A DNA stretch of 43,827 nt from a virus. Position numbers and translations under genes: made by a program. The stretch is taken from IMG/VR virus record IMGVR_UViG_3300037847_004738, positions 1-43,827 of that record, one strand, 5' to 3'. The notes under the pieces were generated by a model. The model had not been told where the DNA came from. It saw only the letters and a program-made list of their open reading frames with translations, and did no database searches. Below are positions 1 through 43,827 of the stretch, piece after piece. Every line of letters begins with the position of its first letter. Within the stretch, counting starts at the first letter, position 1.

Positions 1-45
1 ACATCCTTTTCTTTTTTATTATAAATTATATTAAATCTAAATAAA

Positions 46-795
46 ATGAAAAGAGAAAAATTCGTAGATAAAACCTACAAGTTAACAAGGGATGCAGCAC
101 CCTTGTCTTATATGCTGCCAACAAGACACACAAACCGATTTCCCTTATTACACTTTAATGAAGAGACAGGAGTAAACAGAGAACTTCGTTATGCTCGTAA
201 CCAAAAAAGTATTTATGTTGATGAACAAGAGGGGCATGTGGTATTAGAGCCTATTATTTTTGAAGATGGGTTTTTAAGAGTTCCTAAAAACAATCAAGTA
301 TTACAGCAGTTTTTAGAAAACCACCCTTTATATGGAAATAGATTTGAAAGAGTGGATACAGAAAAAGATGCAGGCAAACAGGTGGAGAAACTAAATGTAG
401 AGGTGGATGCTTTAATAGAGGCAAGACAACTATCTTTAGAACAAGTTGAAAGTATTTCAAGAGTTTTGTTTAATCATGATGTTTCTAAGGTAAGTACAGC
501 AGAATTAAAAAGAGATATATTAGTTTATGCTAGAAATAATCCTTCAGAATTTTTACATGTAATAAGCGACCCTGATTTAAAGTATCAGTCAAGAGTTCAG
601 CAGTTTTTTGAAGAAGGATTGTTAGTGAAAAAGAAAGGAGGAGCGATCCACTTCAACACTAAGTCTAACAAAAAAAGAATGCTTACTGTACCTATGGGAG
701 AAGATGTAAATATGATTGTATCTGCCTATCTAAAGAGTGACGATGGAATTGAATCATTAAAACTTCTTGAAAAGATTTTAAACAAAGACGAATAG
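46..795 (+). CDS. Unknown phage protein, probably virion-associated
   Basis: A 249-aa soluble protein I do not recognise with certainty. The N-terminal half (about residues 15-95) is beta-rich, with a run reading RYARNQKSIYVDEQ and then VLEPIIFEDGFLRVP, a style I associate with structural-region proteins of marine phages. The centre (about 110-135) is a charged helix. Residues 125-170 look like a small helical LEM/SAP-like or Rho-N-like module (LSLEQVESISRVLF...STAELKRDILVYA). No signal peptide or membrane segment is seen. It is the first gene of the virion block and lies directly before the small paralog array, so a head or head-tail role is likely by position only. The ATG at 46 follows an AT-rich leader without a Shine-Dalgarno site. 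Confidence 0.6.
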   Translation: MKREKFVDKTYKLTRDAAPLSYMLPTRHTNRFPLLHFNEETGVNRELRYARNQKSIYVDEQEGHVVLEPIIFEDGFLRVPKNNQVLQQFLENHPLYGNRFERVDTEKDAGKQVEKLNVEVDALIEARQLSLEQVESISRVLFNHDVSKVSTAELKRDILVYARNNPSEFLHVISDPDLKYQSRVQQFFEEGLLVKKKGGAIHFNTKSNKKRMLTVPMGEDVNMIVSAYLKSDDGIESLKLLEKILNKDE

Positions 796-805
796 TTTTT
801 TTTCG

Positions 806-814
806 TATCTTTGT
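806..814 (+). promoter_or_regulatory. Bacteroidetes-type -7 box TATCTTTGT, 4 nt before ATG 819
   Basis: TATCTTTGT matches the Bacteroidetes -7 consensus TAnnTTTG. With a start site a few bases downstream, the mRNA would begin at or next to the ATG at 819. I see no TTTG at the -33 position. The box also forms the right arm of an imperfect inverted repeat with CAAAGACGAA at 783-792, so promoter and upstream hairpin overlap. Confidence 0.7.
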
Positions 815-818
815 TTTT

Positions 819-1178
819 ATGAATAAATATTTAAGGTTTTATTCCCCATCACTTGCTCCGGCAGCTTCATCGCAACATGTGCTTATTAACGTAAGTAAAA
901 TGACAATGATGACTTCTGATAATACGGGGGGAGGAGATTTTGATTTAGTATTTTATTATGGAGACTCTAAAGATTTTAAAATACTTTTAACATTTACTCC
1001 TGACCTAGGAGGTGCGGCTGACGAGTTAGTGTCTTATGTTGCGGACATTATCACAGAGCTATGTGCAGAAGGAAACAACGATGTGTATGCAGATGTAGGT
1101 AATGAAGATGGTGTTAGGGTCAAGATAGGACCGGTAGTATTCACACTAGTATTAACCGAAGTACAAAGAGCCACATAG
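819..1178 (+). CDS. Small tandem-array paralog 1 (KYL family), unknown structural-region protein
   Basis: A 119-aa protein opening MNKYLRF, the signature of a seven-member tandem family in this window. The pattern is: a first strand at the N-terminus (K-[YF]-[LCIF]-x-[FIV]); a second strand around residues 22-32; a middle hairpin (DLVFYYGDSKDFKILLTF, about 42-60); a helix (ADELVSYVADIITELC, about 66-82); and a final strand (DVYADVG). It differs from the others in a longer first loop and a C-terminal extension. It is preceded by its own TATCTTTGT box and followed after 2 nt by paralog 2. Position between structural genes suggests a virion decoration or tail role, but that is inference; I know no assigned function. 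Confidence 0.7.
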   Translation: MNKYLRFYSPSLAPAASSQHVLINVSKMTMMTSDNTGGGDFDLVFYYGDSKDFKILLTFTPDLGGAADELVSYVADIITELCAEGNNDVYADVGNEDGVRVKIGPVVFTLVLTEVQRAT

Positions 1179-1180
1179 CT

Positions 1181-1489
1181 ATGAGTAAGTTTTTAAGATT
1201 TAATACAACTACTACAGGCAAGATGTTGGTAAAAGCTGAGAGTTTGTCAGGTATAATGGAGATTATTTCTCCCGCCGGAATGTATTTATTATTTTCAGAG
1301 AACAATTCGGCAGCTAGTTCCAAAGTACTTATTGTGACTTCAGGGGGGAGTCTTAGTGCTGATGAGCAGGCTACTCGCAATGTCATAACTAATGCAATAG
1401 AAAGACTCTTTCAAGCAGGATATACTCAGTCGTATGTGGATGTAGAGTTTCCGGGTGTAATAATAGATTCAGTAACCTTAGTAGATTAA
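1181..1489 (+). CDS. Small tandem-array paralog 2, unknown
   Basis: A 102-aa member of the same array. It opens MSKFLRF, has a middle strand pair (YLLFSENNSAASSKVLIVTS) and a helix from about residue 63 to 80 (ATRNVITNAIERLFQAG). It ends with a YTQSYVDVEFP strand closely matching the EVFIDVPIP and STLDVELSQ ends of paralogs 3 and 5. No signal peptide or membrane helix. It starts 2 nt after the previous stop and ends 4 nt before paralog 3, so the three are co-translated. Confidence 0.7.
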   Translation: MSKFLRFNTTTTGKMLVKAESLSGIMEIISPAGMYLLFSENNSAASSKVLIVTSGGSLSADEQATRNVITNAIERLFQAGYTQSYVDVEFPGVIIDSVTLVD

Positions 1490-1493
1490 TAAG

Positions 1494-1793
1494 ATGGTTA
1501 AGTATTTAATATTTAAAACAGCGAATGGAGACAGGGTATTAAATGTAAATGCATGTGACCTAGTGGTATTGTTTGACGTGAATACTATTCACGCAAGTTC
1601 TGTTCCTTATGTAACAGCAAGCGAAGAGTGGAACATTCAAAGAGATGGGGTTAATGGTATTGATTTTGACGGAGCTTTGGTAGACATAATTAACGATGCT
1701 ATTATAAGAGCAGAGCAAACTTCCTATACTGAGGTTTTTATTGATGTCCCTATTCCTTCTAAGTATGCTATTGGAGATATAGTCTCTGCATAG
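1494..1793 (+). CDS. Small tandem-array paralog 3, unknown
   Basis: A 99-aa array member. It starts MVKYLIF, followed by strand LNVNACDLVVLF, then a helix (GALVDIINDAIIRAEQT, about residues 60-77) and the terminal strand SYTEVFIDVPIPS. The helix plus SYTxxxxDV end is the most conserved part of the family and is shared with paralogs 2 and 5. The middle hairpin is atypical: it contains SSVPYVTASEEWNIQRDG rather than the I-Y-x-x-G form. It is last in the first co-transcribed triplet; a promoter with a 5' hairpin follows before paralog 4. Confidence 0.7.
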   Translation: MVKYLIFKTANGDRVLNVNACDLVVLFDVNTIHASSVPYVTASEEWNIQRDGVNGIDFDGALVDIINDAIIRAEQTSYTEVFIDVPIPSKYAIGDIVSA

Positions 1794-1807
1794 TAAATAT
1801 ATTTTAT

Positions 1808-1816
1808 TATCTTTGT
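1808..1816 (+). promoter_or_regulatory. -7 box TATCTTTGT before paralog 4
   Basis: Exact TATCTTTGT copy. Unlike the other plus-strand copies it has a roughly 40-nt leader before the ATG at 1857, and the leader begins with a perfect stem-loop directly after the box. TCTG occurs at about 20 nt upstream, a weak -33 match to TTTG. Confidence 0.7.
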
Positions 1817-1834
1817 ACTGAGAATAGTCTCAGT
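1817..1834 (+). promoter_or_regulatory. 5' leader stem-loop ACTGAGA-ATAG-TCTCAGT
   Basis: Perfect 7-bp arms (1817-1823 and 1828-1834) around a 4-nt loop, abutting the -7 box at 1808-1816. If transcription starts 3-7 nt after the box, this hairpin is at or near the very 5' end of the mRNA. That is the usual place for a stem-loop that shields an abundant transcript from 5'-end-dependent decay. It could instead be an operator. No T-tract follows, so it is not a terminator. Confidence 0.55.
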
Positions 1835-1856
1835 ATAATCATTTAATTTTTTACAA

Positions 1857-2141
1857 ATGAACAAGTATTGCAAAATTACATTAGACGGGGCAGGAGACCT
1901 TGTCGAAGTTTTTTCCGCAAAGGATATCGCTGCTGTTTGGTTAAACGCTGCTGATGATGTGGAAATACTTTATAATAATGGATCAAAAATAGAAATCGCT
2001 TCAGCTTCAGCATTAGTTCAGGCAGATGCAGATACTGTTTTTGCAGTTATCAAAGACCTTCAGCAGTCACGATGGTCAGATATAGCAGCATCTATTCCTT
2101 TATTAAGTCAAACAGTTAACGCATTTACATTCACCTTTTAA
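1857..2141 (+). CDS. Small tandem-array paralog 4, unknown
   Basis: A 94-aa array member. It opens MNKYCKI with Cys where other members have Leu, then DLVEVFSAKDIAAVW, and a middle hairpin VEILYNNGSKIEI (about residues 34-46), the clearest form of the family's I-x-Y-x-x-G-x-x-x-x-I signature. A helix (ADADTVFAVIKDLQQS) and a short C-terminal strand follow. The SYTxxxVDV element is replaced by a RWSDIAASIP run. It is the only array gene with a long structured leader and may be the most heavily expressed; that is inference. Confidence 0.7.
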   Translation: MNKYCKITLDGAGDLVEVFSAKDIAAVWLNAADDVEILYNNGSKIEIASASALVQADADTVFAVIKDLQQSRWSDIAASIPLLSQTVNAFTFTF

Positions 2142-2152
2142 ATTTTAGAATT

Positions 2153-2395
2153 ATGAACAAATATTTAGTTATTGGAGATTTCGTTTTGGGTGCAGATGTT
2201 CTGTATGTAGGCTTATCCGCAGGAAATATTACTTTAAATTATTATGACAAACAAGTCACAATAGATGGAGCAGTAGCTTTTACGGCCGCTGATAAAGTAA
2301 CAATAGAAGATGCTATTATACAGGTTTGGAATCAAAGCTATACCAACTCCACTCTTGATGTAGAGTTAAGTCAAGCGGTAACTGCTATCCTATAG
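2153..2395 (+). CDS. Small tandem-array paralog 5, unknown
   Basis: An 80-aa protein and the shortest array member, so it shows the minimal fold. It has MNKYLVI, strand ADVLYVGLSAGNI, hairpin TLNYYDKQVTI, helix DKVTIEDAIIQVWNQ, then SYTNSTLDVELS and a short tail. It follows paralog 4 after 11 nt and is followed by an intrinsic terminator at 2427-2449, so it closes the second transcription unit of the array. Confidence 0.7.
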   Translation: MNKYLVIGDFVLGADVLYVGLSAGNITLNYYDKQVTIDGAVAFTAADKVTIEDAIIQVWNQSYTNSTLDVELSQAVTAIL

Positions 2396-2423
2396 ATAGA
2401 AAGTAAATCGCTACTTAGGTGAA

Positions 2424-2449
2424 GAAGGGGACATTAGTCCCCTTTTTTT
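2424..2449 (+). terminator. Intrinsic terminator, GGGGAC-ATTA-GTCCCC plus T-tract
   Basis: A perfect 6-bp GC-rich stem (2427-2432 and 2437-2442) with a 4-nt loop is followed by seven T residues (2443-2449). It lies after paralog 5 and immediately before the next TATCTTTGT box at 2452, so one transcription unit ends and the next begins within about 40 nt. Confidence 0.9.
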
Positions 2450-2451
2450 AT

Positions 2452-2460
2452 TATCTTTGT
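2452..2460 (+). promoter_or_regulatory. -7 box TATCTTTGT, 4 nt before ATG 2465
   Basis: Exact copy of the plus-strand -7 box, only two bases after the terminator T-tract and 4 nt before the start codon, so the transcript should be leaderless or nearly so. No -33 TTTG is visible because that position falls in the terminator stem. Confidence 0.75.
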
Positions 2461-2464
2461 AGTT

Positions 2465-2842
2465 ATGGGAAGATATTTTATAATAGGAACAGGAGGATAT
2501 CCTACATACTTATCGGTAGATGGTATAGTAGGAATTATGCAGGACACAAGAAATACTCTAACCACTTTGTTTATTTATTATTCCAATGGAAAGAAAGCTA
2601 CTATTACTTTAAATAGAGCTGTAGTAATAGCAGAAGAATATAAATGGGCTAATTGGTTTATAGAAAAATTTGCAAGTGCCCATAACCGGGTAACAACTGC
2701 AGGGGAAGATTGGGAGACAGTGGCTGAAATGAATACTATCGGTGGCCCTAAAGATCCTGCAACAGGACAATACCCCTCAACAATTCCCTTTGTAGATATT
2801 GGAGGGGCTAATGTTTCAGTAGCAACTATAACGATAACTTGA
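2465..2842 (+). CDS. Small tandem-array paralog 6, unknown
   Basis: A 125-aa protein and the longest array member. It opens MGRYFII, an Arg-for-Lys version of the family start, followed by strand YLSVDGIVGIM, hairpin LFIYYSNGKKATITL (about residues 36-50), and a helix with EEYKWANWFIEKFASA. A Gly/Pro/Thr-rich insert (about 88-110) precedes the terminal strands. It lies 1 nt before paralog 7 and has its own leaderless-type promoter. Confidence 0.7.
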   Translation: MGRYFIIGTGGYPTYLSVDGIVGIMQDTRNTLTTLFIYYSNGKKATITLNRAVVIAEEYKWANWFIEKFASAHNRVTTAGEDWETVAEMNTIGGPKDPATGQYPSTIPFVDIGGANVSVATITIT

Positions 2843-2843
2843 T

Positions 2844-3197
2844 ATGTCTAAATATTTAATTGTTAATACTTCTACTTATGCAGCTTCAGGAGTAGGTTCA
2901 AAGTCGGCAAAAATAATTGTAGGTGCTGATAATATTGTATCTATTATTCCAAATGGTGTTAGTGCTGTAGAGATAGTTTACCACGGTAATGTTCGGGCAG
3001 AACTCACCTTATCGGATGCAGTAGCTGCGGGAGATTATAGTGTGATAACTTTTCTGACTAAACAAATAGAAAGACTGCAAAATGGAGAGAGTCAAGTTAT
3101 TTCTATGCCTAAGCAATTACCTAATTGTTTCAATCCAATAGGACAACCCATTAGTATTAGGTCGGTGACCGTTACTCAGTTTTGCTGTCCCCCTTAA
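2844..3197 (+). CDS. Small tandem-array paralog 7, unknown
   Basis: A 117-aa last array member, opening MSKYLIV. It has an extra loop before strand AKIIVGADNIVSII, then hairpin VEIVYHGNVRAELTL and helix YSVITFLTKQIERLQNG. The C-terminus carries a family-atypical Cys-containing tail (LPNCFNP...QFCCPP); three cysteines in the last 30 residues could form a disulfide or metal site in a virion, which is speculative. It follows paralog 6 after a single base. Confidence 0.7.
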   Translation: MSKYLIVNTSTYAASGVGSKSAKIIVGADNIVSIIPNGVSAVEIVYHGNVRAELTLSDAVAAGDYSVITFLTKQIERLQNGESQVISMPKQLPNCFNPIGQPISIRSVTVTQFCCPP

Positions 3198-3223
3198 ATT
3201 TCTGTCCATATATCTTTTTTTAG

Positions 3224-3232
3224 TATCTTTGT
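3224..3232 (+). promoter_or_regulatory. -7 box TATCTTTGT, 3 nt before ATG 3236
   Basis: Exact copy; the ATG of the 334-aa gene begins 3 nt after the box. This is the expected start of a late transcription unit running through the tail genes, because the next genes are packed with gaps of 0-20 nt. Confidence 0.75.
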
Positions 3233-3235
3233 CTT

Positions 3236-4240
3236 ATGATTGATGAAGTGTATAGTACAGTCCTCTCTGTATTAAATAAAAATAATTATGGATATGTAAC
3301 GCCTGCTGACTTTAACTTGTTTGCTACGCAAGCACAACTTTCTATATTTGAAGATTTCTTTTATTCTTATAATCATCAAATAAATAAAGAAAATATGAGG
3401 CAGTCAGGGATAGGATATGCTGATATAAAAAATGGCATAGAGCAAGATATAGCTATCTTTGCTAAGACACAGGTTTTAGATCAGCCTGCGGCCACTACTA
3501 ATACAGCCAATCTTTACAATCTGCCTCTTGATTATTACTTTATTAATAAATTATATTTCTATCCTACGTTGCTATACAGTGGTACAACTACCGCAGAAGT
3601 TGCGGGTAAACTTGTAGATACTACGTTAAATCAGTTTGTGATAACTGCTCCGGGTATTCCCGAGTCTCCACCGGTAGGAAGTATTGTTGTTAATACAAGC
3701 CCAACAGGAGCTCCTACAGACCCTATGCTAACAGCTTATGTTACTGCAGTAGACTCAGTATCGGAATTAAGTTTGAGTGCGGACATTATGTCTACAGGTG
3801 CGATTCCTTATGTGGGGCAGGACTATAGAATATATGATGCTAACAATATAGTTGAGATAGAAAAAGTTAGTCAATATAAAATATTTAATCTGACAAGTTC
3901 TCAGCTTACTGCTCCTACTAGAACTTATCCTGCTTATGTATTAAGCGAAGGAGTGTCCGAGACAGCAACGGTATATCCATCAACTATAAATAAAAAGGGA
4001 GATGTTATTTGTCAATATATACGTTATCCTAAAACTCCTAAATGGACATACAACCTAGTGGCATCAACTCCAATCTTTAATGCAAGTGCTCCTGACTATC
4101 AAGACTTTGAAGTTCCTGAAGATAATCAGGTAGACCTAATAGCTCTTATACTTCAGTACGCAGGAATGTCAGTTAGAGAAGTAGAGATATATAAGTTTGG
4201 AGCTACACAAGATATGAACGAAACACAAAGTGAAGAATAA
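3236..4240 (+). CDS. Ring/tail-connector-like structural protein
   Basis: A 334-aa protein opening with a helical region (IDEVYSTVLSVLNKNNYGYVT, then ADFNLFATQAQLSIFEDFFYSYN), followed by a beta-rich insertion (about residues 110-210) and a second mixed region ending in an acidic tail. The N-terminal pattern of a helix, an F-x-x-x-A-x-x-A-Q segment and then N-[LM] is one I recognise from structural-block proteins of crAss-like and marine Bacteroidetes phages, usually placed among neck/tail ring proteins. Its stop overlaps the ATG of the next gene by 1 nt (TAATG), supporting a coupled pair with that ring/tube-like protein. Exact role is inferred from order. Confidence 0.55.
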   Translation: MIDEVYSTVLSVLNKNNYGYVTPADFNLFATQAQLSIFEDFFYSYNHQINKENMRQSGIGYADIKNGIEQDIAIFAKTQVLDQPAATTNTANLYNLPLDYYFINKLYFYPTLLYSGTTTAEVAGKLVDTTLNQFVITAPGIPESPPVGSIVVNTSPTGAPTDPMLTAYVTAVDSVSELSLSADIMSTGAIPYVGQDYRIYDANNIVEIEKVSQYKIFNLTSSQLTAPTRTYPAYVLSEGVSETATVYPSTINKKGDVICQYIRYPKTPKWTYNLVASTPIFNASAPDYQDFEVPEDNQVDLIALILQYAGMSVREVEIYKFGATQDMNETQSEE

Positions 4241-5166
4241 TGACGTATTTATCTCAATTTCAATATTACACTAATAGTGGCACGATTCCTACAGATGAGA
4301 ATTGGGGGTCATATCAGTATGTAAAACTACAAGACATTGTAAATAACTTTATGTTAATGTATAATGATAATCATAATATCATTAACAATGAAGAGAGATA
4401 CAAGGTATTGTTCCACGCTAAGAGAGCAATACAAGAATTGAACTATGATGCGTTTAAAGAAATCAAAGCTCTACAATTAACAGTAGACGTGGCATTACGG
4501 TTTATATTACCATCGGATTATGTTAATTGGGTAAGGATATCTTTATACAAAGACGGATATATCAGGCCATTAACAGAGAATATTCAGGTGGCAAGTGCTC
4601 ATGAATACTTACAGGATGACACAGGCAAGATATTATTTTCTCAAAACGGAGAGATATTAATGCCTCAATACTCAGGGCTAGACCATGATAGAATCATGGG
4701 AAGTAAAAAAAGTATTTATTTAAATAAAAATAATCCTATGTTCAATGGGGTTTATGGTTACTGCTGTGATGGAGCTTGGTATTTTGACTACCATAGCCGA
4801 GCACGTTTTGGGTTAAATACAGAAACAGCTAATGCTAATCCTACATTTACTATTGACAAGAAAGCAGGTGTTATTAATTTTGATTCTACTATGGCCAATG
4901 AAGAATGTATCCTTGAATATATTTCAGATGGGATGGCGAATGGAAATGATGGAGAGGTTTCTGTTAATAAATTATTTGAAGAATTTGTTTATGCATATAT
5001 AAGATATGCTATTGTATCATCAAGACTTGGGGTTCAAGAATATATAGTATCACGAGCACGAAAAGAAAAGAGTGCTTTGTTACGAAATGCAAAAATCAGA
5101 ATTAGTAATATTCATCCGGGTAGATTACTTATGAATCTACGAGGAAGGGATAAGTGGATAAAATAA
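4240..5166 (+). CDS. Tail tube / ring-like protein (T7 gp11-like position)
   Basis: A 308-aa protein. The N-terminal part is helical, with VKLQDIVNNFMLMYN and VLFHAKRAIQELNYD at about residues 28-72. The middle is a beta domain beginning LQLTVDVALRFILPSDYVNWVRISL. The C-terminus is helical, with EEFVYAYIRYAIVSSR and a basic end. The order helix, LP-x-DYV-x-W-x-[RK], then C-terminal helices is typical of tail-tube/adaptor proteins that sit before the nozzle protein in podoviruses and crAss-like phages. It lies between the ring-like protein and the 1964-aa nozzle-like protein, which fits. It starts 1 nt inside the previous stop and ends 1 nt before the next ATG. Confidence 0.6.
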   Translation: MTYLSQFQYYTNSGTIPTDENWGSYQYVKLQDIVNNFMLMYNDNHNIINNEERYKVLFHAKRAIQELNYDAFKEIKALQLTVDVALRFILPSDYVNWVRISLYKDGYIRPLTENIQVASAHEYLQDDTGKILFSQNGEILMPQYSGLDHDRIMGSKKSIYLNKNNPMFNGVYGYCCDGAWYFDYHSRARFGLNTETANANPTFTIDKKAGVINFDSTMANEECILEYISDGMANGNDGEVSVNKLFEEFVYAYIRYAIVSSRLGVQEYIVSRARKEKSALLRNAKIRISNIHPGRLLMNLRGRDKWIK

Positions 5167-5167
5167 A

Positions 5168-8100
5168 ATGGCAAAGACTCAAAGAAATTTTGTGGCCGGT
5201 AGAATGAATAAGTCTATCGATGAAAGGTTACTTCAGAATGGAGAGTATGTCAATGCTCAAAATGTAAGGCTTGGGTCTACAGAAAATTCAGAGATCGGTT
5301 CAGTTGAAAATGCAAAAGGAAACATTGAGCTCACTCCCTCTATAGCGTTCCCTTTGCCGGGAGAAAACTATTCTACCAACCTAAGCCCTTTTGCTACATG
5401 TATAGGTAAATATGCAGACGAAGCTAATGAAACTATTTATTGGTTTGTTCACGACCCATCATGGATGGGCCCCTATCCTGATGGGGCTCCGTTGGGAGCA
5501 GCGATTGTTACAGGAACAAATACAGCTTTATCTCCTAATGAGCTAGTAGACGGAGGAGCTACCTTTGAAACTGACGGAACAGTGGTGGGGGCTATTGTGG
5601 TAGAAGATGCTAACCCTAACAACTTTGCTTATGTAACTGCTATAACAGGTAACACCGTATTAGTTTTATCACGAGATATGTTTGCTGCACCGGGAACTGC
5701 TTATACTATTTATCAAAATACACATAGGATGGATATGATATTATCCTATAATGTGAACAGTCAAAATTTGATATATCATATTATTAGTGTATACGATTGT
5801 ATTCCCTGTACCACTCAATGGAATACAACTTTAAATTTCAACCCCAACAATTTAATTACAGGGGTTAACCTAATAGATAATTTTTTGTTTTTTACTGACA
5901 ACCATAACCCTCCACGAGTTATAGATGTTACTAAACAATACGGAGAGCCTTGTGTGTCCCCACCTGTGGGCCCTCAAACAAACCCTACCACAACGTGTCC
6001 AATTCCGCCGGGAGGTGGTGGCGTGTGTGGTGAAGGAGATAATTTCACCGCTAAAGAGATAATGGTTATTAAAGAGCCACCAACAAATTCTCCTACTATC
6101 ACTTTAAGCAATAACGGAACTGAGAGAAATTACATAGAAGATAAAATGATTTCTTTTGCTACAAGATATAGATATGAAGGTGGAGAGTTTTCTGCGTTAT
6201 CATCATTTAGTGAAATCGCTTTTTCTCCTGAACCTTTTTTCTATAGCCAAGACAGTGATTTAAACGAGGGGATGATTAATAAATACAATGCAGTAACAGT
6301 ATTGTTTGAAACAGGAAATGAATTAGTGACAGACATTGAGGTGGTGTTTAAAAGTTCCGACACTTCACTGATTAAAATTATAGATCGATTTAATAAAAAT
6401 CAATTAGGCCTTAATAACAATAGCACATACAGTATTACTTTTGATAACAGTAAAGTTTATACTGTGCTTCCTGAGTATGAAATCCTTAGGCTTTATGACA
6501 ATGTTCCTATCGTAGCTAAAGCACAAACTATTATGGGGAATAGATTGATGTATGGTAATTATCAAGAACAGTATAATTTAGTGGATAAGTTTGATTCTAT
6601 TGTTAAGCCTATATATGACACCATTTTAACCTCTAAAGAGTTAGGAGTTCAGGCGGCCACTCCTACATTTTTTGCAGCCGACAGAAATGTGTATGGGCAA
6701 ACCTATGCAAATATTCCTAATAATGAAGTAGAGATAGATTTTGGTAATATACCCTTAACGGCAGGATCTACTTTAAACTTAACCTTTAATATAGGATGGG
6801 CTAATCCTTTTTGGCAATGGACCAATATACCCGGATTTCCTTTTGACACATGGGCAGGTCCTAATCCTCCCGGATCATCTCCATTTGCAGGGGGGAGTCT
6901 CGTAAACTTTCGGTGGACTTTGCCTCAAGATTTTAGTAGTGTCACTGAAATGGTGTCAAGTGTGGCTTTTCAGTTAGCAATCGGAATACAAACAGCCTTA
7001 GAAGGTGGTATTGCGCAGCCGTTTAATGCTTCATCGGCTATTGCTACAGGGCAAAGTGGGGGTTACAATTTAACTAATCTTATTAATGCACGGTATTCAT
7101 TAACCGTACAAGATGCTCCATTACAACCAACATACCGATATAAATACCTATCTGCTTCGGAAGTATTTCCTCCTACTGCAGGTCCTGCGCCCGGAGATCC
7201 CGGGTCAGCTACTATGGCTGTAGGATTTGATTCAATGCCTGCAGACCCAAATAAATTTAAGTTATGGTTGCATCCTATGGTGTACGTCCCCCTTAATAAT
7301 GCAGGTCCACCTCCTGTAATATCTAATCCTACCGGATCTACAGGATCAATGCCGGGAGGAAGTTTTGCTGTTGTAGTCCCTAATTTTGCTAACCTAGGAG
7401 CAAGTATAATTAATGCTGCTGATAATAAAAGTTTACATAGTAATAGAGGATATGAGGTGGGAATCATTTATATGGATGATTGGAATAGAGCTACTACACC
7501 TATAACAAGTAATCAAATTTCTGCCACTGAAGGAGGCGGTTCATCGGGAAGTAATATTTTTGTTCCATGCTACCTATCTGATAGAGTTAATAAAGCTCGT
7601 GTTACTATGCCATCGACTATGGTTGCACCAAGATGGGCTACGCATTTTAAATTTGCGATGAAGCCTAGTGAAGAAGGGTATGAGACTATATATGCAAAAA
7701 ACTCTTTTACTTCTCCTGAATCAGCATCAGGTGCTCCGGGAACAGTAATTACATACTTCTTATTAGAAGGAGAGAACGCTCAAAAGGTAGAGGCGGGAGA
7801 TAAGCTTCTAGTAAAAACGGATGCTAATGGCGCAGTAGGAACATGTGTATATGCTACGGTATTACGAAAAGAAGTTCAGGAAGAAAACTTTATTACCGTT
7901 CCTGATCCTGCTAATGCTAATCAAAACTTATATGTGCCTGCAGGAGTGTATATGGAGATGTCAAACTTTCCTTTTTCTACTGCTTCAAATGTTGCACCAT
8001 CATATCCGGTGGTAGGTATACCTGTAACTCAAAGTACTAAAGTATCTACTGTCCTCCCTGATGGAGAAATAATTCCTAATATTTGTCCCGAGTTATACTA

Positions 8101-11062
8101 TAGAGGATTAAGTGGAACATCAACAGGATTAAACGCAAACGGTGAACCTATCTATACACCTATGTCTATACCTCAAGGTACTAATATCACCATTGGATTA
8201 AGATGGTTTAAAAAAGGAGCCCTAGGATATACGGTTGTGGGTTCAGGAACAGATAGTCAAGTAGAGTGGAGATTTCATAAAAGATATATAGCAGATCAAG
8301 ACTATAATAATATCATCGATTTTTTTAACGGAATGGATGTTCACACAGATATGGTAAATGAAGGAGAGAAGCTTTTTGTTGGTTGCAGTGGAGGTGTAAC
8401 TATCGATTATGACCCATCCCTTGCTCCCCTAACAGACCCTACAACGGCATGGACTACTCCACAGTATGATTGTGACTCTAATCCATGTACTATATTTTTA
8501 AGGTGGTCTCAAACACCTGCCGGAGGAACTGACCCTGATAACGAGATACAGTTTTTAGTTCGTGCAGGAGGTGGAACTAGTGAGTTAAATAAAATTGAAT
8601 GCGCATTTAACATTAGCTTTCAAGAAGAGGTAGTCGCATTTGAGACAGAAGGAAGGCCTGCGAATCCTGATTTATGGTACGAAGGTTCTGATGTCTACCC
8701 CATTGATGTAGCTACAGGCTCTCACCAAGGTATTGCGGCTAATAACGATGTAAGTCAAGTAGTGGGTACAGCACTTACAGGAACAACCGGAGTTTTTAAT
8801 TTATCTTTTTTCAACTGTTTTGCATTTGGCAATGGAGTGGAAAGCTATAAAGTAAATGATTCTTTATCAGGAAGATATTTCTTATTAGGTCAACGTGTAA
8901 CAGCAACTGCTAATGAGGACTACAGAAGAGCACATCGCTATGCTGATATTACATATAGTGGAATAATTAATAATGAAACCAACATTAATAAGTCTAATGA
9001 GTTTAATTTAGGTCTTGTTAATTGGAAGTCGCTAGAAGATAGTTTTGGCAAGGTGCAAATACTTAGCGGTAGAGATACCGATGTTCTTGTTTTACAGGAA
9101 GATAAGATATCGTATGTGTTAGCAGGAAAGAATTTATTAAGTGACTCTTCAGGTGGTGGTACAGTAGCTTCTGTTCCTGAAGTTTTAGGAACACAGATAG
9201 CTAGAACAGAAAGATTTGGTATTAGCAACAACCCTGAGAGCTATGTAGAGTTTGGGTTAGATAAATTTTTCATTGACGAAAAACGAGGAGCAGTATTAAA
9301 CCTTAGAGGCTCTTCAGGACAAAATGAACAGCTTCAGGTGTTATCAGAATACGGAATGAGGAGTTGGTTCAGAGATGCCTTTAACGGACAGCTAACCTCA
9401 TCTATCAATGTATACACTCAAAAGCTTGGAGGGTTTGATCCTTATATGAATGAATATGTGGTATCGTTAACAGACCGATCTCTATTTTTTACTCCCGGAG
9501 AATGTGATGTGATAATAAGTGATATTGAAACAGAGCAAGATGTAATAGCATGTGGAACAACTACTACCTTTACTTCGCCCGGAGATTTAGCTCCTATGGT
9601 TTTTTGGGTAGAGTTTCCGGAGGATGGCGAGGGATCAGTAGGGGATGTTTCATGGACTTTTAATATGACACCTACCGATACCGGTGCTGTTAGTGAGGCG
9701 TTTATACAGGTTCAATGGCCACTTGGAACTGACGTGTTTCCCGCAACTCCAATAGCTAGCAATACTAATCCTAATACTGTAACATGGACTAAAGATACTC
9801 CTGTTCCAACTCAAGCATACGTAATTATAACTCCTGATCCTACTACTATGACCGGTGCAGGTTCATTTGATGTGAATGCCACTTTAAATTGTGCTACTCC
9901 AACCCCTATAAATGTAGATACAGTGTTGTACACTTCTCAAAGAAACTGTCCCGCTTCTAATACGGCTACATATTATGACCCCGCAAATGGACCGGATGCG
10001 GTGTGTTTAGTTAATCCTTTGTTAAGTTGGCAATGGCAGGCTCAAAATGGAGTGATAGCAGGAAATGTTAATCAACAATTAATAGAGTATTTTTCTGCTT
10101 GGGAAAATACTGCCACTTTAGGTAATGGAAATATTGTTCAAGACATTTATCAGACTCCGATAGGTAATGATAATTTCCCTCAATACCCATTTATTCCGGA
10201 TGGTTGGTTGAATCCACCTAATGCAGGGGGTGGTTGGAACGATAGCCAATGGCAAGGATTAGTTCAGGGGGCAGAAGCTCCTAATGTGGGTGATTATGTG
10301 GAAATGATACTAGACTTATCAGACTTGGGTTACATTGTTCAGGGTGACGACACTCAGTTCACTAATGTTAACAGTGCTCTTAATATTGTGTTTGATGTAA
10401 ACAAACATAGCTTTAGGTATTTAAGAACAAATATTGATTATGACAGAACCAACCGACAGGATGCGGTAGATTTATTAGCTAATAGTGTTGCTATAAATCC
10501 TTTAGGTCCCGACTTCTTTAGTTGGGATGGACAACAATGGGTTACTCCTGCACAGAATGGGGCACTAAAATATAAAGGAGTGTTTCAAATGCCTGCTCCT
10601 GTAGCTCCTAATAGTGATCCGCATTTATATTTACTTGTTGACATAAGAGAAAGACAATCCGAGTGGTTATGCCATGATCCGGGGGCAATCGGAGACTCTA
10701 CAATACTAAACGAGGTGTGTTGTGACTGTAGTTGTGGAGCAGGAAATTATACATGCTATAGACTACAAGCTAAAACTTCTCAATATCCTTTTACGTTTAC
10801 AGTTATCACTCCGGGATCTGCACCGGCGACAGATACAGTCACTCTTCCCCCTTATGTTACTGAGGAAGAAGGTAGCTGTATAACAGTGTGTTCAAGTGTT
10901 TATCCTTACCTTATCCCCGGTTCACTCCCTTTCAATGCAGATGGATCACAATGGACAGTGGATAGTATTGTGGATATAACCATACAATCCTGTGGTGATG
11001 CGGCAGGTTGTACAGATTGTGGAACGCCTACTGTGCCATACACGCCGGGAACATGTACTTAA
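5168..11062 (+). CDS. Tail nozzle / stabilisation-like protein with Cys-rich C-terminus
   Basis: A 1964-aa protein. Residues 1-60 carry the hallmark opening of phage stabilisation/nozzle proteins (NFVAGRMNKSIDERLL, then YVNAQNVRLGSTEN and GSVENAKGN). A beta-propeller-like region follows (INLIDNFLFFTDNHNPPRVID-type repeat around 225-250). About residues 330-480 hold a Y-R-Y-x-x-G-E-[FY]-S-A-L element and an IMGNRLMYGNY element. Around residues 1270-1430 a second propeller section is seen (DTDVLVLQEDKISYVLAG; FGLDKFFIDEKRGAVLNL). The last ~400 residues add beta domains and a Cys-rich end (CCDCSCGAGNYTC, GCTDCGTP). The nozzle family is usually shorter, so the extra inserts may be receptor- or surface-exposed domains. 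It likely forms the distal tail, analogous in role to T7 gp12/P22 gp10; fold assignment is by motif only. Confidence 0.75.
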   Translation: MAKTQRNFVAGRMNKSIDERLLQNGEYVNAQNVRLGSTENSEIGSVENAKGNIELTPSIAFPLPGENYSTNLSPFATCIGKYADEANETIYWFVHDPSWMGPYPDGAPLGAAIVTGTNTALSPNELVDGGATFETDGTVVGAIVVEDANPNNFAYVTAITGNTVLVLSRDMFAAPGTAYTIYQNTHRMDMILSYNVNSQNLIYHIISVYDCIPCTTQWNTTLNFNPNNLITGVNLIDNFLFFTDNHNPPRVIDVTKQYGEPCVSPPVGPQTNPTTTCPIPPGGGGVCGEGDNFTAKEIMVIKEPPTNSPTITLSNNGTERNYIEDKMISFATRYRYEGGEFSALSSFSEIAFSPEPFFYSQDSDLNEGMINKYNAVTVLFETGNELVTDIEVVFKSSDTSLIKIIDRFNKNQLGLNNNSTYSITFDNSKVYTVLPEYEILRLYDNVPIVAKAQTIMGNRLMYGNYQEQYNLVDKFDSIVKPIYDTILTSKELGVQAATPTFFAADRNVYGQTYANIPNNEVEIDFGNIPLTAGSTLNLTFNIGWANPFWQWTNIPGFPFDTWAGPNPPGSSPFAGGSLVNFRWTLPQDFSSVTEMVSSVAFQLAIGIQTALEGGIAQPFNASSAIATGQSGGYNLTNLINARYSLTVQDAPLQPTYRYKYLSASEVFPPTAGPAPGDPGSATMAVGFDSMPADPNKFKLWLHPMVYVPLNNAGPPPVISNPTGSTGSMPGGSFAVVVPNFANLGASIINAADNKSLHSNRGYEVGIIYMDDWNRATTPITSNQISATEGGGSSGSNIFVPCYLSDRVNKARVTMPSTMVAPRWATHFKFAMKPSEEGYETIYAKNSFTSPESASGAPGTVITYFLLEGENAQKVEAGDKLLVKTDANGAVGTCVYATVLRKEVQEENFITVPDPANANQNLYVPAGVYMEMSNFPFSTASNVAPSYPVVGIPVTQSTKVSTVLPDGEIIPNICPELYYRGLSGTSTGLNANGEPIYTPMSIPQGTNITIGLRWFKKGALGYTVVGSGTDSQVEWRFHKRYIADQDYNNIIDFFNGMDVHTDMVNEGEKLFVGCSGGVTIDYDPSLAPLTDPTTAWTTPQYDCDSNPCTIFLRWSQTPAGGTDPDNEIQFLVRAGGGTSELNKIECAFNISFQEEVVAFETEGRPANPDLWYEGSDVYPIDVATGSHQGIAANNDVSQVVGTALTGTTGVFNLSFFNCFAFGNGVESYKVNDSLSGRYFLLGQRVTATANEDYRRAHRYADITYSGIINNETNINKSNEFNLGLVNWKSLEDSFGKVQILSGRDTDVLVLQEDKISYVLAGKNLLSDSSGGGTVASVPEVLGTQIARTERFGISNNPESYVEFGLDKFFIDEKRGAVLNLRGSSGQNEQLQVLSEYGMRSWFRDAFNGQLTSSINVYTQKLGGFDPYMNEYVVSLTDRSLFFTPGECDVIISDIETEQDVIACGTTTTFTSPGDLAPMVFWVEFPEDGEGSVGDVSWTFNMTPTDTGAVSEAFIQVQWPLGTDVFPATPIASNTNPNTVTWTKDTPVPTQAYVIITPDPTTMTGAGSFDVNATLNCATPTPINVDTVLYTSQRNCPASNTATYYDPANGPDAVCLVNPLLSWQWQAQNGVIAGNVNQQLIEYFSAWENTATLGNGNIVQDIYQTPIGNDNFPQYPFIPDGWLNPPNAGGGWNDSQWQGLVQGAEAPNVGDYVEMILDLSDLGYIVQGDDTQFTNVNSALNIVFDVNKHSFRYLRTNIDYDRTNRQDAVDLLANSVAINPLGPDFFSWDGQQWVTPAQNGALKYKGVFQMPAPVAPNSDPHLYLLVDIRERQSEWLCHDPGAIGDSTILNEVCCDCSCGAGNYTCYRLQAKTSQYPFTFTVITPGSAPATDTVTLPPYVTEEEGSCITVCSSVYPYLIPGSLPFNADGSQWTVDSIVDITIQSCGDAAGCTDCGTPTVPYTPGTCT

Positions 11063-11079
11063 TATTAAAAAAATAGATT

Positions 11080-14000
11080 ATGCCTACTTCAACCGAATAT
11101 TTTTTAGATGCAACTAACTTGTCCTTAGCGACATGTGTGTTTACTGACATAGCTTTAACTACTGTAGCTCCTCAGGGATATTATTCTGATGGTGCTATTG
11201 TTAGGTATCTAACAGTACAGGGAGTAGCTCCTAATCAATATGGAACATTGAGTGGGGCATTGAGTGCATTTGGTGCAGGCCCTATAGAGTGTGAGACATG
11301 TATTACTCCTTGTAATGATTTAGATGCTAGTAAGGCAATTAGAATTAAAGTTGATGCGGCATATCCTCCCACAGCCCCACTAGGTACAGATCTTCACGGA
11401 ACATATAAAATTCCTATTGATTTAGGATCAGGCACAGGTACGACAGGGGCGGTTATTGTAAGGGTATATTTTAGAAATGAATATGGCGCAGGATGTGGAT
11501 TATTATTAGACAATGAAGATGAGTTTGGAAACATAACTATATCTACCAACAACTTCTCTGCTTCAGGAAGCACGCCTAGTGTTGCTCCGACTCCCCCTGA
11601 TGGCTTCCCATATTTAGGAGCACCTGATGGAGGATATCAAAGAAGCCTTACTTATCAGCCCGATGGAACACTTAATTATGGTGGAGATCCTTCAGGTGGA
11701 CTTGCAGGATATCCCTTAACAGATGACACTAAGTTTTTATATGTAGGAGGAGCAGGGAGATTTCAAGGAGGCCCGCCGGCTACATCATTTGGTGGTATTT
11801 ATTATAATCCTTTTCCCCCTACAAACTGTGCTGCTCCACCCACTTGGTTGCAAGTACCTAACAATAAACCTAATTATTATGAATATGATGCTGTTAACTG
11901 TCCTGATTGTCCGGGAGGACCCCCCACGACAGTTCCTGCTCCTAGTATACCTTTTATTGCTAACCCTTCTATTACCCATGCTCCTCCGGGCGGAATACCA
12001 ACATGGACATGGTCAACAAATTTAGGGCCTCAGTATGAATGGGTAGCAGGGCCCGCAGATGCATCAGTAACGGTAAGTAGAGATCAGGTTCAGTTATCCA
12101 CATTAACACAGAACACGCATTATTATAATACTGAAGGGGGGTATAGGGGTTGGTATACTGCAGTATTACCAAAGTCTGACCCTAGTATGACGAGAGCGGT
12201 AATGAAGTTGCAAATTCTTGCGTGTAATGCTGAAAGTCCGGGGCTACCAATCAGTGACAATGGTCTTGATATTGTTATTAATACTAATTGTCCTAAAAAA
12301 TTAAGCAGAATATCCTATCCTATTTTGGGAGCTCAGCCTCAATATATGTGTAGTGAGCCTTACCCTACTCAACTACAAGCATTTACAAGTGGAGATATGT
12401 CTAACGAAGTGTTTCATGTTCCGGGAGCTCAAGGAGTAAGTCCTAATTTCCCCCAATATGCACCTTTAACTGAATATACTGAAGGTGTTCCTAATAGATG
12501 GGATTTAGTGTTTAAAGATGAGAATGGAGAGCAGCCTCTTTATGGGGATAACAGTAACCCTTCTACACCATATTGGTGTAGATATATAGATGCTAATGGA
12601 GACCCTAAACTATTTGAAATAACTCATGGTATTATTACACAAACAAATGTGTCTTATGTTCCTGAGCCTGCAGCTTGTGGTGACATAATTCAAACAGACA
12701 GTAGTATAGCGGGTGGTGGTATATATAGACTTCAAGCCTCATTAGGTGTAGCCACAGGAGCAGTTATTGTGAGAGTATTTACAGGACAAAATCCTAAAGG
12801 TTTGTTTGTTAAATTACTAAATACTGATGGTACTGTAGTGACAAAAAGTAATAGCTTTTCTATTAGAGGTTCTGAAAATGCAAGTGGAGATCTTAGCGAT
12901 ACTCAATATGCATACAACAGTATGTCAACTATAAACAATAATAATTCAGGAGCTAGCAGCGGTGGTAGTGGTTATAATTTAAGTGGATCAAACGGTATCT
13001 ATATTGAGGAGACCACGATTTATGAGGCAGGAGTAGGGCTTCCCGGAACACCCACAAGAACAACATGTTACCTTGACCCAACTGTTTGTGACAGTTCTAG
13101 TTTAGGGCAGACGACAGTATACGGTCAAGATCCTAATTCTTACGATCAATATGGTTCTCCTTATTCAGATAGTGGTGTTGAACTTGCTTTATTTGACCTA
13201 CCTATATATATAGGCGGAATGAATACCAATAATAACCCTACGTCAGCGATACCATGTGTAGTTGAAGCGGGAGGCGTAATCAGTACGTTTTGTGATATTG
13301 GATTTGCTCCGGAAGGAATAGCTAATGGTATTTATAATCCATTAGGGAATATTAATTTACCCGGCAATGGATTTACTTACGTGGGTCCTGCTGCTCCGGA
13401 TGAAGATTTATTTGGTTTATGTCCAATAGAGGTTTTTATGGGTGGAACAGGAGATACTTCTTATAACCTATGGACTTACCCTGCTACTACCACAGCATGT
13501 AATCAGACTTGTACTTATCCAATATGGCTTTATGATGGTAGTGGTGGACTTTATATACAAACATCAATATATCATCAAATAGGAATTTCTACTCCACAAG
13601 TTCAATTATACGGAACAGATAATGTTAATGATCTGTATGATTCTCCGGGGTGGGTAATGTGTGTTATAAATAAGGCCGATGCTGTTGAGCAAAGACTAAA
13701 CTTGGAAGTTACAAGTATTACTTCTAACACTGAATTTACTGCTAAAGTAGAATGCCCACAACTTTTACCTCAAATAGCTAACCTTCTTGTTTATAAAGCA
13801 AGCACATTAAATGGCGCAGATGCAAACTCTATATCTAGTATGTGTGCGAGCGGTCCACCTGCAACTAACCCCGGTGAACCTTGTTATATTGCTCATAATG
13901 CTTTTGGTGGCGACAACGATGATGGGCTTACAACATCCGCTCCTTGTGTTCCGGGTGTTGCGGGAGGTACAAATACGTGCTCTAATGCAGGAACATTAGA

Positions 14001-14178
14001 CGGTGATATTCCCTACTTAAATGACATGGTATTTAAAGATGATAGTGCAGCAACTCAATTAGATTCGGGGTATTATTATTACACTATGCCTATTACCCTT
14101 ACTCCTATGTGGATGTATGTAGATGAGTTTGGAATTGTAACCTGTATTAAAGACTGTTCAGAACTAGTGGCGTGTTAA
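11080..14178 (+). CDS. Large tail-associated protein with internal duplication, Cys-rich
   Basis: A 1032-aa protein dominated by Gly, Pro, Ser, Thr, Asn and Tyr, with about 30 cysteines and no predicted membrane segment. This composition suits an extracellular tail fibre or adhesin. A beta element, TGAVIVRVYF...(L)LLDNEDEFG...SFSASGS-like at about residues 120-165, recurs at about 558-600 as TGAVIVRVFT...VKLLNTDG...SFSIRGS, showing an internal repeat. The start (MPTSTEYFLDATNLSLATCVFTD) resembles the Cys-spaced C-terminal style of the preceding protein, suggesting shared domains between the two. It starts 17 nt after the nozzle gene. Specific function is not known. Confidence 0.55.
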   Translation: MPTSTEYFLDATNLSLATCVFTDIALTTVAPQGYYSDGAIVRYLTVQGVAPNQYGTLSGALSAFGAGPIECETCITPCNDLDASKAIRIKVDAAYPPTAPLGTDLHGTYKIPIDLGSGTGTTGAVIVRVYFRNEYGAGCGLLLDNEDEFGNITISTNNFSASGSTPSVAPTPPDGFPYLGAPDGGYQRSLTYQPDGTLNYGGDPSGGLAGYPLTDDTKFLYVGGAGRFQGGPPATSFGGIYYNPFPPTNCAAPPTWLQVPNNKPNYYEYDAVNCPDCPGGPPTTVPAPSIPFIANPSITHAPPGGIPTWTWSTNLGPQYEWVAGPADASVTVSRDQVQLSTLTQNTHYYNTEGGYRGWYTAVLPKSDPSMTRAVMKLQILACNAESPGLPISDNGLDIVINTNCPKKLSRISYPILGAQPQYMCSEPYPTQLQAFTSGDMSNEVFHVPGAQGVSPNFPQYAPLTEYTEGVPNRWDLVFKDENGEQPLYGDNSNPSTPYWCRYIDANGDPKLFEITHGIITQTNVSYVPEPAACGDIIQTDSSIAGGGIYRLQASLGVATGAVIVRVFTGQNPKGLFVKLLNTDGTVVTKSNSFSIRGSENASGDLSDTQYAYNSMSTINNNNSGASSGGSGYNLSGSNGIYIEETTIYEAGVGLPGTPTRTTCYLDPTVCDSSSLGQTTVYGQDPNSYDQYGSPYSDSGVELALFDLPIYIGGMNTNNNPTSAIPCVVEAGGVISTFCDIGFAPEGIANGIYNPLGNINLPGNGFTYVGPAAPDEDLFGLCPIEVFMGGTGDTSYNLWTYPATTTACNQTCTYPIWLYDGSGGLYIQTSIYHQIGISTPQVQLYGTDNVNDLYDSPGWVMCVINKADAVEQRLNLEVTSITSNTEFTAKVECPQLLPQIANLLVYKASTLNGADANSISSMCASGPPATNPGEPCYIAHNAFGGDNDDGLTTSAPCVPGVAGGTNTCSNAGTLDGDIPYLNDMVFKDDSAATQLDSGYYYYTMPITLTPMWMYVDEFGIVTCIKDCSELVAC

Positions 14179-14198
14179 TTAATATTAAATAAAAAACT

Positions 14199-14990
14199 AT
14201 GGCAACATATTATACATTATCATTTAGCGAAAACTCAAAAGGGTGGCCTTCTTTCTATACTTATAAACCTGAGATGATGGTAGGAATGAATAACTATTTT
14301 TATTCTTTCAGTGGAGGATCGCTATGGCGACATAATAGTGCATCTGTTCCTAGAAATAATTTTTATGGTATATCGGGAACGTCTATTATAACAAGTGTTA
14401 TTAATGAAAGACCACTGAGCAATAAACTATTTAAAACTTTAGAGTTAAATTCGACAGGGGCATGGAGTGTGGCGATGACCACAGATCTGCCTAATGTAGG
14501 TGAGATTAGCACTACAGATTTTGAAAAGAAAGAGGGAGACTTCTTTAGTTATATAAGAACTACGGGAGCTAACACAGCTACCGATGCAGGTAGTGAACAA
14601 TATAAGCAACGGTCTATGGGTGGTATTGGTAACATTGATACATCTACCCCTGACCCTGCAATTTGTCCTAACTGTTATGTGGTAACTTATCTTATTGACT
14701 TACCACCTATGTTAAGTGTAGGTGATGCCTTCTATGTGACTAACCAAATATCAGGACTTATAACAGATATTAATTTTGTAACCAATACTATTGTTGTTGA
14801 CTATTATGCAACACTAATACCTGCTCCTCCTGTGCCTGCACCGGGATTGTTTAGCTATTACGCTAAATCAATTACTGCAGAATCACATGGATTACTAGGT
14901 CATTATTTAGAATTTACTCTTACAAATGCCTCGGGTGGTATAGAAGAGTTGTTTGCTGTGAAGTCTGATTATATGAAAAGTTTTCCTTAA
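14199..14990 (+). CDS. Tail-region structural protein, W-P-S-F-Y-T-Y type
   Basis: A 263-aa protein. The N-terminal 110 residues contain SENSKGWPSFYTYKPEMMVG, then NNYFYSFSGGSLWRHN and FYGISGTSIITSVIN, ending SNKLFKTLELNS. This is a recognisable phage tail domain that I usually see as the C-terminal part of nozzle or fibre proteins; here it is a stand-alone gene. The rest is beta-rich with no catalytic motif. It probably assembles on the nozzle or the 1032-aa protein. It starts 20 nt after that gene and precedes a leaderless-type promoter. Confidence 0.6.
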   Translation: MATYYTLSFSENSKGWPSFYTYKPEMMVGMNNYFYSFSGGSLWRHNSASVPRNNFYGISGTSIITSVINERPLSNKLFKTLELNSTGAWSVAMTTDLPNVGEISTTDFEKKEGDFFSYIRTTGANTATDAGSEQYKQRSMGGIGNIDTSTPDPAICPNCYVVTYLIDLPPMLSVGDAFYVTNQISGLITDINFVTNTIVVDYYATLIPAPPVPAPGLFSYYAKSITAESHGLLGHYLEFTLTNASGGIEELFAVKSDYMKSFP

Positions 14991-14996
14991 TTTTGT

Positions 14997-15005
14997 TATC
15001 TTTGT
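14997..15005 (+). promoter_or_regulatory. -7 box TATCTTTGT, 4 nt before ATG 15010
   Basis: Exact copy of the plus-strand box placed 4 nt before the ATG of the acetyltransferase gene. It probably starts the unit encoding the acetyltransferase and the internal virion proteins, which follow with gaps of 2-14 nt. Confidence 0.75.
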
Positions 15006-15009
15006 AGTA

Positions 15010-15420
15010 ATGAAATTAACTATTAGACCGTTATCATACGAGGATTATGATAATACACTTGTTGGATGGTGGAAAGATTGGGGATGGGAAATGCCTCCGG
15101 AGAGAGATTTTTTACCGCAAGATGGGGAGGGGGGAGCCATAGTATATGACGACACTACGCCTGTGTGCGCAGCTTTTTTATATAATACCAATTCTAAAGT
15201 AGCTTGGATAACTTGGGTGATATCAAACAATAGGTATAAAAAAAGAAATAAAAAGAAGGGCTTAGATTTATTGGTATCTACATTAGAAACAATAGCTAAG
15301 AATCAAGGACACAAGTATGTGTTCACTAATAATAATCATCCTGCTCTGATAAAATATTTTAGCAAGTCAGGATATAGCAAAGGAACAATATCAACAGAGT
15401 TGGTTAAAAGAATAAATTAA
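15010..15420 (+). CDS. GNAT-family N-acetyltransferase-like protein
   Basis: A 136-aa protein with GNAT-fold order. It opens LTIRPLSYEDY (strand 1/helix 1), then a W-rich segment VGWWKDWGWEMPP. Central strands are GAIVYDDTTPVCAAFLY and VAWITWVISN, a basic loop KKRNKKKGLDLLVSTLETIA stands in the acetyl-CoA-binding region before helix 3, and it ends in NNHPALIKYFSKSGYSKG, a typical strand-helix end. The canonical Q/R-x-x-G-x-G/A loop is degenerate (KKRNKKKGLD), so activity is uncertain. GNAT genes of this size sit in the virion blocks of many podoviruses; the substrate is unknown. Two nt separate its stop from the next ATG. Confidence 0.7.
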   Translation: MKLTIRPLSYEDYDNTLVGWWKDWGWEMPPERDFLPQDGEGGAIVYDDTTPVCAAFLYNTNSKVAWITWVISNNRYKKRNKKKGLDLLVSTLETIAKNQGHKYVFTNNNHPALIKYFSKSGYSKGTISTELVKRIN

Positions 15421-15422
15421 TT

Positions 15423-16343
15423 ATGGGAGCACCTACAATAATAGCAGGAATAGGCTTGATTAGCAATATTGTCGGAACGGTTAAAAGTTTTAAAACCGCA
15501 CGAGAGATGAAGGATAAAATGGAAGATGCGGAAGTTAAGGCTGAACAAGCGTTAGCAGAAGCAAAGGAAGGGTTGGATTTAAATTTCTTTGAAGAAATGG
15601 CTATTCAAAAAACTCCTTATGATCGTGAAAGAGAGGCTCTATTATCTCAGGGAGCCGGAGTTCTGCAAGCAGGACAAGAGGCAGGTGTTAGAGGTATATC
15701 GGGAACAGCAGGAAGAGTGTTAGCGGCTCAACAAGAAGCACAAGCGGATATAACCGACAGGCAAGTAGATGAAATGATGGATATAGAAACTCTTATAGCA
15801 AGCGAAGATGCAAGATTGAGAGATTTAAAAACACAGATAAGTTTAAAAGAAGTTGAAGGGGCAGCTAAAGCTGTAGCTGACTATCAGAGGCTCGCTAATG
15901 AGGCTACAAAGCAAGGATGGCAAGGAGTTACTAGCACACTACAACAAGGAATGGCAATGATGCCTTTGTATGGAAAGGATCCCGCAGGAGAATTAAGAGC
16001 TTTTCAGGCTATGGAGGGAATGATACCGGGGGAGGGCACGATGGGATATGGGCCATATCAAGCGGGTCAATTTGGTGATGTTGATGGAGATGGTATACCT
16101 GACATGGTAGACTTTGATACGGGATTGTCTCGTACCTATGGTGACTTTTTTGGAGACATGAGCGTAAAAGATTATAGAGAATGGAGGAAAGGGTTATCGC
16201 CGACTCAAAGCGCAATGTATTTTCAAACACCTCAGTTTAGAAGTTCTTATGAGATGCATAAAACTCCTTATGATTTTATGAATCCTTTTCTTCAATCTAT
16301 AAACTTAAGACACGGTACTAAAGAAAATAAAGGAGAACTTTAA
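15423..16343 (+). CDS. Internal virion/cargo-like protein with Ca-binding-like DxDGDGxPD motif
   Basis: A 306-aa protein. A hydrophobic N-terminus (GAPTIIAGIGLISNIVG, residues 2-18) precedes a long charged coiled-coil (about 20-170, rich in Ala, Glu and Lys) with PYDREREALLSQGAGVLQAGQEAG, a helix-bundle style known from internal virion proteins. Residues about 218-232 read DVDGDGIPDMVDFDTG, like a thrombospondin type-3/EF-hand-type calcium loop. The C-terminal region is Tyr/Phe/Met-rich. It is followed by two larger injected-type proteins, matching the common order small, medium and large internal virion protein (T7 gp14-gp15-gp16 arrangement). Role by analogy only. Confidence 0.65.
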   Translation: MGAPTIIAGIGLISNIVGTVKSFKTAREMKDKMEDAEVKAEQALAEAKEGLDLNFFEEMAIQKTPYDREREALLSQGAGVLQAGQEAGVRGISGTAGRVLAAQQEAQADITDRQVDEMMDIETLIASEDARLRDLKTQISLKEVEGAAKAVADYQRLANEATKQGWQGVTSTLQQGMAMMPLYGKDPAGELRAFQAMEGMIPGEGTMGYGPYQAGQFGDVDGDGIPDMVDFDTGLSRTYGDFFGDMSVKDYREWRKGLSPTQSAMYFQTPQFRSSYEMHKTPYDFMNPFLQSINLRHGTKENKGEL

Positions 16344-16353
16344 TAATTAACTT

Positions 16354-18390
16354 ATGGCAAAATCATATTACGGTTATGTTGAAAGAGATGCTAGCAGCCA
16401 AATAAATTGGGCTGAAGTAGGTAAAAGTATAAACGATACCATTCAAGAGACTATTGCTTTACGAGAGCAAAAAAAAGCAGAGATAGATCAATACTCTAAG
16501 GATTTCGGAAAGATACTTTCTGATTCTCCGCAAGGCCAACACCAAGGAGCTAACGATGCTTTATTTAATTATAGCGAGCAAGCTAGAGAGATGATGTTAA
16601 TATCTACTGACCTTTTAAAAAGAGGGGAGCTAAATCTTAGACAATACACTCTGCAAAATCAAAACCTTATAGATGGTACAGAACAGGTGTTTGATGCAGC
16701 CGAAAAATTTCAAGAAGCATACAAGGTTAAGTTTGAAAGAATGTCAGCAGACTGTGCTACCAACCCCGATATAAACTGCTCCTCTAAGTTGGAACAATTT
16801 TTAATGGCCGACATGGAAGATATGATTAACTTTAATTCCCATGCCTTATATATTAATCCCACAAACTATGAAGTTAGTTTAGCTAAAAGAAAAATGGTAG
16901 ATGGAGTATTCACTTCTGACATTGATGATACTCCCGGTTCATTTTTAAGTATAGCTTCTTTAAATCAAAGACTTGTTAATGAGTATGATGTGTTTAATTT
17001 GAATGGTTATCTTGCTGAAAACGCTAAGGATATTAAGTCATTTCAATATGATAGTGGTGGATTTTTAATTGACGACCCAACAAAAAGTGACGCATACAAA
17101 AAATATAGAGATGGTATTACTAATTCTATTTTAGCAAACCCTTATGCTGCTCAGAGTATCCTTGTAGACATAACAAAAACAAACCCTAAAACACAACAAC
17201 CTTGGGATTTTACTTGGGACCCTGAAGAAGCTAAGAAAGATAAAAATAAAGTATTACTTAAAGTTAATCCGGACGATAGCGGTAATCCAATTATAGAGTT
17301 TAATAAAGAACAAGAGGATGCGGTTAAAAGCCAAATCCATGCAAACCTAGATGTGATGGTTAAGAGACAGAAAACACAACTAACAGGTCAATCAAAAGGT
17401 GGATTAAGTGCAGGAGATAAAGAAATTCTTGGCAATTTCAGGGAGTTAGATATACTTATGTCAGGCAATCCTGTAGCACAACAAGCTACAATAGACACTA
17501 CGATACAGAATTATAACAATAGTCCTATAGCGGCGAGGAGTGGTGAGACCATGCAGGAGATAACTACTGATCCTGCCAAAATAACTGTATCTTTTCGGAC
17601 AACTGATACACAAGAGCCAAGAAATCCTACTATTTGGAAGGTGTACACGAAAGACTTTGATAACTTCGAGTATAATGGAAAAGTATATGATGGAGTGTAT
17701 CCAATGGATAGTGAGGGGAATCCCACAGATGAGGTAGACAAATATATGTATATCCCTCCCCATATTGTAGCCGAAAAGCTTAACAGTTATATTAACCCTG
17801 CAAGAGCAGGTCAATATCAAGGAGACTTCCTGACTGCTTATGGTTCAGGTTTTAGGTTTACAGCATCAGATGATCCCTCTTTTCATGGCAAAACAAAAAC
17901 CCACGGCGGTAAAGAAAGAGTTGTGCCTGCTGACATTAATATGTCAGAAATAGTATTACAAGAGGGAGTATCTGAGGCAGGTCAATCTATTGATGCTATC
18001 ACTGATCTTACTAAGATAAGCAATCTATCGCAGGCAAAATCATGGGCTGAGAAAACATTGCAAAATACTTTGGGTCAGATAGGATACTTTGATGCGGAAG
18101 TTAAATTTAATACGATAAAGGACTCATGGCCGAATCGTAAGAAAAAAGGTAGTGTTGAGATAGAGGTTATTAAAGAAGATGGAACAAAATATAAGGCATC
18201 TCTACCTTGGGAAAAGGGAGATAATAGATTACAATTTGCTAAAGGAGTAGAAGATTTTTATAATGCGCTATTAAATGAACTTAGAGCTGAACAGAATATG
18301 GTGGATCCTAAAGGCAACGTATACAGAAAATCTGACATGAGTCAGTACCAAGATAAAGGTAAGCCACAAGATACATTAGGAATTTTATAG
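16354..18390 (+). CDS. Internal virion/cargo-like protein, medium size
   Basis: A 678-aa mostly helical, charged protein without membrane segments or known catalytic motifs. The N-terminus (MAKSYYGYVERD..INWAEVGKSINDTIQE) is followed by helices to about residue 150, a mixed region to about 330, then a beta-containing middle (KITVSFRTTDTQEPRNPTIW) and a C-terminal domain. It sits between the coiled-coil protein and the giant polyvalent protein, the place of T7 gp15-like cargo. It starts 10 nt after the previous stop and ends 10 nt before the next ATG. Confidence 0.6.
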   Translation: MAKSYYGYVERDASSQINWAEVGKSINDTIQETIALREQKKAEIDQYSKDFGKILSDSPQGQHQGANDALFNYSEQAREMMLISTDLLKRGELNLRQYTLQNQNLIDGTEQVFDAAEKFQEAYKVKFERMSADCATNPDINCSSKLEQFLMADMEDMINFNSHALYINPTNYEVSLAKRKMVDGVFTSDIDDTPGSFLSIASLNQRLVNEYDVFNLNGYLAENAKDIKSFQYDSGGFLIDDPTKSDAYKKYRDGITNSILANPYAAQSILVDITKTNPKTQQPWDFTWDPEEAKKDKNKVLLKVNPDDSGNPIIEFNKEQEDAVKSQIHANLDVMVKRQKTQLTGQSKGGLSAGDKEILGNFRELDILMSGNPVAQQATIDTTIQNYNNSPIAARSGETMQEITTDPAKITVSFRTTDTQEPRNPTIWKVYTKDFDNFEYNGKVYDGVYPMDSEGNPTDEVDKYMYIPPHIVAEKLNSYINPARAGQYQGDFLTAYGSGFRFTASDDPSFHGKTKTHGGKERVVPADINMSEIVLQEGVSEAGQSIDAITDLTKISNLSQAKSWAEKTLQNTLGQIGYFDAEVKFNTIKDSWPNRKKKGSVEIEVIKEDGTKYKASLPWEKGDNRLQFAKGVEDFYNALLNELRAEQNMVDPKGNVYRKSDMSQYQDKGKPQDTLGIL

Positions 18391-18400
18391 ATTAACTATC

Positions 18401-21400
18401 ATGACCGGAGACCCAATACAATTATTGTCTACAGATGAGTTTGCTGAAAAAATAAAAAGCAAATACCCTGAGTATCAGGATATGGATAATCTAGAATTAG
18501 CAACTAAAATTATAGAAAAATATCCTGAGTATGCTGACCAAGTAGACTTAAAAAAAAAAGACGAAGGTATGGATTTACCTTTGGCAGATGGTTTCTCGGT
18601 GTTGTCCGAAAGTGAGGAGATAGAATTTCAAAACTTTATGAATACTAATCCTGATGTAATTGCATGGAAGGAGCAGTTTGTAGAAAAATACAAAGAAGAG
18701 CCGCAGATAGATGGAGCGAATTATGATTATAGGGGGGCGTGGAAAGCCGGCCTTACACCCTCGGTTAGTGAACAAGACGGGTTATATCATTGGGGAAGTA
18801 AAGGTCTTGATGGGGTTAATTTAAAATCCGACTCACATCCTACTCGTTGGAAATCAGACTACATGGAAATAACAGGAAAAGACCCTGATGTAGAAAATAT
18901 TTCTAAAGAAGAAGCTCTTCTTGTTATAGAGAAAAATAAAAAAGAATGGAAGGTTAGGTATGAGTCTGTATTCGATATTAATCCTGATGAATATGGTATA
19001 GAAGAAGAAGAGGGTACTAATCAGCTAGCAGCTTATGAGATTCAACAACAGGAAGGAATAAAACTACACGATAGACTTAAGCCTCCCACAGATAGATATT
19101 CAGAGGCTATAGATGAAGTAGGAAGGATATTAAACACCACTAAACCTAAAGAAGCTGTTGAGTTGTTAGATAGACTTTTTAAAGACTCCGGTTTTTCTTT
19201 TGAACAGGAAGGGGTCGAAGTAAAAATGATAGCCCCCAACAAAAATGAGCTTGTGGTTCAAACCAAAAAAAGAATGAAGCCTTCACGTTTCGGTCTTCCT
19301 ATAAGTCCGATAATGCAGAAACATCTGCATACGGCAACCGACCAACAAACCATACAAGATTTTTATGAAACCAATAGGCCACAGGAAGAATACAATCCTA
19401 ATGTTGCTGTCAGTGCTAAGGATCTTGATAACATGGTGTTTTCATTTAGGAATGCAGAGGATGCTTTAATACAGGAGTCACTAGCATTACAAGAAGAGGG
19501 TAATACGTTTAGACAAGACCCTAGGCATTATTGGAATCCTTACAAAATAAAACAAAATCCGGTAGAATATAAAGAGTTTTTAGCACAGAGACAAGAAATT
19601 AAAAATCAAGCCGAAGACCTAGATGCGAGATGGAAGAAGCTAGAAGAAGACAGACTGAAGGTGATGGATATGGAGAAGGAACGAAACGAGATGCTAGCTT
19701 TTACTGATTACTCGGATAAAAAAAATTACGGTGATAAATTTTTAGCAGACTTTGCGGGTGTAGGTTCGGGTTCAAATTTTTTGGGTAGAATGTGGCACGC
19801 CGCAGCACTTGGTCGTGGGCAGAGTGGTTCTGTAGATGAGCTAGGAAAAGTGTGGACTCAAGTATTTTATGGTAAGGCTAATGAGGTAAGCGAGGATGAC
19901 ATAAACAATATGAGGGAGGCTATGAAAGAAGCTCAACAGTATGGCCCTTCGGAGACGATGCAGAATTGGTATACTCGTATGAACAAATACAGAGAGGAAG
20001 GATTGCCCGGATTGTTAGCGATGGTAAGAGCTACTGCTGCTGACCCTGAAAGTCTTCCTGACTTAATGGCTACATCTTTTGCCATGTTAACCAATCCTTA
20101 TATTATGAAAAGAGGAGCTGCTGCTTTTAGTGCAGTTCACAGTGTTGCTACAGGGGTTGGTGCATTTGGTAGTGCGCCCGGAGTAGGAATAACTAATCTA
20201 GCCGCTCTGCCTTACTCTATCCCTACAGCTATGCTCGCTATGACAGCCACCCTAGAAACAACCTTAACTTTTGGTCAGCTACTTGAAGAAGAGTTAGGAG
20301 GTATAGACAACATGACTGTAGAGAATGTACAACGTCTTTTTAATAATGAATATAAAATGAAAAGGTTTGTTAACCGATCTCTAGGGAGAGGTATAGCTAT
20401 TGGAGCGGTAGAAGCTTTTGCTATGGCCTTAGGAATAAAGGTTGCTCCTCGAGTAGCCAATATGATGGGTGCAGGAATGCGAGGAAAGATGGCTGCTATG
20501 ACAACTGTGTCAGGAATAGATGTGTTTGGTGGTTCTTTGGGTGAGGTGTCAGGAATGGCAATGGCCGGTCAAGATTATATAGGAGAGGATATATACCTTG
20601 AAGGTATTGGTGCATTATGGAACGCTCCTATTACTTATGGGGTGGGTATGGCTTACTCCCCTAAGTATAAAGTTAATGGACAGGAGTGGACGGCAGCAGA
20701 CTTTAAAAAATGGATAAACGATCCTGAGACCTCTCAAGATGCTATTGCCGGTGCTACTATTGATATAAAGAATGACAATGCGATGGCAAGGTTTGTGGAA
20801 CAGAAAAAAGCTACAGCATTTAAAGAGGGGGTAATAGCTAAATCCCTTGATCCTATAACTGAAAACCTACCTAAAGCAGCAAGAGAGAAACTTGTTAGAT
20901 TAGAAATGGAGCTTCAAGATTTAAAAGAGAAGGGTGAAGGAACAGAGACTTCTAAGATGAGGATTAAAGAAATAAAGGACGAGATAAGAATAATAAATGA
21001 AGCAGCAAAGGGAACAAAGATTTTTGAATTTACCTTTACAGACGAACAAGGTAATGAAGTTAAAGAAAGAGTAGAGGTGTCTGAGGAGTATGCTATAGAG
21101 CAATTAAAAAAAGACGGTATAGATACTCCTACTTCTGAACAAATTAAAACAAAACAACAAGAGTTGGTGGATCAGGGGAAGAGAGCTCTTCAAGAAAAAT
21201 ATAAAGGGGTAGAGCAAACTCAGCTTACCGCCGAAGAGAAAGAGGTTGCTGACTTATTAGGATTAGATTTATCAGGAACAGAAACAACTGAAGATGTTAC
21301 AGAGAACTTCCAAGTAAATAATAAAGGACAGGTTAAAGACTTGTCTATCTATGCTAAGTTTGTAGACCAAGCGACAAAAGCTTCTAATGCTATTAAGGCT

Positions 21401-23344
21401 TTACTTCCTAATGTAAAGTTAATACTGCATACTACTGAGGCTGAGTATAAAAAATATACAGGAGATACAAATAGAGGTAAGTATGTTAGTGATGGTAAGC
21501 AGGGAGCTATACATTTGAATGCAGCTAAAATGATAGACAGTACGGTAGGGCATGAGATTTTTCACGCTATAGTTGACCAAGTATTTAGGGGAAGTCAAGA
21601 AGCTTTGACTGAATTTACTAATACTATGATTGAACAGGTTAAACCTTTTCTTTCTAAAGCTGATATCACTAAGCTTGAAAAGTTTTCTGAAGGATATAAA
21701 GATGGTTTAATAAGTGAAGAGCAGTTGTCAGAATTGTTTGGAGACTTAGCGGGTAATTATAAAAACCTAAACATTGGAGCAAAGAACAGGGTTAAAAAAT
21801 TCCTACTTGATATAGCAAATCTTATTAGTAAAAAACTAGGAGACTTTGTAAGACCATACTTACAAACAGACACCGGGGTTATTGATATGTTAAACGCTTT
21901 ATCTACTAAAGTTTCAGCAGGTGCAACCATAACTAAAGAAGATGTGGTTATGCTAAAGGGTGAGGGCAGAAAAAAAAGAGGTCCACTAAGTAGAGACCAA
22001 CAGAAGGATGTTGAAACAGAGGGGGCGGGTAAGAAAAAAACTCTATATACAGGGAGTCCTAAATCTTTTGATGAACTAGGAGATAGAACGGGACTTGTGT
22101 ATTTAACTCCTAGTAAAGAGGAGGCTAATGAGTATGCGGGTAATAGGGGTAGAGTTATAGAGATTGAGATAGATGAGAGCTCTATAGCTTCAGAAAAAGT
22201 TTTATTAGACACAATGAAAGACCTTGATATAGACACCTCTGAAGGATTAACTTATGAATTAATAGACCCTAGATTTAAGGATTTTTATATAGGAAAAGAA
22301 AATGTAAATAAGGTAATCTCACAGTTAAAGGAGAGAGGGTTTAAAGCTGCAGAATATACTGATGGGTCACAACTTAAGTCGGGAACAGTACAAAATGTGG
22401 TAGTTTTTGACAAGTCCTCTATAAGTGAAAAGGAAAAAAAGGGAAAGGCTGCTAAACCTCAGGAGTGGACATTCAGAGATCAAAAGGTTGGCACTGAAGC
22501 CACGCTATTTGATTATGTTAGAGCGGGCAAGTTAGGCAACGTGTCTACTAAAGATTTAATTAGTGTTCTTGTTAAGAAAGGTATTGGTCATACTAATATA
22601 AAGCAACAGCTTATAGATTCAGGAATTAAAAAGCCAACCTTAAAACAAATCCAAAAGAAACAACGAGAGGAAATTAAAAAGATTCTTAAGATTTCTGACA
22701 AGGAGTTAACGAACCTACCTAGTGTGTTTGGTTCTCTTAATATAGGCCCTGTAGCAGGTAATAGGCTGTTTAAGAGCTTAACCCGGGAGAAGAAGGGTAA
22801 ACCTGTCTTAACTATAGAACAGGCGTTAGAGAAGCTTAGAAGCTCTCAGGCGTATAAAAATGCTACTGACTCACAGAAAACTGAAATGGAAACAGCAGTA
22901 AGGGCACAGCATGAATTAGGTACGCCAAGAGAAATGACTGACAGAATTAAAGAAGCGAGACATTTAATAAGAGATTTAGATTCTTACAGAAGCCTACAAG
23001 ACTTTAAACGAAAGCTAAAAACTTTTGTAAGGAAGGCATTACCCTTAGATGTTTTAAAAACAAACAAGAGGGTAGAAGAATTATTAGCCAAGATAGATAA
23101 GATAAAACATTCAGACCTTGACACAATAACCGAAGAGATTATTGAAGAGGTTAACACTATTAATAGCCGGACTCTTAACAGAGATATAGATACCGCACTA
23201 AAAGATTTATCTAAAAAGAACAAACCCCTTTCGTCTAAAATAAAAAAATGGATAAGCGCAGTTGATCCTAGTGCTAGTATTAAATCTATATTGGCTGAGG
23301 TTGACAAGCTAATAAGAATCAAATTGATAATGTCTCCTCATTAA
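18401..23344 (+). CDS. Giant polyvalent virion protein: zincin plus ADP-ribosyltransferase-like domain (N-terminal part)
   Basis: A 1647-aa protein. The N-terminus has a duplicated KYPEY element (residues about 20-45) common at the start of phage polyvalent proteins. Residues about 440-555 are helical. About 556-753 are Ala/Gly/Met-rich and hydrophobic (AMLTNPYIMKRGAAAFSAV, then GIAIGAVEAFAMALG), suited to inserting in the host envelope. Residues 1051-1055 are HEIFH, a zincin active site, with a plausible third ligand E1111 in SELFGDLAG. Residues about 1213-1345 look like an ADP-ribosyltransferase domain of polyvalent type: LYTGSP, VYLTPSKEEANEYA at about 1233, and an end NVVVFDKSSI. The coding sense continues in the -1 frame from 23305 into the next ORF, so this ORF probably ends prematurely. 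Likely injected with the DNA to act in the host; targets unknown. Confidence 0.8.
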   Translation: MTGDPIQLLSTDEFAEKIKSKYPEYQDMDNLELATKIIEKYPEYADQVDLKKKDEGMDLPLADGFSVLSESEEIEFQNFMNTNPDVIAWKEQFVEKYKEEPQIDGANYDYRGAWKAGLTPSVSEQDGLYHWGSKGLDGVNLKSDSHPTRWKSDYMEITGKDPDVENISKEEALLVIEKNKKEWKVRYESVFDINPDEYGIEEEEGTNQLAAYEIQQQEGIKLHDRLKPPTDRYSEAIDEVGRILNTTKPKEAVELLDRLFKDSGFSFEQEGVEVKMIAPNKNELVVQTKKRMKPSRFGLPISPIMQKHLHTATDQQTIQDFYETNRPQEEYNPNVAVSAKDLDNMVFSFRNAEDALIQESLALQEEGNTFRQDPRHYWNPYKIKQNPVEYKEFLAQRQEIKNQAEDLDARWKKLEEDRLKVMDMEKERNEMLAFTDYSDKKNYGDKFLADFAGVGSGSNFLGRMWHAAALGRGQSGSVDELGKVWTQVFYGKANEVSEDDINNMREAMKEAQQYGPSETMQNWYTRMNKYREEGLPGLLAMVRATAADPESLPDLMATSFAMLTNPYIMKRGAAAFSAVHSVATGVGAFGSAPGVGITNLAALPYSIPTAMLAMTATLETTLTFGQLLEEELGGIDNMTVENVQRLFNNEYKMKRFVNRSLGRGIAIGAVEAFAMALGIKVAPRVANMMGAGMRGKMAAMTTVSGIDVFGGSLGEVSGMAMAGQDYIGEDIYLEGIGALWNAPITYGVGMAYSPKYKVNGQEWTAADFKKWINDPETSQDAIAGATIDIKNDNAMARFVEQKKATAFKEGVIAKSLDPITENLPKAAREKLVRLEMELQDLKEKGEGTETSKMRIKEIKDEIRIINEAAKGTKIFEFTFTDEQGNEVKERVEVSEEYAIEQLKKDGIDTPTSEQIKTKQQELVDQGKRALQEKYKGVEQTQLTAEEKEVADLLGLDLSGTETTEDVTENFQVNNKGQVKDLSIYAKFVDQATKASNAIKALLPNVKLILHTTEAEYKKYTGDTNRGKYVSDGKQGAIHLNAAKMIDSTVGHEIFHAIVDQVFRGSQEALTEFTNTMIEQVKPFLSKADITKLEKFSEGYKDGLISEEQLSELFGDLAGNYKNLNIGAKNRVKKFLLDIANLISKKLGDFVRPYLQTDTGVIDMLNALSTKVSAGATITKEDVVMLKGEGRKKRGPLSRDQQKDVETEGAGKKKTLYTGSPKSFDELGDRTGLVYLTPSKEEANEYAGNRGRVIEIEIDESSIASEKVLLDTMKDLDIDTSEGLTYELIDPRFKDFYIGKENVNKVISQLKERGFKAAEYTDGSQLKSGTVQNVVVFDKSSISEKEKKGKAAKPQEWTFRDQKVGTEATLFDYVRAGKLGNVSTKDLISVLVKKGIGHTNIKQQLIDSGIKKPTLKQIQKKQREEIKKILKISDKELTNLPSVFGSLNIGPVAGNRLFKSLTREKKGKPVLTIEQALEKLRSSQAYKNATDSQKTEMETAVRAQHELGTPREMTDRIKEARHLIRDLDSYRSLQDFKRKLKTFVRKALPLDVLKTNKRVEELLAKIDKIKHSDLDTITEEIIEEVNTINSRTLNRDIDTALKDLSKKNKPLSSKIKKWISAVDPSASIKSILAEVDKLIRIKLIMSPH
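23305..23344 (+). other. Probable frameshift zone joining the two polyvalent ORFs
   Basis: Frame 0 reads ...EVDK-LIRIKLIMSPH-stop (TAA at 23342-23344), a run unlike what precedes it. The -1 frame opens just after a TGA at 23302-23304 and reads NKNQIDNVSSLSTALQLLQ, a natural helical continuation into the 820-aa ORF, which has no ATG near its start. The switch must therefore fall in 23305-23344. I see no good X-XXY-YYZ slippery heptamer in frame 0, so an indel (mutation, or assembly or read error) is more likely than programmed -1 slippage. Confidence 0.6.
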
Positions 23345-23358
23345 GTACAGCACTACAG

Positions 23359-25821
23359 TTGCTACAAGAGTTAGGTTTAGTTGAGGGTACACGACAAAAA
23401 CTAGAAGCTCAAGAAACGCACGAAAGATATAACCGACAAAGAGAAACAATACTTACAGCTATCTTAGGAAAAAAGGTAGACCTATCTACAAAGAAAGGAA
23501 GGAAAGCAGTAGCCGATGCTATTAAAGTTTTAAAGAATAAGAAGGGTATAAAAAGGATAACAGAAAAGGTGGTTGCGAAAACTACGTGGGAGAAAACTAA
23601 AGATCATATTATAACATTTTTAACTGCACCTGTAGCTTCAGCTCAAGACCTCCATGGTTTAATGGCAATAATAGATAAAATGCCGGGAGAATTATTTGGG
23701 GGAGTTGCTAAAGAGTTGGTTGTTGATTTAGTTAACAGAGGCACAAGAGAGTTTAAGAAGAGAAGTATGATGGTAGAAGATATGATAGAAGCTGAAATGA
23801 TAAGGTTGTGGGGTAAAGATAGAAGTATAAAAACATTAGGCAAGAAAAGATATATAGCTATTGTAAGAGACTTAAATAAAAAATCAGTCTTCTTATATAA
23901 AACAAAGAACGGTGAAGCTAAAGTTCAAGAGGCTGAAAAGAAATTTGAGGATGGGGAAATAACAAAAGATGAATTAATGGAGTTTTCTTCTAAATACCAA
24001 GTGGAACAGCTAAGCCAAGCGGAACTTGCGTATCTATATATGCATTATAAAAACAAAGAAACTCACCCCGCTTTTAAAGCTAAGTTTGGAAGACACACAG
24101 ACTTCGTAATGGAGGAGGTAAACAAAAAGATTGACCCCAAACTAAAAGAGTTTTCAGATTGGCAAATGGATGTTTTATTTCCACAACTCTATGAACACTA
24201 CAATATAGCATACAGAGATCTATATAGAACTGATATGCCTCAAGTTCAAAGATATGGTGGTAGACTGTATAGGGATAACTTTATGCCGAGTGATGACTTT
24301 GTAGACCTAATAGCGGTAAAAGTCAATCCAAATGCTTCAGTATTTGCAGCCTCTATTAATGAGAGAACTGATTCTAAATCTCCTATTCTTATTACAAGCA
24401 GTATAAATTCTTTATTCTCTTATGTAAACAATATGGAATACTTTGCGGCTATGGGTAGGCCCGTAAGAGATATAAACAAAATGTTTACAAATAAAGATGT
24501 GAGAGATGCTATTGTAACATTGCACGGACAGGAAACTTATGACATGATTAAAGACATGATTCAAAAGATTGCTAATCGTGGGGTAAGACAAGAACCTTGG
24601 GATGTTAGGCTGAACAAATTTAACACAGCCATGACAGTAGGATCACTTTCTATAAGGCCCACTGTTACGTTTAAGCAGTTAGTATCTTTTATAGCTTATG
24701 CGAATGCCATAGGGTATGTAAATTGGATGAGGAATTTTGTTGTGCCATTTAGTCCTCAATGGAATCGTTTATCTAAAGAGATAAATGATAACTCTGTTTA
24801 TATTCAACACCGATACAGACAAAGTATTGTAAAGAGCTTAGAAACAATGGCTGCGATGGCAGAAGACACTAGGTTTGAGAGTTCAGCGTTGAAGGGTGTG
24901 TTAAATGATTTAATATGGGCCGTTATGCTAGGCGTAAGGCTAGGGGATTATGGTGCAATTATTTTTGGAGGAATGCCAAACTACAAATTTCATAAAGCAG
25001 AGGCACAAGCTAAGGGATTAACAGGTCAAGATGCCATTGATTATGCTATTAGAAAGTTTGAAGACGATACTAAATCTACACAGCAATCGGGAGACATACA
25101 AGACAAAGACTACTTCCAAACAGCCGATGCTGTTACTCGTGGGCTCAATATGTTTATGACAGCACCTAAACAATATAATAGGAAAGCGTTAACTGCTATT
25201 AAGAATGTTCATAGTATATATAAAGGAGAAGGGGCTCAAGGTAGCTTTGTAGAGAACATGAGAACCTTAATTACTTATCATGTAATACTTCCTGCATTTT
25301 TTCAATACATAACAGCAGGTCTTCCGGGTCTAATGAGACCATGGAGAGATGATGATTGGAAAGACTTTGCTCGTGTAGCTGTAATAGGAAACCTTAACGC
25401 CTTCTTTATATTGGGAGATGTGTTTAATTTAATTGGCGATGCCCTTACCGAAAAGCCTTGGACAGGAACAACCAAACAAGTTGGTCTAATCTCAATAGCT
25501 ATTCAAATAGGGAAAGAATATATGAAACTGCAAAAAATAGACAAAGAAAAAAATCCTGAGAAATATGAGAAGCAACTAGTAGACTTTATATCTAAAACAA
25601 TTATGCTTAGTGGTATTCCCGCACCATCAGCAGTGGCATGGAAGAGAAACTTTCAAGCAATAATTGAGGACCCAACAATGGATGAAGGAGAAATAATATT
25701 AAGAATATTAAATTGGTCTCCGTATCAAATAACAGGACCGAGAACAAGAGAGGCGCAACAAAGATGGGACAACACAAACCCTCCTTTTAATTATAGCCGG
25801 AAGCATCACTATTATAAATAA
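23359..25821 (+). CDS. C-terminal part of the giant polyvalent virion protein (frameshifted)
   Basis: An 820-aa ORF. The nominal start is TTG at 23359, but the frame is open from 23305 and the first in-frame ATG is about 100 codons downstream, so an independent start is doubtful. Residues about 30-120 are basic and helical. About 260-320 hold a W-x-M-D-V-L-F-P-x-L-Y-E-x-Y-N element followed by YRDLYRTDMPQVQRYGG, a signature I know from large internal virion/polyvalent proteins. About 640-700 are hydrophobic with Pro/Gly (FFQYITAGLPGLMRPW, then IGNLNAFFILGDVFNLIG). The end (NWSPYQITGPRTREAQQRW) is typical for the C-terminus of such proteins. Joined to the previous ORF it would give about 2,470 aa. 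Confidence 0.7.
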   Translation: MLQELGLVEGTRQKLEAQETHERYNRQRETILTAILGKKVDLSTKKGRKAVADAIKVLKNKKGIKRITEKVVAKTTWEKTKDHIITFLTAPVASAQDLHGLMAIIDKMPGELFGGVAKELVVDLVNRGTREFKKRSMMVEDMIEAEMIRLWGKDRSIKTLGKKRYIAIVRDLNKKSVFLYKTKNGEAKVQEAEKKFEDGEITKDELMEFSSKYQVEQLSQAELAYLYMHYKNKETHPAFKAKFGRHTDFVMEEVNKKIDPKLKEFSDWQMDVLFPQLYEHYNIAYRDLYRTDMPQVQRYGGRLYRDNFMPSDDFVDLIAVKVNPNASVFAASINERTDSKSPILITSSINSLFSYVNNMEYFAAMGRPVRDINKMFTNKDVRDAIVTLHGQETYDMIKDMIQKIANRGVRQEPWDVRLNKFNTAMTVGSLSIRPTVTFKQLVSFIAYANAIGYVNWMRNFVVPFSPQWNRLSKEINDNSVYIQHRYRQSIVKSLETMAAMAEDTRFESSALKGVLNDLIWAVMLGVRLGDYGAIIFGGMPNYKFHKAEAQAKGLTGQDAIDYAIRKFEDDTKSTQQSGDIQDKDYFQTADAVTRGLNMFMTAPKQYNRKALTAIKNVHSIYKGEGAQGSFVENMRTLITYHVILPAFFQYITAGLPGLMRPWRDDDWKDFARVAVIGNLNAFFILGDVFNLIGDALTEKPWTGTTKQVGLISIAIQIGKEYMKLQKIDKEKNPEKYEKQLVDFISKTIMLSGIPAPSAVAWKRNFQAIIEDPTMDEGEIILRILNWSPYQITGPRTREAQQRWDNTNPPFNYSRKHHYYK

Positions 25822-25827
25822 TTAACT

Positions 25828-25977
25828 ATGCCTTTTAAAAGCGAAGCACAAAGAAAATGGATGTGGAAAAATGATCCTGAGATGGCTAGGAAATGGGAGA
25901 ATGAAACTCCTCCCGGTAAACTACCCAAAAGACTCCACAGAAAAGTGAGAACAAAAATGAACAGAAGAAGGAACTAG
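25828..25977 (+). CDS. Small basic phage protein MPFKSEAQRKWMW type
   Basis: A 49-aa protein reading MPFKSEAQRKWMWKNDPEMA at the start, with a strongly basic C-terminus (KRLHRKVRTKMNRRRN). The pattern K-S-x-A-Q-x-x-[FW]-[ML], then D-P-E-[MI]-A-x-x-W, then E-T-P, then L-P-x-[RK] is a very common small phage/prophage protein of unknown function, often beside structural or packaging genes. It starts 6 nt after the polyvalent stop. Its TAG lies in CTAG (25974-25977), which on the other strand is also the stop of the PD-(D/E)XK gene, so the two convergent genes overlap by 4 nt. Confidence 0.75.
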   Translation: MPFKSEAQRKWMWKNDPEMARKWENETPPGKLPKRLHRKVRTKMNRRRN

Positions 25978-26399
25978 TATTTCAAATACTTAAAACACTT
26001 TTGGTGATCGTAATAAACCATAAGCTCTTGGTCATTTGACGATCCTGCTCGTGGGGTTCTTCCACCCCACTTAACCTTACCCTCAGCTTCATTTATTTTA
26101 GTGTACACGAGCCCGTCTAAACAAGCCCATATAAGAACAGGGTTTAATCTTTTACTTGAAAGTTTATGTAGTTTTTGTAGGGCGACACATAAAGGGAAAG
26201 CTTCTTTTATTGTAGCCATCCTGCCCTTTACCTCAACATAAGAGATGAGATTTTTTTTAGAATCATACACACGATAATCAATGTCATTGTCTCCAAGTTT
26301 TTTATAGCTACCTTTAAATAGGCTTACGAACTTTTCTATAGCCTTCTTCTCCCGAGCTAAATCTTCTGCCGTTTCAAATCTCATAATTCCATCAAACAA
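25974..26399 (-). CDS. PD-(D/E)XK nuclease-like protein
   Basis: A 141-aa protein. A helix (AEDLAREKKAIEKFVSLF) leads to GDNDIDYRVYD, with D41 as a candidate metal ligand. After a turn comes ISYVEVKGR with E56 and K58, the D...E-x-K core of PD-(D/E)XK nucleases. A following helix (FPLCVALQKLHKLS) matches the fold's usual fourth element. It is the last gene of the minus-strand operon; its start overlaps the phosphoesterase stop by 19 nt. A role in end processing or host DNA degradation is inferred. Size is small but within the range of phage versions. Confidence 0.65.
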   Translation of the reverse strand: MFDGIMRFETAEDLAREKKAIEKFVSLFKGSYKKLGDNDIDYRVYDSKKNLISYVEVKGRMATIKEAFPLCVALQKLHKLSSKRLNPVLIWACLDGLVYTKINEAEGKVKWGGRTPRAGSSNDQELMVYYDHQKCFKYLKY

Positions 26400-27100
26400 T
26401 TTATAGCAGTATGCCCACCCAATACAACACCGCAGCCTATAGCTTGTTTCTTAAAATGTTTTGCATAAGCAGCGGCATAAGAACCGCCATCAATACCACA
26501 CCCCACCTGCATTCCGAACACTCGGAAGTTTCTACCCACCAACCACTCGGTGTAACATTGGGTATGGATATGGCCCTGTACGGTTGACATCATATCATTC
26601 TTTGCTTTAGTCCTCGCCGTCCCTCCTTCTCCATGAACGAACTGAACTCCATCATATACTATGCGTTCTGTCCAATTCCAATTCACACCAAGCACCTCGT
26701 TATAACTTTTAATCCACTGTTGAGGAACATCAGAATCTATTGCCTTCCTCATTATAATGCGGTCATGATTTCCGATCAGAACATCAGCCACCGGAAAAGC
26801 CTTATACCACTCTTGCACTATTGATATAGCATGCTCAAGCTCTTGACCCCCTCCCATACCATTCGGATCTGTCTGATGGAAAGAACTATAGTGGTTGTCT
26901 AAAATATCTCCTATAAAAATTACCTGATTGCAGTTGTGTTTGGCGTAAGTGTCTTGACAAAATTCTAAGTAACCATCCAATACAAAGGGAGCGTGGATGT
27001 CTCCAACCACTAATATCCTTCTTTCATTCTTAGTAAAATAATCGAAGGCTGCTTTTTTATTACCCTTTAATCTTGGTCTAAAGTCTGAATTAAATTTCAT
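26381..27100 (-). CDS. Calcineurin-like metallophosphoesterase
   Basis: A 239-aa protein with the ordered metallophosphoesterase motifs: GDIH (about residues 33-36), GDILDN (about 64-69), GNHD (about 110-113), then FVHGEGG and GHIHTQ. These give the Asp/His/Asn ligands for a two-metal site. Phage members of this family act as phosphodiesterases or DNA exonuclease subunits; the substrate cannot be read from sequence. It lies between a 64-aa unknown and the PD-(D/E)XK gene, all overlapping, in the replication operon. No signal peptide, so cytoplasmic. Confidence 0.85.
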   Translation of the reverse strand: MKFNSDFRPRLKGNKKAAFDYFTKNERRILVVGDIHAPFVLDGYLEFCQDTYAKHNCNQVIFIGDILDNHYSSFHQTDPNGMGGGQELEHAISIVQEWYKAFPVADVLIGNHDRIIMRKAIDSDVPQQWIKSYNEVLGVNWNWTERIVYDGVQFVHGEGGTARTKAKNDMMSTVQGHIHTQCYTEWLVGRNFRVFGMQVGCGIDGGSYAAAYAKHFKKQAIGCGVVLGGHTAINCLMEL

Positions 27101-27284
27101 CTTCCATTGATTCTATTACACCCTTAAGATGTTTAATTAAATTTGTTATATTCTTTTTTACATCCTCATATTCTCTATCAATAAACCCTTCATATATTTC
27201 ATTAGTCGAGTCGTGTATGTTTCCCATTAAATAATTAATGCGTGACAATCTCTCCTTTTCAAATGCTGTTGGGTTTTTTGTCAT
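27090..27284 (-). CDS. Small helical protein, unknown
   Basis: A 64-aa, highly charged, all-helical protein (FEKERLSRINYLMGNIHDST, then EDVKKNITNLIKHLKGVIES). No recognised motif. It overlaps the phosphoesterase start by 11 nt and so is probably translated with it. The ATG at 27284 is preceded by an AT-rich leader. Confidence 0.6.
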   Translation of the reverse strand: MTKNPTAFEKERLSRINYLMGNIHDSTNEIYEGFIDREYEDVKKNITNLIKHLKGVIESMEDEI

Positions 27285-27305
27285 GGCCGTGGCATGATTA
27301 TTGTA

Positions 27306-27725
27306 TTATATTATAGCTTCTTTAATTTGTTTTTTAAGTTTTTTGTTCTCCAAATATAAGGATTTATTTTCTTTTTGCAGGAGAAGGAGCTGTTTTTGCA
27401 GCTCAAATTCCTTTAATTGTGTGTAAATAACAGAGTTAGATTCAAATTGTTCATTAATTTGTTCATAACTTTCCCTAAAATCATCATCAATTTTTACGAA
27501 CCATTCAAAACTTTTAAAATAATTTAATACAGTAGCATGGTTCTTTCCAAGCATTTGACTTATAGCATAACAACCATACCCCTTTCGTTTTAATATCTGA
27601 GAAAAGATAGCTCTAGCTTTTATAAATCTAGTGTGTCTTCTTTTGTCTAACAAATCTAAACTAAAACTTCTTTCTATAATATCCTTCAAGTTTTCAGCAT
27701 CTACACTTAACTTTAATAATTTCAT
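27306..27725 (-). CDS. DnaA domain IV-like DNA-binding protein with C-terminal coiled coil
   Basis: A 139-aa protein. Residues about 28-75 match the C-terminal DNA-binding domain of DnaA: RHTRFIKARAIFSQILKRKG, then YAISQMLGKNHATVLNYFKS, where KNHATV (61-66) corresponds to the DnaA signature [GR]-[RK]-[DN]-H-[TS]-T-V that reads DnaA boxes. No AAA+ ATPase domain is present. Residues about 95-136 form a Leu/Lys/Glu coiled coil, likely for dimerisation. It could mark an origin, mimic or divert host DnaA, or act as a regulator. Its ATG overlaps the stop of the upstream gene (ATGA). Confidence 0.7.
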   Translation of the reverse strand: MKLLKLSVDAENLKDIIERSFSLDLLDKRRHTRFIKARAIFSQILKRKGYGCYAISQMLGKNHATVLNYFKSFEWFVKIDDDFRESYEQINEQFESNSVIYTQLKEFELQKQLLLLQKENKSLYLENKKLKKQIKEAII

Positions 27726-28054
27726 TTTAATATATTTTTATCGTTTATATAATCTAAATAATCATCCAACTCAATCTCATCTAAATCTAAGATCAAGGGT
27801 TTTTCACCGGGGTTTTTTAAAAACTCTAACTCAAAAAACAAAGGCTCTTTGCCTTTAATAACCCCACCTATAAGCTGTGTCCAAAATTCTTTTACCGGCA
27901 TCCTTTTAGAGTTTCTATGTATAAGCTCTAAGACCTTTATAGAAATATCCCTTGGATACTCGGTTAGTTTTTCTAAACAAAACTCATCTATTTCAAACGG
28001 TGTTAGTAGGTGATACCTCTCCACCGCCTCTGTATATTTCTGTTCTGCATCCAT
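27722..28054 (-). CDS. Unknown acidic protein
   Basis: A 110-aa acidic protein with no recognised domain. The start helix (EQKYTEAVERYHLL) is followed by FEIDEFCLEKLTEYP and a C-terminal acidic Asp/Glu/Leu/Ile stretch (ILDLDEIELDDYLDYI). The start shown overlaps the VRR-NUC gene by 62 nt, which is long for this compact operon, so a later start is possible, although no good in-frame ATG is near. The stop overlaps the DnaA-like gene start by 4 nt (ATGA). Confidence 0.55.
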   Translation of the reverse strand: MDAEQKYTEAVERYHLLTPFEIDEFCLEKLTEYPRDISIKVLELIHRNSKRMPVKEFWTQLIGGVIKGKEPLFFELEFLKNPGEKPLILDLDEIELDDYLDYINDKNILK

Positions 28055-28262
28055 GTTTCTTTAGTTCTTTTAATCTATACTCTTGAAGCTTAGACACCTT
28101 CCCCTTAGGTGTCTTTACTTCCACAAACAACACATCGCTTTGCGGGGGTATAGCTATCAGGTCAGGTATACCATTCTTATTTGTTTTAACTAACTTAATA
28201 ACATAATAACCTAACGCCTCTAATTCTTTTATTCTTTTAAATTGTATTTGTTGCTCGGTCAT
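27993..28262 (-). CDS. VRR-NUC domain nuclease
   Basis: An 89-aa stand-alone VRR-NUC protein. Residues 1-25 form the opening helix and strand (IQFKRIKELEALGYYVIKL); GIPDLI (31-36, D34) and VLFVEVKTPKGKVSKLQ (44-60, E48, K50, Q60) make the PD-(D/E)XK-type catalytic core. Such small VRR-NUC proteins are typical of phage replication blocks beside SF2 helicases and primases and are linked to structure-specific DNA cleavage. A TATCTTTGT box ends 3 nt before its ATG, giving a leaderless-type start inside the 3' end of the helicase gene. Confidence 0.9.
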   Translation of the reverse strand: MTEQQIQFKRIKELEALGYYVIKLVKTNKNGIPDLIAIPPQSDVLFVEVKTPKGKVSKLQEYRLKELKKHGCRTEIYRGGGEVSPTNTV

Positions 28263-28263
28263 A

Positions 28264-29496
28264 TTACAAAGATATTAAATCCCTTTTAAAGTGTTTAATG
28301 GTATAATCCTTCTTCTTAACTACCGCCTTATATATCTTTCCTTCAATACCTTTGTTGGCAAACACCCAATATACATTATTTTTTAATCTATCTTTTGTTG
28401 TCATTCTATCTCTGCTCTGCCAATAACTTGTGGCACTAAAATCTATATTATAATACACCAAACAGTCTGCCTGTCGTAAAGAGATTCCTTCTCTTCCACT
28501 TACAATTTGAAGTGCTATATCCTTCTGTCCCTCTTGAAAATCTTGAAGATCCGTTGTTATCCCATCCTGCCACACAGACTTAATAGCATTAAGCTCTTCT
28601 TTAAACTTATAAAAAATACCTATCTTCTTTCCTTTAAACTTTTCTTTTATAAACCTAGCCTTACTATCATCAAGAACCATAGAGTTTCCACTCTCAAACT
28701 TTATTGTTCCTGAATATATCTGATGAAGTTTCATCATTAATTTAACAGGAGTGTCGGCCAACACAACCTCTTCCTTTCCTTCTACCACTAAATTCCTTTG
28801 CAACTCTCTAGCCAACTTATATGTTTCAGGTTTCATATTAACCATAAGTATTTGTTCGGTGGTTTCTGTTTTAAATCCTGCATCCTTCTGAGAAAACTGA
28901 ATCATATATGGTTTCATTTGTGTTAGTATCATATCACTACCCCTTGAGTAGTCTCTAATAAACAATCCATTTATCTTTTTCTCTATCACATTAACAAACA
29001 CATCAGCAAACCTATAGAAGTTTTTAAAGTCACTGAACGGACTGTTAAATATTCCATAGACCTGATGATACATCTGACTGTATGACTCAGGCGTGGGAGT
29101 TCCCGATAATAAAATTACCCTTGCTCGAGATTTATAAATTAAATTTCTAACTTGTTTGGCTCTCTTATTAGGTTTCGGAAATGCTCCCAAGCTGTGTGCT
29201 TCATCACAAATAATAACATCCCATCTTTGTTCCGGGATCTTATGTATTGATTCATAATTGATAGTGAAAACATTTAAGTATGGCAGATTTAATTTTTCAC
29301 AATCACTATCAATAGAAGCAATAGCCTTTTTCTTTGTAAGGAAAAGCACCTGTCTAACACCCAAGTCTCTACATATACCTAAGCTCGTTAAGGTTTTACC
29401 TGTTCTAACTTCCATAGCTAGATAAACAAACCCATGTTTGCTTATTATCTTTACCCCCTTTTTTATAATTTCTGTTTGATATTTTCTAAATTCCAT
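28264..29496 (-). CDS. SF2 (SNF2-like) DNA helicase/translocase
   Basis: A 410-aa protein with SF2 motifs in order: Q-like FRKYQTEII at the start, Walker A EVRTGKT (29-35), DEAH box ICDEAHSLG (96-104), motif III SGTPTP (131-136), a C-terminal RecA lobe with IGIFYKFKEEL, motif V IVSGREGISL, and motif VI QSRDRM (about 363-368). The compact SNF2-like form is common in phages, typically next to VRR-NUC and a primase. It probably remodels forks or recombination intermediates. It follows the methyltransferase by 15 nt. Confidence 0.9.
   Translation of the reverse strand: MEFRKYQTEIIKKGVKIISKHGFVYLAMEVRTGKTLTSLGICRDLGVRQVLFLTKKKAIASIDSDCEKLNLPYLNVFTINYESIHKIPEQRWDVIICDEAHSLGAFPKPNKRAKQVRNLIYKSRARVILLSGTPTPESYSQMYHQVYGIFNSPFSDFKNFYRFADVFVNVIEKKINGLFIRDYSRGSDMILTQMKPYMIQFSQKDAGFKTETTEQILMVNMKPETYKLARELQRNLVVEGKEEVVLADTPVKLMMKLHQIYSGTIKFESGNSMVLDDSKARFIKEKFKGKKIGIFYKFKEELNAIKSVWQDGITTDLQDFQEGQKDIALQIVSGREGISLRQADCLVYYNIDFSATSYWQSRDRMTTKDRLKNNVYWVFANKGIEGKIYKAVVKKKDYTIKHFKRDLISL
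28266..28274 (-). promoter_or_regulatory. Minus-strand -7 box TATCTTTGT, 3 nt before ATG 28262
   Basis: Plus-strand ACAAAGATA is TATCTTTGT on the minus strand, with the VRR-NUC ATG 3 nt downstream. Same geometry as the plus-strand late boxes, but in the replication block and inside the end of the helicase coding region. It implies a separate, possibly later, transcript for VRR-NUC and downstream genes. Confidence 0.65.
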
Positions 29497-29511
29497 AATA
29501 AAAATAGCGGT

Positions 29512-30147
29512 TTAACTTTTATCAAATAACCCCCCCTGCACCGGTGTAGGTTTTATTGAAAACAAAAAGCAATTAAATATATGTAAACCCAATTCAGGAT
29601 TTACCATATTCCGTAAAACTTGTCTTTTGTTTTTTATGTTAGTATCTTTTATATTAAACCCATAAAGATCTTTATTTGGATCTAAAGTGTTGTGGATTCT
29701 TTTTGTTGTAGCTTTAAAATTACTTATTCTAAAATTTGTCCAATAAGCGTGTCGACCCATCTTGTGTGTTGGCGGTATTAAATAATTATAATATGGAATT
29801 ACATTCTCCACCACAAACTTTGTTTTCTTTTTTGCAAAATGTTGTAGAAGTATTATCTCCTGATATAAGTCCATTGCGGGATATTTAGCTTTATATTGCC
29901 CCGCATAAACACCACAGGAACGGATATTACTATGCGTTGGACAGGGTGGCGATGACCAAATGAAATCAAACTCTTCGTAATGGTTTAAGAGATATTGATG
30001 TGCGTTAGCAATAACAACCTTATCATGGGGAAATAAATCAGAATATACAGAAGCAATTTCTGTATTGTTTTCAACCGCTGTAACTTCACAATCAGTCCAC
30101 AGCTTTCTGTTTCCCCCAATTCCTGAATATAAATTTAAAACTTTCAT
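29512..30147 (-). CDS. C5-cytosine DNA methyltransferase-like protein, short
   Basis: A 211-aa protein with the SAM-binding motif VLNLYSGIGGNRKLW (residues 3-17), an acidic strand end AVENN, motif IV SSPPCPTHS (65-73, catalytic C69), motif VI FVVENV (111-116), and a motif X-like end NMVNPELGLHIF. It is shorter than stand-alone C5-methyltransferases (usually over 300 aa) and has little room for a target-recognition domain. It may be a solitary orphan enzyme with a short or degenerate specificity, protecting phage DNA from host restriction. A GAGACA-type stem-loop lies 16 nt before its ATG. Confidence 0.8.
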   Translation of the reverse strand: MKVLNLYSGIGGNRKLWTDCEVTAVENNTEIASVYSDLFPHDKVVIANAHQYLLNHYEEFDFIWSSPPCPTHSNIRSCGVYAGQYKAKYPAMDLYQEIILLQHFAKKKTKFVVENVIPYYNYLIPPTHKMGRHAYWTNFRISNFKATTKRIHNTLDPNKDLYGFNIKDTNIKNKRQVLRNMVNPELGLHIFNCFLFSIKPTPVQGGLFDKS

Positions 30148-30159
30148 TTTATTATTCCT

Positions 30160-30399
30160 TTATTGTCTCGTTGACGAGACATCTTTTATATAGTCTCTAA
30201 TTTTTATACACCTCTCGTAATCTTCTTCGTCCTCAAAATAAATTAGTAAACTTTCAAGGTCATATTTACTTATAGGAGCACTAACATCATGAGCAAACCA
30301 ACCGTTATGTCTTTCAATAATATCCTCCGCACTAATATTATTGATAGCTACATCATAAGAGTTGAGCATAGCCTCATGTATGTTAACCTCATGCTCCAT
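30160..30399 (-). CDS. Unknown acidic protein; 3' end holds stem-loop copy 1
   Basis: A 79-aa acidic protein (NIHEAMLNSYDVAINNISAE, then YDLESLLIYFEDEEDYERCI) of unknown function. Its last codons (DVSSTRQ-stop) are formed by the repeated TGTCTCG...CGAGACA stem-loop, so the C-terminus may simply reflect the RNA element. Its ATG directly abuts the stop of the primase-helicase gene, which suggests coupled translation. Confidence 0.6.
   Translation of the reverse strand: MEHEVNIHEAMLNSYDVAINNISAEDIIERHNGWFAHDVSAPISKYDLESLLIYFEDEEDYERCIKIRDYIKDVSSTRQ
30164..30181 (-). promoter_or_regulatory. GAGACA stem-loop copy 1, before methyltransferase
   Basis: Plus strand TGTCTCGTTGACGAGACA; in the minus-strand transcript UGUCUCGU-CA-ACGAGACA, 8-bp perfect stem. 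It sits exactly 16 nt before the methyltransferase ATG (30147), the same spacing as copy 3, and overlaps the 3' end of the 79-aa gene. No T-tract follows. Confidence 0.8.
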
Positions 30400-32817
30400 T
30401 TAAAAATCTAAATCTACTTGTTCCACAATCTCTTGTTTCTGTTTTATTCTCATCCATCTACCGTGAGCATCCCTTCCCTCTTCAGGTGCTACCCCTTCTT
30501 TAAAAATTGCATAAGCAACTAACCATTTATAAAACTTAGTTCTTGATATAGTCATCTTAGCTTTCGGTCCATAGTCAGGATATTCTTCAATAAAATCTAA
30601 ATATAGATTATGCTTATAGTTTTTTATGTCTACCTCTAACTGTGCATTAGGTTGACTGCCAACAAGTAATCCACACCACTCTATAAAATCATGGGAGGTT
30701 TCAGCAGACAGTTGTCGTATCTTTAAGTTAACAAACTTACTCTCTCTCAATCCGAACTCAAGATAACTCTGTAAACATTTAATCATATAGTTATCAAACG
30801 AACACCAATCATCATCATCCCAATCTCCAAATAATAATTTACCAAATTCATCAAGAGGAGTGAATGTTTTATTATAATGTTGATGTAGTTCTAGTTCAAA
30901 CTTTCTTCTTGCAAAAGAATTACCCGCACCCTTGATAGCATAGTTAGTTGTAATAGCTATCTTCGGGGAGCGACTAAAAGGAATTTTAATTGCATCCTTA
31001 TTCTTCTTCTCCAATGTCAAGCCCTCTGTTACCACACTAAACAGTCTTTCAAAATCAAAATGTTTTTTAACATCATCAAACACAAGTATCTGTGTATCAG
31101 CAGACACAAGTTGATAAGCAAACGATCTTTCAAAAGCAAAAGACTTACCATCAATAGTCACAACCTTTTTCATTTGTGCTAAAGCGTTCATAAAAATTCC
31201 TTTACCTGTTCCCCCTTCAGGGTTGTCAGATATAACCTCATCATTTAAAATTATAGCAGGACAGTACGATAAGTTTTTATGTCCATGCAACATATATCCT
31301 ATCGTACTTTCCATAGCCTCAACCCTCTCTTCGTTTTTGCCACACACATTATGAACAAACTGTTTATAGTCACAATACTCTGAGTCGCATAACTTAAAGT
31401 TCCTATCTATGATATGATCTTTCCACACGTACCCGCCTAAATCTAGGTAGTCAATAGTTTTTATTTCATCTTTAGTTATTTTAACTGCGCAATTCCTATA
31501 GTATAAGTATGCACTATATTTAGTGTCAGCTATAAAATAAATATCTATAGTAGATAGTAGAGTTAAAAACTCTTCTCTAAACAATCTTGTTTGGTCAGCG
31601 AAATAATTATAAATACTATAGTCATCTAAACCTATAAGATAGTTTAATATAAAATCTTTTATTTCTTTTTCTGAGGTATGGTCTATTAGATTATTAGTTA
31701 CCCTTACAAACACATAGTTCTTACTGCCTTCAGGACAATACTTATAAAACCCATTCTCCTCTAAGAATAACTTAAATAATATATGAACAATCTTAATTGC
31801 ACCCTTATCTGTCTTTATCCAAAACTGTTGTAAAGAATTTTCTTCTTCTACCTTATTCAATACAGAGTCTATAATAGCTCCGTCTAAATCTGACTCTTCT
31901 AATTGGTGTCGGATTTCTTTTTTAGTAACACCTCTTCTGAGTTTGGATTTAATTTGATTAACCCTCTCTTCATCCTCATAATATTTAGTTCCAAAGTTTT
32001 GAGTATGAGAGTATGCACTCTCAATAGTTCTCTCTATTTCTTTTAAAGAAAAGTCATTCGTTGCATACCCATTTAAAACATAAGAGGCTAGGGATTTATT
32101 TACACCGTAATCATTGAAAGCCATAGCCAATATAAATAAGTTCTGATTTCTCTGCCCCTCTACCATAGGATATTTTTTATGCCACCACTTTATCAGTATA
32201 TCTACAATTTTATTCTCATCTGTTATTGGAATAGTTGGTGGGTCTTTGTGTAGTTGAACCTCTTTATATTCTACCTCAGCTATTACATCCCATACAGAAG
32301 ACTGTTCATTTATATAAATTAATGGATCATAAGACTCATAACACACACGACTAATGTTCTTACAAGTCTTATCAAAGTAGGGGGAATTAAAGTGTTGTTC
32401 TAAAGAATTAAAATAATTAATATGGTTATCTACATCTTGTGGTATTCTAACCAATGCTTTTAATCCATTACCTGAAGGAGAAACAAACACAGAGTATATA
32501 AATTTATTCTTGCTTAACCTTTCTTTATCTTCAAGCAAATCTTTTTGTTTCACATACCCATCAAAATCTAAACATATCAATCCGCTATGTTCAGTAATAG
32601 ATGAGTCAGCTCTCTTGTTAAACAATCCTGAGAAACAAATAGCAGGAAGACTTTTCTTAATCTCATTCCTTTCTGTTTTGTTTTTTTCTTGTCTTATTTT
32701 TTTAACTATATCTTTAGAAGCTCCATCCCTTATCCTATCTAATACTAAGGATACATCTCTAAAGAAAGGAGTAGAAGTCTCTCTAATGTTTTTAAATATT
32801 GTGATGTTTGGTGTCAT
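30400..32817 (-). CDS. Primase-helicase: BT4734/VirE-N-type domain plus SF3 helicase
   Basis: I place the start at the ATG at 32817, giving 805 aa (MTPNITIFKNIRETSTPFF); a TTG at 32868 would add 17 residues but would run through a direct repeat. Residues 1-200 are a BT4734-like/VirE N-terminal domain (LPAICFSGLF, SGLICLDFDGY, then FVSPSGNGLKALV and NISRVCYES), a primase-associated archaeo-eukaryotic primase-like module typical of Bacteroidetes elements. The middle is helical. The C-terminal third is an SF3-type helicase with Walker A GGTGKG (about residue 535) and Walker B ILVFDDVKK (about 577), then TTNYAIKG. It is probably the main replication initiator/helicase; no DNA polymerase is in the window. 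It follows a repeat-rich 208-bp region. Confidence 0.85.
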   Translation of the reverse strand: MTPNITIFKNIRETSTPFFRDVSLVLDRIRDGASKDIVKKIRQEKNKTERNEIKKSLPAICFSGLFNKRADSSITEHSGLICLDFDGYVKQKDLLEDKERLSKNKFIYSVFVSPSGNGLKALVRIPQDVDNHINYFNSLEQHFNSPYFDKTCKNISRVCYESYDPLIYINEQSSVWDVIAEVEYKEVQLHKDPPTIPITDENKIVDILIKWWHKKYPMVEGQRNQNLFILAMAFNDYGVNKSLASYVLNGYATNDFSLKEIERTIESAYSHTQNFGTKYYEDEERVNQIKSKLRRGVTKKEIRHQLEESDLDGAIIDSVLNKVEEENSLQQFWIKTDKGAIKIVHILFKLFLEENGFYKYCPEGSKNYVFVRVTNNLIDHTSEKEIKDFILNYLIGLDDYSIYNYFADQTRLFREEFLTLLSTIDIYFIADTKYSAYLYYRNCAVKITKDEIKTIDYLDLGGYVWKDHIIDRNFKLCDSEYCDYKQFVHNVCGKNEERVEAMESTIGYMLHGHKNLSYCPAIILNDEVISDNPEGGTGKGIFMNALAQMKKVVTIDGKSFAFERSFAYQLVSADTQILVFDDVKKHFDFERLFSVVTEGLTLEKKNKDAIKIPFSRSPKIAITTNYAIKGAGNSFARRKFELELHQHYNKTFTPLDEFGKLLFGDWDDDDWCSFDNYMIKCLQSYLEFGLRESKFVNLKIRQLSAETSHDFIEWCGLLVGSQPNAQLEVDIKNYKHNLYLDFIEEYPDYGPKAKMTISRTKFYKWLVAYAIFKEGVAPEEGRDAHGRWMRIKQKQEIVEQVDLDF

Positions 32818-32892
32818 GTTAGTGTCGAATTTATGTCGATTTAATTTATATAACTCTCTGATTATCAAGGTTAGTGTCGATAATGTCGATTT
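32818..32892 (-). repeat. Two direct repeats with paired TGTCGA boxes upstream of the primase
   Basis: Plus strand: GTTAGTGTCGAATTTATGTCGATTTA at 32818-32843 (26 nt, written here as GTTAGTGTCGA + ATTT + ATGTCGATTTA) and GTTAGTGTCGA + TA + ATGTCGATTT at 32870-32892. Each copy has two TGTCGA boxes, and copy starts are 52 nt apart, about five helical turns. A further TCGACA lies near 32975. They end directly at the primase ATG, so they could be an operator or origin iterons. Confidence 0.6.
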
Positions 32893-32919
32893 TTATTAGT
32901 CTCGTACAGAAAATAAAAA

Positions 32920-32928
32920 ACAAATATA
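32920..32928 (-). promoter_or_regulatory. Candidate -7 box TATATTTGT upstream of primase
   Basis: Plus-strand ACAAATATA reads TATATTTGT on the minus strand, the same box as in the early promoters at 39224 and 42930, but no TTTG is found 20 nt upstream. The leader to the ATG at 32817 would be about 100 nt and would contain both TGTCGA repeats. Confidence 0.45.
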
Positions 32929-32988
32929 GTAAGTTATATATTATGTTAGTGTATAATAATTATTTTTAGCATTTTCGACACACCCTAG

Positions 32989-33006
32989 TGTCTCGTTGAC
33001 GAGACA
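32989..33006 (-). promoter_or_regulatory. GAGACA stem-loop copy 2, between SSB-like and primase genes
   Basis: TGTCTCGTTGACGAGACA with an extra flanking G-C pair (32988 and 33007), giving 9-bp arms, the longest stem of the five. It lies 19 nt after the SSB-like stop and 171 nt before the primase ATG. A T-tract is absent, so it is unlikely to be a terminator; processing or regulation fits better. Confidence 0.8.
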
Positions 33007-33025
33007 CAGAGTGTATCTACTTAGT

Positions 33026-33289
33026 TTAGAACGGCAACTTTTCTTCTGCTTTAACAGGCTCAGCTTCCTCTTGTTTCTTTTCAGGAACAAAAGTATCTAG
33101 CTCAACATAAGGATTACCACTTCGTGCTATGTTTATGTTAAGGTTTACCCATCCATTCTTAGCGTTCTCTTTTAAAAAAGGTAACGCATCTTCAAGTTTG
33201 ATTGACATTCTTCCAACCACAAAGTCAGGTTGGTTTGGTCTAGTTTTAAAACTAAAACCATCGGCAAATATTTTTTCTTTATCTGACAT
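33026..33289 (-). CDS. Candidate single-stranded DNA-binding protein (acidic tail ending LPF)
   Basis: An 87-aa protein. A compact beta core (FSFKTRPNQPDFVVGRMSIK, then GWVNLNINIARSGNPYVEL) is followed by a Glu/Lys/Pro-rich tail that ends EEKLPF. An acidic disordered tail with a terminal hydrophobic-Pro-Phe is the hallmark of bacterial SSB, used to recruit repair proteins. Similar short proteins sit in Bacteroidetes phage replication blocks. Context (annealing protein, RecE-like nuclease upstream; primase-helicase downstream) supports this. The core is short for an OB fold, so assignment is tentative. A 140-nt structured leader with a possible pseudoknot precedes it. Confidence 0.6.
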   Translation of the reverse strand: MSDKEKIFADGFSFKTRPNQPDFVVGRMSIKLEDALPFLKENAKNGWVNLNINIARSGNPYVELDTFVPEKKQEEAEPVKAEEKLPF

Positions 33290-33310
33290 ATATATATAAT
33301 TTAAGTTAGC

Positions 33311-33333
33311 ATAAGGAGGAGCAAGCTCCTTAT
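33311..33333 (-). promoter_or_regulatory. Leader stem-loop ATAAGGAG/CTCCTTAT upstream of SSB-like gene
   Basis: Perfect 8-bp arms (33311-33318 and 33326-33333) with a 7-nt loop; an alternative inner stem GGAGC-AA-GCTCC is also possible. It ends 21 nt before the ATG at 33289. No T-tract, so a translational or regulatory hairpin is more likely than a terminator. Confidence 0.55.
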
Positions 33334-33353
33334 ACTAGTTAACTAAAACTGAC

Positions 33354-33429
33354 TGCGGGCAACATATTTAAGAACCTAAAGAACCCGCAATCAAAATCAC
33401 TTGTCTGATTATAAATTCACTCTTTAGGT
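33354..33429 (-). promoter_or_regulatory. Possible H-type pseudoknot in the leader of the SSB-like gene
   Basis: On the minus strand, stem 1 pairs ACCTAAAGA (33429-33421) with TCTTTAGGT (33382-33374), 9 bp. Stem 2 pairs TGCGGG (33389-33384) with CCCGCA (33359-33354), 6 bp. The stems interlock with loops of 31, 1 and 14 nt. It begins right after the stop of the RecE-like gene. T4 gene 32 (SSB) is known to be autoregulated through a leader pseudoknot; the likeness here is inference. Confidence 0.5.
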
Positions 33430-34170
33430 CTAAATTAATTCATGGCAAATATAATAATTGTCGATAGACAATGTTTTATTTTTACCAAAAAAAGTATTGT
33501 ATACTTCTATAGCTCTCTCTACTTTCTCTTCTCCTCTTAAAATAAAATCTTCTGTAGGTGTAAACTTTCCTAGCACACCTGTCTTCTTATCTATAACTAA
33601 AAATATAAGAGGCTTACCAAACAACTCTTGATATATATATGCTTGACTGTCATAGTTGTATGACTTACAAGACCACTTAAACTTTTGAATATCACTTGTT
33701 GTTTTTAAGTCTAGTAAATAATCTTTTCCAACAACATCAGCTTTCCCTTTCCATTCTAATCCTTTAATTTTTTTAATCATAGGCACCTCAAACTCTGTTG
33801 AATCTGCATAGATAAGATCATAGAAGTCTATATTCTTTTTCATTATAGATGTTAATTCTTTCACCTCTTCAACCTCTTTGTTTAATAAACAGAAAGGTAT
33901 CTTATTAGCCTCTATAAACTCTTTATAAACTTTAGTTGTTCTTGTATTTGATTCTACCGAGACAACATCCTTAGCTTTATGAGGCTCTAATAATAGTTGA
34001 TGAAACAATCTTCCCTTAGCAAAATTGGGATTGTCCGGTTGAGACACACCAAAGTTCACAGGGTTAGTAAGCAATGCACCTATATCAGAATTAGATAAAT
34101 ACTTTTTACCAACCCCTCTATAGTATTCATTATCATCTTTTAATTTTTCTAACACATCCATTACTTGCAT
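33430..34170 (-). CDS. RecE-like PD-(D/E)XK exonuclease
   Basis: A 246-aa protein of the PDDEXK_1/RecE-C/Cas4-like type. An N-terminal YLSNSDIGALL is followed by FAKGRLFHQLLLEP (about residues 50-63, catalytic His motif). EWKGKADVVGKDYLLDLKTTS (about 138-158) contains the D and D-x-K core, and YDSQAYIYQELF is the conserved Q-x-x-x-Y motif IV. It resects dsDNA ends for the annealing protein encoded directly upstream; together they form a phage two-component recombination pair. Start: ATG at 34170, or ATG at 34161, which overlaps the upstream stop as TAATG and may be the true coupled start. Confidence 0.85.
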   Translation of the reverse strand: MQVMDVLEKLKDDNEYYRGVGKKYLSNSDIGALLTNPVNFGVSQPDNPNFAKGRLFHQLLLEPHKAKDVVSVESNTRTTKVYKEFIEANKIPFCLLNKEVEEVKELTSIMKKNIDFYDLIYADSTEFEVPMIKKIKGLEWKGKADVVGKDYLLDLKTTSDIQKFKWSCKSYNYDSQAYIYQELFGKPLIFLVIDKKTGVLGKFTPTEDFILRGEEKVERAIEVYNTFFGKNKTLSIDNYYICHELI

Positions 34171-34745
34171 GACTTTTCAATTTCTTTTTTAGCATCGGCA
34201 GTAAACTTATACTTGGTAGATAATCTTTTAATCAACTCTTCAAATCCCGCCTTCTTATTATCCGCAACATATTGTAATACTTGCCCCCATTTATCATCAC
34301 CTATATCAATAGTATAAGACTTGGGAGCTACGGCAGGAGTCTGTGTATTCGAGGGTATATCTTCCCCTGTCCATAGCGATAAACCAAGTCCATGCATAGC
34401 AATAGCCTTTGCTGTTGCTCTTTGAATTGTTTTACTAACATCGAATGATGTAATCTTATCTACCCCTATCGATTTGTTTCTATAGTCCATTACAGGTAGA
34501 TAATCAATATGCTCTATGTCATTTACTATTATTCCAACTTTAACATAAGCACTCTTGCCATCACTAAAATAGTTTAGTCCCGTATGCTCACTCTCATAAA
34601 CTAATCTTTGTGCGTTTGGATATTCTTTCTTTAACATATCCCATGCATTAGACCATGAAAGGTAGTCAAGTCCTCCTTTCTTTTCTACTAATCTTTTTAT
34701 CGGTAGCTCCGACAAATCTTTATAATAATTTTTTGTTTTACCCAT
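34161..34745 (-). CDS. DUF1071/Sak3-like single-strand annealing protein
   Basis: A 194-aa protein matching the DUF1071 family of phage recombinases: YLSWSNAWDMLKKEYPNA (about 28-45), GKSAYVKVGI, YLPVMDYRNKSIG, the ITSFDVSKTIQRATAKAIAM block, and GLGLSLWTGEDIP (about 119-131). These proteins are annotated as Sak3-like annealing proteins that pair complementary strands. The C-terminus is a helical charged domain. It is coupled to the RecE-like nuclease (stop overlaps its start) and overlaps the upstream gene by 8 nt. Confidence 0.85.
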   Translation of the reverse strand: MGKTKNYYKDLSELPIKRLVEKKGGLDYLSWSNAWDMLKKEYPNAQRLVYESEHTGLNYFSDGKSAYVKVGIIVNDIEHIDYLPVMDYRNKSIGVDKITSFDVSKTIQRATAKAIAMHGLGLSLWTGEDIPSNTQTPAVAPKSYTIDIGDDKWGQVLQYVADNKKAGFEELIKRLSTKYKFTADAKKEIEKSCK

Positions 34746-35142
34746 TGTTTAATTCATTTAATTTGTTACTAATTTCACTGTACTTTCCTATGTTTCTTTC
34801 TCTAATACTCTTTAGCTTTTGAATGTTTTTAGCATTGCATTTACCGTTCATTTCTATCTGAATCTTCCTGTCTATAAGAGATAATTTTCTACGAGAGTTA
34901 GACAAAGATACATAATATATTCCATGTGTCCAACCTTTATCGGTAAAATATTTATACTCTTCTTCAGACACCTCTCTATAGTAATCTCCATAAGATACAT
35001 TAAAGATTTTTACCTCTTGTGTCTCATCATCTTTAACTATCTTAACCCCTAAAGATATACGTGCTTGATAACCTTCTCCATCTAAGCCACCGCAACTATC
35101 ATCTGCTAGTGACTGATTAAATATATCTACTAAACTATACAT
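34738..35142 (-). CDS. Unknown replication-block protein
   Basis: A 134-aa protein without a known motif. Residues 20-75 look beta-rich (ARISLGVKIVKDD, EVKIFNVSYGDYYREV) and the C-terminal 50 residues are a basic helical hairpin (NAKNIQKLKSIRERNIGKYS). It overlaps neighbours on both sides by 8 nt, so it is translated with the annealing protein and the DnaA-like protein, suggesting a recombination or replication accessory role. Confidence 0.6.
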   Translation of the reverse strand: MYSLVDIFNQSLADDSCGGLDGEGYQARISLGVKIVKDDETQEVKIFNVSYGDYYREVSEEEYKYFTDKGWTHGIYYVSLSNSRRKLSLIDRKIQIEMNGKCNAKNIQKLKSIRERNIGKYSEISNKLNELNNG

Positions 35143-35440
35143 GATTTAAAATTAATTTTATATCCTTAATGGTGTTCTCATAATCTTTATCATCCTCCAC
35201 TTTTTGACACACCTGTTTAATTCCATGTATAATAGATGAGTGGCTTATCTCATATCCCCACGACTGCATATAATCTTGAATGTCAGATACCCTCATAGGT
35301 CTTGTGTAACACAAGTAATATAACAAGTGTCGAGCATCCACTCTCCATCTCTTTTTACTTTTAACAAACAGTTCTTGTTTATCACAAGCAGAAATATCTG
35401 CAATGTAATCTACATACTTATTAAATATTTTCCTTTTCAT
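35135..35440 (-). CDS. Second DnaA domain IV-like protein
   Basis: A 101-aa protein. Residues about 30-78 resemble the DnaA C-terminal helix-turn-helix: WRVDARHLLYYLCYTRPMRV, then DIQDYMQSWGYEISHSSIIH and GIKQV, where SHSSIIHG (66-73) corresponds to the D-H-[TS]-T-V-x-x-[AG] signature. The N-terminal helices (KYVDYIADISACDKQEL) match the region before it in DnaA domain IV. There is no ATPase domain. It differs clearly from the protein at 27306, so the phage carries two versions. It may bind an origin or a regulatory site. Confidence 0.6.
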   Translation of the reverse strand: MKRKIFNKYVDYIADISACDKQELFVKSKKRWRVDARHLLYYLCYTRPMRVSDIQDYMQSWGYEISHSSIIHGIKQVCQKVEDDKDYENTIKDIKLILNHV

Positions 35441-35702
35441 TTTCTTTTGCTATTATTAATAAGATTAAGTAACCACACAAGTCAAACAAAGTGTCTTCTG
35501 TGGAGTCGCTCAACCCCCTGTTTTTAATTCGTGCTAACTTATCATCGATCCTAGCACACAATGAATCGACTGCGTTCCCTTTGCTAAAAATATTTATAGG
35601 TTCGAGTGCAGAATTTCCATAGGCTTTGTTTTTTTCGTTGAGCATTTCATATACCCTACGACTAACTTCTCCTATCTTGTTTTTATCTTTTGATTTCTCC
35701 AT
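35421..35702 (-). CDS. Nucleotide modification associated domain 1-like protein
   Basis: A 93-aa protein with the pattern of PF07659: KNKAYGNSALEPINIFSKG (about 24-42), then a helix with RIDDKLARIKNRG, and EDTLFDLCGYLILLII. The all-alpha fold with K-N-x-x-Y-G, K-x-x-R and D-x-x-D-L-x-x-Y is related to MazG-like/dUTPase-like helical NTP-binding proteins, and is found in phages that alter nucleotide pools or bases. It is the first gene after a promoter plus stem-loop copy 3 and overlaps the DnaA-like gene by 20 nt. Confidence 0.75.
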   Translation of the reverse strand: MEKSKDKNKIGEVSRRVYEMLNEKNKAYGNSALEPINIFSKGNAVDSLCARIDDKLARIKNRGLSDSTEDTLFDLCGYLILLIIAKENEKENI

Positions 35703-35718
35703 TTAATTTTAATTTAAG

Positions 35719-35736
35719 TGTCTCGTTGACGAGACA
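35719..35736 (-). promoter_or_regulatory. GAGACA stem-loop copy 3, before nucleotide-modification gene
   Basis: TGTCTCGTTGACGAGACA, 8-bp perfect arms. It lies exactly 16 nt before the ATG at 35702, as copy 1 lies before the methyltransferase ATG, and 6 nt after a candidate -7 box, so it would sit at the very 5' end of the transcript. Confidence 0.85.
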
Positions 35737-35742
35737 TTTGTA

Positions 35743-35774
35743 CTAAGTTAATACTAAAGTTATACCTCTGCAAA
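35743..35774 (-). promoter_or_regulatory. Candidate promoter TTTG-N20-TAACTTAG
   Basis: Minus strand: TTTG at 35774-35771, exactly 20 nt, then TAACTTAG at 35750-35743 (one base off TAnnTTTG). The 20-nt spacing equals that of the promoters at 39224 and 42930. It would drive the replication block starting at 35702. Confidence 0.55.
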
Positions 35775-35781
35775 CTTATTC

Positions 35782-35931
35782 CTATTTCATTTCTATTTCA
35801 TCTGCATAAGCGCATGCCTCTCCATCTACATGAGGGTAATTAGTGTTAATAAATTCCCCATAAGTTCTATACCAACTAACTTCGTCTGTTAGTTTGATAA
35901 ATAACTCTTCGTTTAATTCTACCATTTTCAT
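35782..35931 (-). CDS. Small acidic protein, unknown
   Basis: A 49-aa ORF starting MKMVELNEELFIKLTDEVSW and ending HVDGEACAYADEIEMK. Acidic and helical; no known motif. Its start overlaps the stop of the upstream 43-aa gene as ATGA, which supports it as a translated member of the small-gene operon. Confidence 0.65.
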   Translation of the reverse strand: MKMVELNEELFIKLTDEVSWYRTYGEFINTNYPHVDGEACAYADEIEMK

Positions 35932-36059
35932 AACAATTCTCTTTGTAAGTTATTAATTAGTTCTCCAATTCTTTTACCTATCCGAGTCTCATCAAACTTA
36001 TACTTTACTTCTAAAGTATAGAGAAGATCGAACAGTTCTCTTTGTGTTTGCTGTTTCAT
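35928..36059 (-). CDS. Small helical protein, unknown
   Basis: A 43-aa ORF (MKQQTQRELFDLLYTLEVKY, then RIGKRIGELINNLQRELL), predicted helical and charged. The stop overlaps the next start (ATGA). The upstream gene ends 3 nt before its ATG. Function unknown. Confidence 0.65.
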   Translation of the reverse strand: MKQQTQRELFDLLYTLEVKYKFDETRIGKRIGELINNLQRELL

Positions 36060-36062
36060 GAT

Positions 36063-36203
36063 CTATTCTTTTATAGGTTCATCTTCCACTTCCTCTGCCT
36101 TTGGTATATAGTGAAACACATCCAAAGGATTATCTTCAGGGTGGTCTATATAATACTTAGCTCTTCCAAGAATATATTGCATTGCCGTTGGTTTCTTTTT
36201 CAT
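36063..36203 (-). CDS. Small protein, unknown
   Basis: A 46-aa ORF beginning MKKKPTAMQYILGRAKYYID and ending with an acidic tail (EEVEDEPIKE). It is packed between neighbours with 3-nt and 7-nt gaps. No known motif. Confidence 0.6.
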   Translation of the reverse strand: MKKKPTAMQYILGRAKYYIDHPEDNPLDVFHYIPKAEEVEDEPIKE

Positions 36204-36210
36204 AATCTAT

Positions 36211-36429
36211 TTAGTTTGTGACTACAAAATTGTAGTCATGTTTTAAGATCATTGAGTCTAGCCTACTGCCCAAACTCATTAACTCATATTCTAATGAGTC
36301 TATCTTACCCTTTTTACTTACACTTATAATCGTATCTAGTTTATTAGATATATCCGATTGACTATTTGTTGTAACAGAAACTGCTACAATCAGTGCTCCA
36401 ATTAGCACACCTTTTTCTATATATTTCAT
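36211..36429 (-). CDS. Small membrane or secreted protein with coiled-coil tail
   Basis: A 72-aa protein. Residues 6-20 (KGVLIGALIVAVSVT) form a hydrophobic segment after a Lys-containing start, fitting a signal anchor or signal peptide. The rest is polar and helical (DSLEYELMSLGSRLDSMI). It could be an inner-membrane early protein, for example for superinfection or host takeover; spanin or holin roles were considered, but nothing specific supports them. It abuts the upstream 109-aa gene. Confidence 0.6.
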   Translation of the reverse strand: MKYIEKGVLIGALIVAVSVTTNSQSDISNKLDTIISVSKKGKIDSLEYELMSLGSRLDSMILKHDYNFVVTN

Positions 36430-36430
36430 A

Positions 36431-36760
36431 TTAATTATTTTCTATATTATCATACTCATTTAACTCATCAAGGTAGTGTTGCCTAACCTCTTCATCCATC
36501 TCATCTGCAATGGCTTCATTTATTTCCTCCTCTTCGGATTCAATAATTTTTAGTAACTTTGTGCACACTTTTACCACAGCAAAATCATATATAGCTCCAT
36601 ACTCTTCAGCCTGAGCTAGAAAGAAGTCTTCAAAGGTGTCCTCATCTTTTACCCAATCCAAATCCTCTACACTCCCCTCGTTGCAACGCTCAAAGAATTG
36701 CTTTAAATATCCTCTACTGTTTTTTATTTCCTCTGTTAAAATATCTTTTATCTTTTCCAT
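36431..36760 (-). CDS. Acidic helical protein, unknown
   Basis: A 109-aa, strongly acidic, helical protein. The start is EKIKDILTEEIKNSRGYLKQ; the centre is DTFEDFFLAQAEEYGAIYDF; the C-terminus is EEEEINEAIADEMDEEVRQH. The composition would fit a DNA-mimic or adaptor protein, but nothing specific shows this. Its ATG lies 1 nt after the stop of the amidotransferase fusion, so it is co-translated with that unit and may belong to it. Confidence 0.6.
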   Translation of the reverse strand: MEKIKDILTEEIKNSRGYLKQFFERCNEGSVEDLDWVKDEDTFEDFFLAQAEEYGAIYDFAVVKVCTKLLKIIESEEEEINEAIADEMDEEVRQHYLDELNEYDNIENN

Positions 36761-36761
36761 A

Positions 36762-37868
36762 TTAAATTAATTGTAATTGATTATCACTATACCAATCATC
36801 ACATCTTGTACATGCCCAACTATTAAACCCATCATACTGTAGTTTATCGTAACAGTTCTCACAATAATAGGTCTCCTCGTTTTTAGTTACTGTCAGTGTC
36901 TCGGTCATTGTTTCTTGTTCGTGTAGGTCTCTCCATCTATCGTTAGTTTCTACCTTGTAGGTGTCATGCCAATCCCAACCACTCAGATAGCCCCCACCAT
37001 ATCCACCATACCATGAATAGTTTTGCTTATAAGATTTGTGAAGTTTTGTGTGGGGCGTAATGGTTTTAGGATTAAAGTATATCCAAGCCATGATTGTCTT
37101 ACCACTTTTCTTCATCCTTATAGGTATACGCTCCCTCTTGTACCAATCGGGGTGTCTCTCTAAACTATCTATAGCTTTAAGAGTAGAGGGGGAGACCTTG
37201 AATACATCTACCTCTACATTGTGTCCTAATCCCTTTTGGTTTACAACATAAGGTAATCCATCTATTACTAATGGGTACTTGTCTTTAGTTTCTCCGGCTC
37301 CCACCATTCGTGAATCACGGTGAAGATAAGAATAGTAATTACTATATCCCTTCTTCAGTGTACCATATACAGCAATAGGGATTACTTGTAACACATTGTC
37401 TTTAGAATACCACACATCATCATGCTTAATCCAATCTTCTCTGTTGTACATTTGAAAGCTCTTCTTCTTTAGGTTTATTGTTGTAAACCTACAGTCATAC
37501 TGTTCTAGCTCATGTCTCCACTCCTGCCTTGGGATTGTAGCTAGGTGGTCTGCCATACATTTGGTGTCGCACTCTTCTTTACTACCCATACCATATATAG
37601 TTCCGTTCTGCATAAGGTACTCACCTGTGTTTCCACACTTGAAAGGGTGCATGTTCTTCTTGTTTACAGCACCTACCGTTGCATACCTGAAGTGAGCTAT
37701 AAAAGGTCTCTCGGTATCTAGTATCTTGTATTTATCTGACTTGTGGTAGCTTAACTCATAGCTATCTAGCCATATAACTCCAAGACCATGAGGGTTTACT
37801 TTGGCGGATCGCTTTAGTATCTCCCTGTCTATCTTTTGTTTCTTTTGTTTGATTATTATTACACACAT
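36762..37868 (-). CDS. Class II glutamine amidotransferase - gamma-glutamylcyclotransferase - zinc ribbon fusion
   Basis: A 368-aa three-domain protein. Domain 1 (1-160) is a class II (Ntn) glutamine amidotransferase: Met removal would expose C2; NPHGLG (25-30), AHFRYATVG (58-66), HPF (74-76) and QNGTIYG (87-93) form the glutamine site. Domain 2 (about 163-270) is a GGCT/AIG2-like cyclotransferase: VYGTLKKGYSNY (167-178), MVGAG, then DSLE with the likely catalytic E237 and WIYF. Domain 3 (about 334-360) is a zinc ribbon, C336-x2-C339 and C353-x2-C356. A Tyr/Gly-rich linker (287-296) joins them. It lies 15 nt after the amidoligase gene. Known logic: glutamine gives ammonia, the ligase makes an amide, and GGCT cleaves gamma-glutamyl amides; the substrate here is unknown. 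Confidence 0.85.
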   Translation of the reverse strand: MCVIIIKQKKQKIDREILKRSAKVNPHGLGVIWLDSYELSYHKSDKYKILDTERPFIAHFRYATVGAVNKKNMHPFKCGNTGEYLMQNGTIYGMGSKEECDTKCMADHLATIPRQEWRHELEQYDCRFTTINLKKKSFQMYNREDWIKHDDVWYSKDNVLQVIPIAVYGTLKKGYSNYYSYLHRDSRMVGAGETKDKYPLVIDGLPYVVNQKGLGHNVEVDVFKVSPSTLKAIDSLERHPDWYKRERIPIRMKKSGKTIMAWIYFNPKTITPHTKLHKSYKQNYSWYGGYGGGYLSGWDWHDTYKVETNDRWRDLHEQETMTETLTVTKNEETYYCENCYDKLQYDGFNSWACTRCDDWYSDNQLQLI

Positions 37869-37883
37869 TTTGAATTTATTTAT

Positions 37884-38894
37884 TTAGTTAGTTATTAATT
37901 GTTCTATTTGTGAATAGTCACTGTCTACTTGCACCGCCTGATACCTGTCCGAACTCCTTAAGAAACTCTCTATCTCTGAGGTGTAAGTGTTTCGTACTAT
38001 AAAGTTTCGGAAATCGTGTGCCATCCGTAGAATCTGAGCTGTCTTTATTTCATCTCCCCCATACATCATCTTAACAATGGGTTTGACTCGCTTGAGTAAT
38101 GACTTATGCTTTGCTGTTGGTGTATTAAAACTAAAGTCCATTATCTCATACATCAACTCATATCTCCGTATCATTTGTGGTACTGAAGTAAAACGACTGA
38201 ACAGTCTCACTTCATAGGCACACTCTTTTGGTAAAGCAACAGAGTATCTGTTACTCCTATGAGCTTTTAGTCTTGGATTAGCATAGCAGTATTCATTGTT
38301 TAGTCTCAGCCTGTTTAAAGCTAAGATAATACCCATATTCTTTCGCATAGTTCTCCGTATCTCATCTCCTGAGTATTTTCTACCGTTCTCATCTATAGCT
38401 CCCACTGTAATATGTCCACCACAACGGCGATTGCTTGGAGAATAATCATCATCAATAACACACTCTGCCTCCCACATCATGTTGAATACTTTATTTCTCC
38501 ACTTTCCTGAAGGTAGTAAAGGTAGTATATTGGTTATAGCTTCTCTGCCATCATACCCGCTATCATATCCACATGAAGAGTCTCTTTCAAATCCTTTGAG
38601 TAACGCAAACTCTTGTTCACAGCACTCATCAAATTCATTCTTCTCTATCTCCATGCCTATAGTAAATCGAGCCTCGTGTTCATATTGAGTTCCTTGATAG
38701 GGTGTAGCATTGAACACTGATTCATTACAGAAACAGGGTGGATCTACTTTTCTGATGCTCTTTAGTCCTTTTGCTTTGAGCCCCTCTACATCGCCTTTCT
38801 TAGCTCTGTTTAAGGGGATTGGTCTTGGTGAATAGTGATAAGCGTGGACGACTTCTCCACTCCGACCACTCTGACCGGTTAATTTGTAATCCAT
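37884..38894 (-). CDS. Amidoligase (COOH-NH2 ligase, glutamine-synthetase-like fold)
   Basis: A 336-aa protein matching the putative amidoligase family (PF12224-like). RFTIGMEIEKNEF (76-88, metal/ATP Glu residues), D105 in ERDSSCGYD followed by E118 in GREAIT, CGGHITVGA (158-166, glycine-His motif), R/Y elements near 210-220, and YEVRLFSRF (227-235). The family forms amide or peptide bonds using ATP and is related to glutamine synthetase and gamma-glutamylcysteine ligase. The N-terminal 70 residues are extra, with C54 and C56. Paired with a class II amidotransferase-GGCT fusion downstream, it suggests a dedicated amide-forming pathway, perhaps on a protein, peptide or cell-wall group. A pseudoknot-like leader precedes it. 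Confidence 0.85.
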   Translation of the reverse strand: MDYKLTGQSGRSGEVVHAYHYSPRPIPLNRAKKGDVEGLKAKGLKSIRKVDPPCFCNESVFNATPYQGTQYEHEARFTIGMEIEKNEFDECCEQEFALLKGFERDSSCGYDSGYDGREAITNILPLLPSGKWRNKVFNMMWEAECVIDDDYSPSNRRCGGHITVGAIDENGRKYSGDEIRRTMRKNMGIILALNRLRLNNEYCYANPRLKAHRSNRYSVALPKECAYEVRLFSRFTSVPQMIRRYELMYEIMDFSFNTPTAKHKSLLKRVKPIVKMMYGGDEIKTAQILRMAHDFRNFIVRNTYTSEIESFLRSSDRYQAVQVDSDYSQIEQLITN

Positions 38895-38922
38895 ATTTAG
38901 TAAATTTAATTTAGTTAACTTT

Positions 38923-38960
38923 GTAGGTTATTGTTTAAGCACCAACCTACTTGAGTGCTT
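38923..38960 (-). promoter_or_regulatory. Possible H-type pseudoknot in the amidoligase leader
   Basis: On the minus strand: AAGCAC (stem 1), TCAA, GTAGGTT (stem 2), G, GTGCTT (stem 1), AAACAAT, AACCTAC (stem 2). Stems of 6 and 7 bp are perfect and interlocked, and loops of 4, 1 and 7 nt (the last A-rich) fit classical H-type geometry. It begins in the stop of the 45-aa gene and ends 28 nt before the amidoligase ATG. Confidence 0.55.
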
Positions 38961-39097
38961 TACTTATAGCTTTTTAAAATCTCTTGTAATCTGCGTTTTA
39001 AACTTTTAATATCATAAACTTTTTTATACTTCTTATCATAGGTATAGTTAACTCCTACAATTAAGTCCTCTTGGTATATGCCTTTAGTCTTATCCAT
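38960..39097 (-). CDS. Small basic protein, leader-peptide-like, unknown
   Basis: A 45-aa ORF from ATG 39097 (MDKTKGIYQEDLIVGVNYTY, ending RRLQEILKSYK). A longer form from 39205 is open, but it would run through a hairpin and stem-loop copy 4, so I prefer the shorter start, which gives the same stem-loop-then-ATG layout as copies 1 and 3 (23 nt here). Basic, no known motif. It is the first gene of the amidoligase unit and its stop overlaps the pseudoknot, so it might work as a leader ORF. Confidence 0.5.
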   Translation of the reverse strand: MDKTKGIYQEDLIVGVNYTYDKKYKKVYDIKSLKRRLQEILKSYK

Positions 39098-39120
39098 AAT
39101 TACTTTTTTAATTAACACTG

Positions 39121-39138
39121 TGTCTCGTTGACGAAACA
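39121..39138 (-). promoter_or_regulatory. GAGACA stem-loop copy 4 (one base changed), before the amidoligase unit
   Basis: Plus strand TGTCTCGTTGACGAAACA. In the minus-strand transcript this is UGUUUCGU-CA-ACGAGACA, where the change gives a U-G wobble and keeps all pairs; the plus-strand RNA would have an A-C mismatch. It lies 23 nt before ATG 39097. Confidence 0.75.
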
Positions 39139-39151
39139 TTTTATTTAAGGT

Positions 39152-39177
39152 AAGTAAACACGACATACAGTTTACTT
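39152..39177 (-). promoter_or_regulatory. Leader stem-loop AAGTAAAC/GTTTACTT
   Basis: Perfect 8-bp arms (39152-39159 and 39170-39177) with a 10-nt loop in the 5' leader between the promoter at 39224 and stem-loop copy 4. No T-tract. Could be an operator or an RNA structure. Confidence 0.5.
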
Positions 39178-39223
39178 TTACAGATTTGATTTCTCCTAAA
39201 TCCAACCTTTATGTTTATATTAT

Positions 39224-39256
39224 ACAAATATACGACTATATTTAGACATATACAAA
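39224..39256 (-). promoter_or_regulatory. Early promoter TTTG-N20-TATATTTGT
   Basis: Minus strand: TTTG at 39256-39253, 20 nt, then TATATTTGT at 39232-39224. It shares AGTTTG and GTCGTATATTTGTA with the promoter at 42930. It drives the 45-aa ORF, amidoligase and amidotransferase genes with a leader of about 120 nt. Confidence 0.8.
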
Positions 39257-39496
39257 CTATTTGCTGTATTTCTCTTCAATATCATCTACATTATCTGATA
39301 ATATTTCTTTCGGTACTCCCCACTGCTCCCACGAATCATACACTTTACAACTATAAATAGTGTACTCATTACCGAATCTATCTTTTCTAATAAATACTGT
39401 TTCAGCATTGTTCTGCTCCCTCTCTTTTGAGGTAGCTTTTCTTATTTCTATTAGCTCTGTTTTCTTTTCTATTAATTCTTTTCGTTTCATAATCAT
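39257..39496 (-). CDS. Small early protein, unknown
   Basis: A 79-aa ORF: a basic helix (MIMKRKELIEKKTELIEIRK) followed by a beta-like part (ETVFIRKDRFGNEYTIYSCK) and an acidic end. The ATG overlaps the upstream stop as TAATG; a second ATG lies two codons in. Its first codons (GATTATGAAACGAAAAGAAT...) are duplicated exactly in front of the gene at 39760. Function unknown. Confidence 0.6.
   Translation of the reverse strand: MIMKRKELIEKKTELIEIRKATSKEREQNNAETVFIRKDRFGNEYTIYSCKVYDSWEQWGVPKEILSDNVDDIEEKYSK
39465..39494. repeat. 30-nt direct repeat, copy A
   Basis: Exact 30-nt match to 39899-39928. Covers the start codon and first codons of the 79-aa gene (MKRKELIEK). Confidence 0.85.
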
Positions 39497-39756
39497 TAGT
39501 CTATTAATTCAACTTCTGTTGTACATACTTCATCAACCCAATCATCTACCTGTTTATCATTAAGATCGTGGTAGTTTTCTAATATATGTACAGGTACTTC
39601 ATCTCTCTCATCAAATATCTCCTGTAATGTTATACTATATTCTCCCTCATCTCTTAATTCACTTACAAATCTCCTACCCCAATACTCTACATCATCACTA
39701 TCTGAGAATAACCAATCCGCAAATCTTTTTTTTGTTAATTTATATTTCTTTTCCAT
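39496..39756 (-). CDS. Acidic early protein, unknown
   Basis: An 86-aa acidic helical protein (KLTKKRFADWLFSDSDDVEY, then NDKQVDDWVDEVCTTEVELI). No recognised domain. The start ATGG follows an AATAAATT leader after the upstream stop, the standard junction of this operon, and the stop overlaps the next ATG. Confidence 0.6.
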   Translation of the reverse strand: MEKKYKLTKKRFADWLFSDSDDVEYWGRRFVSELRDEGEYSITLQEIFDERDEVPVHILENYHDLNDKQVDDWVDEVCTTEVELID

Positions 39757-39759
39757 AAT

Positions 39760-39924
39760 TTATTCGTTTATTATGTGGTCGTTGTCAATATAGGCATCTA
39801 AACAAGTTAATAGATAAGTTAATTGCTCATCATTACTTCCACAATGATATATTATAAAATTTTCTATTTCGTTTTTTATGTCTTCTTTTTCCATATCTTT
39901 TTCTATTAATTCTTTTCGTTTCAT
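39760..39924 (-). CDS. Small acidic protein, possibly with a duplicated N-terminus
   Basis: A 54-aa ORF from ATG 39924 (MKRKELIEKDMEKEDIKNEI) or 44 aa from ATG 39894 (MEKEDIKNEI). The first ten codons are an exact duplicate of the start of the 79-aa gene at 39257, with its leader, so the longer form looks like a recent recombination fusing a start region onto an older gene. The remainder (ENFIIYHCGSNDEQLTYLLT, ending DNDHIINE) is acidic and unknown. Confidence 0.55.
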   Translation of the reverse strand: MKRKELIEKDMEKEDIKNEIENFIIYHCGSNDEQLTYLLTCLDAYIDNDHIINE

Positions 39925-39928
39925 AATC
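39899..39928. repeat. 30-nt direct repeat, copy B
   Basis: Exact match to 39465-39494, preceded on the minus strand by the operon's TAAATAAATAAG leader. It supplies an extra upstream ATG to the gene at 39760. Confidence 0.85.
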
Positions 39929-39936
39929 TTATTTAT

Positions 39937-40107
39937 TTAATATTCTATTTCATAAGCATCCCATTTGGGGATAACCTTAAACCCCTTCTCTTTACTTCTT
40001 TTAAACAACTCTGCTACCTCATCATCATCATTTTTACCTCTAGCATATAAACTATTCACTCTAACCACTAATTGTTTGTCAGATAGGTTTCTTAATTTAT
40101 CACTCAT
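39937..40107 (-). CDS. Small protein, unknown
   Basis: A 56-aa ORF starting MSDKLRNLSDKQLVVRVNSL and ending KVIPKWDAYEIEY. The middle has an acidic D-D-D-E run. It starts after AATAAATAAAATT, the standard junction, and its stop forms part of the next TAAATAAATAAG. Function unknown. Confidence 0.6.
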   Translation of the reverse strand: MSDKLRNLSDKQLVVRVNSLYARGKNDDDEVAELFKRSKEKGFKVIPKWDAYEIEY

Positions 40108-40111
40108 AATT

Positions 40112-40354
40112 TTATTTATTAAATTCGTTACTACAATATAAACCCAATATATTGTTGGTTAATGTTTCGTACTCATCATACACTTTATTATAAAAATCTT
40201 GTGCCTCATCTGTAAAACCAAAAGTAGTATCGGTACTATCTTTACTTTCAAATGTTTCTTCACCAAATCTTTCTTCTGTTATTCTTGTTGCTAATTCATC
40301 TATAAATTTCATGAATTTTGAATTTTCTATATATACTTTGCTTTCTTTTTCCAT
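40112..40354 (-). CDS. Early protein, unknown
   Basis: An 80-aa protein from ATG 40354 (MEKESKVYIENSKFMKFIDE); a start at 40402 would overlap the upstream gene by 44 nt and lacks the usual junction. The centre (RITEERFGEETFESKDSTDT) is acidic and Thr-rich, the end helical (EAQDFYNKVYDEYETLTNNI). No known motif. Confidence 0.6.
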   Translation of the reverse strand: MEKESKVYIENSKFMKFIDELATRITEERFGEETFESKDSTDTTFGFTDEAQDFYNKVYDEYETLTNNILGLYCSNEFNK

Positions 40355-40358
40355 AACT

Positions 40359-40748
40359 TTATAATTCTGCTGTAAATGAACACTCGCCTGTCTCTTTAAC
40401 ACACTTTAATATCTTTTTCCCCATTCCCAAATCTGCATATTCTTCTAACATATACTTTATATCCTTACTGTCTTTAGGACAACCCTCTTTCTCAAAAAAC
40501 TCAATTAACATGTCATTATTATACCCATTGTTTTCTTTGAAGAATTTATCCATCAGTTTCAATTCTTTTCTACCAATGTTCTTTTTGATTTGCTTAATCT
40601 CATCTTCTATTTCTTCTAAATGGCTTTCATCAAACCAATAGTTTAAATAATGTTGTGTACCTACAGAGCCAAATCGGTCTGCACAATTACTGCTTTGTAC
40701 GGCGAACCAAAACTTTCCGTCTATGTCGCCTGAATAGTATCTACCCAT
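40359..40748 (-). CDS. Conserved phage protein, GRYYSGDIDGKFWF type
   Basis: A 129-aa protein. Residues 1-40 (MGRYYSGDIDGKFWFAVQSS, then ADRFG and NYWFD) form a pattern I have seen in unrelated phages without a function. A central helix (EEIEDEIKQIKKNIGRKELK) and C-terminal KKILKCVKETGECSFTAEL follow. Soluble. It starts after TAAATAAATTTTAAAACT in the small-gene operon. Confidence 0.65.
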   Translation of the reverse strand: MGRYYSGDIDGKFWFAVQSSNCADRFGSVGTQHYLNYWFDESHLEEIEDEIKQIKKNIGRKELKLMDKFFKENNGYNNDMLIEFFEKEGCPKDSKDIKYMLEEYADLGMGKKILKCVKETGECSFTAEL

Positions 40749-40759
40749 AGTTTTAAAAT

Positions 40760-40882
40760 TTATTTAGTTAGTAATTCTCCTAATTCTGCTAGTGTCATCT
40801 CATCTATTTGTTCGTTAGAGTACCCTAGCTTGTTTAAGTCCTCTCGGTAATAATCCCAAGGGGAAGTATTTTTTTTCTCCAT
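40760..40882 (-). CDS. Small protein, unknown
   Basis: A 40-aa ORF (MEKKNTSPWDYYREDLNKLG, then NEQIDEMTLAELGELLTK). Helical and acidic, with a PWDYY start. It has the operon-type leader and its stop TAAATAAA leads to the next gene. Confidence 0.55.
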   Translation of the reverse strand: MEKKNTSPWDYYREDLNKLGYSNEQIDEMTLAELGELLTK

Positions 40883-40888
40883 ATTTTA

Positions 40889-40966
40889 TTATTTATTAAT
40901 TACATTGCTACACATTACAAATAATATGCAGTATATCCCTACGATTATTAGTATTTCTGAAATCAT
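40889..40966 (-). CDS. 25-aa single-span membrane peptide
   Basis: A 25-aa ORF: MISEILIIVGIYCILFVMCS followed by NVINK. Almost entirely one hydrophobic helix. Support comes from the ATGA overlap with the upstream 55-aa gene. A membrane-active micro-protein (toxin-like, holin-like or host-envelope modulator) is possible; none of these is shown. Confidence 0.4.
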   Translation of the reverse strand: MISEILIIVGIYCILFVMCSNVINK

Positions 40967-41130
40967 TTTATTACTTGTTTTAAGTTATCTAACATTTTTC
41001 TATACTCTTGCCTTATTCCAAGCTCTCTGCTTCCACATTCATCATCTTCTCCCCACACCATATAACTATGCTCTACTAACTCGTTAAGACTTTGATAAAT
41101 GTCTGTTAGCTTGTCTTTTTTCCAATCCAT
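40963..41130 (-). CDS. Small acidic protein, unknown
   Basis: A 55-aa ORF (MDWKKDKLTDIYQSLNELVE, then WGEDDECGSRELGIRQEYRK). Helical. It starts after AATAAATAAAGCT and overlaps the next gene as ATGA. Confidence 0.6.
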   Translation of the reverse strand: MDWKKDKLTDIYQSLNELVEHSYMVWGEDDECGSRELGIRQEYRKMLDNLKQVIK

Positions 41131-41138
41131 AGCTTTAT

Positions 41139-41282
41139 TTATTGTTCGTTAATTAATCTTTTACTGTCGCAACCACTACATAAAAGTTCTTCATTAATAG
41201 TTTCTATTAAGTCCTCACATTCTATTTCACAATGATCACAAAAATCTCTTGCGTTAAGTCGCCACTTTTCTGTATATCCCAT
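41139..41282 (-). CDS. Tiny zinc-ribbon protein 1
   Basis: A 47-aa ORF beginning MGYTEKWRLNARDFCDHCEI with C15-x2-C18 and later C35-x2-C38 (LLCSGCDSKR). Four cysteines in two C-x2-C knuckles fit one zinc ribbon. Such micro-ribbons may bind RNA polymerase, DNA or RNA. First of three in this operon; leader TAAATAAATAAAGCT. Confidence 0.65.
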   Translation of the reverse strand: MGYTEKWRLNARDFCDHCEIECEDLIETINEELLCSGCDSKRLINEQ

Positions 41283-41290
41283 AGCTTTAT

Positions 41291-41476
41291 TTATTTAACT
41301 CTTATTTCAAATTTCTCATCTATATCTAATCCTAACACCTCATTTATCTCATCTTGTATTAAATCTTGTACTTCAAAGTTGTGTTCATCTTCCTGTAAAA
41401 TTTTTAAATCTATTAATTTATCAATACATCTAATTGCAATATCTCTGGTGTCATCATAAGTTATTTTCGTTTCCAT
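41291..41476 (-). CDS. Small acidic protein, unknown
   Basis: A 61-aa ORF (METKITYDDTRDIAIRCIDK, then FEVQDLIQDEINEVLGLDID). Acidic, probably alpha-beta. Leader TTAAATAAATAAACTT before ATGG. No known motif. Confidence 0.6.
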   Translation of the reverse strand: METKITYDDTRDIAIRCIDKLIDLKILQEDEHNFEVQDLIQDEINEVLGLDIDEKFEIRVK

Positions 41477-41480
41477 AAGT

Positions 41481-41732
41481 TTATTTATTTAATTGGTTAT
41501 ACAACATCTCTAATTCTTCAATATATCTATCCTCATCATCTTGGTTTGATAAACAATAACTTTCTATATCCTCTATTTGTTTTAGTATCTTTATAGTTTT
41601 CTGTACCCTATCTTCATTGAGGTTATATAGAAATGTTATAAAGTCATCTAAATTAGTGGCTTTACACTTCATCAGAAATCTTTGTAATTTTTCTTTCTGT
41701 AATTCCCCTATCATTGTTATTAATTCTTCCAT
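41481..41732 (-). CDS. Small helical protein, unknown
   Basis: An 83-aa ORF (MEELITMIGELQKEKLQRFL, then RVQKTIKILKQIEDIESYCL), predicted all-helical and acidic at the end. Leader TAAATAAATAAAAGTT, in which the TAA is the stop of the upstream gene. No known motif. Confidence 0.6.
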   Translation of the reverse strand: MEELITMIGELQKEKLQRFLMKCKATNLDDFITFLYNLNEDRVQKTIKILKQIEDIESYCLSNQDDEDRYIEELEMLYNQLNK

Positions 41733-41745
41733 AACTTTTATTTAT

Positions 41746-41862
41746 TTAAATATATTCTCCATTTTGCCACTCTCCACATTCTTCACATGAATAGTCGCAT
41801 ATTATATATTGATGGTAAACTAATTCTTCGCCACCACAAAATTTACATTTTACTTTTTCCAT
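41746..41862 (-). CDS. Tiny zinc-ribbon protein 2
   Basis: A 38-aa ORF: MEKVKCKFCGGEELVYHQYI, then CDYSCEECGEWQNGEYI. C6-x2-C9 and C26-x2-C29 form the ribbon. The first knuckle C-x2-C-G and second C-x2-C-G are classic. It is adjacent to ribbon 3, from which it may derive by duplication, although identity is low. Confidence 0.65.
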   Translation of the reverse strand: MEKVKCKFCGGEELVYHQYIICDYSCEECGEWQNGEYI

Positions 41863-41870
41863 AACTTTAT

Positions 41871-41987
41871 TTATTTAATGGTTTCAAATTCGTAAAAATT
41901 CTCATCACAATTACTACAATAATAAGAGTAATCTAATTCTTTTTCTTTTTCTAATGTATTACAACACCTAAAACATATTTTTTCCAT
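41871..41987 (-). CDS. Tiny zinc-ribbon protein 3
   Basis: A 38-aa ORF: MEKICFRCCNTLEKEKELDY, then SYYCSNCDENFYEFETIK. C5-x2-C8 and C24-x2-C27 give the ribbon. Same length as ribbon 2, same MEK start, and 8 nt upstream of it (minus strand). Confidence 0.65.
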   Translation of the reverse strand: MEKICFRCCNTLEKEKELDYSYYCSNCDENFYEFETIK

Positions 41988-41989
41988 AA

Positions 41990-42394
41990 TTAAAAATGTT
42001 TTGTCTGCTCTTTATAGTTGTCTCTATAAACTTTCAGTATTAATTTCTCACTTATCGGATAGTCCTTTAACTTCTCCACACAATCATAAATAGTGCCTGT
42101 CCAAAAACATTCGTGGTTTATTAGTTCTCTTAGTGCTATCCGCTTCTTTCCATTTTCTCTAACATCTTGCCGTATACATTGCTCATATACCTTTAGATGC
42201 TCTTTCACAAATTCTTTCGCTTCAACCTTTGGGCAATACATTCCACTGCCTAATGAAGTTAGCTTGGTTTTAGATGATATAGAGTGCTTCTTCATACCCT
42301 CTTCAAATTGATCGGTGTTAAATGCAAAAAAGACACTATACTTTTTGAATAGTTTGTCTTGCTTGGCTTCCATATATTCTGTCAAGTATTTCAT
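41990..42394 (-). CDS. Early protein, unknown
   Basis: A 134-aa protein. The start MKYLTEYMEAKQDKLFKKYS is followed by AFNTDQFEEGMKKHSISSKT, a pattern I recall from phage proteins with no assigned function, and a C-terminal LRELINHECFWTGTIYDCVE. Soluble, basic. The start overlaps the upstream stop by 4-5 nt. No catalytic motif recognised. Confidence 0.65.
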   Translation of the reverse strand: MKYLTEYMEAKQDKLFKKYSVFFAFNTDQFEEGMKKHSISSKTKLTSLGSGMYCPKVEAKEFVKEHLKVYEQCIRQDVRENGKKRIALRELINHECFWTGTIYDCVEKLKDYPISEKLILKVYRDNYKEQTKHF

Positions 42395-42552
42395 AAGTGT
42401 TTATTTTTATAGATTATTTTTTCAAGATCGTCCATTAACGATTCTATTTTTGCGTACACTTTCTTAAAGTCCTTTTCCAATACCTTTTTGTTTCCAATTC
42501 CATATTGATATTCGTGTACTTTTCTTACTATTTTATTTAAGTCTGTAATCAT
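42391..42552 (-). CDS. Small basic protein, unknown
   Basis: A 53-aa protein from ATG 42552 (MITDLNKIVRKVHEYQYGIG), chosen because it overlaps the upstream stop as ATGA. A longer form from 42582 would add KRIKRIKP. Helical, Lys-rich. Function unknown. Confidence 0.6.
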   Translation of the reverse strand: MITDLNKIVRKVHEYQYGIGNKKVLEKDFKKVYAKIESLMDDLEKIIYKNKHL

Positions 42553-42704
42553 TGGCTTAATTCGTTTAATTCGTTTAACCATTCTTGTTTAACCTCAACA
42601 CCATAGATTCTGGCGTTGTGAATAATTAAAGATAGTTGATTGATTCTATCTTCTTTGTCTTTATTTACATAGCGTGTCGCTCTGCTATTTTTACTGTTAT
42701 CCAT
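42549..42704 (-). CDS. Small early protein, unknown, first of the operon
   Basis: A 51-aa ORF from ATG 42704 (MDNSKNSRATRYVNKDKEDR, ending EWLNELNELSQ). The frame stays open upstream to an ATG at 42764 and a TTG at 42803, but that part crosses the near-palindrome at 42732-42754 and reads less like protein. Basic then acidic, helical. Confidence 0.5.
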   Translation of the reverse strand: MDNSKNSRATRYVNKDKEDRINQLSLIIHNARIYGVEVKQEWLNELNELSQ

Positions 42705-42731
42705 ATTAGTATTAAAATTATAAATTCCATA

Positions 42732-42754
42732 TTCTAACCTTTTAAAAGTTAGAA
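42732..42754. promoter_or_regulatory. Near-perfect palindrome TTCTAAC(C)TTTTAAAAGTTAGAA
   Basis: 11-bp arms with one bulged C at 42739. It lies 27 nt before ATG 42704, after the promoter, in the place expected for an operator or a leader hairpin. Confidence 0.55.
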
Positions 42755-42817
42755 CGAGTTGCATTGTCCACCCCCAAGCAAACAACACAACCCGAACTAA
42801 CAAAAATTTAAACTAAA

Positions 42818-42835
42818 TGTCTCGCCGACGAGACA
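42818..42835 (-). promoter_or_regulatory. GAGACA stem-loop copy 5 (loop variant)
   Basis: Plus strand TGTCTCGCCGACGAGACA. The minus-strand RNA is UGUCUCGU-CG-GCGAGACA: 7 perfect pairs plus a U-G wobble as the eighth. The plus-strand RNA would have C-A there. It lies about 95 nt after the early promoter. Confidence 0.75.
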
Positions 42836-42929
42836 AAAAACAAAGAGGTAAAATGTATGAGATGTAATTAATAATAACCCCTTATTAATAGCTATGTTAA
42901 TCATACACCTTACCTTCATTTGTTATACT

Positions 42930-42962
42930 ACAAATATACGACAATTAGACGACTTTACCAAA
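42930..42962 (-). promoter_or_regulatory. Early promoter TTTG-N20-TATATTTGT
   Basis: Minus strand: TTTG at 42962-42959, 20 nt, TATATTTGT at 42938-42930; AGTTTG and GTCGTATATTTGTA are shared with the promoter at 39224. It drives the small early genes leftwards. Confidence 0.8.
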
Positions 42963-43042
42963 CTATTACAGGTTTATTTTGGTTTACACTTCATTAATTC
43001 GCTTACATTTAATTATTTTCATTCTGGGACAAAAAAAAGGGC

Positions 43043-43073
43043 AAAAAAAAAGGGGCTATATAGCCCCCTTTTT
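43043..43073 (-). terminator. Intrinsic terminator GGGGCTA-TA-TAGCCCC with A- and T-tracts
   Basis: A perfect 7-bp GC-rich stem (43052-43058 and 43061-43067) flanked by an A-tract on the left and CTTTTT on the right, so it can act in both directions. It lies 15 nt after the stop of the minus-strand gene at 43088 and separates it from the downstream early promoter. Confidence 0.9.
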
Positions 43074-43087
43074 AATGGTTTTAATCT

Positions 43088-43783
43088 CTATTCATTTTCT
43101 GCGTTCATTAGTTCGGCTTGTGCGATTCGTTGAGCTTCGCTTTTCATTGCTTCCTTGATGAATTTAACAACTTTTTGGAGTTCTTGTTGAGTGTTTGAAG
43201 TCTTTACTTCGCCGTTAGGTGTAATTCTTAACGCAAAATTTCGAGTTAAACCCTCAATAAAATCAGCTTGAGCCGTACAAGTAAAAACATTTTTTGTGTT
43301 ACTTGTGCTTCGAGTTTGTGCTAATGGTGATTGTCCACCTGTCGCTTTCTCACTTCGAACAAAAGAATTAAACCCTTCAATACTTAATTGGGGATTCTCG
43401 CCACTTTGTCTTTCGCTTTTTACTCTGTCGGTGTATTCTTTCTTCCAATTCTTAGAACTATCTTCGATATTTTCCCCCATAGTTTTAAGTTTATTAAATT
43501 GGCTTCTTGAATATCCGAACCCCTTTTCACCAAATTCTGCTAAAGTAAGTTCGATTCCGTGTTCCTTTCTCGCTTCTTTACTTTCGGCAGTTTTAAACCA
43601 TTTATAAGACTTGTAAACTATTTTTGCCATCTCTACTGAAGACTCGAACAGGCTTGTTTGTCTGTTTTCAATATCCTGTTTTAATTGTCCGATCTTTTCA
43701 ATGTTTACAACTCGCTTAACTTTAGTAATGTTAAAGAATGCTCTTTCGCTTGAATTTAGATTTTTTATAATTGAATTTTCCAT
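43088..43783 (-). CDS. Unknown early protein, possibly DNA-binding
   Basis: A 231-aa basic, helical protein alone in its transcription unit. Residues 25-60 are a helix-rich region (LKQDIENRQTSLFESSVEMA), then EFGEKGFGYSRSQFNKLKTM (about 82-101), which could be a helix-turn-helix; a Ser/Gln/Gly-rich linker (about 120-160); and a C-terminal helix (QELQKVVKFIKEAMKSEAQR). It looks like an early regulator or replication accessory. No match I can name; ParB/KfrA-like roles were considered and not supported. Leader AAATTTATTTATT before ATGG. Confidence 0.6.
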   Translation of the reverse strand: MENSIIKNLNSSERAFFNITKVKRVVNIEKIGQLKQDIENRQTSLFESSVEMAKIVYKSYKWFKTAESKEARKEHGIELTLAEFGEKGFGYSRSQFNKLKTMGENIEDSSKNWKKEYTDRVKSERQSGENPQLSIEGFNSFVRSEKATGGQSPLAQTRSTSNTKNVFTCTAQADFIEGLTRNFALRITPNGEVKTSNTQQELQKVVKFIKEAMKSEAQRIAQAELMNAENE

Positions 43784-43827
43784 AATAAATAAATTTTAAA
43801 TTTTAGTTAATTTTTTTAAAATGCCGT

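Follow-up and report, generated by a model that had tools for sequence, protein, structure and literature searches.

The DNA analysed here, referred to as the window, is a 43,827-base IMG/VR virus record, likely a fragment of a longer phage genome, to judge by its many relatives of 55-69 kb. Inspection of its open reading frames located, on the minus strand, an amidoligase gene (P0001) followed by a gene encoding a fusion protein (P0002), whose features are collected in Table 1. The two genes are separated by 15 nt, and the ORF coordinates bore out the earlier claim of a pair with this spacing at 36762-38894. An acidic ORF of 109 aa (36431-36760) has its first base 1 nt past the P0002 stop, and a further ORF (38960-39205), also on the minus strand, lies ahead of the amidoligase gene. 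The leader directly 5' of the amidoligase start (38895-38960, minus strand) contains a hairpin, GUAGGUU ... AACCUAC, with a folding energy of -10.4 kcal/mol and a z of -1.65, which is not significant alone.

Table 1. Features of the amidoligase/fusion gene pair in the window
Feature	Coordinates	Strand	Remark
Amidoligase gene P0001	37884-38894	-	336 aa ORF
Motif E82-x-E84 of P0001	38643-38651	-	Predicted metal/ATP site; aligns with GIELE of C75C1 amidoligase
Motif C158-G-G-H161 of P0001	38412-38423	-	Aligns with G-x-H-x-H motif
Motif E228-x-R230 of P0001	38205-38213	-	Aligns with IEFR/VEIR of Amidoligase_2
Fusion gene P0002	36762-37868	-	368 aa ORF
Class II glutamine amidotransferase (GATase; Ntn glutaminase) domain, P0002 residues 1-161	37386-37868	-	Nucleophile Cys2
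Gamma-glutamylamine cyclotransferase (GGACT/AIG2) domain, P0002 residues 165-267	37068-37376	-	PF06094
Predicted catalytic glutamate E237 of P0002	37158-37160	-	GGACT alignment
Zinc ribbon, P0002 C-terminus (C336-x2-C339 ... C353-x2-C356)	36792-36863	-	

Comparison of P0001 with Pfam and PHROG revealed no match at E<=1, so its placement in a family needed profile-profile and structure comparison. Searches of viral contigs with the single sequence gave no match either, and alignments were required as queries. The resulting family alignment held 64 sequences (P0001 and 63 relatives), none of which was recognized by the Pfam model of Amidoligase_2 (PF12224) at E<=1; nine of the 64 weakly matched a PHROG amidoligase (best E 9e-4). 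This family was compared by hhalign with an alignment of 12 phage amidoligases, from C75C1, MEP401, LUZ24, phiEco32 and RIO-1 and from Bacillus, Porphyromonas, Arthrobacter, Geobacillus, Vibrio, Faecalibacterium and Faecalimonas phages. The match to these Amidoligase_2 proteins extended over 188 columns (E=5.7e-8, probability 94.7%), with the E-x-E, D-x-S, E, G-x-H and E-x-R columns collinear between both families; two unrelated profiles used as controls gave E 0.15-0.17 and a probability of 0.4%. Residues E82, E84, C158, H161, E228 and R230 were invariant in the 64-sequence alignment and G159, G160 and T163 nearly so, a conservation of motifs that, to judge from the alignment, is far beyond chance. 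The second histidine of the G-x-H-x-H motif is replaced in P0001, where T163 aligns with H125 of the C75C1 amidoligase.

The AlphaFold model of P0001 was confident (pLDDT 88.7). Foldseek searches of the PDB with this model placed glutamine synthetases (GS) on top (probability 0.97-1.00, E 2e-4 to 1e-3), with TM-scores of only about 0.3, and the match is therefore one at the level of topology. Its fold neighbours included enzymes forming gamma-glutamyl bonds, namely GmaS (9qur and 7cqn), YbdK (1r8g) and, as a weak match (E=0.013, TM 0.27), PafA (4bjr). In BFVD, entries named amidoligase from many phages were matched with E about 1e-6. Sequence searches of the PDB gave no match with the P0001-family profile, and a single chance match (E=0.14) with canonical amidoligases. 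Altogether, relatives, hhalign and AlphaFold/Foldseek results indicate that P0001 is a divergent amidoligase (COOH-NH2 ligase) of the glutamine-synthetase fold, and the E-x-E, G-G-H and E-x-R motifs by which it had originally been recognized are those found (nearly) invariant in the 64 homologues.

In P0002, the central domain was readily assigned, with a match to the Pfam GGACT family PF06094 at E=1.8e-20 and 74.1 bits (gathering cut-off 22.8). The matches of the N-terminal domain to GATase_6 (E=2.1e-4) and GATase_4 were below the curated Pfam cut-offs, and PHROG 4736 was matched with E=1.5e-7. When the P0002 family profile was searched against PDB sequences, human and mouse GGACT were the best matches (E about 2e-14) and GlmS-type glutaminases were matched weakly; a PDB search with the GATase domain as a single sequence was uninformative. 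The AlphaFold model (pLDDT 85) led to a similar picture: Foldseek matched the GATase domain to the glutaminase domains of GlmS and GFAT (E 2e-5 to 1.6e-4) and also to AsnB, and human and mouse GGACT were the best PDB folds for the cyclotransferase domain (3jub, TM 0.75 by target length).

Conservation of the catalytic residues was analysed in 59 P0002 homologues. Residues C2, H59-F-R61, N88-G89 and D101 of the GATase domain were invariant in this set, as were Y168-G-T-L171, E237, Y243 and Y264 of the GGACT domain. The GATase residues comprise the Cys directly behind the initiator Met, the HxR and NG motifs and the glutamine-pocket Asp expected of the class II type. Those of the GGACT domain align with Tyr7-Gly8-Thr9-Leu10, Glu82, Tyr88 and Tyr115 of GGACT, which form part of the published catalytic site (PMC2954230); this comparison covers the seven alignable residues and leaves out the equivalents of Ile50 and Tyr143. 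At the C-terminus, C336, C339, C353 and C356 were kept in 96% of 90 homologues. P0002 is thus a class II GATase joined to a GGACT domain and a C-terminal zinc ribbon, and the PF06094 match, the Foldseek results and the invariant residues sustain the fusion as it had been described earlier, with C2, YGTLKKG and E237 as its landmarks. The earlier note had tied its reading to the placement of both proteins by profile searches and to the conservation of their catalytic residues in relatives; both were found, but simple Pfam and PHROG scans overlook the amidoligase. We hold the enzyme identities of P0001 and P0002 with high confidence.

To describe the linkage of both genes, each protein family was searched in IMG/VR, which gave 80 loci per family; the two sets overlap because many loci lie on the same contigs. 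In phages of about 60 kb, the ligase was located upstream of the fusion gene on the same strand in 146 of the 147 loci holding both. The distance between them in these 147 loci is normally 1-4 kb (median about 1.9 kb), and gaps below 400 nt were limited to the window, MW202828 and two other loci, the 15-nt spacing in the window being unusually tight. Several apparent singletons corresponded to opposite ends of one contig, and the remaining records lacking a partner are 16-56 kb long and may be fragments. As regards the fusion, 46 of the 47 records that measure 55-69 kb contained the GGACT domain, once each. Its open frame spans 350-407 residues in each of these 46 records, in which it is therefore fused; the GGACT-type frames of LUZ24, phiEco32 and RIO-1 have 140-157 residues. 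A widespread group of about 60-kb phages thus carries a ligase family that standard annotation misses, recording it as "hypothetical".

The partner domains are not universal. In record G010 (locus L065) the GATase is present and the GGACT domain absent, phage MEP401 keeps ligase and GATase and lacks GGACT, and phages GR1 and 055SW001 carry ligase and GGACT with no GATase match. Since GATase and GGCT are each sometimes missing, no single obligatory three-step reaction is established, and their dispensability in L065, MEP401, GR1 and 055SW001 argues that ligation is the core activity, with GATase and GGACT as helpers. The GATase of L065 (6221-7144) lies upstream of the ligase and has several C-x2-C pairs at its C-terminus.

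Genes flanking the pair are also conserved. Downstream lie genes for a DnaA-like protein, a Sak annealing protein and an exonuclease, and upstream a gene like that at 43088-43783 (-) of the window; the latter encodes a 231-aa protein, and members of its family lie ahead of the amidoligase in 88 of the 97 related loci. The pair is thus placed in the early, replication-side region; its conserved neighbours are replication and recombination genes, and no cell-wall gene was linked to it, a point against a wall target. For the acidic 109-aa ORF, suggested earlier as a partner, a homologue was lacking in all 165 related loci, and clustering the neighbourhoods of 97 loci gave it no match, which leaves that suggestion unsupported; it was discarded as a partner together with the following 72-aa ORF, which had no homologue in related loci either. 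Elsewhere in the window, a 211 aa protein (29512-30147, minus strand) matched C5 cytosine methyltransferases over the N-terminal third of the Pfam profile only, and is possibly truncated.

The host probably belongs to the Bacteroidota, as suggested, not proven, by several hints: a BT4734-like primase domain in the window, A/T-rich leaders with no obvious Shine-Dalgarno sequence, two relatives binned with Cytophagales and Flavobacteriales, and a crAssvirus muzzle C-terminal domain (PF25729, E=3e-13) encoded at 14199-14990 (+). The PF25729 protein also hints that this smaller phage may have a podovirus tail of crAss-like structure. Bacteroidota-type promoters gave four matches for 1.45 expected, a number reached in 4 of 100 shuffles and only suggestive. 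The matches at 39225-39256 (-) and 42931-42962 (-) read TTTG ... TATATTTG, with GTCGTATATTTG identical in both, and are likewise suggestive only; about 20 nt separate the first from ORF 38960-39205, which lies downstream of it.

Cassettes of amidoligase, GATase and GGCT recur in unrelated phages. Separate genes encode amidoligase, GATase, GGCT and ATP-grasp in LUZ24, phiEco32, RIO-1 and Vibrio phage 275E43-1, and all but the Vibrio phage also have an annotated COOH-NH2 ligase. In Arthrobacter phage Salgado, amidoligase, GATase and GGCT likewise each have a gene of their own. The earlier note was right to tie the pair to predicted amidoligase neighbourhoods. Because GATase and GGCT are separate in these amidoligase-bearing phages, their fusion in P0002 counts as Rosetta-stone evidence. 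The near-universal co-occurrence of ligase and fusion gene and the joining of proteins that are separate elsewhere support the common pathway claimed earlier, in which P0001 and P0002 very probably act.

Neither the COOH-NH2 ligase family PF14395 nor the ATP-grasp profile was detected in the window, and its 47 large relatives gave no match to them either. As controls, PF14395 was detected in LUZ24 and phiEco32, not in RIO-1, and the ATP-grasp profile recovered the phages whose proteins it was built from (LUZ24, phiEco32 and RIO-1) as well as Vibrio phage 275E43-1. This profile took the place of PF08443 (RimK), which was dropped because it was too insensitive and missed LUZ24.

On the basis of family chemistry, the GATase domain would hydrolyse glutamine to ammonia and glutamate, and the GS-fold amidoligase would use ATP to activate a carboxylate as an acyl phosphate, which could then be joined to ammonia or an amine in an amide or gamma-glutamyl-amine bond. 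By releasing gamma-glutamyl groups that have a free alpha-amine as 5-oxoproline, the GGACT domain would edit or erase the bond type made by the ligase, and the zinc ribbon probably serves to hold the substrate or a partner. Such an add-and-remove scheme is attractive because the ligase and cyclase families both act on gamma-glutamyl-amine bonds: the fold neighbours GmaS, YbdK and PafA form the bond type that GGACT cleaves.

As to the target, the cassette of LUZ24, phiEco32, RIO-1 and PSA-HP1 is termed a "peptidoglycan modification" cassette and credited to Iyer et al. 2009 and Hardies et al. 2013 in three papers (PMC5498523, PMC10580990, PMC6256558). The role proposed for it, in these and two further papers, is peptidoglycan modification and superinfection exclusion (PMC5498523, PMC11945000, PMC10580990, PMC6256558, PMC11318856). 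Peptidoglycan, as proposed for this related cassette in PMC5498523, PMC11945000 and PMC6256558, was one of the three options of the earlier note; among the papers found, none reports an activity, reaction or target for phage amidoligase/GATase/GGCT cassettes. Our best guess for the target is a host cell-wall peptide or precursor, for instance by amidation of a stem-peptide carboxylate or by reversible gamma-glutamylation of a free diaminopimelate amine, and this modification might alter the cell surface and hinder superinfection. Formation of 5-oxoproline suggests that GGACT chemistry requires a free alpha-amine. The gamma-D-Glu of an intact stem peptide has none, so unmodified peptidoglycan would be no obvious GGACT substrate, and, if the wall is the target, added gamma-glutamylation or amidation would be likelier than cutting of a native bond. 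The whole model, an amide-bond modification unit working in three steps on a host cell-wall peptide or precursor, is proposed tentatively, at a little below an even chance.

The similarity to GGACT is also relevant to a different target. Human GGACT acts on gamma-glutamyl-epsilon-lysine, and GGACT is the closest cyclotransferase type to P0002 by sequence and fold. The lysines or carboxylates that the unit modifies, by amidation or reversible gamma-glutamylation, might therefore belong to a protein of the host or the virion, and gamma-glutamyl-epsilon-lysine isopeptides would then be cut by GGACT. The presence among the P0001 fold neighbours of PafA, a GS-fold ligase making gamma-Glu-Lys isopeptides, the ability that a zinc ribbon could have to bind protein or nucleic acid, and the location in the early replication region are consistent with it; however, the PafA match is weak and the genes linked to the pair include neither a tag protein nor a conserved substrate, and we regard protein modification as a minority possibility. 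The same GS-fold relatives, GmaS and YbdK, and the cleavage of gamma-glutamyl-amines by the GGACT family would also fit a metabolic role, in which gamma-glutamyl-amines or glutamine are made or broken, routing nitrogen or polyamine-like amines during infection; one phage paper reads GGCT and GATase as degradation/recycling genes (PMC5498523). Such a salvage route, however, needs no dedicated GATase and zinc ribbon fused to GGACT, and no other amine genes are linked to the pair, which makes it rather unlikely. The replication and recombination genes around the pair could point instead to DNA base hypermodification, with ligase and GATase decorating a nucleotide side chain. This reading is ranked low because the supporting genes are lacking (hydroxymethylase, base-pyrophosphorylating and deazaguanine genes were all missing from the window proteins scanned), the ligase fold neighbours do not act on DNA, and we consider it highly improbable.

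A more specific form of the add-and-remove scheme would be a self-contained two-gene writer/eraser acting during infection. A particular host target would have its lysine or diaminopimelate amines reversibly gamma-glutamylated (or amidated) by the ligase, and a single polypeptide would both supply the ammonia and take the mark off again, its zinc ribbon selecting the target. As a whole this is improbable; if true, phages would possess a kind of reversible tagging that has not been described so far. With the cassette reduced to two genes, and with glutaminase and cyclotransferase joined, reconstitution and testing of the pathway become much easier.

The pair can be compared with several known systems. 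With GGACT/A2LD1, P0002 has in common the fold and the seven catalytic residues (Y-G-T-L, E, Y, Y), but only in P0002 is this domain part of a longer protein with a GATase and a zinc ribbon. The P0001 family exhibits the G-x-E-x-E, D-x-S, E, G-x-H and E-x-R motifs of Amidoligase_2 (PF12224) and differs in its own N-terminal region, in a threonine for the second histidine and in being missed by the Pfam model. An amidoligase along with a GATase-GGCT fusion was also found in phages C75C1 (OQ984151) and MW202828; in the former the ligase is a canonical PF12224 member and the fusion has no zinc ribbon, whereas the amidoligase of the latter (locus L004, 7290-9014), a hypothetical protein by annotation, is extended at its N-terminus by about 230 aa. 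MW202828 also encodes GroEL and a chaperonin-10 protein. Like the window, the LUZ24/phiEco32/RIO-1/PSA-HP1 cassette combines an amidoligase, a class II GATase and a GGACT-type cyclotransferase in the early region. In contrast to it, the window joins GATase, GGACT and zinc ribbon in one protein, its ligase family is divergent, and ATP-grasp and COOH-NH2 ligase are absent from its 47 large relatives and from the window, itself probably a fragment. The pair is a new, compact and widespread form of this known predicted phage cassette.
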